From Bryoerythrophyllum caledonicum (lineage: Eukaryota; Streptophyta; Bryopsida; Pottiales; Pottiaceae), in the NCBI GenBank assembly GCA_963971425.1, contig OZ020520.1, forward strand, positions 26,440,724 to 26,504,723: 64,000 nucleotides of DNA. The letters are read 5' to 3'. The notes under the pieces were generated by a model that saw nothing but the letters and a program-made list of their open reading frames with translations, did no database searches and was not told where the DNA came from. Position 1 is the first letter of the stretch, and each line of letters opens with the position of its first letter. Shown in pieces: positions 1-64,000 of the stretch. Made by a program: the position numbers and the translations under genes.

Positions 1-1550
1 AGAGAATGAATTATCTTTACGCAGATGTTTTTTGTTTTTGTTTTTAGACTTATAAGGGAAAAGTCGTAGTTCTTCAAATATTGAAAGCTTAAATTTGGAG
101 CAGTTGAGCAGGGTGCTTTAGAGTTGAATAATGTAGGGTACTGTAGAGTTGAATGATACAAAGTATTATAAATTTGAATAGAGCACTTTCATGAGGCAGG
201 AAACAACGGAGGAAAGTTGTTGGCAGCTCTCATTGTTTTTACTTAAAATTCCATAGAAATGAAGGATTCTACCTTTCTTCAAAAATATTTCTCTTTTTTA
301 ATTGAAGAAGGCATAATGGTCTATGCCGCATTTGGATTTTAGATACAAAAAATATTTTCCTATCTAAAAAAAAGATTAAAAAATCTCATATAAATGGCTA
401 CTTTCAATATCCAAGCTAGTCATTGCAGGCCCATGTTTTTAATTCTACACATCTCTACTAGTTGTGATTTTTGACATGTAATGACCTAATACAAGGTAGA
501 ACATTGATTTATAAAATTTATGCAATGTGTAATAGAAATTATGCTATTATTAGGAGTCAAAGTACATTGACTCTCACCGCATTGAAAAGAAAAAAACCAT
601 TCAACAGCCTTAAAATGCATGTATCTTACAACTCGTACGGTTAAACTCTACAAACTTTTCCAAGCGTCTTCTTGTAGTAGTTCAAATGAAGATCCTGTGA
701 TTGAAAATAGCAAAAATTTGATTCAATTTGTTTATACATCTCTTCTTAGAAAGACAATTTTGGGGTGGTTTTGGTGAAACATAGTCTCGGTCCTTTAGTG
801 GATAGCCTTGTTAAGTCAAAGCCTATGACCATGGCATCAATTCTAATTTCCATTCTACTCTGTAATCTAATTTTCATTAGATATAAGTGGAAATTGTTTA
901 TTTATTTTTTTAGAAATGAGATCAGAATCTGTCTTCTATATGTCACAAAAATCACAAATTTGTTTGTTGAATTTCGAAATTATTGTGAATTCCGAAGAAA
1001 AAGTGAAGAAAATTCATATCAAGTAGAAACTATGTTTGAAAATTTTGAAATTTTCACCAAAAGTGTACATTACAGTGCCAAAAATTTGGTATGAATGAAA
1101 CTTCCATGTTTAGCTAAAATTTGAAATTTAGTCAATTATGGTTATACGCCCAAAGTTCAAATTGCAATACCTTATTCATTTCTATAAAATTTAAAAAGCT
1201 TAAAATTGGAGTAAAAACTAGACTTCTGAAGCTTCATAGGGATAGCTAGCAACTAGTCGGAACCCCTTACTTCTGGTGGGCGCTTCTGTGGATACCCCAT
1301 TGGCGGCCACCAACTAAAAATAGGAGTACACTTTGGAAAGCCACAATTACATTCCATTGGAAATTTATGAAATCACTTGGATTGAAACTATAATTCTATT
1401 TGCTATCTCTAAAAAATAAACATAATATTATTTGTTCTCTCTATATTTGCACATCCCTTAAGCGGGGGTTACCATAATTGCACTATCTCTAATGAATGCT
1501 TGATTCATGCAAGTCTTTAGGCTTGCATTACCCTACGCGTCGGTTTGGTT
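1..1550. other. AT-rich intergenic DNA, no gene seen
   Basis: No coding exon chain, RNA gene or complete mobile element could be supported here. The sequence is AT-rich with homopolymer runs. The only long open frame (765-1094, +) has low-complexity composition and no recognisable motif, so I do not call it. Confidence 0.6.
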
Positions 1551-1710
1551 TGTACATAATTAAATAAAAAATACAGATTGTCCAATAAATTGGAAAATTA
1601 CGGGATTTGTCTAAGGTCATACTCATGTAATACCTAGGAAACACTCACATAACACCTAGGTGATACCCGTTGTGTCCAAACTACTCTGGAATGGAAAAAA
1701 TAATTAATTT
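1551..1710 (+). repeat. dispersed repeat, copy A
   Basis: This stretch shares ordered blocks with 10957-11130: GTACATAATTAAAT, a TTGTCCAA block, TTGGAAAAT, a block of GTGATA/CATGTAATAC and GTTGTGTCC, then an AATAATT tail. Order and orientation match in both copies, with scattered substitutions and small indels. It is probably a small non-autonomous element. No open frame or clear terminal repeat was found. Confidence 0.5.
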
Positions 1711-1785
1711 GATAGGGAGTGTCCGAACCCGACCGATTCATAAAACTGACCAGATGCACTTAAAACTCAAAATGATATCCTGAAC

Positions 1786-1915
1786 AATGAAAGGACCTGG
1801 AAAAGACGGGATCAATATGATGTGAAGGGACCTAGATTAAGGCAAAGGGACCTGGATTAGGATGAAAGGGATCTGGATCAGGGTAAAGGGACCTGGATTA
1901 GGAGATGGGACCTGC
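1786..1915 (+). repeat. short tandem repeat upstream of TOC34
   Basis: About five to six degenerate copies of a unit of roughly 20 bp (AAGGGACCTGGATTA plus a short variable spacer) end about 200 bp before the TOC34 start codon. The array lies in the likely promoter or 5' leader. Whether it is functional cannot be told from sequence. Confidence 0.6.
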
Positions 1916-2117
1916 ACGAGGAAGGAGGAAGAAGATGATAACGTTTTGCAGATGGATTGGCGTCGCACATTCACACGTCCACAGACGTCGCCGTCCTTTC
2001 ACAGGATTCTCGGTTGAAGCTCGGGAATGAGCGCCTGAATTCTCTTCGCTACTCGTTGAGCTAGGGCTTCCACATTGGCGGTGCTGTTGCAGCAGCAGCG
2101 GTGAGGAAGGAGGAGCG

Positions 2118-5100
2118 ATGGCGGCCACTCCGACGCGTGAGTGGACCGGGCTGCAGCAGTTCCCCGTCGCCACCCAGACGGCCCTGCACAACATCCTCGG
2201 CAAGCTCCGCCAACAGGTCAGTCAGTGGCTTTGGGGAGGTTTTGTAAAACCCTAGTGTGTCGTGGTTGTGTGAAAATTGGCATCAGATTTCGTCTTTACG
2301 CGAAGCTCTAGTTTGATGGTTTCGCCACAAATCAGTTGTTATTCTGTGTTTGGATGGTTTTTGTGAGCCCTAGTTTGGTCGTTGTGTGGAAGAATTGGCA
2401 ACAGGTCCGTTTCTGTTAGTCTCTTGTGGGGGGTTTATGTCAGCCCTAGTTTTGTGGTTGTGACAAAATTGGCTACAGGTCAGTTGTTTTTTAGTTTCCT
2501 TGGGTTTCCGTAAACCCTCGTTTGGTGGTTGTGTGAAGGGTTTCTACTTCCTGTCGAATTGACTCTTATTCATGCAAGCCCTAAAATTGCGTTTCTTGTG
2601 CTTGGTTCTTCACGATTTTCTTTTATTATATGGAAGAAAGAGTGAATGGGACGCCCTTGGGCAACATTGGCATGTGTAATCTTATGTGTGCTGAAGGGAC
2701 ACTTTATTTATGCAAGCCCTAAAATTTGTGTCATGTAGCTGCTTCTTGTATCTAATTCAGGTATTAAGACGTTAGGGGACATGTAACATTGACCTGTGTG
2801 TACTCTTCTAACTGGGGATTGAATTTTGAATTTTGCAATTTGAGGGTTCGATTGACGTAAATTTTCTGGTGCATTTGCAGAACAAGGAGTCTCTGACGGT
2901 GCTGGTAGTAGGTAAAGGCGGCGTAGGGAAGAGCTCCACGGTGAATTCTATAGTTGGTGAAAGGGTGACTGTCGTCAGCGCATTCCAGGTAATGACTTGT
3001 GGAGGTTGATGGTGAGGTGAACTGGTTTGGAGACATGTGATACTCATGGATATAGTGGTGGTGGTGCAGTCGGAGACGTTGAGACCTCTTCAATGTGCCA
3101 GGTCCAGGGCAGGGTTCACCTTGAACATCATAGACACTCCGGGTCTGGTGGAAGGAGGGTGCATCAACGACCAAGCTTTAGACATCATCCGAAGGTATTT
3201 GTATTTTTAATAAGATCAGAGTTCTTTGTAAGGTCACCTAGAGTTTGGACAAGATTCCCCCTCGTTTTATAAAGACGGCTCGAACTACTTTAACTTGAGT
3301 TTAGAGACCACTAAGCTCTTTGTCCATAATAAGGATTCTAATTGATAGACCACCAAGCTCTTCTATGGATCTAATATCTAAAAAAATGAGGAGAGAGTAG
3401 TAAATAGAGGGGGTTGCCTTACTGACTTTACAAAAGCTTTTCCATTGACTTAATTGTAGGAGAAGACCAGTAAGCTCTTCTAACTATGTAGGATGAGGAG
3501 AGAGCAGTAAAAAGAGGGCACAACTTCACAAAGACTGCTTGGTTTTTGTGGCATTGTTGGAGATTGTGACTAAATTTAGTGCGTTAGCATGTTCTCTAAA
3601 GCAATGTTGTTCTTTCTTTTATGGCAGGTTCCTGTTGAACAAGACCATTGATGCAGTTCTATACGTTGACCGGCTAGATGGCTATCGTGTGGACAACTTA
3701 GACAAGCAGGTGATGAGGGCTTTGGCACGCAGCTTTGGCCCCAATTTCTGGCGCATAGCTGTGATTGTGCTGACTCATGCGCAGCTCTCGCCTCCTGACG
3801 GCGGCGAGTATTCCGAGTTCGTGGAGAAGAGGTCATCAGCTTTACAGGCAGCCATTCGGCAAGAGGCAGGTCTTAAGAAGACTGAAAAAGAGGTGCGGAG
3901 AAAAAACTCTCAATTTAGCGCTCAACTGAGTATGAAAGTTTGAAAGTCTTGTATGCAGGGTAAAGGATGGTCTGCGTTCAACAACGAGCAGAGTCTAAAC
4001 TGTAAACCTACCCTAAACTTGTTGGTGATTTTTATACCTCTTAGTGCTTTTGTTTAAGATGTGCAGGTACCTTATGTGCTAGTGGAGAATAGTGGCCGAT
4101 GCAACACAAATGCAGGAGGAGAAAAGGTACGGGAATTTTGCAGGCGTCTCCTTCAAATAATTATATTCGTCATTGGTGTGAGGATTCGGCTTTTTTCTGC
4201 AATTCATTTATCGAACAAGGGTATCATTCCTTGTTGAGTCGAACGCTAATGTGATGCGAAGAAATTTCTGGACCTGTTTCGTTGCCATAGTTCATGGGGG
4301 TAAATTCAATAACTGGCTGTTGATTACGTGGAGGCCTTTCCTCTACACTTAACGCAACCTATTTTTCCATCAGATTCTTCCCAATGGCACTGTTTGGCTC
4401 CCAGTCATTGTTGAGCGGATAGTGGAGGTGGCCACAGGACCTACCGGATCCATTTTCGTGGACAAGAAGCTGATCGATGGCCCCAACGCCAACGAAAGGG
4501 GCAAGTGGTGGATTCCTCTTCTAATAGTGGCTCAAGTAAGTGTACTTTCTGTCATCTTTGAATATTATTAAATTAACACAAGAGCTTGGTGGTCTTATCC
4601 TTCAATTCAGTCAATTGAAGAGCTTGTTGGTTTTCAAACCCAAGTCAAAGGAGTGTTAGCTTTCATGGAGACTCAAGAAAGAGTCTACATGAGATAGCGG
4701 CCTCTCTCTCCAAAGTTGAGAACTATTTAGAGCTGATTCTAATAACCCAGAGGGGGCATCTTATTCGAACTTCCATAACATTCTAGAATCAACACCAGGA
4801 CAGCTTCCATTTAGGGGGATGGTTCCCAGATAAGGCTTAGAGCTTCTTGAACCAAACTGAAAATGTCTAATGAAGATGGCGTTCAAAGAAATGAAATAGA
4901 CGTGTGAGCGTTGATTCTTCACGTGGCCCAGTATGTCAGGCGGCCTCACCTATCAATTGCAGGAGAGTCTGGAAGAGCCGCGTTTGATGCTGATGAATGC
5001 TTGGCTTTCTTTGTGTTTCCAGTATTTTCTGGTGGTGAGGCCGATCCGGAAGGCCATCGACCGGGACATGAGCGAGGAGAAGAACCAGCGGCCGCAATGG

Positions 5101-5259
5101 GAGATCCGGGCGGAGGAGTTCCGGCGCAACACGTCGATGTACGAGGACGACCAGGCGGACGAGCAGTCCATCAGCCAGGCCTTCCAACAGGGCGCGGACG
5201 GGCTCGGCGACCAGCTCGGCACTTTTGATGACGATGATGAGGATGACGATGATTACTAA
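2118..5259 (+). CDS. TOC34: TOC34-type chloroplast outer-envelope preprotein receptor GTPase
   Basis: GTPase receptor of the TOC translocon, which recognises transit peptides at the chloroplast outer envelope. Seven exons join in frame with GT-AG borders: 2118-2216, 2881-2988, 3070-3194, 3628-3892, 4067-4126, 4374-4535 and 5023-5259, giving 351 aa. The P-loop GKGGVGKSS lies at about residues 44-52, IIDTPG (G3) at 89-94, the YVDRLDGYRVDNLD dimer-interface segment at 123-136, LTHAQLSPPDG (G4 region) at 159 onward and VENSGRCN (G5 region) at about 205. The tail anchor is WWIPLLIVAQYFLVV (about 264-278). The first ATG gives the expected short N-terminus of this family. The tail after the anchor is about 70 residues, longer than the few residues usual in flowering plants, and ends in an acidic run (FDDDDEDDDDY). 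It is convergent with the ERGIC3-like gene. Identification rests on motif recall, not a search. Confidence 0.95.
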
Positions 5260-6185
5260 ATCAGCTTCGCAGGAAGAGGAAGAACTGATGCGGAGGTGGA
5301 TGAAGATTAGTTTTGATCTCTCGTCTGAAGAGGAGCTCAGTTGAGGAACTAGTTGAGGACAATGGTTCGGCTTGCAACCAGTTAGAAATCAGGGGAGATC
5401 GATCTTGGTATGGATGAGTTGAGTTCCATTCTTTTTCTTTCGGTGGTTTTTAGGTCATTATTCAGTGTTAGATAGTTTCAGTTGTATTGTAGCCGAGACC
5501 TCGAGGCATGGAATAGATCTTTCTTCCAGATTTATTTGTTTGGACCTTTATTAAATGGACAGCGAGAAACTAGCAGGTTCGTCCCAAAATGATTCTGAAA
5601 CGAGAAGGAAATTTTGCGGCCAGGAAACGGAAATACAGTAGATTATTTCTGGTGTTCATTCTCGTTAGCCTCCTATGCAATGAGGAAAGTCCTGGACTGT
5701 TTTCAGATTAGAGCTGCAGATCCTGATGTTCAGACTTGGTAAAAACATTGCCACCTGATGATGGAATTCAATAATCTAGTGACCACCACAAGTGAGCACA
5801 CTGAGCCTCTGGCCAGTGTAAACATGACAGAAGAAGCTACATGTGCAACTTATCTGACTAGTACAAAAGACTTCTTAGCACACAACTCAACTGCTGCGCC
5901 ACTTTGATCCTGATACCAGAAAAATAAATTAAAATTCTTTCACTACATGGTGCACCCATTTTGTCTCGGAAGAGTAAATAGTGTATGGTAAGCTATGTCC
6001 ACAACTGCGAGATCTGAGTACAAGACAACTGGGTACAATCAAGGTCCTCTCGTTCGACTTCTGCATCAACTTTTGCTGGAATACCTCTTACAAACATAAC
6101 AGCTACCTTGCCTCTTGGATGCTCATCATTGGTATCCATGTGAAGGTTCTAACCTGCCACAAGCTGACTGAAAGAAGAGACTCCA
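5260..6185. other. tail-to-tail intergenic region
   Basis: Between the stop codons of the convergent TOC34 and ERGIC3-like genes. It should hold both 3' UTRs and poly(A) sites, and it is AT-rich near the ends. No additional gene is seen. Confidence 0.5.
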
Positions 6186-9100
6186 CTAACTGAGCTTTCC
6201 TAGCTCCATCTTCTTCTTGATTGCCCGGTGCCCATGGTAGATGAAAGAGTCAATAATGCCTGCTATTGTGTACACACCTGTACAACGAAAGACACTTTCA
6301 AAATCGGATAAACTCGAGACCAATCAGCAACCTGAGCTATGCGTAGAAAAGAAAACTTCTGTTCCATTACTTTTTTTCGATCGTCCATGTACTGGAGCTG
6401 CTTTCAGGAAGAATAATAAATGAATACTAGCCAAGAAATAGATTCTACATCTTCCTGCTGAAAACAGGAATGTTTAAACTAAGATAGCATACAGTACCTC
6501 CGACAATGGCACAAACGTTCGTCAGAAAATGCAGAAACGATGGTCTCCCTTCTGTGAATTTCACCTGCGATTGTGAACACCACATACAACAAATACTACC
6601 ATCAATAAAAGCCAACCGGAACAAATCGATACTGGATACAGTTATGATTTCCAGCCACAACCTCAGAAGTTCTGCCAGCAAGTGAAACCACACTAGCACA
6701 ACGAAAGTACGACATCCCACACAAACTCATCAATATTGTTTTTACTAAGTTTAGAAAATTGTAGAAATATGATTGGCCAGAATTTCAGATTGATCAGGTA
6801 CCTTGATGGGTGACAATTCGTAAAAGAAGAAAACACCAGGAACAACTCTCGAGTTGTCATGATCTCCATCTGTGTAGTGCTCCGTCACAGAAAACTGGAA
6901 AATACAAGTCCAATTGATGAGAATGGTAACAAGATGCTACAGAACAGCGCCTAACCTTAGAAAATGTAAAAACAAGCGCATACAGTGCAAGGAAGACAAT
7001 GACGAACCTGATTGGTTGATATTTTGTGGCCTCTAATGTCGGTGTACACTGTGGGCACCACCTGTCGAAATCCAAAGATAAAATTAGCATAAGAACAAAA
7101 TAAACTCATCGAATTACGACATGGTAAGTAAGTTATTCCCTAATACGCCAGTCAAACATCAAATTAGACCCAAACTGACGTAACGAAAGAACTCCAAGTT
7201 GATGAAAACGAGTAGAATAGGCACCTTGATGAAGTACTGGTACATGCCATTTTGATCCTTTTGTGTGCTTACCACCCTGTAAAGAGCAACCAGGTAGATC
7301 GAGTCTTTTAAGCGGAAGTGCGTGGAAACAACTACGCATCAAGTTTAGAGATCGTAACAATTAATGAGTAACGGTTCAGATAAAAACAGAAGAGAGTGTG
7401 GTGAACTTACTTGTCCAAAGGATTCACGGCTCCAGGAAAATGAGCACCAAAACTGAGCTCGTTAATGGTATGGCTCACCTGCAAGTGTAAGGATCCCAAA
7501 AACCAAATCAGGCACTTTGCTGGTGAGTTCTCAATTGGATTCATTGATCATGTTCAATGAAATTCTGAAGAGCAAACAACAATAATCAGTTCTCTATAAG
7601 CAAAATGTTACTGAGCGTAACACGTGCTTAAGCACTCTACATTGAACTGAAGTTTCCAGATAAAACCAATGTAATATTCCTAGAGAATGTTGAAGATATA
7701 ATTACATTGAAGCTGTCTGCTTTTAAACCCAGCAGGTCAAGAAGATGCATAGCTGATTGCTGAAACGATTTCCCTGGCGCAATGTGAAAATGTCCTGCCA
7801 CCTTGTTGACTTCCAGTTTTCCATAGATGTTACAACCCTCTCCAGCCTCCTCCTTTACTCTCTCAATGAAACCCTCTCTATGGCACTGAAACGACAGAAT
7901 AAGATCGAAACTCAGCAATAGGACAACAATTCAAGTCAATCAGAAATGGGCACTAAATACAAACGAAAAATGAAACCAGGCACCACCTACATTATTGACA
8001 TGAGTATAAAATATCACAACCATGAAACATCCATATTCAAAAATATATAGTTCAACTGTATCCAGCGTGCATAAACAACGTCAATATTCCAACCTGATCA
8101 ATAAGGTCCGTATTGCTCACGGCCCACCCCTTTTTGCGATAAGCTTCTCGCACCTCTTCACATGAGTTACAGCATTCATCATCAGACTGCAGCAGACCAC
8201 AAACCCCAGTTTGTATCAAACTTTGATCATACAAAATTCTATCATATGGGACAGACTGAGACTATATCTATTTTAGTATACCACCTTTCCATTTAACCAA
8301 TGCAAGCTTCTGAAGTTTCGAACCTCGCAATCTGTATACAAGGCGCTACTGGTAGCAAGTAGCCATATAAATTGTTCTCACCATAAACCGCTGATTAAGA
8401 ATACATTGCTTTCTAACATGCGAAGGAGATGGAATAAGAAGCTTACAGATTCTGCGCCAAAACAAGAACCGCAGTAGGTTTCATTGTGCTCAAGCCTTCC
8501 ACCATGCTTTTGCAACGGCTTTTGAACCTGCCATTGAGATGTCTCACAATCGGTCAACAGCATTATCCGCATGTCACAAATTTGTGGCGCACAAGGCATT
8601 CCGACTTGCTAGGCAGACACTTATCTCAATGCGAATAAACATATTCAAAAACAAGACGGAAAAGTTCTAAGCCACATCACTAAGATATAGATTCAATGGC
8701 TGACCTTGGGGGCGTTGATGGAATCCAGCTTTGGGCCATCAATAGCTTTGCCATGAATATCCAGCCTTTTCTTGTAGATATTGTGCCTCTGTACTCGCAT
8801 GAAATGAAGAGAATAAGAGTGACGGTAAACTGACTGATACTACGGTTAACTCGGTAAATAATAAGTAAACAAAGGATATGAATATCAACGACAGAAACGC
8901 AAATCTGAATACATGATTGAAACAGGCAATAGGCTGAGTAACATACCACATCGAGGTGCTGCTCACCGCTAATATCCATTGCATCTAAGCTGACAACCGA
9001 ACATGCCAATGCCGGGAACGTGAAGTCCAACTACAAAATCACAAAACCGCGCAACTTAAAAATTAAGCCTCAATTCACCGATCCACCACTTTGACAAACA

Positions 9101-9606
9101 AAGAAAATGAATGATAAAATATACGGACGGATCAAACCAACTAGCAAAGAAAAAGTAAACAGATGGAACTCAAAATTCAATTCCACACGTACATTGATCT
9201 GAAGAGTCTCCCCTCGTGAAGTATCCACAACCAGCTGATTCTGTGTCTGAGCACTTAAATACAACCCTGAAACCAGAAGACATTACAACAGTAAAAAGAA
9301 AATCGCTTCCAGAAAACATAAACCTTCCTGCACCAAAAAATACTTGAAAACGGAGGTCTATGAGCATAAATTCGGGTAGGTTATAGAATCAAAATTGTTT
9401 GGCAGAAGATCCCGAAAATAAACCACAGTAGTACAAGAATAGAGCGATAGGATCCGCAATCACTTACGAAATTCTGTGATGAATAGGAGGGCCATAAATA
9501 TGGATGACACGAGCGTAATAACACCGCCAGATAGAGTTCGGCTGTAAAAGTCTTCACTAATCTTAGGGTAAGCATCGAGCTGCTTCAACTTATTAAAGTA
9601 CGCCAT
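6186..9606 (-). CDS. ERGIC3/Erv46-like ER-Golgi cargo receptor
   Basis: Membrane subunit of the Erv41-Erv46 complex, which cycles between ER and Golgi and retrieves escaped ER proteins. Thirteen exons on the minus strand join in frame (9606-9468, 9266-9193, 9030-8947, 8788-8705, 8527-8447, 8186-8094, 7885-7706, 7478-7411, 7276-7225, 7061-7008, 6894-6802, 6564-6498, 6277-6186), giving 386 aa, the usual family length. The N-terminus MAYFNKLKQLDAYPK precedes transmembrane segment 1 (about 27-47). A large lumenal domain follows, then transmembrane segment 2 (about 343-366) and a short basic cytosolic tail (AIKKKMELGKLS). The Erv46 hallmark cysteine cluster is present: CGSC at 146-149 and CCNSC at 159-163. 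The neighbouring divergent gene at 14695 encodes the likely partner class. The ATG at 9606 is the only one giving the conserved start. Confidence 0.94.
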
Positions 9607-10580
9607 TATTGATTCGTGTCCAGATCCCCAGTCCTACACCTACTTCGGTCCTCTAACACTCTCGTTAATTTCTCAGCTGGTGCACAAACCCCTGACTATC
9701 AAAGAACCAGTTCTCCGTCTTGTTCTTGAACATCCCTGCATAACCTCCGCCAAATTCCTAAAACCATCACGACACCGCCGAGAGTTCCATCCAAGCTCGT
9801 ACCAGCAATCCCTGCACACAGCCTCAGGTCAGTTAACCCCTCGCTCATGATCCAACGAGTCCAAGGTGACCTAAGAACACTCCCAATCAAACAAGATCCC
9901 TGGCTACCAATCAACCTTCCACAACAGCAGAGACAATGCCAAAACTGACAACAGAACGAGCTCTAAACCCCGTCCTCCACCAGCGGCATCGAAACAAAAC
10001 AAAACCTCAGCACTATCAACCCCTAGAACTCGCCTTCACATTAAAAACAACCAAAACCGCAACCTTCACAAAACCAGAAGAATCCACCTCAAGACTCATC
10101 ACGCCGCAGATAAAACTCACGAACAAACAGGAAATCACCTCCACAACTTCCGAAACAGCCAATTGCGTAGGACAAAAGAACCGAACAAGAACGACAGCAC
10201 CAGACTGTGCATCAAAAACGAGAGGAAAGGCGACTGAAGGCTCAGAACCCTAAACTCATGCACCTACGAGTCGGCGACGTGAAATCCCAGACAGAGTGTG
10301 CGATGAGCGTGACAATCGCGGCGATCCGGTCATGCGAGCTCCAGAGCTGTAGCCGCCGCGCCAGCGCAGCTCCCTCTCTCGCAATTGAGCTCCGACGTGC
10401 GCGCACAATTGCTCGCACACAACCACAACTTTCCTTCTCACGACGGTCTCGGGACGACGATCCAAAGCCGTCACTGCTCGTAAAACCTTCAAAATCAATA
10501 GATTTCAAGATGATGCAAGTCACAGGCTCAGAGAAACCCAGACGGTCTGGTTTAGGGGTGTAGTGACGGGTTTGGGAGGA
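9607..10580. other. upstream region of the ERGIC3-like gene
   Basis: Likely promoter and 5' leader of the minus-strand ERGIC3-like gene, with a more GC-rich patch at about 10250-10560. Several overlapping open frames exist on both strands there, but none has a recognisable domain. The frames look like composition effects. Confidence 0.4.
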
Positions 10581-10956
10581 GATATACCGGGCGCTTCGGG
10601 TGGGGATGGGTCGGACCGGCAGATGAGTCTGCCGGGCCCGCTTGCCAGGCTGCCCGTCTGGAACGTTCGGACTTCGTCGCCGTCACCTGAAAGTCAAAGA
10701 ATCTGTTGAACGTAATCTTTTTCCGTCACGTTTCACGTCCATCCCTGGAAACCATGGATTGTTGGGATCCAGAAGAAAGGGGGAAAAGAGATTAAATGTA
10801 TTAAAAAAAAGGGGGAAGAGAAATGAATGGATCCTGGTCAAATTGCTTCTCTTTTGACTTTTGGGGAAAGCCATGGAATCCAAGGAAATGCAACAAGAAT
10901 TCATTGCATTCCAATGCTTGAAGGGATCTAGCTTATCCTAGGCTGTGGTCGCTTTC

Positions 10957-11130
10957 GTACATAATTAAATGGAGAGTTGTCCAAAATTTTGGAAAATATA
11001 GAGTTTTTTGTCCAAGTGATTACACATGCAAATGTCAAGGTGCTACCAGTATGATGCATAGGTGATATCCATGTAATACTTAGGTGATGCATGTTGTGTC
11101 CGAATCATTGTGTGAAAGGAAAATAATTCT
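10957..11130 (+). repeat. dispersed repeat, copy B
   Basis: Second copy of the 1551-1710 repeat in the same orientation, starting at GTACATAATTAAAT and ending in the GTTGTGTCC plus AATAATT blocks. It is slightly longer because of small insertions. Confidence 0.5.
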
Positions 11131-13150
11131 TTCAACATAGAGGCGTTGAAAGCGACCACTAGGTACGGTATTAGATTAGAGTTTTCAACGATTCACATCA
11201 CCCACTTGGATTGGAGTCATCCATAGTGTTAATATAATGAATCCAATTTTTTTTAAATGTAATGTAGAGACCCTTATGATCATAGGACAAAGGAAGTGGC
11301 ACAATCAAACAAAATCTTAGGATGAGGGGTGGTTTGTAGGATCACCGAAAAACTAGTACAACAGAATTGTCCTAAAAGTATAAGGAGCTCACCCCCTCTG
11401 TCAATGTCAACTTTATGTTTTTTATAATAGTAATCAAGACTACATGGAGAAGGTGACTTGGCTTGGAATTGTTTAGAATGAAATGTTAGTTAAATCTTAA
11501 TTCCTAAGGACAAAAAGTCCCAAGGTAGGCTTTTGTAAATCTTGGCCGAGTACACTGACACGATTGCAATTTACATTTCTAGTACTTGAGATTTTGTACA
11601 AAGATGCATTGAGAGGACAAGAGCTATATGGGAATATAATGTTTATTCTCAACAAACCTAGAAAATATAAATTATGCCATCTTAAAGAAAAATTGTCGAA
11701 GGCAGGCACATCAAGCTACGTCAAAGACGTTTGCTATACCCTCTATTGAACGTGAAGTATTAAATACAAGTAAGTAACATTATTTTATGTGAGAAATTGT
11801 CAAAACAATAACCTTCCATAGTGTAAAAATTTACTTCAAGATGAGTAAAAAAATTCTCACCTTTTGTAGGCAAGGTGCAAAAAACAAATCCCATTTTCTT
11901 ATAAAAGTTAGAGATCTTGATGTTTTTTCTCTAGTACATTTTTTTTTGCTTCATATGGATTTTCTATCTACAAAATAATGAAATGATCAAAAGCCAAAAC
12001 ATGGTTTGGTGATTTGTTGACCTCACTTCATTCTTGAATTTATTTGAAAATGCTTCACCTCTCCAATACCTTGTAAAATTGGTGTACATCACTCATATCA
12101 ATGGTATAAAATTCAAAACTTATGTACTACAAAAACTAACACCAAATGAAGTCAAACACTGTCGATCCTTGAAATCTAGGAAGAAGCAAATTTCTTTTGT
12201 CCACTTAAAACACTATAATCTTCCAATCCATGTGGTCAAATATTATGAAACTTTGTGAGCATATGGGTTTACAAGTGTAAATTAAAATCTTACGGTTGAA
12301 GATGAAAATAATGACTTTTTCTTTTTCTTTTTAATTCTTTGCACTACAATGAGCAACTTTAAAGCATTTTCGGTGATAAACAGTGAAAAAATTTTACGGG
12401 TCAAAAATCACTTCCTACCAACTTAGCCTTTAAAGGCCTAACATCCATATATGGGTTGTTTTGGCAAAGAACCTTTGTAGCAAGAGCTACATGGCCACCT
12501 CAAAGGAAAAAATACACCTTCACTTAAAAGTGGAGGAAGATGGGCATCTATTGAGACCATTGCCATGAAAATCGGTGCAAGCATTAGCAAGTTACAATAA
12601 TTACCGTGAAGTGGAATCATAGATTTTTGTATTGAAGTGTACCCTATGCGTAGATGCCACTCCGTGTGATCTAGAACTCGTAGACCCTCTCCGGCTAAAA
12701 TACCTCATCAGCCTTAACCCTAAAGGAAGGCCCAAGTGTACCTACGGGTTACAAATTTGTTCACTTTGACTGCAATTATCTTTCAATCCGTAGGGTCAAA
12801 ATTCACAAAATTTTGACTACACCATCTCATACAAATTTAGAAGAAGATCCTCTGGTTACATACTCAAAAAGTTCAAAAAGTTAATCTTATTAGATTATAA
12901 TCAATGGAGTGGAGATTCCTCTAAACCTTTAGGGGTTAAAGGGTTAAATGCATCATGCTTATTGGATCCAGCATTCAATGCAGATGGCACGTCAATCATG
13001 TCATGCCATCCAAATGAATCCCATGTTGGCTGGATTCACGCATTTGTGATGACCACTTGAAACCACTAATTTCCTGTAGTCAACATGAACACAGGATTCC
13101 ATATAATTGCATGTGAAAAAATCCCTCTACAGTACCGGTACGCAGTAGTA
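11131..13150. other. intergenic DNA, no gene seen
   Basis: AT-rich sequence between the two divergent ER-Golgi receptor genes. I found no exon chain, RNA gene or complete transposon. Short open frames (for example 12034-12258 +) have no domain signature. Confidence 0.5.
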
Positions 13151-13265
13151 TATTTCATTATGTCCTGTGGGCATTTGCTTAGTGAAGAGAATGAACAAAC
13201 ACTATATTCACGCCGGTCTCCTTCGAAAACCGGAGTTCTTCTTCTTTCTTCTTTTATGTTTAATG
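13151..13265 (+). repeat. isolated 3'-end relic of the LINE-like element
   Basis: This segment matches the 3' end of the retroelement at 51560-51670. Both contain TGTCCTGTGGGCAT, then a GAACAAACA block, an ATTCACGCCGG block, an imperfect hairpin with a TTC loop (13211-13235 here) and a TTCTTCTTCTT tract. No coding part of the element accompanies it, as expected for a severely 5'-truncated LINE insertion or a SINE that shares the LINE tail. Confidence 0.6.
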
Positions 13266-13784
13266 ACCCGAAAGAAAAGTTGGATTTACCCTAATAAAAA
13301 AAAATCACCTCGTTGCGTATTCGTTTAGGGTTCCAGCATCGATGCTCCGTCTGCTTTAAAAGTATAGTAAGCTGAAGAGAAAGATATCTAGGTTTCCAGA
13401 ACATTCCTCTTCCCAAATTGTAGACAGCGCCACTCACCTGAAGCGGAGAAAGGCTCTCGACCTCTTCGGGTTCTAGATGTTGAAATAAACCTAAAACCGT
13501 CACCGGTATGATCCACAGATTTTGTACATTTTGTTTTGTAAGTCTACGTATTCACAAGATTGTGGTTTATTGTTGTTTTGAGTGAAGACGAGAAGTTTTT
13601 GCAGAGTTTTTGCAGAGTTGCAGAGAAGCTTGCGAACTCGTTGTTGAGGAAGAATTCCGGACGCGCTGTAGTTTGCAACGTTCGCAGCGGCAGGCGGATT
13701 CGCGACCGCACCGACTTTCCATGCCGGGTTGCGCTTCGTTGGCGACGTTTTCGACCACGACAACAAGCTAGGGTTTCATCAGAG

Positions 13785-14640
13785 GTATGATCAGGGGAAC
13801 TAGGATTTTTTGTTTCTGAAACTGGACCAGAAGTGGACGCGTTGATGATGTTTGGAATTTGGAGCGGGAACTCCATGAGACGAGGTCGGTTTTGGTCTGG
13901 AAACTAGTTTTTGCTTTCAGTTTCTTCTTCTACGTTGATTTTGTGAATTCTGTTTACAGTGAATTGATCGATTTTTTAATTAAGGCTGAGGTGAAGGATG
14001 TAGTGACAACCTTTTTGGCGAGGTGTAAGACCGGCTTGTTGTGGTCAAGAGGCTGGTGTGAGGACGATTTCTTACTTTCTATCGATCAGTTGAAGAGGAG
14101 AAGTTGAGGTTGCTGTTGGAAGGTGTTAGGGTTTGGTGATTTCCACGACTTTACGGGAGGAGGTTGTTGATACTGCGTCTTGTGCAGGAGCTTTATTGTT
14201 TGCGTTAGCTCTCGGTATGCAAACGCTGTGTGTCGCTGGTTAGGGTGTTGTGGTTATACAGAAGGTTTGATGGCCAATGGAGGAGTTCTTGGTTAATTTG
14301 GAGAGATGAATGACAGAGTTGGTCAGCTAGGGTTTCTCTGTTTTTGTTGTGTCGGCTAGGGGAGGATGCCTGTGTGAGGCTTTTTCTGCCTTTAGTTTGA
14401 GAAGCGATCGCTTTCTGCGTTTCATAATTTCTGTAGTGGATGTAAATTGAGGGGACGAGGGCTTAGTATTGGCGAGGGCATTGAACCTTTGTAGTATAAC
14501 GAATTTGTGAGCGATCCTATAGTCAACGTTGTATGTAAAGTCACTTCAACTACCTCACTGTGCTTTAGACTCACGTGCAATTCGAGTTTTGATGAAAACT
14601 AATGCATATCAATAACTGTTGCAAGTTCTTGATTCTGCAG
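13785..14640 (+). other. possible 5'-UTR intron of the ERGIC2-like gene
   Basis: A donor-like AGAG/GTATGA at 13785 and an acceptor TTCTGCAG ending at 14640 could define a leader intron ending 54 nt before the start codon at 14695. The interval is not coding on any frame I trust. This is inference from splice-like signals only. Confidence 0.3.
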
Positions 14641-14694
14641 ATAGCTTTGTTTTTTGACAATCAAACCTCGGGATTTACTTTGAGCTGAATCAAA

Positions 14695-17370
14695 ATGATT
14701 AAGGGGAAATCGGGGAAATGGCAAGCAATCAAGAATCTGGATGCGTTTCCTCGTGCGGAGGATCATTTGATGCAAAAGACGTCCTCTGGTGCAGCTGGTA
14801 CTAGCTTACGTTATAATTTCTGGCGCAGACAGAACATGCTCAGTTTTGCAAGTGTGTATGCAGTAGCTCTTGGAGCGGTTTTCTGCGAAGCACGATGTTT
14901 TTGGTTGGTAGTTTTACAGACAGTCGCTAAGGACTAATGATATGATGTATTGGTGCGGCAGTCTCGGCAATAGGACTATTTATAATGGCCTTCCTCTTTG
15001 TCCACGAGCTTCGCTTCTATCTAGAAACTGTCACTGTACATGAGGTACGTAAACTTAAAACAAAGAATTCGTGCCTTTGTCTTCGCGCACTGGATTTTTA
15101 TGTCTTGAAGAGTTTCATTGTTCTCTGATCACATGGAAATTGTCTGAAACAGATGTCGGTAGATGTCAAGCGCGGAGAAAAATTGCCAATACATATTAAT
15201 ATGACATTTCCTGCTCTGCCTTGTGAAGGTGTCTCTTCTATTCCCCATGAATTTGGCTCAAGTTGTGGTCCCTGGATTTAACTCATTCAGCCATCTTTGC
15301 ATGTTACATTTTTCATGCGTATTGTCGGCCCTAGTACTCTTGTGTAACACTGACCATCCTTGGTTGTAATTGATGATCTTCGGTCGCACAGTTCTGAGTT
15401 TGGATGCGATAGACATGTCTGGCAAGCATGAAGTTGATCTCGACACTAACATTTGGAAAGTAAGTTGTCGTGCACTCAGTTAATCTTGTCAGTTACTTCA
15501 CCCCTGCATTCACTATCCGCTTATTGTTCGTTGGCTCCTTTGTGGTTATATGCATTGATTTTGGAATTCTCTTTTCGCAACACACAACAAACGGTAAAAG
15601 GTGTTCGATCACCTCTTCTTTGAATCTGATCAATCATACTACGAATTAAGTTTGGGCAGTTATATCATGGAGTGATTGCTATGTGCAGCTGCGTATCCAT
15701 AAAGATGGGTACGTACTGGGTTCTGAGTACATCAATGATCTTGTTGAGGGAGAACACAAAAAGGAAGAGCACAAGGTTGGCCACAAAGACGAGCACAAAG
15801 ATGGGGAGCATAAGGAAGGAGGAAAACCCGCACCTTTAGATGTTCACGGTAAAATAGTTTTCTTCGTAACATGCTTTTTGTGTGGAAGCATAAGTTGAGT
15901 TATTCGTGGGCTGTAGTTGTGGCCACGTTGGGAGGTTTGTGTTAGTTTATTTCTTTGAGGATGGACATTAGGTTAGAGGTGTCTTTTGGCGTTTGTTCAC
16001 ATCCCGGTCATGTACAGGTCATGGTCATGATGACCACGGAATTCATGATGGAGCTATGTCTATTCACAGCCATCTTTCGCAGAGGGATCCTCAGAAAGTG
16101 ATTGAAGAGGTCAAGAAGGCGCTTGAAGATGGAGAAGGGTGTCAGGTATTTCAATCTTCCGTAGTCGATCGTTGCTACTGGTTTCATCTTTGCAAGAATC
16201 TTAACATTCTTTGATTTTATTATGCTTGGCTGTGCAGATTTTTGGTGTGTTGGACGTGGAGCGTGTTGCAGGAAACTTTCATATCTCCATGCATGGCTTG
16301 AGCCTATATGTTGCCTCGAGGGTAATGTCTTTGTTTCTTTTTACGAAGGCTTGTTCCACATAGGCTTTGTACTCTTGGAGAAATACGGAGGTTTGACTGC
16401 CTTTTATTGTGGTGGAAAATGATGGGACAGATTTTTGAGACAGGATATGAAGTGAATGTTAGCCATATCATTCATGATCTATCATTTGGGCCGACTTATC
16501 CAGGCATTCACAACCCTCTCGATGGAAGTGAGCGCATTCTCCATGATACAAGTGGTACTTTCAAATATTTTTTGCAGGTAGGTAATGCTGTCTATGTAGA
16601 ATGTTTCATATTTTTCTCTTGGATCATGATTGGTTCTTTGGCCTCAGCAGTCGTCGTTCTATGTGATGTTTATGTGTTACTTGAGAATTCCGAATTTGAC
16701 CTGGTAGACTGATGCTTTTGCTGGATTTTTATGTTCCTATTGTACATACGGGGGATGGGCAAGTCTCAGATTAATGGGTTGTTCTGCACTCAGATTGTGC
16801 CTACTGAGTATCATCATTTGCACGGAGATGTCATGCCAACAAACCAGTTCTCCGTGACTGAGTACTATCAGAAGATGAAGCCCTCTGACCGATCTTATCC
16901 AGGTATTTACAGCTCACATTTCATTTGGTTCATGGTACTGTTGGAAACAGTTTTTTTTCCGTTTCATGAGACTCTACTGGTTCAATTCTTAATATTGTAT
17001 ATTGCTCGATGGAGATTCAGAAGTCTCACTTTTTATCGTTATGGGCTTTGGATGCAGCTGTCTACTTTGTGTACGATTTGTCTCCCATTGTAGTGACTGT
17101 CAAGGAACACAGGCGCAATTTTGGTCATTTTATCACGCGCCTCTGTGCTGTTCTTGGAGGAACCTTCGCTGTTACAGGTACAGTCTTCATTCATTATTCT
17201 CTTCCTGAATTCCTGTCACTTCCAACTTTTTTCCGTTGCACTATACTTGGTCACTTTACTGTAAACGAATTTGGAACTGATATTAGCAGCGTGAAACAGG
17301 TATGTTGGACAGGTGGATGTTCAGGATAATCGAGTTGTTGACGAGTACAACGAAAGGGGCCCTCTTTTAG
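14695..17370 (+). CDS. ERGIC2/Erv41-like ER-Golgi cargo receptor with His-rich lumenal loop
   Basis: Second member of the endoplasmic reticulum vesicle transporter family, and the likely partner of the ERGIC3-like protein. Eleven exons join in frame: 14695-14797, 14962-15044, 15153-15228, 15392-15459, 15689-15848, 16018-16145, 16238-16321, 16431-16577, 16794-16902, 17058-17177 and 17300-17370, giving 382 aa. It starts with a conserved LDAFPRAEDHLMQKT segment, then transmembrane segment 1 (about 32-52), a lumenal domain with VNVSHIIHDLSFGP and PTNQFSVTEYY motifs, and transmembrane segment 2 (about 341-362). It lacks the CxxC/CCxxC cluster of Erv46. In its place (about residues 130-183) is a His/Lys/Glu/Asp-rich segment (EHKKEEHKVGHKDEHK and GHGHDDHGIHDG). 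That loop could bind metal, which is inference. Assignment to the Erv41 side rests on absence of the cysteine cluster and is less certain than the family itself. Confidence 0.92.
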
Positions 17371-18118
17371 CTTCCACAGGTTGATGAAAGTCCAATCCAT
17401 CTTGTACCGTAGCATAGGATGAATACAGTGTAGGCTAGAGTAGCGTGCCTTTGTGAGGTCCTACGTTGCTCGGGAACTTTGTCTGCTAGCATCTTTGCGT
17501 GCCATTATGAGCCTTGTACATGCTTCAGCTTGTTATTGGCAACTTAGTAAGATCCATGGCAGTAGCTTAAGCGTCTGCCTTGCTGTGCTCGAAAGTGGGG
17601 TTCACTAAATCAGCATCTTATGACTTCACGCGTGTGGTTTGATCTTTGTTTCAACTCGGAAGGTTCCAACTGATGTGATTGTTCAGAGTAGGAATGCTTG
17701 CAATTGAAGCTGATTACCTGCTGTGTATAACGAAGGCATTGTACTTCTTGTAAAGCTGCGTTTGTCCTTGCACGCTACAGCCGAGGCTCTGAAACTAACA
17801 TATCAGTGTGTCCTACGTGGATCAGCGCGAGGGGTCAAGTTTAAATGGCTCTTATGGTTTATCAGCATCAACAAAATATTCCGGGACTGGGCGAAGTACC
17901 GGAATATCACGTGGCTCACGTCCTCTTTGAAGACTTCTTGAAGCAGCAACTGCCAGAACTCGAACCTATTCAGTAAGAACAGCAGGTCCATAGTTTGACG
18001 CTTTTGCAGGAGTTTAGATTGTTCGGTTTTGGAATATTTGTGTCTGTTTCGATCCGTCGAGGTAGCCGTTACTCTCTAGGGACTTTCTGTGTCTACTCAG
18101 TGAGGATTGCGGGCGAGC
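17371..18118. other. intergenic: 3' UTR of ERGIC2-like gene and 5' region of GT47 gene
   Basis: Head-to-tail spacer of about 750 bp. It should hold the 3' UTR of the upstream gene and the promoter and leader of the glycosyltransferase. I see no gene in it. Confidence 0.5.
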
Positions 18119-20181
18119 ATGGACTTTTCAATCGTAAAGGCACCAGCTGCGGAAGACAGAACCCAGGAGGACCCTCCATCAATGGCGCTTGTAGGTCGAA
18201 GCTTTCAAGTTATGTCGTTCAATTACAGGTACTTGCACAGGCGCTCGAGGTGGCTATGGCTGTCTGTCGCTCTTGTCATGTTGGGGTTTTACTACTTCGG
18301 AGTGAGGTCGCATCAGCTGCTCTCAGACGATTTCCCCGTCAAGCATGATGTTCCTCAGCAGAAAGCCGCTTCCCGCAGACATGTACTGTCGGAGCAGGTT
18401 TACCACTCTGCAGACGTTTTCCGGAGGGACTTTCGGGAGATGGAGGAGAAGTTTAAAGTGTACGTGTATCCCGACGGAGACGCGGAGACGTACTTTCAGA
18501 CGCCGCGCAAGCTGACTGGGAAATATTCCAGTGAGGGGTACTTCTTCCAGAACCTTCGAGAGAGCCGGTTCGTGACGAACGACTCCGCGGCAGCTGACCT
18601 CTTTTTCCTTCCTATCTCCTGCCACAAAATGAGAGGCAAGGTCAGGTCAATCAACCTCTACCAATGGGAGCAATAGTCTCAATTGATCACAGTCCTTTGC
18701 ATGGATGCAAGTCAGGCAACAGGAGCCCATGCGGTTCACGTAATTGGACTGCAGCAGTTTCCATGTGCTACTTTTGCCTTCAAGCCACAGTAAGAACTGT
18801 CTGTGGCAATGATACTTGACTTCCTATTCTTTGTACATTAGGTCTGTGTCGATCCGAAGACGATTCATGCATTCATGCGTTCTTCATTGCAGTATCAGTT
18901 TTAATTCGTCGTGAAAATGATTTGAAACTCCGTTTTTTCTGTACAGAGCTACGGTAGACTTTGATTACCACAGGGAATGAAAGTCTACGTTGGCAATGTG
19001 ACCAGGTCTTCTCACCGGAGGTGCGTTTTTAAATTGACAGGGTATAAGCTACGAAAAGATGGCTGATATTGTGAAGACGTACGTGGAGAGTTTGATCCAC
19101 AAGTATCCTTACTGGAACAGAACCCTGGGGGCTGACCACTTCTTCGTGACGTGCCACGACATTGGAACCCGCGCCACCGCCAGAGTGGCACATCTTGTGA
19201 AAAACTCCATCCGTGTTGTATGCTCTCCTAGCTACAACGGATCCTTCATTCCTCACAAGGACGTTGCTTTGCCTCAAGTTTTGCAGCCCTTTCCGCTTCC
19301 AGCGGGAGGAGACGATATTCCTCACAGGTAAACCACAAGAAAGCGCACTGGACTGGGAAACATGTTCAATGAATCCCTCTGTGGTGCTTGATGGTATGAG
19401 CAGCATCGGTTGTCATGCTGTGCAGGACAGTCTTAGGGTTCTGGGCTGGTCACAGAAACTCGAAGGTGAGAGTGAACCTAGCAGATGCATGGCAGCACGA
19501 TCCTGTTCTTTTCATCACCAACAACCGAATCAGTCGTGCGATTGAAGAGTACGTCTACCAGAAGCAATTTTATCGAAGCAAATTCTGTGTGTGTCCAGCT
19601 GGGTCCCAGGTGAACAGTGCTCGAATCGCCGAATCCATTCACTACGGTTGCGTTCCAGGTAAGCCCGTTTCACATGACAACAGTAGGACTTTGCACAATT
19701 AATGAGGATATTAAGCGGAGATTGTTACTGCCTAAGGACTAAAATTTTATTTCGGTCAGGTTACAGAGAGATGAACGTAATCGAGCTTTGGTTTCTTGTT
19801 TTTGCAGTCATTATGGCAGATTTTTACGACTTACCCTTCAATGATGTCTTGAATTGGAGCAAATTTTCCCTCGTTCTAAGAGAAAGAGATTACGGCATTC
19901 TCAAGAAGGTGCTGCAAGGAGTGACGAGAAAAGAGTATCGAATCTTGCATGCTGGTGTGCGTCAGGTCAGCTTTCTGGAACAGATTGAAATCTCTAGACT
20001 GCCATTTGAATGTGTGTTACTACGGTACCTGAGGATCGGAAGAAAACACTTGCATTTCAATAATTGATGATGGCTGCAGGTTCGGAGGCATTTCGAGTGG
20101 CACTCACCACCTGTCAAGTACGACGCTTTCCACATGGTCATGTATGAGCTCTGGCTCCGCAGGTTCACCATCAGGTATTAG
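18119..20181 (+). CDS. GT47 exostosin-family glycosyltransferase (type II Golgi membrane protein)
   Basis: Probable Golgi glycosyltransferase acting on cell-wall polysaccharides or glycoproteins; donor and acceptor cannot be inferred. Exons 18119-18640, 19041-19327, 19426-19658, 19808-19965 and 20080-20181 join in frame, giving 433 aa. A short basic N-terminus (RYLHRRSR) precedes one membrane anchor (about 43-61). The stem is followed by the exostosin domain: FKVYVYPDGDAE at 112 onward, the YSSEGYFFQNL region, HFFVTCHDIGTRAT, DIPHRTVLGFWAGHRNS, then the C-terminal donor-binding-like part FCVCPAGSQVNSARIAESI, YGCVPVIMADFYDLPF and LNWSKFSLVL. The first ATG is used; a second in-frame ATG at 18182 would shorten the cytosolic tail. 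An alternative last splice (donor 20175, acceptor 20266) would replace the stop at 20179 with a 45-residue basic extension ending at 20402. Confidence 0.92.
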
Positions 20182-20452
20182 ATTCTTTGCAGCATGTGTG
20201 CTTTCACAGGGAAAAGCATGCCATAGACGTTGTTTAGGGTTTTATGGTTATGGGTTTGGGGTTTAGGTATTATGAGATACCAGAGCATGTGGAGAAGACG
20301 AAACGGAAGAAGAACAGACATTATAGACACGACTGTGCAGTTTATCCAATACCACAAAACTTGGCTGCTGTACCAAACTTTTATTCTGTCATGAATTCAT
20401 GAATACTGACCTTTACGGTACAATTTACAATGATATATAAGGAGAAAGCCCA

Positions 20453-22130
20453 TCATCTCAGACCAGCAAAAAGCTCCGGGATGGACTTGGCAGGAACATC
20501 AGGTTTTGACACGAGCTCCACCACCTTGAAGGACGCCTCTGGGATGCTAAGCGATTCCACTGCAACTTTCGCCACAGTATCTCGAGAGACAGAGCCTTCG
20601 AACAGAGTATCCTGTTAAAAACGAGGTAATGTCAGGTACGTCATGAACTTCTTTCAAGCAAGAGCCTCTGCTCGCATATTTTACCTCTTTTGACAGGAGG
20701 ATATTTCCGCTCGGAGGCTCGTTCTTCAGGCCACCCGGTCTGACGATGGTGTAATCGATTCCAGACTTCCGCAAATGCTTCTCCGCTTGAAGCTTTGCAA
20801 TGAGCGTGAGCCCAAAAATGTTGAGCACAATGTAGGCAGGGTTGAGGATCTGTCCGATGGCGGCACCGTTCACTAGAATGGAGCTCACGAGGACCATCCT
20901 GCTGATACCTCTTTGTTTGCAGGCGTCCACCATGTTCTTTGTACCCGTGTTGTCAACCTACCAGAGAATTTCCCCAATTAGCGACTTGATATTCTTCTCT
21001 GATATCAGAAATGTAAATTAAAAGCCTCTAGACACGTGCTGTGATACCTTCCATGACGCTGTGAGATCAAATGAAGGCCGGAAACCGGTGGCAACAATCA
21101 CGGCACTTGCACCAGCAATAGCTCTGCCAAGCAATTCTGCTCCGCCGGTGACATCTGCCAAAACCTTTGCCATATTTCACCACTCGAAATGGTTAGCGAA
21201 ATCATCAGTTATTTGGCAGGATTGATCTAGACATGTGAACAACTCTCAAACAATCTTCAAAAATGATGGGACAGGATTGACATAAATAGATATTCTAGTA
21301 CCCGGAGACACAAGCGGCGATTGAAATGATACGTTTCTATCAGCGTTGGTCACATTCATTTATTCACCAATGGGCTCGACGTAACCAGGACGTGTTTGAA
21401 GAAATGCAAACCATTAAAAATGAAGAGAGAAACTCACAAACTCGAGATTCTCGTCCTTGGGAAGCGTCTCTTTCGCTTTCGCGATATCGCGGACCCCGGC
21501 TCGCACTTCGTATCCTTGCAGGAGCAGCTCCTTCACGATCCGCTTCCCCGTCTGACCTGTTGCCCCGGCCACGAATACGATCTTGTTGGCGCTGCTTGGC
21601 GTGGGGCTACTTGACCTACTACTGCTCGTCTGCATGATCAGGTAAGAAAATATCATGAAACACTACATCCACATGTTAGGTCAGATGGAAACCAACCTAA
21701 TTCATTGCCTGTAATCGAGCAACATGTATCTGGGGTGGAAAGGCTGATTCTGTCCCATAATCAAGGGCTGCTTGGAAGTTATGCCCGATAATGTGCAAGC
21801 CCCAAATAACCTGGGTTATCATTCTCAAACTCAAGTTCCAGTACTGGTAAACCTAAATTCTGGTCGAACTCTTTGCTTCAGCTCGTCTAAATGCAGGACT
21901 CTCAAATTGCAAGTCAAGAAAGTGGTGGCGCTACTCACCATGGCAAAGATAGGACGCGATGAAGGGCTAGAATCCGCCGCACTGCAGCGCCGGCGGAGCC
22001 GTTCCGGATTCCCGCTCAGCAGCCGAAGCTCGGGACATGACGAGAGAGACGGCGTGAGACCAGACGAACACGCACCAGCCCAGAAGAGCTTGCGCGAAGA
22101 AGTGGCTACAATGCCAATCGCCATGGCCAT
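20453..22130 (-). CDS. plastid-targeted atypical SDR (NAD(P)-binding Rossmann protein, At2g34460/Tic62-like)
   Basis: NAD(P)(H)-binding protein of the atypical short-chain dehydrogenase group; its substrate is unknown. Five exons on the minus strand (22130-21939, 21629-21438, 21164-21048, 20957-20685, 20611-20453) join in frame, giving 310 aa. Residues 1 to about 60 are Ser/Arg-rich and look like a chloroplast transit peptide, starting MAMAIGIVATSSRKLF. The dinucleotide motif VAGATGQTGKRI begins at about residue 84, with the NmrA/Tic62-type glycine spacing. Later motifs are VIVATGFRP, VDNTGTKNMVDAC, VLVSSILVNGAAIGQ and YTIVRPGGLKNEP. The start at 22130 is the first ATG; a second ATG lies two codons later. 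It is tail-to-tail with the GT47 gene, whose alternative 3' end at 20402 would come within about 50 bp. Confidence 0.93.
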
Positions 22131-24105
22131 GGCCAAGTTCAAGGATGGTCCAGGTCTCGAAACAAGGAGCAATTCCGCACTCAGGTACTGATTCAAGTGC
22201 TGCCTATGCTTGTGACTGGATCCCACAACGTCTCACATCGTTTGGGGTGATTCGCATGTGTTATTCTACTTCGAGGATAGATTCTTCATCTCGAGTTCTT
22301 GAGCTGTTGTGGGATGAGTTTGATCATGATGGTAGTTTGGGATGGGACGTTTGGAAAGGAGGAGATCTGGTGATTGGATGGGAGGGGATACAAGCGGCCA
22401 GTTGGGTGTGGCTGAAAGTGCCACTTGTTGCTGAGAGGAGTGATTTCCATCTACATGCACAATACTTTTCGGAAAGAGGAGCTGAGGTAGAATAATCCAA
22501 ACCACCAACTGACCGGAGAACGTTATTTGTTATGTAACGATGGTGGCCCCGCCGGCGCTGGTCTCCACGGGACCCGGGCCCCGTCAAACCTGGTTTCACC
22601 CGGGCGGGGGAACTCCAGTGTGGGAATAGTGCTCCTAGGTGACCGGGTTGCGAAACACGTATGGAGGTCTTGCCGCGGCAAGTCCTGATCAACAGACCTA
22701 CTGTTTCATCTCATCCGCCCAGTGTTCCACCATTCCAATGTCGGCATGCACATGCCCGCCATGGCCTCATGCACCCCATGGCAACATCCACCATGCATCT
22801 ATGTATTATATATAGAGATTAGGGTTCAGGGCATTGGATGCGGCTCCAGCAGGGTTTTGCCTGCCGCCATTTTGAAAGCATATAGTATTTCAGCCGCCGA
22901 GATTAGGGTTGGGGTTGGGGGGCAACAGTGTTACATTGATAGTGCGGCCGACCAATATTTCAGGTCTAGGATTTATAACCACAATGGTTTCTGAACCATG
23001 ATAAAACAACTTTTCTATGAAATTTTGAGACTTCTCTTCTCTACCCATAAATGCAACCATAAGGCTAGCAAGAAAGTAGAAAATGTGTGCCTCGCAGACT
23101 ATATGGAAATTTTCAAAAGTCAGTACGGCCGGCCACAGTTTTAGAATTTCTGTTTCAGTGTTTCAGATCTAGGGTTTGAGTTGCTTCTGTCACGCTCTTG
23201 TAAGTGCACACTACAATTTATCCAACTTCTCAGGCATAGAATTCATTTTTCCTACAAAGGGGTCTTCTATACTTATCTACTTCAGAATATTGAACATTTC
23301 CTATTTCCCATAAAGGTCATGGGTAAACGATAAAGATTTTGGTGTATTACGATTTAGGATTCGATTTTGCGGTTTACGTATCTGCTGTTCAGTTTCTATT
23401 GTATAAGTCGCAGTGTTACACTTGCTTTAATCATGATATACGGCAATGAAACATATAATTCATACAATACACGGCGATTTGGTTTGGAGGAGTTGTACAG
23501 TGTTCCAGATCTAGGGTTCACAGTTTAGAGTTTTGCAGTATTATTGTATTTGGTAGTGTTGTACGGACTCTGCCTATCATGTCAGAGTCATTTCATTGCA
23601 CCTTATTATCTTCGTTACACTCTCGTGTACATGTGTGCTGCATTGCCTTTCCTCCGTGCCGCGATTACTCCGAGACTAACTCGATGTGTTTCAAGAATTA
23701 TTGACGAAAGACGGCCATGTAGCAACACATCTATTTCGCGATGATTGCTGACTCAATGGGTATGATTGAGCCACCGCCAGCTAACTAATCTACCTGTACG
23801 CCACAAGGGCGGCTGAATCTGCCGGCACTTGTAGCATAGTCCAACAAGAATCACACAGCCTCCTTTCCAAATGCTACGCATCTCGTATATTTCACTTCCA
23901 AATGGTTTGTTAGTTCCAAATGTAAGTGCGTTCATCGATTATTGACAGGGACGTGTAGGTTTTTATGGAATTTTAATAGAGATTTGTAGTGCTCGTATAG
24001 ACATAGCATATGCTGACCTCATTACGCCATGTTAATCTGCTTAGTAGTGTTCTGTGTTACACGAATGGTGTGAAATTCCATTGTTTCTGATGTGAGTGAA
24101 TAGGC
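22131..24105. other. boundary between gene-rich DNA and the transposon tract
   Basis: No confident gene. It contains a GC-rich patch (22541-22680) and recurring blocks such as CAGATCTAGGGTT (near 22957, 23163 and 23500) preceded by CAGTGTT. This is the first appearance of the AGTGTTACA motif that recurs through the downstream element. It is probably the left flank or terminal part of the element whose coding relics begin at 24106. Confidence 0.4.
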
Positions 24106-24879
24106 TTGAGAACAAGGGTTATCACAAGTCCGAGTCAAGGGTTTAGGTTGCAACATGAGCTTCTTCGTTTCGTGTCTGTACGTGGCCTAGGATTTGGAAC
24201 AATGCCGCCAGATATGTATCGGGTCTTCAATTTCAAGATCAATGAGCACCAGTTTCCTTACATTGGCTACTCTAGCAAAGATTATTACGAGTCTCTCATC
24301 GTGGAGTGGGCAACAATGAGTAAATTGGAGGTAAGAAATCCAACAAAAAGGCGGAATTTCAGATGCGTCCATTGCTGCCGAGTTTTCACCTCTAAGCACC
24401 ATGTAAACTTTCACCCGTACGTGAATGGCTATGAGGAGGCCCGCTTGCCGGATGAAGAGCCAACAACAGTATATCCTTATCCGAACCTCAATGTTGGGCG
24501 AGGTAAGTTTGTTGAGATGATTGCGAAAGGAAACGAACTTCACTTTGACGGTGTTGCAAGGGACAGGACGCTGGTTCCCGTGGCTGGCAAGACGCATAGG
24601 GGTGACCTTGACAGGGAAGGCGAGCAAAATTTGAGTGGGGAGGAGGATAATGACGACTCCAATTTTGAGAAAATACCGCACAGTAAGGCGTGCGATACTT
24701 CTAGTGTTACAGGTGCTGGGCAAACTCGGAGCAAACTCCGAGCAACGTCGAGAACATTTACTTTGTTGCCCGTCCTACCTCGATACACATGTGGATCGCC
24801 GACAGACAACAAAATTGGCAAGGTACCAGGAAAAGGACATCTCGTGCCTGTGCCACTGTTGTACGAGAATCGGGCGTAG
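24106..24879 (+). pseudogene. transposon ORF with Cys/His-rich segment
   Basis: An open frame of up to 257 codons. The likely real part starts at about 24202 (MPPDMYRVFNF). It holds a possible zinc-binding segment (FRCVHCCRVFTSKHHVNFH, about 24358-24414), then YEEARLPDEEP and an acidic stretch (LSGEEDNDDSNFE). I do not recognise the family. It is upstream of, and co-oriented with, the Ulp1-like protease. It may be one exon or one fragment of a larger polyprotein, because neighbouring frames stay open to about 25100. Confidence 0.4.
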
Positions 24880-26644
24880 ACGATGGCGATCGTCGGACAC
24901 TTAGAGGCGTCGTGAACAATGCTGCAAGTGCTAATTTGAGGGAAGAAGTTGATCCTGACATTCCTGCTTTTGATGGGATGGGTACGAATTGTGGTGGATG
25001 TACGACACGTGTTGTAGGGCATGCAACATATGAGCGCAATCGTGCAAGTGCGGAAGATGAATAGCAGCCTTGTGAGGAGACGCGGGACCCAAGGAAACGC
25101 ACTCATGCTTCAAAAGATGTAAACCATGGAAAACATGCACGGTTTACAAGGCAAGCCGCCTTGAAGGTGGCACATTGGTGTAACACTGGATCTTCCTTTC
25201 TGTGTGTCGTTGTCGTTTAATTTCTTTTATAACACTACCTAGGGTATACCGGTCAACCATGACTCTTTAGTATTAATATCAATCAATGACTTGTTTACAG
25301 GTGGGTGGAGCGTCCAATGTGACACATGAGGGTTTGCCAAAAATGCTCGTTTTGATGCCCTCGAGCCTCCTGGATGAAGTTGAAGGTTCGGTGACGGTGG
25401 CATGTGTGAAAGAGTAAGTCGCAACTGATGAGGTGCCTCCGGAGCCCCATCTTGCCACTGTTGATGCGTGTGTTGTGTGGGAAGGAAAGTTTGCCAAGAT
25501 TGCGGACCTCATGAGGTGTTGGGCAAAAGGTAAAGGGTCACCAAAGAAGGTGGCCTTCTACCTTAGGCTTGAGGACTTCAACGTTCATAGAAAAGAGGGC
25601 ATTTGGAGGAGGGAGGCCTTGATGGTTGTGTAGAGGAGGTTCAACATGGATCGAAGCATAATTCTATCGAAGATTCCTCGGATTGCTTCGACCGAGCCTA
25701 TACAACCAGGTCAAAATCGACTGAGAAGTATGATAGGGGCCTTGTGCCCGAGGAATTGAGAGACGCCAAACGGGGTCGAATTTAGAAGAGTTTGGCATAG
25801 TTCTTCGACCATTGAAGAGTTCAAAAGAGGATGTGACTCTCTGTATGCATGGTGGAGGTTCTCGATGAAGGTGCGTGGTTGTGATTTGAATTGTATTTAC
25901 GACCAGGTAAGTAACACCATGTTAGTGTAACAGTGAATCAGTGTAATACTGTGTCGGTGTAACACTGGTGGGCCCAAAGGATTTGCAGATCAAAGTGACT
26001 ATGATATTGTATTTGAATTTGACTTGTGTCTACACAGATGGGTGCTGGGCTTACGACAAAGTCCATCGCAAGGACGATTACAACCTCGCTGAAATCGTTG
26101 TGTGTTAGCCTAGTTGAACATAAGCCATGACCAGGTTACAAGACTTGGTGGACTTTATCCAATGGCGTATTGATTTTATTGCTTGTAAGAAAGCAAACAT
26201 CAAGTGTCAGAAGAATCAGACCCAATTTACTAGAGAACATGTGCACCAAGCTAGGATTCAGTTTGGGGAAAAATAATGCAAACGAGATTGAGGCTGCGGA
26301 ATGGGATTGGTGTCCGCTTTGGCATGCAGTCTTTGGTTCGACTCGTTGCATATCGAGTTCTCCAAGTTTCCATGGTGTCATGATGGTGAGCAATTGTATT
26401 GCGGCAGATACGGTAGTCTGTATGCAAAGGTATTGTTCTCTTCCTCTTTGAAAAGATTTTCGTCAATTTGTCCGGTGGTAGGGAGTTAGTATTACATGTG
26501 TCCATCCTGACACGTTTGCGGTGGGTTGTGCTTTTACTATGCAGAGTGCGAGACAAACTGCATGCGAGTTGAGCTACTTCGCAATCGAGTGTTGGATGTG
26601 CAGCCATTATTCCTTATGCAGGTGTTCAAGGTCATGTTCGAGAG

Positions 26645-28367
26645 CCAACAACGCTAGAATGTGAGCAGTGAGCGGTGAGCGGAGAGCAGTGAGACATTTT
26701 TGTAGGGAATATACTAAAATGGTAATATTCCTAAAATAATATTCCATTTTAACTAATAATAGTAACTTTTTAAATCTATAACCGTGGACTGTGAAATGTC
26801 TTTAGTAATAGTAATGTTCTAGATGGCCTCTTACATGACTGTACTTTTAGTCATTTAAATAATGTAAGATTAGATTTAGCACCAACTTCGGTACCAAAAT
26901 TCCTTTCTCCTCTTTTAAAGTGGATGATTTTTATTGGATGAAAAATATTCTGGATGTATAGACTTATAGATGAACAGATTCTGTGGATGAACAAAGTTTA
27001 GGCATGAACAAAGTTTATGGATGTGCATCGTTCAATTGACCCCTTACAAATTACCTTGATCTTCCAAAAAATTGAACTGCCATTCGTACAATATCTCTAT
27101 GATTAGGAAAATGGCATTATCATACGCAGTGATTTTGGTTGTTCAACCCAATAGTTAATTTTGCATGCTCTTTAGTGTTGTTTCATACACCCACTCTTTC
27201 AATAAGATACTATCTCATATGCTAAAAAACAACACACATGAACCTCCTCCCTCAAGTTGTTGTACTCATCGGCAATATGATAATGAAGTCCTCTAATGTT
27301 TATTGTAGCAACAACATTTAAGCTAGACAGTAGTCTAGAAAGCACCACCTACAGTCTTGTGATGCCAACCTCTCCGCAAACAAAATTCATCAATTCTACA
27401 TCCGACATCTTGCAACTTTTATAATATTATTAATAATATAATTGTGTTCAAAATTACTTAAAAGTTTGGAGTGCAAAATGGGCACTTTGGTACCGATTTT
27501 CCCCTCATTCAATTTATGTAAAGTTGTAGAAGCAAGAATTTTAGTGTTCAAAGTTACATAAAATTTTGGAGTGCCAAATGGGCACTTTGGTACCAAGGCG
27601 CCTTTTTTCCCCTCACTCAAATTGTAGTGAAAGCAAGAATTGTCAAATTATGTAAAATTGTAGTGGAAGCAAGAATTTTTGTATCAAATTTACGGAGAAG
27701 TTTGGAGTGCCAAATGGACAATTCGGATAATCCCTAAAAGAGAATTTTTCTTAATGGGCGACAATTTTTAATAATTTTTTTGTTTTGTTTTTGTTTTGTT
27801 TTATTTGGTTTCCCTTGGTTTTGCCCTCAAGGCACTCCTCGGTACCAAGGAGCATCTTGGCTGGTTTTTTTTAAAAAAAATTTCAAATTTTGTTTTATTT
27901 TTCCCTTAAGGCGCTCCTCGGTACCAAGGTGCCCCACGGCAGGTGGTTTTTTTTTTTTTTTTTTTTTGGTTTTGCCCTCAGGGCGCTCCTTGGTACGAAG
28001 GAGCCCCTCAGCTCGTTTTATTTTTTTATTTTTTTTACTAATATTTTAGAAGTTGCTATATTTTTTAAAACTATAAGCTGAGCAATCATTCATCTATCTA
28101 CATTCATCCATCTATCTACATTCATCCAAATATTTCTCTATATTTGGAAACTGTTAGGAGGATTTATTTCCGGATTTTTAAATCCAATTTTCTCCCATCT
28201 TGAATTTTTTTCATACCACGGAAATAGGTCACAATGTAAAATTGTTTCTTGTGAATCATCCCAAATCTGTGGTTATAGGGTGCCCAACTGAAAAAAATAA
28301 ATTGCTTATGGTTCACCGCTCACTGCTCATTGCTCAGTGCTCATTGCTCACATTCTAGCATTCCTGG
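26645..28367. mobile_element. non-autonomous hAT element (1.7 kb) with 8-bp target duplication
   Basis: The two ends are inverted copies. The left begins CCAACAACGCTAGAATGTGA and continues with GTGAGC repeats. The right, read inverted, begins CCAGGAATGCTAGAATGTGA with the same repeats. Flanks are TTCGAGAG (26637-26644) and TTGGAGAG (28368-28375), an 8-bp duplication with one mismatch, which is the hAT hallmark. The interior has no transposase. The right 220 bp match the left end of the larger element at 54931, and both carry the CTCCTCGGTACC palindromes. The spurious ORFs inside come from poly(T) tracts. Confidence 0.8.
27820..28010. repeat. three palindromic GGTACC-centred motifs in the 1.7-kb hAT element
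   Basis: Motifs at about 27834-27853, 27913-27933 and 27980-28003 share CTCCTCGGTACC with AAGGAGC or AAGGTGC, and alternate with poly(T) tracts. They match the cleaner palindromes at 55608, 55696 and 55840. Two further TTGGTACC motifs occur at about 27487 and 27587. Confidence 0.7.
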
Positions 28368-29876
28368 TTGGAGAGCTATTATGGGAGGTTCAAGTTGATA
28401 ACATGCCCCACGTTCAGTTTGACGCGAAGCTTGGTGAAAGAATTTTGTGACCGCGGCCACCTAGTGCACCAAGGGTTGTCGAACTTCATAAGATTCAGGC
28501 CTTTTCAATTTGCAGGAAGGTGGAGAGAGAGTTTAGAAGTGATGCTCGGTTGTATGCTCAAAGATAACATCGACATGCTATCAAGAACGGGCGCGGAGAG
28601 GAGATCATCAATGTCATCATGCAAAGGATCCACGTTGTACAGCTGCGAGCCATTCAAGATGTTGCTTGGCACGAGTTGGAGAGGTTCACACGGATGTGGT
28701 GCACCAAACACTAGGAGCATTGGGCGGAATACTAATCTAAAGAACATGGGCACGACGGCTATTGTTCCGCGAGGATCATGACTTGGTGTGCGTGTTTTGT
28801 ACTAATGTCTCAAAGTGAAGCGTCGCTGTTGCAGAGAAGATTCGTGCACTACGAGGTCTGATTTGTGACACTGGACTGGCGATTCATGAGGACGACGACG
28901 CAATGTGGAATGGCGACATAGGAGCTGCATGCATGGGAAGTCCCTTGAATGACGGGATGGATGGGGTAACCTCAATGGCAATCCAAGAGGACTGGACGTC
29001 GTTCCCTGCGGCCGATGGTATAGCAACCGCTGTTGCCAACAAATCAAAATTGGTAATGTTACGATTCGAGGACGATGAACTCCATGCTCTCGTGTGCAAG
29101 CCCAAGCGGAATCCTTCACCTTCTGTGGAATTAGCGTTATATAGCGAGAAGAATCCCATACAAGGGTTGGAGGAGGGCCTTTAAGTTTAAGAGACTCAGC
29201 GGCTAACACTAGAGCGTGCCACATTTGATGCAGGGGCCTCGATAGTGATTAGAGTGGTGCGTGGCCTCATGACATCCTGTGTCAAAGAGAATGCGAATGT
29301 TGCCATGGAAGTTGACGGTGTAAGACTGGAGCAAGCCGCTTCAGATGCTAGGGCCCCAACAGTGATTGAAACGGATTTTGCCATGGAAATTGATGCTATA
29401 ACATTAGGTGGGGGAAGTAAGAGGTGTAACCTTGTGGAGCCGGAAAGGTTGGTACCGGATCGAGTCCATGACGAGTTGGCGGGCGGTGACCAGGTTGAGG
29501 CGGTTATCAACGGTGATTCCAATAAGGGGGAGATGGCATCGATCCAATGTTACAAGATTTTTGCGTCATGGAGCCCTGCCACGAACTTATGCGTCAGGAG
29601 GGTAAGGGGATACAAATATGATTCAGAATGCTCTCACAGTGACACAAGTGCAATGCTTGTTGTATAACGGTCACGTGTACTTGGAAAGCGTGTTTCTACA
29701 AGAAGATTTGATGTGCTCTTAGTGGTGTGACCGTGTCAGTGAGCCACAAAGAGGATTGCATTTCCACGACGGAAAGTGGCGTTGCACGGGTGTAAGCGAT
29801 GTACAACACTGCGATATATACGATCACCGACGGGTCCCAGAGATTTAGAAGGATAAAGGCCATTACATAGATATAT

Positions 29877-30770
29877 CAGTTGTTGAAGTTTGGGAAGATT
29901 GTAGGTGCACTTCCAAAAATCATGTGGTGAGCGGAAGTCGAAAAGGGAGGCAAATTTATAGTGTTCTTTGGTGGGAGTTTGCGGGAGATATGCATGCATA
30001 TTCGAAGTTTTTCATCCTTAGTCCGAGAGCAGGGCAAGGTCAATCTCATAGTAATGGATTTCTTTCTAAACCACTTTTGGTTTTCGATGACCAAAGAGGA
30101 GAGGGCAAGGATTCACATTATGAGTGCAGAAGTATCGGAAGACCTCGGAAGGACGTGGGAAGATGTTGAAGGCTTGTGGCCAGACTTCAAGAAGAAGTAC
30201 TTTAAGAGTGGCGGCAAAGACATCACCAAGTACGTCGTTCCTTACTTTGCGAGGAATCATTGGTCCCTAGTGATTTTCCAACGGGGTCAATTGTATCACT
30301 TCGACAACAATAGTGTTACAGGGCATTTGCTACATAGGGAGAACTACGAGTTCTTTCAGTGGATGTACGTTGCGTGGACTCAAGTACGCTAAGTTCCAAG
30401 TGATGGGCCGTTGCCGCCTATTGTTTCTGTGGATGTGTATTCGAGAGGGCTTAACGACCATAGTGGACATGGAATTGTATGACAAGCGAACGAATACCTC
30501 AAGGTATAACACTAGTCGAACTCATGTGCGCGTCTTGTAACACTGGGTGGATTGTTGTAACACTATATTGACATAACTGGAACGAGTCTATGCAACATGT
30601 GCGCGGCAGACAAGATGGTGACACAATGAATGCATTATCAGTGGAGCTAGAGAGCCCCTGGGAGGTCCAAGATTTGCTGCACAAAACGCTTGCCATTGTT
30701 GTTTACAAGCTTAATTATTGTGGTGGCACGAATGCTGAGTACTGTGGCCCAAGGCGTCTTGTGTCTACTA
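29877..30770 (+). pseudogene. Ulp1/C48-type cysteine protease of a transposon
   Basis: The longest frame is 29961-30392. YVVPYFARNHWSLVIF supplies the expected catalytic His (HW) and LYHFDNN the Asp of the C48 (Ulp1/SUMO-protease) fold. The catalytic Cys should lie downstream. Only a shifted frame with CGGTNAEYCGPRRL near 30720-30765 is available, so the reading frame is broken in this copy. No SUMO substrate role can be inferred. Upstream in the same frame is a helical, acidic segment (MSAEVSEDLGRTWEDVE). Confidence 0.55.
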
Positions 30771-31090
30771 GATGAGATGAGTGATTTGGAACAACGGATG
30801 GACGGTTGCAACACATGAGGGTAGTCCACAAGCGAGGGCAAGACTGCTACCAATAGTAGGTCAGAGGCATCGTTGTAGGTAGTATTGTTATGGTGGATTA
30901 GTGTTTTCAAATAGGGTTACACTGAAAATGGCACGCTGGGATTTTTTCACTAACTCCAAGAATGCTGAAGAACCCATACAGGGTAACACTAAAAATGGAA
31001 GGTCGGGACTCTTTGTGTCCACGATTCTATGTTGTGTATGCTACCTGTGTTCTTTGCCGTATTTGCCGTCTATGTTCTCTAATACGTTGT

Positions 31091-31276
31091 CTAAGCGGAT
31101 GAAATACTAGCACTCATTATAGGTGGATCGTACTCGTCACGAGTCGTGATGGGGTGAAGCTCCACAGCAATCGTGTGAATCATCTCTTTTAGCATCTCCT
31201 CTGTGTCCAAGTTGTTTATTAACGCCCTCGTCATGTTTGGGTTCGTGAACTTTTGTGGTCTTAAGCGGTTCTGCAC
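31091..31276 (-). other. unassigned minus-strand ORF fragment
   Basis: A short open frame (ending ELHPITTRDEYDPPIM then a stop) with normal protein composition and no recognisable domain. It lies between the Ulp1 element and the next inverted-repeat element. It is probably another TE relic. Confidence 0.2.
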
Positions 31277-33829
31277 ATTCTAGTGGATACTATTACAATT
31301 AGAGTTACAACCAATGTTTCATCAAGAACCAAATTAAATTCTCACAACATACTTCAACAAATGTGCAGACATTTTGGATGACGCTGTTTCCACACTTGAA
31401 TGTTCCACTTTGTTGAACAACTGGAACTCTGATGTACTTGGGCACGTTGTGGGACATCAGTCCGCACAAACCCTACCATGAGTTGTGAACCAACTTCGCG
31501 AACTGGAGGTTATCCTCGTTAGGTATGAGTCCGGAACAACCGAGGGAGTCCATGTCGTAGGTCGCCTCTCAATCAAAGATGTAGAGAGACCAATGCATGT
31601 CCTTCTAGTAAGGAACCACAACAACGACGAGACTGTGTGAGCGGTCCGAGAGGGACCAAGCTATTTTGCGTGCCTAATTTTGCGAGCCTCGAGGTACAAG
31701 CCTAGGAATGGGAGCCTTGTTGACAAAAATTGAGTTCTTAATTTGAAAAAGGCATTAAAAAGTAAAAGTTTTAAGGTTTTTTTAGAATGACATTGGTCAA
31801 ATGCATTAAATCAATGGACCTATTACCGTGGGGGAGGGTGGAGAAATTGTATGCAAGAAGGATCTTAAAATGATAATATTGTTGATTTTTCTTTTTAAAA
31901 ATGGACTTATGACTGTGGAGTCTAGGGTTCTTTAATGAAGGGAAGATAGGATTTCCGAGGTTGTAAAGCTTTGGAGCATGATTTAGTATATAAGAAAAGA
32001 CAGTGAGAGGACAAAGTGGTGGGAGGAAGGTTTTAGAATTTAGAGAGTGGTAGTGGTTCTAGGAATCTGGGGATTGGAGGGGGTGGGAATAGTGCGATTT
32101 AAGGAGACGACAAGTACAGTTTGGAAGGTTTTAGAGACGGAGCGTTGAGGACAGTGAGAGTAGAACACCTGAAAATATTGGTCGAATTTAGGGTAGTGTA
32201 AAACTGTAGATTTAGAGTTAGGATTAGCGGCCTAGAGGGCTCGGGAGAGTCCAATAGCAAGAGGCAAGATTTGGAGATAGATGATTCAATTTGGTGGATG
32301 ATGACCTAAACACGGTAAATTTGAGAGATTTAAAAGGTGTATTGGTGGTAAAGCTAGTGCGAGGGAGAGCAAATGATTTAGAGTATGGAAGTATTGGTAG
32401 AGGAGAAATAGTAAGTGTTTAGAACCAAAGATAAAGGAGAAAAGTGGGGAGATATGAAGGATAGTTAGGGACAGTTTGCGAACCCAGAATGTAGTTTTTG
32501 GAACTGGAAAAATTAGAAAGAATCTTGGAGGGGGACATTGAAAGAGTGAGATATTAAACTCGATCGACTTTTATATACTTGCAAGGGAAGTGTAAATCTC
32601 CAATCTCAGACTCCCTTTGTCTCGTCATTTTCACGAAGTATAGACTCAGGAGTGATGGACAAGAACTAGTACAAACGGTGGAAGTGGCCTTTTTAGTCTC
32701 ACCGCCTTTTATGTAGAAGTTGGAATGACACAATACAAGGTCAAAGTACTATGAATGACAGCCATGCACTATAGTGTTTAAGGAGAAAAATCTATAAATT
32801 TTGCTTAATGTCATTCCAGTAGAAACTAGATGTGTGAATGAACAGATATACCTCGAGATCTAAACCACAGACAATTTTGAAGATGTAACATAAGTAGTAA
32901 TAGTAAGCCCATGCACTCTTTTTGCCAAGTGACTTTTTAGACATCTTTGTATAGGTTGGGCTATTGCAGTTTAGAAACTAGGTGATCGTCAACAAACACC
33001 TAGAAACCTTGGATATGTTTCAAGACTCAAAAGTCACAATACAACCTAGGATTGGAGTCGGTATTACTAGAATCATGCAGATTTTCCCAATCACGTAGAG
33101 AACAAATGAGCAACTGTTATGGTGTATAGTAAATAAAAGCAGATGGATTTCTTTCCGAATCTCTTCGTTGGGTGGTCTACAAGTTTGGAAGGGGCAAGAT
33201 AATCGTTGATGTTCACGGATACGCCTTCTTCGAACAACTTTTGAGGGGACAATGCCTTACGCTCAGTGCGACAAAACTTGACGCTTTTGAGGGCAAATAT
33301 CTCCATCCTACTCTAGTTTGTTCCCATCTCAACTGGCCTGAAGTCTGGGATATGTAGCTTAGATTGGATCCACCTTTGCCATGTGCCCATACACAACAAT
33401 GAATGTTCTTGTTGCAAAAGAAAAATTCCATTCTTTCCATTCTCAATTTCTTGAAATTGTCCATCAGTCCCGTGCATGTTGAGCAGATGTACTTCTTCCG
33501 TGCTGCACAATCCTGCCCACACACTACTTCCTCACCTGCCGATAGAGAAAATCATGCTTTACTGGATGTCTTAGAAAGCCTTCCAATGTGCCATTGCTTC
33601 TCATCACAGACAGTCTCTTGCACAACTTTGACGTGCTGAATCGGTAAATAAGCGGCAGGTGACATCAATGGAAGTATTTCAATTGCTTCAGGAGAGTAAG
33701 TAGAGTGCGGTGGCCGCTCTTCAATTGTTAGATAAAAAATCATTGGATCAATACGACAAGCCTTTATCATTAAGCGTGATGCACTTATTTTGTCGGGGTG
33801 ATGCTAGTCAAATTCTAATCCTGGAAAAG

Positions 33830-34842
33830 AAATTGTTTTTCTTTTTAGAAATACAAATACTTCCTCACCTTCTTAGTGAAGACTGCAGGTACAGAACTCG
33901 TCTGCACCGAGCATGTTGGCGAGTGCAGCATGATTTCCAGAGCGTTGAATGATGTGATAGGCAATACAAAGAGTGAGTTAATCCTTCCTAAGATGGTTGC
34001 CTAGTTTTTTCACCTTTCAGATATTGGTAATAGGCAACAATCCGTATGCATACCCAGATCATATCATCCATAGCCGCAACATACATATCATAATTTTTTT
34101 CTTGAGTGTTGGAACCACTTGTTGTGCACCAATTCCATCAAAATATATGACGACATCTTGACCTCTTAGAATAGCTTCCGATAGATCATTTGATGAATAA
34201 TTATGGTTAGTACAATATTTGGCATGGCGAACTGATTGAAGAACTTAGGATACAAAATATTGCTAGTAGCGGCATAAGGTAGTATAATTAGATAAGTATG
34301 ACAACCGCCAAAAGAAAGTGCCGATGTTGGCACTCCTTCAAGAGTGACCACTAGCAATGAATAATGTAGTACTAACAGCGGGATGCCCAAACCGAGTCTA
34401 CTCTAAAGTAATATTGATGTCAGCATCTCGTTGTTGAATCTTGATGTCGGACATCAATTCTCTGAGATTCGGATTTGAATTGTCATGCCTACTTGAAACT
34501 GCATTGCATCATCTCCACAACACTTGTTGAAATACCACATTTTTGAGTACATATCAAAAACCGCAATTGTCATCACGGGACAATAAATAGAGTTGTACAC
34601 ATAGCAGCCATAGTGGTCCAAGACTTGACACTTTTGATATGGTTAAACATCGTCCGCATATCCTCTAAGTCATCTCCAAGTTGCATAGTCTTAATTAAAT
34701 CAACCCTGATTTCAAGTTCTACCTCCGCCATCTTGAAGATGAAAACATTATTGTCAATTGGCCTCATCGCTTGTCTTCGGAAACGCTTCTCCTGAATGAA
34801 GGCCCAATTATTAAAGCTTCTCAGTTTTATAATGTTGGCCAT
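33830..34842 (-). pseudogene. MULE-like transposase relic (copy 2 of the family at 52.3 kb)
   Basis: Reading down from 34842, fragments align in order with the plus-strand copy at 52.3-54.9 kb: NWAFIQEKRF, FIFKMAEVELEIRVDL, MFNHIKSVKSWTTMAA, and much later YDMYVAAMDDM and VAYYQYLKGEK. Stops and frameshifts are frequent. Only the segment 34573-34842 is an uninterrupted frame (89 codons). It supplies the transposase evidence for the enclosing inverted-repeat element. Confidence 0.6.
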
Positions 34843-35024
34843 TACTTCAAAACAATACCGATATCTAGAAGTGGTTATCTCATTTCAAATACTAGGATAG
34901 AACATTTGCTTGAACTTGACCAAGACAAGGACAAGTTCATCATAAGCAAGGGTCTTCTCAAGAATATTTTTTGGACATAAAAATAATTTCCGAGGTAATC
35001 CTTGCACACTCCTACCACTATGGA

Positions 35025-36296
35025 GGTGCCGACATTGGCACCCTTCTATAGCACATATCCTATATTTAGAAAGAAAACCTCCAAAGGGGGTGCAAACATT
35101 GGCACTCTACAAAATAATCCATCCTATATATGAAAAAAAACCTTTTAAAGAGGATGCCGACATCGGCATCAAACTAGAGGGTCCTTCGTATGTCTAGAAA
35201 AAAAAACCTAGAAATGGAATGCTAACATCAGCACCCTCTAAAACACCTTTCCTATGTTTTTAAAAAATAATCTTTAGGGAAGGTACGAACATTGGCACTC
35301 CACTTGAAGGCCCTTCATATTTTTAGAAAGAGAATCTCCAATGGGGTTGCCGACATTGGCACTCTTCTAAAGTATCCTTCTTATATTTAAAAATAGAACC
35401 TCCAAAATGGACGCCATAGTCGACACTTCTCTAGAAGGCTCCTCCTATATTTAAAAAAGAGACCTCCAAAGGTAGTGTCGACATCGGCACTTGTCTAAAG
35501 GAGCTTTCTCATTTTAAAAAATCAATCTTTAGAGGGGTGTCGACAACGGCACTCCTCTAGAGAATCTTTCATATCTTTGAAAAGGAAAATTGAGACCTCT
35601 AAAGGAGGTGCCGACATTGGCACCCCTAGGACGCCCTTACAATTTTCAAAAAGAATTTTGACATTAAAATTTAACATTCCTCAAAAGGACCTTTCCTACT
35701 CTTAAAAAGAGAACCTCCAAAGGGGGTGCCAACATTGGCACTCCACTAGAGGACTCTTCCCTTGTTTAAAATGAGAACTTCTAAGGGGGTGCCGACATCG
35801 GCACTCTACTCAAAGGCCTATGCAATCTTTTTAAATGAAACTTCCAAAAGGGAGTGCCGATATCAGCACCCTCTGAAATTTACACTCACGCTCTAGAAAA
35901 TTTTATGAAAATTCCAGAATGGTATTATATTTCATCATCCAACACTCAAAAAATAAGTTATCTACGGATGAAGTCTTAGAATTCACTACTTCATCCATGG
36001 ATAACTTATTCTTAGAGTGTTGGATGATAAAGTGTGATACCATTTTGGAATTCTCAAAAAATTCTAGAGCGTGGATATGAATTCTAGGGGTTTCCGATGT
36101 CGGAATCCCCTTTAGAGGATCCTTTTTAAAGATAGAAAGGGCCCACTTGTGGATTGTCGATGCCGGCACTCCCTCTAAAGATTCTCTTTTTACCGATAGG
36201 AAGGACCTTTTGGATGAGTGTCAATGTGTCTTGCCTTGGAGATTCCTCTCAAAGGACATGGGAAGAGCGTCCTAGGGGATGCCGATGTCGGCACCC
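35025..36296. repeat. array of GGTGCC-GACATC-GGCACC palindromes
   Basis: About 13 motifs to the left of the hairpin (35025-35875) and about four to the right (36090-36296). Each is an 18-20 bp imperfect palindrome of the form GGTGCCGACAT(T/C)GGCACC. Left-side spacing is about 70-80 bp, with intervening CTCCAAAG and TTTAAAAA blocks. The array flanks the hairpin on both sides, so the whole forms a larger inverted structure. Sequence drift is highest outside the palindromes. Confidence 0.85.
35887..36073. repeat. long fold-back hairpin
   Basis: Arms of about 85 nt (CACGCTCTAGAA at the outer left, TTCTAGAGCGTG at the outer right) share ATGGTAT, ATCATCCAACACTC and AATAAGTTATC blocks in inverted order. 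They are separated by about 13 nt near 35977-35990. It is centred in the palindrome array and could mark a head-to-head junction of two element ends. Confidence 0.8.
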
Positions 36297-36489
36297 TTTT
36301 TACAAGTATGATGATGAAGAAGAATATTGTATTGAATCTTATCAAATCTTATCAATCAACCACGCCATTTAGCAAAATCCAAATCCTTATCTATTCAAAT
36401 TTGATTCAAATATGGGCTCGCAAATGCCTTGCTTGTGTCTATTTCCTTTGTCAAAAATGAAAGGTGCAAGTGCTTGTGAATGACAAAGT

Positions 36490-38400
36490 ATCGCTTGTAG
36501 TCATCTTTTCCACTAATATTGAAGGTCATGGTCATTGATCAATGCCAATTCACATGGTAGTTCTCTAATTTCAAATGATCCTTAATGCCGAAGATTATCG
36601 TGGCCTTCAGCGACCTCACTCCATACTTAATGCATACATCAAATAATTCATGAAAATGGTCATCAACATCTTTTTGAAAACTCCGTTGGCATTTTTCTGC
36701 AATTCGACTAGTTCAATCAAAGTATATTCCATGGAGAACATACAACATCACAATGAACAGCTTTAGACTGTCCATGGAAGCAATTCTTTCCTCCATCTTG
36801 TGCTTCAGCATTGTTCAAAATACCACCAAATACAATGAGAGAACTTATTTGTGTGCCTTCACTAATCCTACAATTTTATAAAATGTTACATCTATATTAT
36901 CTCCAATGTCCAATTACACGAGGACCTTGTAATTTCACCAAAATGGAAGCTTTCAAATATTCTCCCTCCCCATATTAACTAGCTCTAAGATGTCCAAATT
37001 TAGCATGGAATTTTCTATCATGTCTACTTCATCTTGAATTCTATCGTTTGACTATATCCTAATCTTAAGTGCCAACAATTACAGTAGCTATAAGGAATTG
37101 AAACCACAACTCTCACAACCTTCTCAACACTCTTGTCCCTAGCATTGATCCACAGCCAATCTTAAGACTCTAAAATTTAGAAAGACAAAGATCTATTGAA
37201 AGAGACTAAGAAATCTGAGACTAACCATGTGATCAAGTCTCCAATTTTTTATTTTTTTTATTGAAGCCCTTCATCTTTATAAGAATAGGATCACTGCGTT
37301 TGCAATTCATTTTAGAGTTTATTTCTCAATTCCCAGTAGATCAACCTAACATCTGCAATTCACAACGCTCATCAATTGGAATTCCTCTATCGGCGGCCTT
37401 ATCGAGGTGCTTTTTGAATTGATCATTGACAATTGTTGATTTTCTTACATTTTCTTTGTCTGATGGAGGCCCTTATGAGGCTTTGTTTCATTTAGATTTG
37501 ACGTCTTCCCTAGCGTCTTCTTCACGATCAATCAATCGTTGCATTTGTTAATTTTTTCATGTTTATGAACTACCTGGCATCTTTTTCATGATCAAACAAT
37601 CCGCAAAGTTACGAAGAAAATTGGATTGAGTAAGTTAGTTGGAGTTCTTGTTACTTCCTCAAACATCATTTTTTGTTTATTTATTTCACAAATATTTGTA
37701 TGACTTCATCAGGCTGATGTCGGAGCATATCTCTCCCGACTGAGACTTTGCCATGGCCTCGTGGGATGTTGCAGTTGCATATCATATCAAATGCCCGCGT
37801 TTTTAAACAAAATCCATATCTTCTCGGAATTTGCTTAAAAACGCGGGTGTAAAACCACTACCACTGTCCATTACCTTTGTCAACCTTGAGTAGTGTGCTG
37901 AACGTAATGCTTGATGTAGCTCTTGCAAATCCGCATTCCATTCGCGTTCACGGTCATTGTCGTACTTCGGCGCCAATATACATTGCAGTTTCTGGAGACA
38001 AATGGTCTTTCATTCCGGCAATGACTGTGGCCTCCAGTGCCCACGTTGCACGCATTATGCATGCAAAAAATAGCTCATCAAATAGCATATCAACGGCTTC
38101 CTGAAACTCTGACGGCGTAATCAACAACTCAACGGGTCCATCACAGTAAATTCCTCCAAGGAATATACAAGATCACCATGAACAACTTCAGTTCTTTAGT
38201 TGAAATGTCCAGCACATCAACCTCTGAAGTGATTGCTTCCCTCATATTATCTTGAACATTGTTTCAAATACTTGAGAGTACATCGAAAGGACACACTTGT
38301 ATGCCTTCACCAAACTACCAACAGCATTGAAAGTGATGTCAATGTTATCACCCACCTCTAATTGCATTAAAAGTCATAGTATAGTAGAAAAAGTAGCTTT
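36490..38400 (-). pseudogene. two degenerate copies of an unrecognised TE protein
   Basis: Two minus-strand regions (about 36490-36860 and 37880-38270) encode related, broken peptides. One reads LFDVCIKYGVRSLKATII then GIKDHL, and the other LFFACIMRATWALEATVIAG then MKDHL; both have an SLKLF(I/M)V or ELKLFMVILY block upstream. The shared order implies an internal duplication. I do not recognise the family. Confidence 0.4.
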
Positions 38401-39568
38401 GAGCTTTCATCATTTCCCAAGTAAATGAGCTTTGTGATGTCCACATTCAGACTTGTCTGCTCCATTTGTGTCACCTCTACTTGATTTCTAGCAAATCAAA
38501 ATGATTCTATCAATCAAGCAAACCGATATCAATTAAACAAAACTTCCAAGACTATGATATACTTGCGCAACTCTTCGAACTTCCGGAATAACGCTCATGA
38601 ATACCTACTGCTCTCTCCACCCTTATAAACTCACTATTTCTAGCTGCATCAATTTAAAGTACAATTTCTAAGTCCCACAATATGACTCTAAACCACAACA
38701 TAACTCAAACTGCTGAGCCTCTCAAGAATTGATGTACAGAATTCAATACAAGGTAGCTTTGAAGAATGAAGCCCACCATTCTACTTAACAGTCCATTCTA
38801 TTGCCCAAGACTATCTATGACAAACGTGTGGGGAAACATCTACCGGAGGCTATCTATAATATGTGTGTTAGGAAATCTTTATGTTAAATCACTCTCCAAT
38901 AATAATTTATGTGGAGTGTAATATAATGACTATAAACCTATGGTGTATCCATAGGTTTACCAGTTTATTTTGAATCAAGGTTCAGACATCCATGGCCATA
39001 GGGTGCCTAAACCATTTTAGCAGTCAAGATCACCTCCATTTATAACCGGAAGCCCTAATAACAAAGGACTAGGTTAATATAAACACCAACGGTTGATCAA
39101 TTTCCACGGCTATTGGGCCCCCTCTCTTGAACTTTTATTTTTTACTTCATTTTTTTTCTAACTTTTTTTTTAAGATTTATATTTTTCCTAACCATATGCT
39201 TCTCTTTTACTTTTACTTTTGTCAAAAATACACAACTTTTTTATTTCTAGGCTCGCAATCCTAGGCTCGCGGCTCGCAAATTTGGGCACGCAAAATAGCA
39301 ATCCCCATTCAATTGTGACTCTTGAAATCATTTCAAAAACAGGATCCAGTACTCGGAGTTCGAAATAAGGTCACCTGCATTAATAATAGAAACGGTCTTC
39401 ATTTTTATTGATTGAAAATCCATCGCAACACTTCACATTTCCAAGACGATGAGCTCGGATGCTGGGACGAGAATGTAACTTAGTCTATTTTCCACCTAAA
39501 ACACAGCAATTGATACGAATGCAACTCTTTTGCAATCGCTGGTGACCGGTTCAGGAGTCGAAACATTC

Positions 39569-41560
39569 TCAGTCTTCACTAGGCGGACCAAAATCACCCA
39601 CCATGACGACGACCCTGCTCCACACAGCGTGCACTCCATCGAACCATCTCACCCTCCCGTAGCTCTGATGCCCTTCCGGGTACGAAGGGAAAAGTGGCAC
39701 CACTGTCAAGGTGAAGGGCCGGATGACCCCGGCCCTGCTGAATGTGAGAGTGGGCGGCGTGATTCTGATCTCGAATCCCGCCGGTGCCTCAGTCACCCCG
39801 GCGGTGTAAGTACGCGCGATCCGACCGCTCTCGACGTTCGTCAGTTTTCTGGCAAAGCTCATGGACCGTGGCGAGAGGGCCGACCCAGCGTTTCTGAAGT
39901 TGGCCACGAAACTGGGCAGATTGGCGTCTTGGATTCGAGCGGGCGGATTCACGGGGCAGTTTATCCTGGCGACCGGATCGATGATCCGGATGGTGGTGGT
40001 GCTGTAGCCCAATCCACACATCAACAGCAAGTAGTCGGTGCTGCTCATGTCGTAGACGAGTCCCGGGTACTTCGCTCTCTCGGGCAGAGCGAATCCAGCG
40101 CCTAACGCCCACGGCGTTGCCCTAAGCGTCGGTTCGTCTTGGGTGGTGATGTGATTGCCGACGTTGTTGAATATTGTGGCCGTGGTCATCAAGGCGGATT
40201 TGATGGCGGCGGGGCTCCAGTCTCGATGGAAGGAGCGTAGCAATGCGGCGTAGCCGCTTATGTGGGGGCAAGCCATGGATGTGCCCGACCTGAAGACAAA
40301 TGGGTCTGAAGCATTCTTACCAGCTGCGAGGATCTGGACGCCAGGTGCGGCTATGTCAGGCTTCAGCCATTGCCCGCGAGCGCTGAGGACGGGCCCTCGC
40401 GAAGAGGATTCAGCCACCTGCGGCGCTGCGATCGTCCCGAACAGAGTAGTACCGTTTGAAAATACCCTCCGGTCCTGCGTGGTGGATGCGACGGTAGTGT
40501 ACCACGGTGCCACATTGCTGATGGATGCTATGTCAGGACCGTTGTTCCCTCCGCCGACAGAAACAAAGATACCTCGCTTGACAGCATTGTAAGCCGCAAT
40601 GACATGACCGCTGCCCTCACCAAAGATACCTTGGACGCCGGTGGTCTGGTTTATGGGTGAACCAATTGAGTAAGAGATTACGTCAACGCCATCTTTTATA
40701 GCATCCTCGTATGCTTGTATAAAGTTGGAGGTCGGGCCGTACGCCCTGTTGTCGCGCGGATCATTCCACAACACCTTGTAGACCGCGATTCTGGCACTGG
40801 GTGCCAAACCTCGGGCCGTTCCTCTGGCACCTCCATTATAGTTCATGGCATTTGCGACCGGTCGCCCTGCAGCAATGGAAGCTGTATGCGATCCATGCCC
40901 ATTGACATCTCTTGGTGATAGGAACTCGCCCTTCTTACCGTTGTTGACGCCGGGATAAAACCTTGCGCCAACGATCTTTCTGTTGCAACTGGCAGCAGTG
41001 AAGCCTGGTCCTGTTTGGCATATACCCTTCCATTTCGCTGGAATAGGACCCAGCCCCATGTCGTCGAAGCTCAAGCTCTGGGGCCAGATTCCGCTGTCGA
41101 AAACGCCGATGATCACATCCGCTCCAAAGTTGGTGGCCCGCCAGAGGCGGCTATCTGGACGCGTCAGGCTCACAAAATCTGGGCTGCGGGTGGTGTGGCT
41201 CTCGTGGATTCTGTCCGGGGACACACTCAACACGCACGGGAGCGTCCTCATGTAGGCTGCTTGCTCGTCTGTGAGACGCGCCGCAAATCCGTTGAAGGCG
41301 TGGTGGTAGACGTGGTGGAGGCAATCCTCACCGTCATCGGGGTGGTCGTGTGCCAGGATCTGCTTGGCGCCGTCCATGAGCTCCGTGTACCATGCCCGTT
41401 TGTCCATGACGTCCATGTGCGTAGCATTCTTCACGGAGATGATGTACACTTTACTTCCCAGGGGCGCACCACTCACCGGACTGGAAATCAGGGACAGGAA
41501 CAACAAAGCCAAAAGAGCCAGGCATCCCGGTAAAAGCAGGAACTTGGAAGAGCACACCAT
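39569..41560 (-). CDS. secreted subtilisin-like serine protease (plant subtilase) lacking the PA domain
   Basis: Intronless, 663 aa. It has a signal peptide of about 31 residues (hydrophobic LLLPGCLALLALLFLSLI) and an I9 propeptide (VYIISVKNATHMDV to about residue 120). The peptidase S8 domain has Asp155 in GVFDSGIWP, His222 in NGHGSHTASIAAG, the oxyanion Asn in VGGGNNGPD (about 339) and Ser428 in SGTSMACPHISG. A C-terminal Fn3-like domain follows (about 545-655). Between the Asn and Ser blocks, typical plant subtilases carry a PA insert of more than 100 residues. Here FSNGTTLFG runs almost straight into APQVAESSSRGP, so the PA domain is missing, which explains the short length. All catalytic residues are kept, so it may be active, probably in the apoplast. 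It is the only intact host-like gene in the transposon tract. Confidence 0.95.
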   Translation of the reverse strand: MVCSSKFLLLPGCLALLALLFLSLISSPVSGAPLGSKVYIISVKNATHMDVMDKRAWYTELMDGAKQILAHDHPDDGEDCLHHVYHHAFNGFAARLTDEQAAYMRTLPCVLSVSPDRIHESHTTRSPDFVSLTRPDSRLWRATNFGADVIIGVFDSGIWPQSLSFDDMGLGPIPAKWKGICQTGPGFTAASCNRKIVGARFYPGVNNGKKGEFLSPRDVNGHGSHTASIAAGRPVANAMNYNGGARGTARGLAPSARIAVYKVLWNDPRDNRAYGPTSNFIQAYEDAIKDGVDVISYSIGSPINQTTGVQGIFGEGSGHVIAAYNAVKRGIFVSVGGGNNGPDIASISNVAPWYTTVASTTQDRRVFSNGTTLFGTIAAPQVAESSSRGPVLSARGQWLKPDIAAPGVQILAAGKNASDPFVFRSGTSMACPHISGYAALLRSFHRDWSPAAIKSALMTTATIFNNVGNHITTQDEPTLRATPWALGAGFALPERAKYPGLVYDMSSTDYLLLMCGLGYSTTTIRIIDPVARINCPVNPPARIQDANLPSFVANFRNAGSALSPRSMSFARKLTNVESGRIARTYTAGVTEAPAGFEIRITPPTLTFSRAGVIRPFTLTVVPLFPSYPEGHQSYGRVRWFDGVHAVWSRVVVMVGDFGPPSED

Positions 41561-42532
41561 CTTCAGTCAGCACCGATCTTGTGCTCGCACACAAGATGAG
41601 CTTAACTGAGTGTCGTTTCTCTCTACTTTGCCAAATATCTAGCATGCAAGATCTAGAATATCTATATAATCTCCCACTGCTTGAAATGATAGGAGTAGAC
41701 TACTGCATCGAATTGCTATTGAATACACTTCTCTAAAGCACCGAATCCACTCCGAATAACATCGTGGGAAGCACCATTCAATCTGATTTAATGCGTCAGG
41801 TTCAATCCAGTGAATGTTCTGCACTATCCAGCCTACTGTCTAGAACGCTGGATCACCTCGTATGATATTGCTCAAGGAACTCGAAGAGATAGTATGCCGA
41901 TTAAGAAACGCGTCTACATCGAAATTGCTGAAACTGTGATGGTGTGATGAGCAGGTGTTAGTTCTGGTTTAATAGCTAGCTTATCCTTGACTAGTTTCGA
42001 GAAAGGAATAATAATTGCCGAATCTTAGAAATAATGAATCCTAAAAGTCATGAACAAGCCTACAGAGTGGTACAAGCACTCTAGAATGGGACGGATGGAC
42101 TTGAAGGCTTAAAAGAAATCCAAACGAATCAGGCTTTTGATTCTTTCTCACCCAAATTTCAGAGGCTTGCATGTCTCCAATATCCTCTGGAAATATGCCC
42201 TCATCCTTGTCTTTTTGCCTCCTCCATGGCGCTTGCCTCCACCATCTCTCTAGGCTCCAAGTCCTGAACGACCTCCACGACATTATCCTCTTCCATACTA
42301 GTTACGTTCTCCATGACTTTATCCAACTCCAAGTCTGTGGAAGACATTGGACTAAAACTTGGCTGCCTTTCCTGAAAAATAAATAAACGCAAAAGAAAAT
42401 AATCAACCACTATTTGGCAAGCATCTAAGGTCACTCAAACAAAACTCAAACATGGTCACTTAAACATTCAGTTCCAGGTCGAAGATTAGGACGAGTTGAT
42501 AGTCGTAGATTTCGATCATCATTGTGAGAGGG
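41561..42532. other. 5' region of the subtilase gene and spacer
   Basis: Contains the presumed promoter of the minus-strand subtilase (immediately above 41560). I see no other gene or recognisable element up to the first TCTCGGCACCGAGA motif at about 42533. Confidence 0.4.
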
Positions 42533-43120
42533 TCTCGGCACCGAGAGGGTCTCGACTCTCTGCTTGTGTTTCGCAAAGCAGATCCAGTGCGCGAGCGAGT
42601 TGCTAATCATTACTATGTCGTGAGAGGATCTCGGCACCGAGAGGGTCTTGGAACAACTCCATGAGTTCGAAGGACCTGGCGATCAGTTCTGGGAGCTGAA
42701 ACTAATAGATGGATTGGAGGAGCTGGCAAAAGGAGGGATAGGAGAAGGTGTGGGGTCCGTGCCAGCTTACGCTGCAGGCATCGGGTCTACGGCTGATCTA
42801 CGGCTGATCTGCAGGCCCCAAATCGGCTCACTTGCAGGCATCGGGTGCATGCCGTCTACGGCTGCATGCCAACATGTGAGCATAATCTGCGCGGTGCGGC
42901 TCATGCGTAGGACTCTCCCTATTCAGCAGTACTATCTCGGCACCGAGATACCTTTCGCCATCGAGGGACGCCACCGAGATACCCTTCGCCCGCTTAATCT
43001 TGCAGTGCTGTCGGTCTCTGCGCCGAATCCCGGTCCTCCTTCGCAACAGCCATAGCTGTTCGCGAACAACACTATCTCGGCACCCTCACTGATCAGTCCC
43101 ACCCCGGCACCAAGATACCC
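42533..43120. repeat. cluster of TCTCGGCACCGAGA palindromes (left group)
   Basis: Full or half palindromes occur at about 42536, 42628, 42936, 42970, 43076 and 43103, most followed by GAGGGTCTCG or ATACC(C/T)T. Spacing is irregular here, unlike the regular array at 44.7-45.9 kb that carries the same core. Confidence 0.65.
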
Positions 43121-44005
43121 TACGCCACCGCCTGTCGATCCAGAAAAAACAGAATTGTATGGCATGACACGGTGTTCAAGGATCTTTTTCGGCAGCTCGC
43201 GCTGGAGAATACCATGCTTGCGGGCTCGTTCAACGACTCACTTGATCTAATAAATTCATTCGATTTGAGGCTGTTCACCATATAGACTTCGATCACCTAA
43301 TCAGAAACGCCGGATCAGACGCCGAATCCTCATGTATCACATAAACTAATCTACACGCACCCAATCCACATGTATCATATCAACTAATCCACACGAACTC
43401 AATCTAGGCTCGTCAGGCACCTGACTGGGACGTCGTAGATAATACTACTACGAACTAGCAACGTACCTGACCGAGACGCCGTTGATATTACTACTACGAA
43501 CTAGCGATGTCCACTCCAGAAGAGGGAAGCTCTACGCCGATGAACACCCCCGGCGTGCGAAGCGCACTGCTGCTGGACGGTCGACTGATGAACCCTATCA
43601 ACTGGTATTGCGAATTCAGGTCGCCGAGTGCTTAGTTGACACCACATGCGGTGCCACGAATGACGCAGGACCCTATCTTCTAGTAACTTTATGCAAAGTC
43701 GTCGAGTGCTCACCAATCGCCGAGTGCTCACTTGTCACCGAGTGCAACATGTCACTGCGACTTGTAGGTGAAGTAGAAGATGCATTGGATGACAATGGCC
43801 ACGAGCGTGACGGCGGTAGTTTTACGATATTCATGAAATTCAATAAGTTCATGAAAATCACATTTTAGTGCCTAGGGCTTCCAGTGCACTCAACGTGCTG
43901 AAAAGTCACTCGAACTCTAGAATGAAGGAGCGGTTTTGGTGACGTGGCCAGACGACACCAGCACACAAAACTTGACTTGCCATGGTTGACCATGAAGGAC
44001 AAACA

Positions 44006-44228
44006 CTACACTAAATATCATTTTTATTGTAGTGCCCAGTAAATGACTTGTAAATGCAATAATTTTTTACTCTTGATGCCAATTCTTACCAAGAGCACAA
44101 CTCTATATAGTATTCAAATAAAAGGATCATTATAAACATAGTTGGTAAAAATATTCACTTAAAGTAAAAACTTATAGCATTTACAAGGCATTTACTAAGC
44201 GCTACACTAAAAGTGATATTTAGTGTAG
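44006..44228. mobile_element. MITE-like fold-back element
   Basis: A 223-bp unit with inverted arms of about 50 bp. The left begins CTACACTAAATATCA and contains GTAAATGACTTGTAAATGC. The right, read inverted, begins CTACACTAAATATCA and contains GTAAATGCCTTGTAAATGC. No coding capacity. Target duplication is not clear. Confidence 0.75.
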
Positions 44229-44683
44229 CCGTATCACTCAAGGGTAGGAGTCGAGCGGTAAAAACCGGGAGTTTGGTAATGAGTTGCAAAATATTGAAGG
44301 ACCACCGAAACAGCCGGTGGACCCTACATACAGGCCACTGGATTCTAGATTTAGGGTAGCCTACGGTGTAGTATGAATTGAAAGCAACCTTCCTGCTTTC
44401 AAGTATCTCCACTTTCCATAGAAGGATACAAAGCAAACTTCTTAAAAACGGAGTTAAGTTTTAAGAAGTTCTCTTTAAAAATTTAGAATCTCGGCATCGA
44501 GTCACTAAAAATTTATGAAGAAAATATCAAGGTAAATTTTTTTCTGATTGAACTAATAGCTATTATTCATAAGATATTGTCATAAAATATGGGAACCATG
44601 ACTCAAAGTTCTAATGAATTGCATAAATAATCGGAATCTATTGGTTATTAAAAGACGTTTTATTAAAACATACCAACAAAAAT

Positions 44684-45870
44684 GAGTATCTCGGCACCCA
44701 GACTCGTAAAATTGAACTTACTAAACTAAAAAATGAAAAAACTGTGTTGTTGATTACATTCTTGCAATAAAACGTTCACAAAATTAGAGGGTCTCGACTC
44801 CGAGACCCATAGACTTCTACTCTAAAATATTGGAATTAAAGAAATTTGCGACTCTAGTCAAGGAAAATTTATACAACAACATATCCTTGAAGAAGTGGAT
44901 CTCGGCACCGAGACCCGTTGAAACAATCATGGAGAACTCAATAACAACGAACTTTGCTGTTAGTTACAAAGATAATATTACAATCACATGTATATAAATT
45001 AGAGGTTCTCGGCACCGAGACCCATGATTTTCACCTCTTAAATATCAGAATCAAAGAACTCAACAGCTCTTTTCAAAGAACCATATACAGCCACATATCC
45101 ACAAAAAATAGGGTCTCGGCACCGAGACTCGTAGAAACAAACATCTAGAACTCAAAAACAATGAACTTTGTTGTTAATTACAAAGATATAATTGCAATCA
45201 CATGTTCATAAATTTGCGGGTCTCGGCATCGAGACCCATTAACACCACCTCTAAAATTTCAGAATCAAACAACTCAGCCGCTCTACTCAAAGTAACATAT
45301 ACAACAACATGTCCAGGAAGAAGAGGATCTCGGCACCAAGACCGTTGACTGTAACACCCAGAACTCAATAACAACGAGCTATGTTGTTAGTTTCATTGGT
45401 ATATTTACAACAACATGTCCAGGAAGAAGAGGATCTTGGCACCAAGACCGTTGACTGTAACACCCAGAACTCAATAACAACGAGCTATGTTGTTAGTTTC
45501 ATTGGTATACTTACAACAACATGTCCAAGAAGAAGAGGATCTCGGCACCAAGACCGTTGACTGTAACACCCAGAACTCAATAACAACGAGCTATGTTGTT
45601 AGTTTCATTGGTATACTCTCAATAACATGTTCATAAATAAAAGGGATTCGACACCAAGACCTATGAACTTGAACTCCAAAATAAAAGATTCAGAGAACTC
45701 AACCGCTATTTTTAAAGAAAACTATACGACATATTCAAGAGGAAGCAGATCTCGGCAACGAGATCCTTAGAAACTAACACCCTAAACTCAAAACAACAAG
45801 CTTTGTTGACAGTGTCAAAGGCATTCTTGCAATAACATGTTCACAAAATTAGAGGATCTTGTCACCATAT
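44684..45870. repeat. tandem array, period about 106 bp, each unit with a TCTCGGCACCGAGA palindrome
   Basis: Palindromes recur at about 44684, 44791, 44899, 45006, 45113, 45219, 45327, 45432, 45537, 45643, 45748 and 45855, that is every 105-108 bp. The core reads GGTCTCGGCACCGAGACC with decay to CACCAAGACC in later units. Between palindromes the units share an ACTCAA.AACAA.GA.CT block and a TGTTGTTAGT block. Units around 45350-45610 are nearly identical (105-bp period), showing recent amplification. Confidence 0.9.
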
Positions 45871-46239
45871 TAAATGCAGAGAAAACTTAAAAGAACTTTG
45901 TATAGTATGTCTTACACTGTTGCACTGCTCGATGTTGATTGTTGCCGCTTCTTCTTCCTCTTCTACAATGTTAATTGCTTCGATGTCACCTCTGGCAATG
46001 TCTGCAACATTCTCACCCCCAAACTCAAGTATCCTAGCAATTGCATCACATGAAGTACTTGTTCTGGACCTAATTTTGCTAGACTGCATCCTAGCTCTCA
46101 ACAACGTTTTCCTACTCGAGAAGTATAATCAAGGCTTCTCTTCCTCTTCTTCCCTTTTGATATGATAGGTGATACTGAAGACTTCTCTTTGACTAGCATC
46201 TGTTCAATCCTCCATACATACAACAACTGACAGCACTAT

Positions 46240-46690
46240 GAACACATTGAATCATCTATAGCTACTATACTGATGGCTCCTTCAAACCGCCAGAACAGAT
46301 TAGCCCGAGATCTTGGCGTAGAGAAAAAGCCGGTTATGGAATATACAACGCTACGAAAGAAATTAAACTAACCAAAAGACTACATGGACTGCAAAATATC
46401 CTTAGAGCAGAACTAATGGCCATCCATAAAACACTAGAAATCGTCTCAACAAAATACAATAATGAACCGGTGCACATATTTACAGATTGCATTAACGCAC
46501 TATATTTATTAAATACCCAAATAACACATCCTACCCTCCATAATAGTCACCCCGACCGAATCATACTAGAATCAATGGTCCAAATGATACTAAAAAGAGA
46601 ACAAATCACAACCCTCCACAAAGTCCGAGCCCATGCTAATATTGATGGCAATGAACAAGCGGATAAACTTGCAAAAGAAGGAAGAGAAAA
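46240..46690 (+). pseudogene. RNase H domain of a LINE-like retroelement (5'-truncated, split by CACTA insertion)
   Basis: The frame reads YYTDGSFKPPEQ (first catalytic Asp), GLQNILRAELMAIHKTL (catalytic Glu), VHIFTDCINALYLL (Asp) and VRAHANIDGNEQADKLAKEG (His and last Asp), so all RNase H1 catalytic positions are present. No reverse-transcriptase domain lies upstream, so the 5' part is lost. The frame is cut at 46691 by the start of a CACTA terminus, and the 3' part of the same element resumes at about 50469. Confidence 0.8.
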
Positions 46691-47818
46691 CACTACAAGA
46701 AAACCCCGTTTTTGGTGATGTCTTCTGCAGATGCAGAATCACTTCGGTGATGTCTTCAAGACAGAGCAGGATGTCTAGCTAGACATGAGTATGTCTTCTG
46801 TGTCTTTTGGGTACTATAGCAACTTCGGTGGCATGAAGAGAGTCGTGTCTTCAAGAAGACGCGAAGATGTCTGCAGAGACGTGGATGTCTTTGCGGATGT
46901 CTTTGCAGACATTCCCGGAGACATCAAAGTGCCACGTTGGCAAGGGAATCCGGTTTGACCGAGGGTAAATGTCTGAAAGTCACTGGTATGCGGGGTAAAA
47001 TGCAGCCCAAATGTAGAAAATTAGCATAATGGGCAGCGGTTTGCATGAGCAAAAGAAAAGTCTTCATCCAATAAAATATTGTTTCCTTTTTTGTTCATTA
47101 AAAAAGTATTTTGAATTCCTTATAAATTCGAAATATTAATTTTTTGATATGAATATTCTATTTTCAGTAGTTGTCATTGGTCCATTTTTAAAAATAATAT
47201 TAAAAATTAAAATTTTGAATTTAAAATTACTGAATATATAAATTTCTGAATAAATTAATAATATGTAATAACAAATTATTATATTTAAATTAACAATTTT
47301 TTTATATTCAATTAAAATTATTAAAATATTAAAATATATGTATTTAAATATTATTAAATTATTAAAATAGAAATGTTGTAGAAAATAGCATTTTATAATA
47401 AAAGTTAATTTTCCGATATTGATAATTGAATAAACACGTGGACATATTGTTCAGTTAATAATTTACAGCTCCTTATCTACATGGCAAGGAAAACTCCACG
47501 TCGGATGAGCTGACACGTCATAAAATATCTAGGCGGATGTCTGTAGAGACATCCGACTGACTTTGACTACAATAATGATATAATGTCTCCGTAGACGTCC
47601 TAGAAGATGTGCGTAAGGACGTCTACGGAGACATCCCTCTAGACGTCCTCTCAGACATTGCCTGTCTAGAATGGTAGTCGGCGTACCAATAAGTGACTCT
47701 GTCTCTACTCTTGGATTTCAGCATTGTTGACTGTATTTGTTGCGGCTGTAATATAGCACCCTCCCAAGGGCGGTGGTCTTTGAATTGCCTCTGTCTCCTG
47801 AATCTCTAGTTGTAAGCC

Positions 47819-48457
47819 TCAAAAGTCCGCGTCATCACCGATTGCGATTTCACTTGCCAATGGCTGCCGATGTTGTATTGCTGTACGCCGACCTTGGACC
47901 TCTGTCCGGCACACGATCTTCCATCTGCGTCTGCTAGGGTCATCTAAGAAGAAAACCTGTTGACAATGCAAGGGAAATGCAAATGAATCCGGATGCACTC
48001 TGCCGTCCATGTGGTTGAAGTTCGCTACGTTGAATCCGTACTTGTCGCGCTCAATGTTGGGCACTCGCACATCCTTTGAGGGTCTTACCTATTCGCAGAG
48101 CAACACCGTGGTGCAGTGATTCAGTAAATACAACTCCAGTATTTCCTCAATATACTCCACATGCTCCGCAGTATGGTCAATGAGCCTCCCATTCTGAATC
48201 CCCCAACGCAGTTGTTGTGTATAGGTTGCCACTATACAAGAATCTTGAGTAACGAGACCCCCCTCGGAAGTCCAAACTCGCATATGCATCTCGAATGCGC
48301 TCATTTGATGATGTGAGGTTGCAAATCGCTCCGGGGGACATGAGTATCGTACCACGTCCTCATCCAAATGTTCACCAGCCCCTTCTGCTTGCAGCGCCCA
48401 TGCTCTAAGCCAATTTGCAAAGCTTGGCCAACATTGGAACATTTGAAAAGACATCAA
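47819..48457 (-). pseudogene. CACTA TNP2 C-terminal relic with DUF4216-like domain
   Basis: Two segments lie in one frame, separated only by a TAG at 48089-48091. Upstream is FANWLRAWALQ, then VVRYSCPPE, CIVATYTQQLRWGIQNGR and LYLLNHCTTVLLCE. Downstream is RDKYGFNVANFNHM, FAFPLHCQQVFFLDDPSRR and WKIVCRTEVQGRR, the pattern of the DUF4216 domain that follows the transposase in plant CACTA elements. At the stop the family expects Trp, so TGG to TAG is the likely change. No catalytic domain is seen upstream, so this is a deletion derivative. Confidence 0.75.
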
Positions 48458-48687
48458 TCACGACATCGAACTGTCAATGAAGATGTCTAAGATGACGTCC
48501 ATGAAGATGTCTAAGATGACGTCCATGAAGATGTCTATAATGACATTCATAACCATCAACTAGGATGAATTTCATCGAGTTCACTGAATGAACAAAGGCG
48601 GCTAGGGTTAGCAGCTGCAGCCATAGTTAGGTCATGAGACCTTTAAGTAGAATTTGAGGCTGCACAAAGCTCACTTTGGCCTTCATT

Positions 48688-48915
48688 TCTCTAAGTAGTT
48701 AGAGTTTAGAATGTAGAGGTTAGAGTTTTAGAGTGTAGACTGAGTTTACAGGTTAGGATGTTAGAGTTTAGAGTGTAGAGGTTAGAGTTTTAGAGTGTAG
48801 ACTGAGTTTTCAAGTTAGGATGTTAGAGTTTAGAGTGTAGAAGTTAGAGTTTTAGAGTGTGTGGTTTAGATGTTAAAGTTTTAGAGTTTGAAAGTGTTAG
48901 AGTTTAGAGTGTAGA
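48688..48915 (+). repeat. tandem repeat rich in TTAGAGTTTAGAGTGTAGA
   Basis: About two and a half copies of a unit of roughly 75-80 bp inside the CACTA element, on the upstream side of its coding relic. It only superficially resembles the plant telomere repeat TTTAGGG. Confidence 0.7.
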
Positions 48916-50468
48916 GGCAGCAAAGTAGAAATAAAGAAAGAGGCGTGCAAGTAGGTGAGTGATTGCACAATATAATGCTGGCCCGAATGAGACTCAAGTG
49001 AGCCACTGCACGATGTATGAACAACACGGGAAATCTTGAAGACATTTTCAAAGACGTTTTTGAAGACGTCTTCGAAGACGTCCAGTCAAACGCGTCAACA
49101 TTTCCATGAGCGTCTGAGATGCCTGCTAGAACATCCCAAAAGACATCTTGTCACATATAGCAACTTGTATTCTACTTTGAGGGACATGTGGAACGTTCAC
49201 ATAGTGGTGAGATTAAGACTAACAATTTTTTGGCGTTAAGAAGTTAACCATGCACATATAGGTCGTCCTGCTAACAGGATTTATGGCAATTTTCTTCTTA
49301 TGTTAAACCCTTGTTTAAATGCATGCGTTATTGGCTTGTTGAACATGTGCAGTGTTGGACATGCGCACGACCATATGGGAGTAGCGACAACCAGTGATGA
49401 CAGAGGAGCAATTTGAAGTTGTGGGTACGTAGTACATCGCTGATGTAGATAGAAGTATTTTTTTGATGTAATTTTTTTATTAGGTTATAAACAATATTGT
49501 TATAACAACTAATTTGTGATGTCACCTCGTGTTTTGAGTATGCAATGAAAATACTTACTCTTGACAAGCAGCCATCAGTATTGTAGACATTTTGAACATT
49601 CGGTACTGCGATGTCTATATATGTCTCTGAATGTTATGTGAGATGTATTGGAAGATATCTAGAACAAGAAGGGAAGACATTCCGATGTCACAGTGGATGT
49701 TTGAATGGTGAGTGGAGCATGCTTCAAAAGACGTCTACATATAGCTGTGGATGTCTTGTAAGACATCCTATACAAGTTGTCATAGATGTTTTCTAGGACG
49801 TTTGTGCAATCACGTCCTCTCGAACATCTTCTCAAACGTCATATCAAACATCATCTGTAGCATCTTCTTGAACATCTTTTGAAACGTCATAGCAAACATC
49901 ATCTCCAGCATCTTCGCAAACATCTTCTCAAACGACATAGCAAACATCATCTTGAACATCCTCACGAACATCCTCCCAAACATCCCATAAGACATCCTCT
50001 AAAACATCCTCCACTACATCACTGGAGCAGTACCATGTCTCAAGCGATGTCTCGGCAGATGCTACTTTAGTTCAGAAGACATCACTTGAGACATCCTTAA
50101 GACATTGTGGATGTCGGCCCATACATTTGAGATGTCTATTAGGAACATATTTTGAGTATAAAAACCCCCAAAACAATGCTGACGTGGCATGCCACGTCAT
50201 TTTTCCGGGTCCACGTTGGATTTCCCGCCTGCCATGTCATGCCACGTCAAATTTTCCCATGTGCCATGTCAAATTTTGGCGCCGCCACGTCATTGTATGT
50301 GGGACCACGGAAAAGTCCACATAAGGATGAAATTCATTGCCATGTGGCACTGCCCGTTTACTTGGCGTTGATGTGTCTCTGACGTAGCTCCCACGTGGCA
50401 CAGACTTTACCCTCCCAAAATGATCTCTAGACGTCTTAGACACAGAGATGTCTTCCGTGTCTTCCTGA

Positions 50469-51680
50469 ACACGCCCACGCCACCCCTTACTATTTCTAAA
50501 AAGAAGATTGGCCCTCCAAAGAAGACACCCCCGACATAGGCCCGGTTAGATTCCTGAGCAAATACCTCAAAAAACAAGACCTACATAACAATCTTGACAC
50601 AATCACAGATAGCTTTCCTAACATAGAAAAGTGGACTAACAACAATGACATAGACAATGAACTCTCTACAAACTTTTGGAAAAACCCCATCATCACCGAT
50701 TCACTTTTAATAACAAGCTACATGTGCTACTCAAATGCCAAAATCACCACATACACTCCCTAATTGTTAAAAGACATAATAAAGCGGTATGGGAAATCCG
50801 AAAACTAATCACCTTCTACAATAAATCGAGATGTTTTATACTAATGAACGCCGGCACTTTTAATAACAAGCCACAAGAAAATACGGTCCCCCCTTGGCTA
50901 CTCCCATGCTCATGTACGACCCAAAGATGTCATTGCAACGCTTGGCTCAAACCGGACATCCTTTGTGTCAAAGGTTTACCATATAATGACCCACCACCCG
51001 ATAACATCAACCAAGACTACACCATTCAATTCATTGAATTCACATATTGCAACGATAGATTTTCCCCGGAAACAATCCAAAATAAAATAGACAAATACCA
51101 ACCCCTTATTGACGACATCACCGCCCTAGGATGGAACGTTGACCCCCTTATGGTAATCACATCCGGCGCTCGTGCCACCACCTTTATACCCTCTATGAAA
51201 ACTCTAGAAGACACCTTCAAGATACCCACTGACACAATTAAAACATCCTTTAAAAACATCAACTCCATAGCTATCCAACATGCCATGTCCATTCTTCAAC
51301 ATAAACGCAAAATCGAAAACAACCAAGCCCTCCCCGAAACACAAGAACCCCCTTAAATTCTTCCCCCGCCTTGATTTTTATGACTCGTTGGTTTTAAGGT
51401 TTTTTTTTTTTTTTTTTTTTTTGACTACTTGCTTGGTTTGTGGTTAGTTCGTTGGCTAGTTGCTTGGTTGGTGACTCGTTGGTCGGATTGATTGATTTGT
51501 GGTTCTTTGGCTTCTTGTTACATAGTGTCTACCCTCGAGAGAGGGAAGTAGTTCCAGCTTACTAATTCCTTGTCCTGTGGGCATGGTCTTAGTAGTGGAA
51601 CAAACAGACACTTTATTCACGCCGGCCTCCTTCGGAGACCGGCGTTCTTCTTCTTCTTGAATCATCTTATACAATTTGTA
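50469..51680 (+). pseudogene. 3' part of the LINE-like element, with PD-(D/E)XK-like C-terminal domain and 3' hairpin
   Basis: It resumes the retroelement after the CACTA insertion, with frame breaks at about 50495 and 50770. The longest frame, 50676-51356, ends in a domain with CSCTTQRCHCNAWLKPDIL, TIQFIEFTYCNDRFS, IQNKIDKYQPLIDDI and GWNVDPLMVITSGARA. The PD / E-x-T / K-x-x-K-Y arrangement matches the nuclease-like domain seen at the C-terminus of some LINE polyproteins; the Lys of E-x-K is replaced. The 3' end has a poly(T) tract (51402-51421) and a hairpin (51620-51644, stem CGCCGG.CTCC, TTC loop) shared with the solitary copy at 13.2 kb. Confidence 0.65.
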
Positions 51681-52305
51681 TGAACATTATATAGAGTATG
51701 TGAAGATGGTCTTCATTATTGTGTTCAAGTGTCACCATCTAAAAAAATAGTAAAAAATCTAAACTTGACAACTACATTTTTCAAACTTATTTTTTAGAAT
51801 ACGTTAGGTTTTCATTCTTAGCTTGTTTTTGAAATCCTTTATACTTATAGTTATTTAATCCTAATTTTGGGTACTCCTTCACGGCGTCCTATTTCTACCA
51901 CCCATAAACAGCGTCTTATTTATTACTTTGTGATGGTGGCTTGTATTTGATTAGGCTTCTGACACCTAACTATGATTCCACAATTCAAACACCTTCTGGA
52001 ACCATGCTAAATATTATGCCCTCCCTTCTTGCCCCTACCTGCTACTTCTTTAAAAAACTTTTCCTTGTATACAACTAGGGATATGTAGCTGCTTTTGGTT
52101 TTTGGTGAATTTCCAATTGGCGGTTGGGTTGTTTTTGATGAATGATTCCAACTTAGATGATAATCTTGCAACCAACAGAGTTCTCTTCATCCAATACTCT
52201 ACTCATTCTGCAAGATGGAACTAGGCATGTCATTATAAAATTGACAACCCTTTCATTCCTGAGTCTCTTTCACCTTCATATCCTCTATGCTCTTGCCTTG
52301 GCACT

Positions 52306-54930
52306 ATGGTTGCTACGCACGATGAGATTGATGGAGATGTCGTTGTCTATGGTCCCGGTCCAGGGGTACCAATTTCATTTGCGGTTGGTCAAGAAGGCAT
52401 CTCCTTTGTTTCTGCTAGTCGTCTACGTTTTTGTTTTGATATCCTTGAGGTTATAATGCATGTGGATAAGGAAGTCTTTGATATAGTCACCGGGGAAATG
52501 ACTCATACCGTAGCTCAGACTTGTACAACCGAAGACGATGGACTTGTATGGTTGTTAAAGCCAGGGAAATATAGAGTGTATGGTCTAAAAGATAGCAGCA
52601 TCCGTGCCTCTCTTGATTCTCTGCCTCCTAAACTGTCGTCAACTTCTTCGCAAGTTTCTCTTCCTCTTCATAAAGTGAAACAGGAACCCATTGACACTTG
52701 TATTCATGTACTTAGTGACGACTCGAATAGTGATTGTCTCCTACAATCTACGAGCATTTCAAGAGCTCCCTCCTCAACAACACCAATGTCTTCTCAGTCC
52801 AGTCGTCCTTCGTCTTCAAAGCCTCCCCTACCTCCTTCCACCTCCAATAGCATCGTCGATTGCATACGAGAACTTAGTTCCCGACGGAGATCCAAGTCTC
52901 ATCTCAGTAAAGTAGACTTTGATTCCATCAGAATGAAAAAGGTAGGTTTTCTCCCCCCCTCCTTCAATGGTGACATTATTTTTGAACTACCCCCAGTCGG
53001 AAAGACTAACTCCTCCTCTCAAGCCAGACTACTACAAGGTATGGACAAGAGGCACGATGGTCATGCCTGGTCTTGTACCATAACATCTCATATCAGAAAC
53101 GAGTCGAACTTGTTGTTCCGAATTTCTAGATGCCTTGGACATCTCCAGTGTATGAATTCTGAGTGCGAGTATCTGTAACGGGTCCATTGTACGTCCACCG
53201 CTAACGAAACTGAATGGAACGGTTTTTGTCCCAATCCCTTTGATGTTCGTAGTTCTCCTCCTCCGCTATCCACTCTAGTTTGTAGCACCTGTCAATACCC
53301 CCCTATATGTTTAAACACATGCATGGCAATAATTTAATATGCCTTTGGCCATGACCAAATGACTCGTGCATGTGTCCATTTGGGAACACATGATCACCCA
53401 GTAAAACTAGGGATGTGTAGAGAGTTATCCGTTAAGCTCCGTTGCCTCATTGGAGAGCAGGTAGAACGGACTCCAACTGCAACAAATTCTGCCATAGTTC
53501 TTGAGGCTAGCAAGGAGTTTCAAGGAGAATTGATACTCTGTTCTAAAGGCGTTCCTCAAAAGACTCTTCCATTTGAAGAGCTTATACTTGTGCTGGATAA
53601 GTTCAAGCAGATGACGTCCCCAAGTATTCGCAATGAGGTCACTACGTTCAGGTATTTGAGACGTTTTGGTGAAATGGACAGCATTACCAGATTGAGGGGG
53701 GCTTCCAATTGGGCCTTCGTTCTGGAGAACAAGTTTCCTGGTTAAGGGACAGACTCCGATAAGGTATGCTTATTCAAGATGGCCGAAGTAGGACCAAGGA
53801 ACAGTGTGGACCTAGTACGACGTATGCAACCACAGAGCGACCTTGGAGACGCTTGGATCATGTTTGATCACGTGAAACGAGTGAAGGACTGGACAACTAT
53901 GGCATGCCATGTCTATGACTCAACATATTGCCGTGTGATGACGATTGCAATTTGTGACATGCAGTCTCAAGATGTAGCAGCACATCTAATATTTTGGCAG
54001 AATCTCAATGCAGTGGCAGCTAGGCATGGTATCAATGACGTCATGTTTAAGGGCTTTATGGCGGACAGTGCTCAAGCAAACTGGAATGCAGTCCGCATTA
54101 CGTACATCATGGGGATGCAAAGAAGGCCATGGATAATCGAGAGTGCACATGTCTATTCCACTGGGCATAGTCTCTCGAAAAACATACAAAAGCGGATATT
54201 CGAGCGGACCTCCAAGAACAACACCAACAACTTTGCAAGCAATACAAGAATGCCAAGACACTCGAGGAGGCAGACACTAAGAATACAACTATCAAATCAT
54301 GGTGGTTGTCATGAGGAACAACAACAGATGAAGGAGTTGTTCGTTTAGACCTTTGGCTCGCGTTTTGGCATTTCCGATATAGATAGTGGGGAGGCTTTAT
54401 GGAACTTGTAAGTTCTTTCTTGACATTACTACATTTGAATGAGCATGTTTTGGCAAGCCCCTCTTCTTAAGGGTGTGGTTATTTATCTAAGGGTTCAACT
54501 GACTATATGTTTCCTAAGCTCATAGTATTTACGTGTCTTCCTACAGGCTCTTTCTAAAGAACTTCTGCAGGCTCTTTCTGAAGCAGAATTGGCTCAAATG
54601 CCATCGTGCAACCTTGCAGAATTCGTACACAATAAATGGTTACAACAATCAATGAAAAGAGGTACAAATCTCTACGTGGCAGCTATTGATGATATGGTTC
54701 ATGCTTTCATGTAAGTGGTTGCATACTATCAATTCTTGAAGGGTGAGAAGCCAGGTACGGGACCGGGAAAGGATGAACTCCGACTTCGAACTGCTCAACG
54801 TACCACTCATCGCTCGGGTAACTCCAAGGTTCTACATGAGGCCCTCGAAAAAATGCCTGGAGGTAATGAGTTCTGCACTGGCGATCCTCATTTAGAGGGA
54901 GAAGAGGGTTTTATGTCATTGAAGCAAAAG
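52306..54930 (+). pseudogene. MULE-like DDE transposase pseudogene
   Basis: The N-terminal frame (52306-53178) has a Ser-rich linker and a Cys/His segment (HAWSCTITSH, CLGHLQCMNSECEYL). The middle (53359-53745 and 53779 onward) has FKMAEVGPRNSVDLV, HVYDSTYCRVMTIAICDM (candidate first Asp), and FKGFMADSAQANWNAV (candidate second Asp). After a frameshift near 54100 come CTCLFHWA, LAFWHFRYR and NLAEFVHNKWLQQS, then DDMVHAFM and VAYYQFLKGEKPG. Stops at 53176, near 54164 and at 54712 replace probable Gln or Arg codons. Ordering fits MULE-type transposases, but the superfamily call is by motif recall. The hAT element at 54931 truncates its 3' end. Confidence 0.6.
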
Positions 54931-55603
54931 GCAGGAATGCTAGAATGTGAGCAGTGAGCGGTGAGCAGTGAGCAGTAAGCATTTTTTTTTTCAGTTGGAC
55001 ACCCTAAAACCACAGGTTAGGGGTGATTGACAAGAAACAATTATACATTGTGACCTATTTCCGTGGTGTGAAAAAGTTCAAAATGGGAGGAAATTGAATT
55101 AATAAATCCGGATATTTAGATGAATGTAGATAGATGGATGAATGTAGATAGATGAATGTAGATGAATGATTGCTCACCTTATAGTTAAAAATATATAACA
55201 ACATATAAAATATTAGTAAAACCTTTTTAGTCTCATTCAGAGCTAAGCAACTACATCGAATGCAATAATTTCTTCATGTGATTTCAACAATGATATTGGC
55301 GATCTGTAGCACCTTTTGGGTCAAGCCTTTGACTTTTGGTCGGAGCTAATGGTTGGAGCAAATGGGGTACATAGTGGTAGAAATATGCTAAAGTCAAAAC
55401 ACACTTTGAATTTAATTCAAAAGTGATTCGATTTTTATTAGAAAAACATGAAATCACTTGGGTTGAGAAAAAAACGTGAAGTTCTTTCACTAAAAAATAT
55501 CTTAGGAATACTTCAGTTTTTAATATGCCATTTTCTTTAAAGTGGTGGTCATGGGCCCATAACTTGACTATGATGGAAATTGAAAAAATTTCAATTACCA
55601 GCG

Positions 55604-55862
55604 GAGGGGCTCCTCGGTACCGAGGAGTGCCTTCAAGGCGAAACCAAAAAAAAAAAGAACCGCACGAGGAAAAAAAAAAAAAAACCACATGCCAAGGGGC
55701 TCCTCGGTACCGAGGAGCGCCATGATGGATGGATGAATATGGATGAATAAGGATGAAAGTGGTCGAACGACTCTGATGGATTGACAAAAAAAACCAATAA
55801 TAATTATGAATAACAGAAGACAAACATCATAAGATTAGAGGCTCCGCGGTACCGAGGAGCCT
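55604..55862. repeat. three CTCCTCGGTACCGAGGAG palindromes
   Basis: Perfect or near-perfect 18-22 bp palindromes at 55608-55629, 55696-55720 and 55839-55861 (the last with CTCCGCGG). The first two flank poly(A) tracts. They lie 0.65-0.95 kb inside the hAT left terminus and match the decayed set at 27.8-28.0 kb. Confidence 0.85.
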
Positions 55863-56317
55863 TTGTGAACGTAATCGAAAAAACTTAAGTGATTAGGATA
55901 AAAAATAAGTGAACCAATAAAAAATAGCTCAACATATTTAATGAAGTAGTACAATAAAGTCATTTACAATTGTGTTTTCAATTGCATTACAAACTGGACA
56001 TAACCTATGAGAAATCGTAATACAAATACAAGAAAATGAATAAACTAGTACATGATGAGGCACATTGAATTGAACACATAGATACAACGTAATGTAGTAT
56101 TAGAATATAAAAATCCACCAAAACGGTATTTGGTGACGAGGGAATAAAGATCAACTGGATAATGTTTTGAAGCGAATACATAGTATTCACAAATATTCAA
56201 ATTCTAAAGCATAATACAAATGTGAGACAAATAGAGTAGACAAGGCAAATAAAAACTTAAGTAGTGGCCCTTTTCGTCTCACCACATGGATTAAATAACG
56301 GCATACAATGAATAAAG

Positions 56318-59300
56318 TCAACGCTTTGAAACACATATGGAACCATTAACACCTACTAAAGAAGCGTCAGAAGAAGTAGCACCAGAATGGCTTTCACTGC
56401 TACCACTGCTCGTAACATCCAAAGCCTCTTCAGCCTCATAGTCCATGTATCTACTAACCTGTGGGTCATATTTAGGTAATTTAGTGATTTGGGTAGAAGT
56501 ATCCTCGTTCGTAAGATTGATGGCCATTGCCTCAATGTAGCACGGTAAGGACATCGCACTTGGAGGACTAGGAAAGAGGTCTACCAACCTGCAAAAAGTA
56601 AAAATAATGAAAGTAGCTTAACAGATAGATTACAATGAAATAAATTTAGATGAAAGAAAGGATAGAACTTACGTACACATGCGATTCTTGGGAATCCTCT
56701 TTTGAGGTCTTCCCTCGGGTGGGGCTTCTTCAGAAGCTGGCACCTTCCGTTTCTTTCCTCCAGAGTTATCTTCTGAAGACTTCGAAGAACAGAGAGGAAC
56801 TAGAACGGCCTCTACGATTTCGGCGTTTGACTAAAGGGCAATGAGGTGACGAATGCTTCGACGATCGGCATGAACGCTAGCGCCTAGAAATACACAAACA
56901 TGAAGTATAAAGGACTTTGCAAACTTATGGAATTTGGGAAAAAAAATTCAATCGAAAGATATCGAGGGTGATGATAGAACCTGTTGATGCAGTACAGTCC
57001 AAAACAACATTCCCAGGTTTGGAAAAACTTTGAAGTAGCAATTGCACAAGAATAGGGCACTTCTCACGTGGTCCTCTCCACATCTTATCTCCAATCTTCA
57101 AAGCGGTATTTTGTGTAGTATAGTTAGAAAGAACACCCGCCCCAACAATATCAATGCCCAAATTATTCAATTCTTGGTTAACTTCAATGCAGAAGTTCGA
57201 ATTGGCAGGCATGTCATTGAAAGAGTCCCTCACATATAGAATGATCCAAATCGCTTACTCTGAATAAACAAAAAATATAGTAAACGTTAAAAAATACATA
57301 TTGGTTTAGAAATACATGTCCACATGCAGAAATTTGAAGAATACATGATGACCAAGTAAGCATATAATTAATCTCAACTTAGCCAATCGTAAAATATACA
57401 CCACAAATTAATAAACTTTTGAGATTAAAATGTAAGTCCTCAATATTAGGCAAAAAATTGAGAAAAAATGCCGTTTAACAAATCATACCGTCCAAATAGG
57501 ACTTTTGAATGAAGTGAGTGGCATCTCGTTGATACCCCACCAATCAAACAAAGCAGTGAAACCATAAGCTTCGGCAAACGAATCTGTTGTAGTTCGAACG
57601 TCTGGAAGATCATGGTGATATAACATGATAGCCCCATCATCTTGGAGTGTGTCACGAGCCACTTCAAAGATGGATTCCGCCCAATCCTTGTGCAAAACAT
57701 TCCATGACGGGACAGTCAATCCCATACTTGGGATTGGAGGTCCATCAGGCATATCTGCCATGATAAGATCAAAACAAGCTTCTCTTTTAGGCATACCACC
57801 AAGGCGATGTTGTTGACCTTGACCAACCTATTAAGAAAATATACTACAGACAAATATCATTAGAGTAGGACCTCAGAAATGAAATATGGAAAATTCTGTG
57901 ATGTAGTTGGAAACATAATAGAGTCATAGGATCAAACCTTCTGAGCAAATGACAAAAGTTCCTTGAACGAAGGGAAGGCTCCCGCTTCTTGAACATGTGA
58001 TCCATAATGGTAGGAATTGAAGTATTCAATAGAAGGACTTTGGCATCAACTCCATGTGTGTCAGTGCGTTTAACAATCTTCTCGTAAAGTTAAGAGGGCG
58101 CACAAATTTTAGTGGACATGGATAGCAATTCCGTAAGGCAATGTGTTGGATTACTCAACGTGCCAGGGTTGATGGTGGCAATAGATATAGTTTCTGAAGC
58201 ACTTACCAGAACAACTGCTTCCTTTTCACCCATGTTTTTTGAACTACTTACCTTGGACTCTTTGGTCTCTTTTGCACTCTTTGACGCCTTTGAGCCTTTG
58301 GTCTCCTTGCCATTCTTGGTTGTCTTCTTTGTTTGTACCTCGGATGGGGCATCCATAGATTTGTCTTCATCAGAATCCTCATCATGCGCTTGAATTGAGG
58401 CGGTTTGTTTTGCTTTTTCACCTTCCTCCTTGCTCGGGACAAACTTCTTGGAGCATTCCAAGTACCATGGACACGCGTCAAGCTCCTCCATACTGAAAAC
58501 ATGAGTTTGACCGGGTATAAACATATACGAGTCTTTTAAAGTCGTCTCCGTCCAAGCTCCAAATAATTTAGGAAAGGTCTTCTTGTCGATTGCATTCTTC
58601 CTAAGAAGCTCCCTCTTGAAATATCTAGAATGTAGAGAATGTAAAACTTAAGATAAGCATATTACAATTTTTGTTACTGTAATATAGTGGTATCTTGCTT
58701 CCAATACTACTCCACCAAAACCATGGAAAGGTCGCGTGCGAGATTCCATATAATAACCCAAGTAATCCCTAATATGATGACGGCCATGTTCATTCAGTCC
58801 GACAAGGGCTGAACTAATGACCACTACAACTAGTTTCTATACTCACTAAGGACGCCTCCTCGATCCCGAGGGAAAAAAAGAGTATCAAGTAAAAAAAGAA
58901 AATACTTACCGGTATTGAAGACGCATCATAGCAATTTTAGTTCCTTCTTGAGAAGCAAACGGTTTTGAACGAGAGTATCCTCCTGCCTTCCGGAATAAGA
59001 AATAGAATGTTTGATCCCATAGTATGATGCGCCACTTTTCGATGTAGTCTTCAATTTTGTCCACATCATCTCTTGCTCTCAGTCAATTACGATGTGCCCT
59101 CATGTCATAGTGTCTTTGACAGCTTCCACAGTGGCAAACTCCAACTACGAATTTGAAACCATTAGAATATCAAGAACTATGATTCTGACACTCAATAATT
59201 CTTAAGGCTTAATAAGAGTACAAAAAGATGTTTTCTTCATACACTCACCTCTGCCTAGAAGGCTGCCTTGACCAACCATGCTTCAAGTTTTTCATCTGTA

Positions 59301-59965
59301 ACACCAACCGCTGGGAAACGGAGAGCTACGCGATTCAAGTCTCTGGAGTTCCACCAATTCAACCACTTTACTTTGAACGCGGGTTCAACAGATGATGATG
59401 AGATCTTCTGAAGCTTCTCTATCGACGTCTCCGGCTTTCAAAGTGACTCCAATGATAGTTAATCTGAAATTCAAATAAAAAGGTCCAACTTAGAATAATG
59501 GAATACAATTCATAACATGTTGAAGAAAAAATTACATACCCCTTCAAGAAACTTTGGCCCCTGTTTGGGATTGGCAATCGAAACCATCTTGTCAAACTCT
59601 GTCCTGTAGGACTTCACTTTTGCGTTGGAAGCACTGTTCATTGCTGCGTGAATGCCCCGTGCATTTTGTTCTGCCTTCTCAGTCTTCTCCAAGTATAATT
59701 TTGCTGCCTCATCCGCTGCAACAGATACCTCTTGCTGTAAAGCTGAAGACAATGATTAGGATAAAAAAAATAAATGTAAACACTTCATCTTCACGAGTGC
59801 AAAAATAATACTTACTCTGTTTAAAAATTTGATGAACACATCCGATGTCAATGAATACCAAGGATAGGGCTTTTGGCGAGTCTTGCACGCAATGTATTCA
59901 TCTGGAGTCAATAGGTCTTTAAAATCCGGTAACTTTAAAACACCATAAAACACCATATTCAACAT
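56318..59965 (-). pseudogene. beta-class DNA N6-adenine/N4-cytosine methyltransferase-like gene with C-terminal NLS
   Basis: Exons on the minus strand. The best-defined are 57827-57489, about 57253-56981, 56883-56673 and 56588-56318; the last three join in phase. Motif IV region: CFDLIMADMPDGPP, then SIFEVARDTLQDDGAIMLY and FDWWGINEMPLTS. Motif X/I region: REKCPILVQLLLQSF, then SKPGNVVLDCTASTG, continued across an intron by ASVHADRRSIRHLIAL. The order IV then X-I is that of beta-class (CcrM/HinfI-like, N6_N4_Mtase) enzymes. An SV40-like basic patch, GGKKRKVPAS, with RPQKRIPKNR nearby follows. Upstream exons (59965-58090) give an uncharacterised N-terminal part with a Lys/Ser-rich linker. In-frame stops (TAG at 56831-56833, TAG at 59255-59257, and others) and one unresolved junction (57489 to 57253) suggest a decayed copy. 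MT-A70 is an alternative but lacks this GxG-type motif I. Confidence 0.7.
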
Positions 59966-60543
59966 ATTGGGAGATTTCCAGGACTTTGAAAGGTATGAAT
60001 GGTTTTCTCAATAGTAATTATTTGTGCACATTTAGCTCGACTCGAGCTGAATATGTACCCATATTGAACATAATGGAAAAATTTCATAGTGTAAATTCAT
60101 TAAACATTTGCATGTTTAGGTCGACTCAAGCTTCACGTAATATTTTGGGAGGCTCCCAATCTCCCAATATAATGAATATGGTGTTATAAGTATTAATTTG
60201 ATGCAGTTTGTGCACAAGGTTAGTCTTTATGTGGGCATTTTCAGCGGATCTGCATAAAGATGCGAATGAAGTAAGAATTTTAGAACCGACTCATCTTAGA
60301 CATATTAAATAACATATAATTCAATGTTCAAACCTGTTCACATCATTAGGGTTGTCTACATAGACGGACAGGGGCCCAAAGACAGCGGACGGACGGACAG
60401 TAGGACGGACGGACAGGACGGACAGCACTTTTTGGCGGACAGTTGCGTGTAAAAAAAAATTACAAATCCTAAATCTAATTTTCAACTTACCCCCTGGTAC
60501 AACACGTGTACACGACACGTCAGACGACATTCCACGTCACATC

Positions 60544-60870
60544 AAGGGGCGGGCGCGTGCCTTCAGACCGCGCGCGCAGCATTTGGGGCCGGGCGCGTAC
60601 CAATCTGGACCGGGCGCGTTCATGTAGGGCCGGACGCGTTCCAATTAGGGCCGGACGCGTACGATTTAGGGCCGGGCGAGTGCATACATGGCCGGGCGCA
60701 TACCCCTAAGGGCCTCGCACGTGCATTTCAGGGCCGGGCGCGTACCGTCAAGGTCGGGCGCGTACCGTTAGGGGCCGGGCCCGCAGCGTCACGGGCCTGG
60801 CGCGTTCCATTGTAGGTCGCGCGCGCACCTGCCTATCGGCCGCGCCCGATTAGGGGCCGTGCGCGCGCGA
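60544..60870 (+). repeat. GGCCGGGCGCG repeat array, first block
   Basis: About 12-14 degenerate units of 25-32 bp, each starting GGGCCGGGCGCGT followed by a variable 12-18 bp AT-containing spacer. It lies downstream (3') of the hAT transposase ORFs, between them and the methyltransferase gene. Confidence 0.85.
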
Positions 60871-61125
60871 TCGAACACTGCGTGTACCCCTCAAAGGGGC
60901 TGAGGTTTAGAGAATGTGAAAGAATTCAATTGTACCAGGGTGCTCTAACATTAAAATTATTTATTTCAATATGGTGCTTTCATGAATGGGCACTCTCAAC
61001 ACCAAGTACATAGTTTTAAAACCGCAGTGCTATTGTACCATGCTATCACCACACCACTAAAGTCACTTTTAACTTGTAGTACCCTCATGTCCGTCATTTT
61101 TTAATCATCTGAGCTTGAGAATTCT

Positions 61126-62611
61126 TCATTGTGTTTTCGCTTTTCGTTTTGATCGGCGAACATTTTGGGGAAGAGAAAGCCCACGAAGCACCACCGTATT
61201 GTCGCCAGGTACCTCATCGCAATCCTCATCGTCTCCATCATCGCCCGATGATGAGAAGTTCTCCGCTGCATTTTCCAAGACTGGTGCCACGTACTCCTCA
61301 ATCTCTGAGGCCAAGTTTCGTAATTGTAGCTCGGCTCCAGTAGTTGATGCGGCATTCACAAGTCGTTTTATTCGGATATTCTTCCTTTTCTCTGTTACTC
61401 CATCCATGTTTTTGGAGTGGTTGCCTTTGGCCCCAATGACTCTCTCCGAGGTTCCACTTCGCCAAGGTCCCGTGAAGAAAGGGAGAGTACCATTGTTCTC
61501 GCCCCTCCGTGTCCCAAAATGGCTGCTCATAGTAGAGGACCCAACCCTCGCGGAGGGAAGTTGTGGGGTTAGTATTGCACGCTCCACACCACCATTTGGG
61601 CCGAGTGCGCTACGGTGGACGGGTGGCCGAACTATTGTTGAAGAGGTCTTTTTCTTTACACGTAAAAGAGTTCTTCCGATCGATGCGGTACTTTGATCAC
61701 GGGGCCACCGAAACAAATCTTGTAGTGGCATGTCTTCCTCTGAGTCCGGTTCTATTGCTTGAGGCAAAACCGGAGAGCTTCTCACAACTTCAATGGACCC
61801 CGTGGTGGCCATTGGCTCATGGGATTCATTATTGTTTCCACCACTGCTCACTTCGTTCCATCGTGAGGAAATGTATCGTTTGCTGCAATGCCAATGCCAT
61901 GACCGTTGAGTTCAGGGCCATCGCCACTAGAAGGGTCCGAGGCGCTAGAGCCGTTTGAGTTGGGAGACTGATTCTCCGAGATGTTGTCATCTCCATCAAG
62001 ATTGCCCCCCAATGCCGACCCATCTTCGTCTGCCCTAGCTTCTTTGGCACGGTCTTCACCCGATAATTCTACTATGGTATGGACTGCCGCTCCGTCGACA
62101 TCATCAAACACAAAAGGATCCACTGGGTCACTGTGGACGTTGTGAAAATGGTCATGTAGTGCATCTCCACCGTGCTCGTTGTTTGCAGAGTTGTCCCTAG
62201 GTGGGCTATGATCAGACACGGGGTTGTTGTCACCGGCAAGGTCTTCCCAATCGCCGCCCATCCAGTTATAACCCTCATCATCCGACTCCAAACCCTCGTC
62301 CTCTGTGTTTGAAGGAAGTCCCCCATCTGGATCAGACTCCTCCGAATGCACATTCTCCTCATACCATCGAATCGGGTCTGGACGAGCACGTTCTCGGAGC
62401 AATCGACTATTCGTGTAGATGTAAACCAAATCTTCCGCTTTCTGCACTCCCAAGCGATTTTGGCTCTTACTATGCACGAACGAATACATGCTCCAATTAC
62501 GCTCACATGACGAGGCCGAGCAGGTTTGTGCTAGTATATGCTTCGCAATGATAGGCAATGATTGCCCGCCCACGCGGTTCCACCATTGGTGAGGCAAGAG
62601 GTTGTTGTTTT
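61126..62611 (-). pseudogene. hAT transposase C-terminal part (hATC dimerisation domain) plus acidic and basic tail
   Basis: The frame from 62611 down to 61848 contains WWNRVGGQSLPIIAKHILAQ, TCSASSCERNWSMYSFVHSK and NRLGVQKAEDLVYIYTNSRL, the diagnostic hATC block, followed by a long Asp/Glu-rich region. The frame stops at 61848, but a GTGAGC donor-like site just before it could splice to the 241-codon frame at 61851-61126. That frame ends in a basic patch (VRRSKRKAKTQ) and includes EKRKNIRIKRL. The catalytic DDE part would lie upstream, in or beyond the assembly gap. It could be intact; I mark it as a pseudogene because the N-terminal part is not visible and neighbours are decayed. Confidence 0.75.
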
Positions 62612-62811
62612 NNNNNNNNNNNNNNNNNNNNNNNNNNNNNNNNNNNNNNNNNNNNNNNNNNNNNNNNNNNNNNNNNNNNNNNNNNNNNNNNNNNNNNNNN
62701 NNNNNNNNNNNNNNNNNNNNNNNNNNNNNNNNNNNNNNNNNNNNNNNNNNNNNNNNNNNNNNNNNNNNNNNNNNNNNNNNNNNNNNNNNNNNNNNNNNNN
62801 NNNNNNNNNNN
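62612..62811. other. assembly gap (200 N)
   Basis: Exactly 200 Ns, a typical fixed-size scaffold gap, so the true length is unknown. It sits at the edge of the GGCCGGGCGCG array and removes part of the hAT gene, probably because the GC-rich repeat could not be assembled. Confidence 0.99.
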
Positions 62812-63285
62812 TGTGAGGCCGGGCGCGCGCGAATAGGGGCCGGGCGTGTGCATTTTGGGGCCGGGCGTGCACTCTTTGGGGCCGGGCGCGCGCGAATGGG
62901 GGCCTGGCGCGTACGAATAGTGACAGTGCGCGCGCGAATGGTGACCGGGTGCGTGCGCTCTGAGGCCGGGCGCGCGCAAATAGTGGCTGGGCACGTGCGC
63001 TGTGGGGCCGGGCGCGTGCCTTTTGAGGCCGGGCGTGCACTCTTTGGGGCCGGGCGCGCGCGAATGGGGGCCTGGCGCGTACGAATAGTGACAGTGCGGG
63101 CACGAATGGAGACCGGGCGCGCTTGAACAGTGGCCGGGCGCGTGCGCTGTGGGGCCGGGTGCGCGCGAATGGGGGCCTGGCGCGTACGAATAGTGACAGT
63201 GCGCGCACGAATGGAGACCGGGCGCGCTTGAACAGTGGCCGGGCGCGTGCGCTGTGGAGCCGGGTGCGCGCGAACAGGGACCGTG
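62812..63285 (+). repeat. GGCCGGGCGCG repeat array, second block
   Basis: About 15-17 units of 27-32 bp with the same GGCCGGGCGCG core as 60544-60870. A higher-order unit (GTGCACTCTTTGGGGCCGGG onward, through GGCCTGGCGCGTACGAATAG and GTGACAGTGCG) is repeated two to three times at about 62870, 63040 and 63160, so the block has grown by local duplication. Open frames across it are compositional artefacts. Confidence 0.9.
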
Positions 63286-63474
63286 GAAAGTTCCTATCTT
63301 GCAGACCGAATTATCTTCAAACTAATTTCAATGTTTCAAAAGAGATGCAAGAATTCGGTCAATGCTTTAAAGATGTCCTTATATTTATATTGCACATGGA
63401 AATTTCGCAACATACAAAATGGTTACAAATGCTACGCTTTCATCTTGCATTCTATTTGCATGTACTCCACTTCA

Positions 63475-63941
63475 TCACGCATCGGCTCTACTTGGTTCAC
63501 CACTTCCTGAGGCCCTATCATCCAACAATTTACGAGCCGCTCGCGTCCTCCGGTGAGGCCCATCCGCGTTTACCAGAGCACGTAACATTTTGGAGTTCTG
63601 AAGTGCTTTGAGAGTCTTCATAGTCGCCGGACTATGTTCCTCAAGAAGGAAATCAATAGCTTCCTCCTTCCAAATTTCCTTCCATTGCGATTCTTCCCAT
63701 TGCAATGCATTGCGAAGGTCAAGATCAGTGGCCTCTCCCAATTCTGAGACCACACGTCCCTAGTGATTCCATAGTTTCCCATCTGGACGTCGCCCGAATT
63801 GAAATACCTTCCGCCTAACATCCCAATATCCGCCCATGACTTGGTAGAAGAAGTTCCGTTTACCAACATGGTCCGCGGTGGTTCCCGATATGAGCTTGTT
63901 AGCCACTCGTACAATTTCTTGGTGGTCATTTTCCCAACCAA
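63475..63941 (-). pseudogene. upstream ORF fragment of the hAT element
   Basis: Two overlapping minus-strand frames look like pieces of one protein: TTKKLYEWLTSSYREPPRTM and GGRYFNSGDVQMGNYGI in one, then NALQWEESQWKEIWKEEAID, DFLLEEHSPATMKTLKAL and a stop at 63475 in the other. Composition is protein-like (Trp, Glu and Lys-rich helices). I do not recognise a domain. It may be an N-terminal exon of the hAT transposase or a separate accessory gene of the element. Confidence 0.4.
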
Positions 63942-64000
63942 ATTGCGTGCTTACACTAGACCTATGTAGTTGGTGGCACTACGCACGCCAATTCCACACC

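Follow-up and report, generated by a model that had tools for sequence, protein, structure and literature searches.

The methylase-like gene and the element that carries it

The window considered here, a stretch of 64,000 nucleotides of contig C8 from the moss Bryoerythrophyllum caledonicum, carries on its minus strand a decayed, multi-exon methylase-like gene within a truncated copy of a Mutator-like element (Table 1). An initial annotation had placed a beta-class DNA methyltransferase gene at 56318..59965, inside a hAT element and next to palindromes. The peptides it quoted are present there on the minus strand, and a methylase gene does lie beside palindromes in a DNA transposon. The interval is too narrow, however, as exon 2 extends to about 60249 and the element already begins at 54932, and the assignment to a hAT element did not hold (see below). 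By blastn within the same genome, homology between the window locus and 19 other loci runs from 54948 to 60347 and ends there; beyond 60347, the window sequence matches nothing but itself among the 20 loci. The window copy has its right end at 54932, and its left part, past 60347, is absent.

Table 1. Positions of features in the window (position 1 is the first nucleotide)
Feature	Position	Strand	Basis or remark
Short element lacking the methylase-like gene, same terminal-repeat family, flanked by GTTCGAGAG / GTTGGAGAG	26645..28366		palindromes at 27835, 27914, 27986
Decayed remnant of same kind of transposase	32804-34998	-	28-55% identity
665-aa open ORF, subtilase-like	39569-41566	-	Peptidase_S8, Inhibitor_I9, fn3_6
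Degraded transposase gene	52366-54939	+	42-53% identity to C9 element transposase
5'-truncated Mutator-like element copy	54932..60347	- (gene orientation)	blastn and right terminal repeat read
Right terminal inverted repeat CAGGAATGCTAGAATGTGAGC, then GTGAGC(A/G) 7-bp repeats	54932..54952	+	read in fetched loci
Palindrome CTCCTCGGTACCGAGGAG, exact	55610..55627		
Palindrome CTCCTCGGTACCGAGGAG, exact	55700..55717		
Palindrome, 1 mismatch	55842..55859		
Exon 10, C-terminal tail	56318..56588	-	homology to L023
Exon 9: motif I end, motif II-like stretch, KKRKV patch; in-frame stop after IAL	56673..56883	-	
Exon 8: motif X and motif I start (VVLDCTASTG)	56981..57259	-	homology to L023
Exon 7: motif IV position (LIMADMPDGPP)	57489..57827	-	homology to L023
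Exon 6: Lys-rich linker, one in-frame stop	57938..58624	-	homology to L023
Degenerate palindrome (≤4 mismatches), within methylase-like gene intron 5	58856..58873		
Exon 5: one in-frame stop	58910..59144	-	homology to L023
Exon 4: in-frame stop close to end	59249..59463	-	homology to L023
Exon 3	59540..59734	-	homology to L023
Exon 2, split by inserted segment 59949-60185	59815..60249	-	blastn and homology
MITE-like insertion with inverted-repeat ends	59949..60185		missing from the 12 loci aligning on both flanks
Array of 21-bp GGCCGGGCGCGT-like repeats	60541-60826		
hAT dimerisation-domain ORF, outside element	61848-63293	-	
Array of 21-bp GGCCGGGCGCGT-like repeats	62796-63320		overlaps hAT-dimerisation ORF

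A DNA search of the 437-Mb genome with the window gene gave 61 matches. Among them, nine other copies matched along almost the whole 3.7 kb, in exons and introns alike, at 90-93% identity, and members of a second subfamily matched at about 70-76%. From the best matches and the second subfamily, 20 loci were fetched (L009 to L028, with L020 being the window locus); three of them, L023, L024 and L025, are nearly one sequence. The L023 copy, a member of the second subfamily, has 10 exons joined by GT-AG junctions and encodes 1106 amino acids with no internal stop. Its protein matched PF01555 (N6_N4_Mtase) in Pfam with an E value of 5.4e-7 and 30.2 bits, above the gathering cutoff of 26.7, and the methylase domain alone scored 35.8 bits. 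By sequence, the best solved relative was CcrM (E value of 0.0011 for L023 alone and 7.8e-6 with a four-row profile). Because L023 splices in frame around motif I and passes the PF01555 cutoff, the motif order IV...X-I proposed initially is real, as are the in-phase junctions around motif I. Thus, the C-terminal part of this accessory protein descends from a beta-class amino-methyltransferase of permuted order.

When the ORFs of the window copy were searched in Pfam as seven separate pieces, none matched a methylase; the assignment of this copy as a methylase therefore rests on the spliced relative L023, from whose exons the window exon borders were also drawn by eye. With four in-frame stops in the compared codons and exon 1 missing, the window copy is a pseudogene, and an insertion splits its exon 2. 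The reported basic patch is present as KKRKV in the window copy and as KKRKE in L023, and represents a putative nuclear localization signal. A full-length protein search returned 0 matches among the 7992 candidates scored (those sharing most words), while the methylase part alone retrieved two relatives, including P0001 (64% identity) from another source. A viral origin was considered and set aside, with 0 relatives of the methylase part, the only part scanned, among viral contigs. A ParB N-terminal domain, suggested by the residues IWDGNHRFQ, was likewise rejected, as no ParB match was found in Pfam, PHROGs or PDB sequences.

The full copy on C9 is 14.8 kb long and has inverted terminal repeats built partly of GTGAGCA-like 7-bp repeats. 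Left and right terminal repeats (CAACGACGCTAGAATGTGAGC and CAGGAATGCTAGAATGTGAGC) agree by eye at 17/21 positions. The right repeat was found at 18/20 methylase-bearing loci, a tally that leaves L016 unread, since that stretch was fetched without the element end; the repeat is degenerate in L019. Homologs of the gene are therefore not confined to single-copy host genes. In the four elements with both ends read, target-site duplications were exact at 10 bp (C9 element) and 9 bp (c3b) or nearly exact at 9/10 (L022) and 8/9 (the short window element), all within the 8- to 11-bp range applied to Mutator-like elements (MULEs) following PMC6446971. That survey describes MULE terminal repeats of hundreds of base pairs as common, whereas those found here are shorter.

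The element codes on both strands, with a probable DDE-type transposase on one and the 10-exon accessory protein on the other. A structural model of a relative of this transposase appears to resemble IS256/Hermes enzymes. No Pfam transposase match was obtained for the 705-aa and 463-aa element ORFs, their pieces or the pieces of a transposase relative (P0003), and none of the pieces matched a MULE/Mutator profile. Because the transposase lacks a Mutator profile match, we describe the element as Mutator-like in build and do not file it as a MULE member. A SWIM finger noticed by eye at the transposase C terminus was rejected for want of a Pfam match, as was a third element gene at positions 6499-6867 of the C9 element, given a dN/dS of 0.95 against c12. 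As the right end of the methylase element abuts the degraded transposase gene at 52366-54939 (Table 1), one element probably inserted into the transposase gene of a relative. The window also contains a second decayed transposase remnant and a subtilase-like open ORF.

Distribution of the palindrome

The 18-bp palindrome CTCCTCGGTACCGAGGAG occurs exactly at 128 sites in the genome, compared with 0 for the reversed pattern; this is a genome-wide count, and the surrounding anatomy was read at part of the sites only. The C9 element contains eight sites at ≤4 mismatches, whereas none of 20 Markov shuffles produced any. No site at this stringency was present in 21.5 kb of flanking sequence or in the 56.7 kb of the window outside its two elements, controls from which the short margins adjoining the elements were excluded; at 5 mismatches, the window outside the elements has one site.

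All 10 sites found in the C9 element at ≤5 mismatches are non-coding, a result from one element with approximate exon borders. These sites fall beyond the transposase gene on its 3' side, in a tandem array lying upstream of the methylase-like gene, within intron 5 of the latter gene and downstream of it. As in the window copy, a palindrome lies in intron 5 of L023 and of the C9 element, both with mapped exons, and c3b, c12, L021 and L027 have one at the corresponding position. The tandem repeat units around the site vary between copies while the palindrome core stays, although core conservation among the 42-mers compared is partly by construction, as these were picked by similarity to the palindrome. 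Six clusters away from methylase copies (L032 to L037, the first six such clusters in list order on C1) are all internally deleted derivatives of the element. In each, the right terminal repeat is retained together with the final part of the transposase gene and 5 to 13 sites; their left ends lie outside the fetched stretches.

One explanation for this distribution is that the palindromes are subterminal binding sites of the transposase and that the methylase-like protein assists in transposition and has no connection with silencing. A helper role has been considered for mudrB, and all six derivatives without the methylase-like gene keep the subterminal sequence of both sides together with their palindromes. 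However, sites also occur in the upstream array and intron 5, about 4-7 kb from the nearer element end, which is not typical of transposase sites. We consider this explanation unlikely.

Catalytic motifs and selection on the gene

The palindrome, with its GGTACC core, could alternatively be the target of an active 6mA or 4mC writer, in line with the initial proposal that the transposon marks its own DNA. An 18-bp palindrome would suit a symmetric enzyme, and the methylase domain scores above the Pfam cutoff. Motif I reads DC[T/N]ASTG at 13/20 loci, with the stretch after it largely kept. In contrast, motif IV is DMPDG or DMPNG at 18/20 loci (L026 and L027 differ, being decayed there) and DMPDG in P0001, so that the aromatic residue is absent and the canonical [DNS]PP[YFW] of active amino-methyltransferases is not matched. 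Matches to PF01555 and CcrM start only downstream of this motif. Activity of the bdelloid N4CMT is abolished when SPPY is mutated to APPA, which replaces both Ser and Tyr (PMC8885841). As motif IV reads DMP[D/N] rather than [DNS]PP[YFW], catalysis is doubtful, and the accessory protein probably methylates poorly or not at all. Self-marking with 6mA or 4mC is accordingly weakened by the state of motif IV across the 18 loci and P0001, and an active writer appears quite improbable to us, notwithstanding the purifying selection between subfamilies described below.

Related sequences differ in this motif. A distant paralog (about 36% identity; L030, 6395-7224), located beside the C3 copy L012, has DLKD at the motif IV position. 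A whole-genome search with PF01555, in which 150/235 candidates were scored, retrieved eight more places above the cutoff; the family of the window gene itself, searched exon by exon, fell below the list. Such matches also occurred in 11/14 control genomes. With equal 153-aa open frames and like scores, the eight places apparently constitute one second family. One locus read from this family, L038 (C9:14277300-14281300), shows 24-35% identity to L023 and retains the aromatic residue (DQPF), which is a further point in favor of a writer; neither the element palindrome nor the terminal repeat was found in its 4 kb. The graded loss of motif IV across the family would fit a drift from writer to reader.

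For dN/dS analysis, every copy was aligned codon by codon to L023; codons with a local identity of <0.34 were masked, and frameshifts were not counted. When L023 was compared with four copies from the other subfamily, dN/dS was 0.10-0.12 for the protein and 0.11-0.14 for the methylase part. Within subfamilies, seven pairs gave 0.26-0.52 (up to 0.81 for the methylase part), as expected from copies decaying after insertion. The recent pair L009-L012 gave 1.41 from few changes, and the thirteenth pair, L023-L030, was saturated. No stop was present in the covered codons of 5/20 loci (L010, L021, L023, L024 and L025), while the other 15 carry in-frame stops. Thus, the gene was under purifying selection before the present copies decayed.

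These values bear on a further possibility, that the gene was captured from the host in the manner of a Pack-MULE and has no function for the element. Mutator-like elements tend to acquire host gene fragments (PMC6446971), and the in-frame stops at 15/20 loci are what a functionless passenger might show. However, a whole multi-exon gene has been kept in two subfamilies at a dN/dS of about 0.1, relatives with the same motifs occur in other sources and no single-copy host parent was seen when the genome was searched at the DNA level; we regard capture as very improbable. Residence of the gene in a hAT element is scarcely credible, for although a hAT-dimerization ORF lies 1.5 kb away, it falls outside the element limits, beyond the point where homology stops, and is in none of the other 19 loci compared, and the element has a different transposase and duplications of 9-10 bp rather than 8 bp. 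Arrays of 21-bp repeats accompany this ORF in the window, one of them overlapping it (Table 1).

Comparison with known systems and a possible role in self-protection

Several known systems share parts of this arrangement. MuDR, of the Mutator type, likewise carries a gene besides that of its transposase, mudrB, which is not known to be methylase derived. CcrM and other beta-class N6-adenine methylases share the domain order and the motif X-I/II region with the accessory protein; they differ in motif IV, which is DPPY in the CcrM type, and lack the long extra N-terminal regions of the gene described here. A 4mC methylase is known from a liverwort. The SET domain has a protein-methyltransferase fold and is not a DNA amino-methylase. 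MULE-Phytophthora_1 (PMC6446971) resembles our element as a Mutator-like element with a methyltransferase-type domain, which in that case is SET in oomycete hosts and here derives from a DNA amino-methylase. The main text of the same survey does not use the word "methyltransferase," and its table lists SET in one oomycete group. The bdelloid N4CMT (PMC8885841) is likewise encoded by a eukaryotic intron-bearing gene with a permuted N6_N4_Mtase domain; that gene was captured from bacteria, and its product has an active SPPY motif and marks transposons, whereas the present gene lies inside a transposon and has DMP[D/N]. Among the titles and abstract beginnings listed by literature searches, none mentioned a methylase gene carried by a eukaryotic transposon, Mutator-like or otherwise.

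VANC of the Arabidopsis VANDAL elements may be the closest functional parallel: it causes DNA methylation to be lost and binds a short motif found in tandem-repeat arrays of introns and other non-coding DNA (PMC5735166). VANDAL21/Hiun with VANC (PMC5735166, PMC10398659) is, like the present element, a DNA transposon with a second gene; in both, copies of a short motif, here the palindrome described above, recur in introns and other non-coding sequence amid fast-changing tandem repeats. VANC is described as carrying DUF1985 and DUF287, whereas the accessory protein is methylase derived, and a Pfam scan of the 1106-aa L023 protein returned PF01555 only, with neither DUF1985 nor DUF287. The motifs also differ (YAGTATTAY for VANC compared with the 18-bp palindrome), and an anti-silencing function of our protein is putative, drawn from this analogy.

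The reading that we tentatively favor is that the methylase-derived protein reads the palindrome and protects or mobilizes the element in a VANC-like manner. Beta-class enzymes can be dimers, and the accessory protein would bind the 18-bp palindrome, perhaps in this form. Binding would protect the element from silencing or help its mobilization. A bolder version holds that a bacterial-type methyltransferase, taken in by a transposon lineage, stopped writing and came to read the element's own palindromes in a sequence-specific manner, thereby countering silencing. This would be a second independent VANC-like invention, on a methylase fold; the version is somewhat doubtful. If it is true, gene-less copies with multiplied palindromes would be parasites on the anti-silencing protection.

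The element combines a methylase-derived accessory protein with a repeated site of its own, an arrangement of an already known kind. To our knowledge, few transposons have their own protection against silencing. A selected, methylase-derived gene together with a palindrome present at 128 sites therefore offers a test case for the repeated origin of self-protection, and for how a DNA-modifying enzyme becomes a DNA-binding protein.
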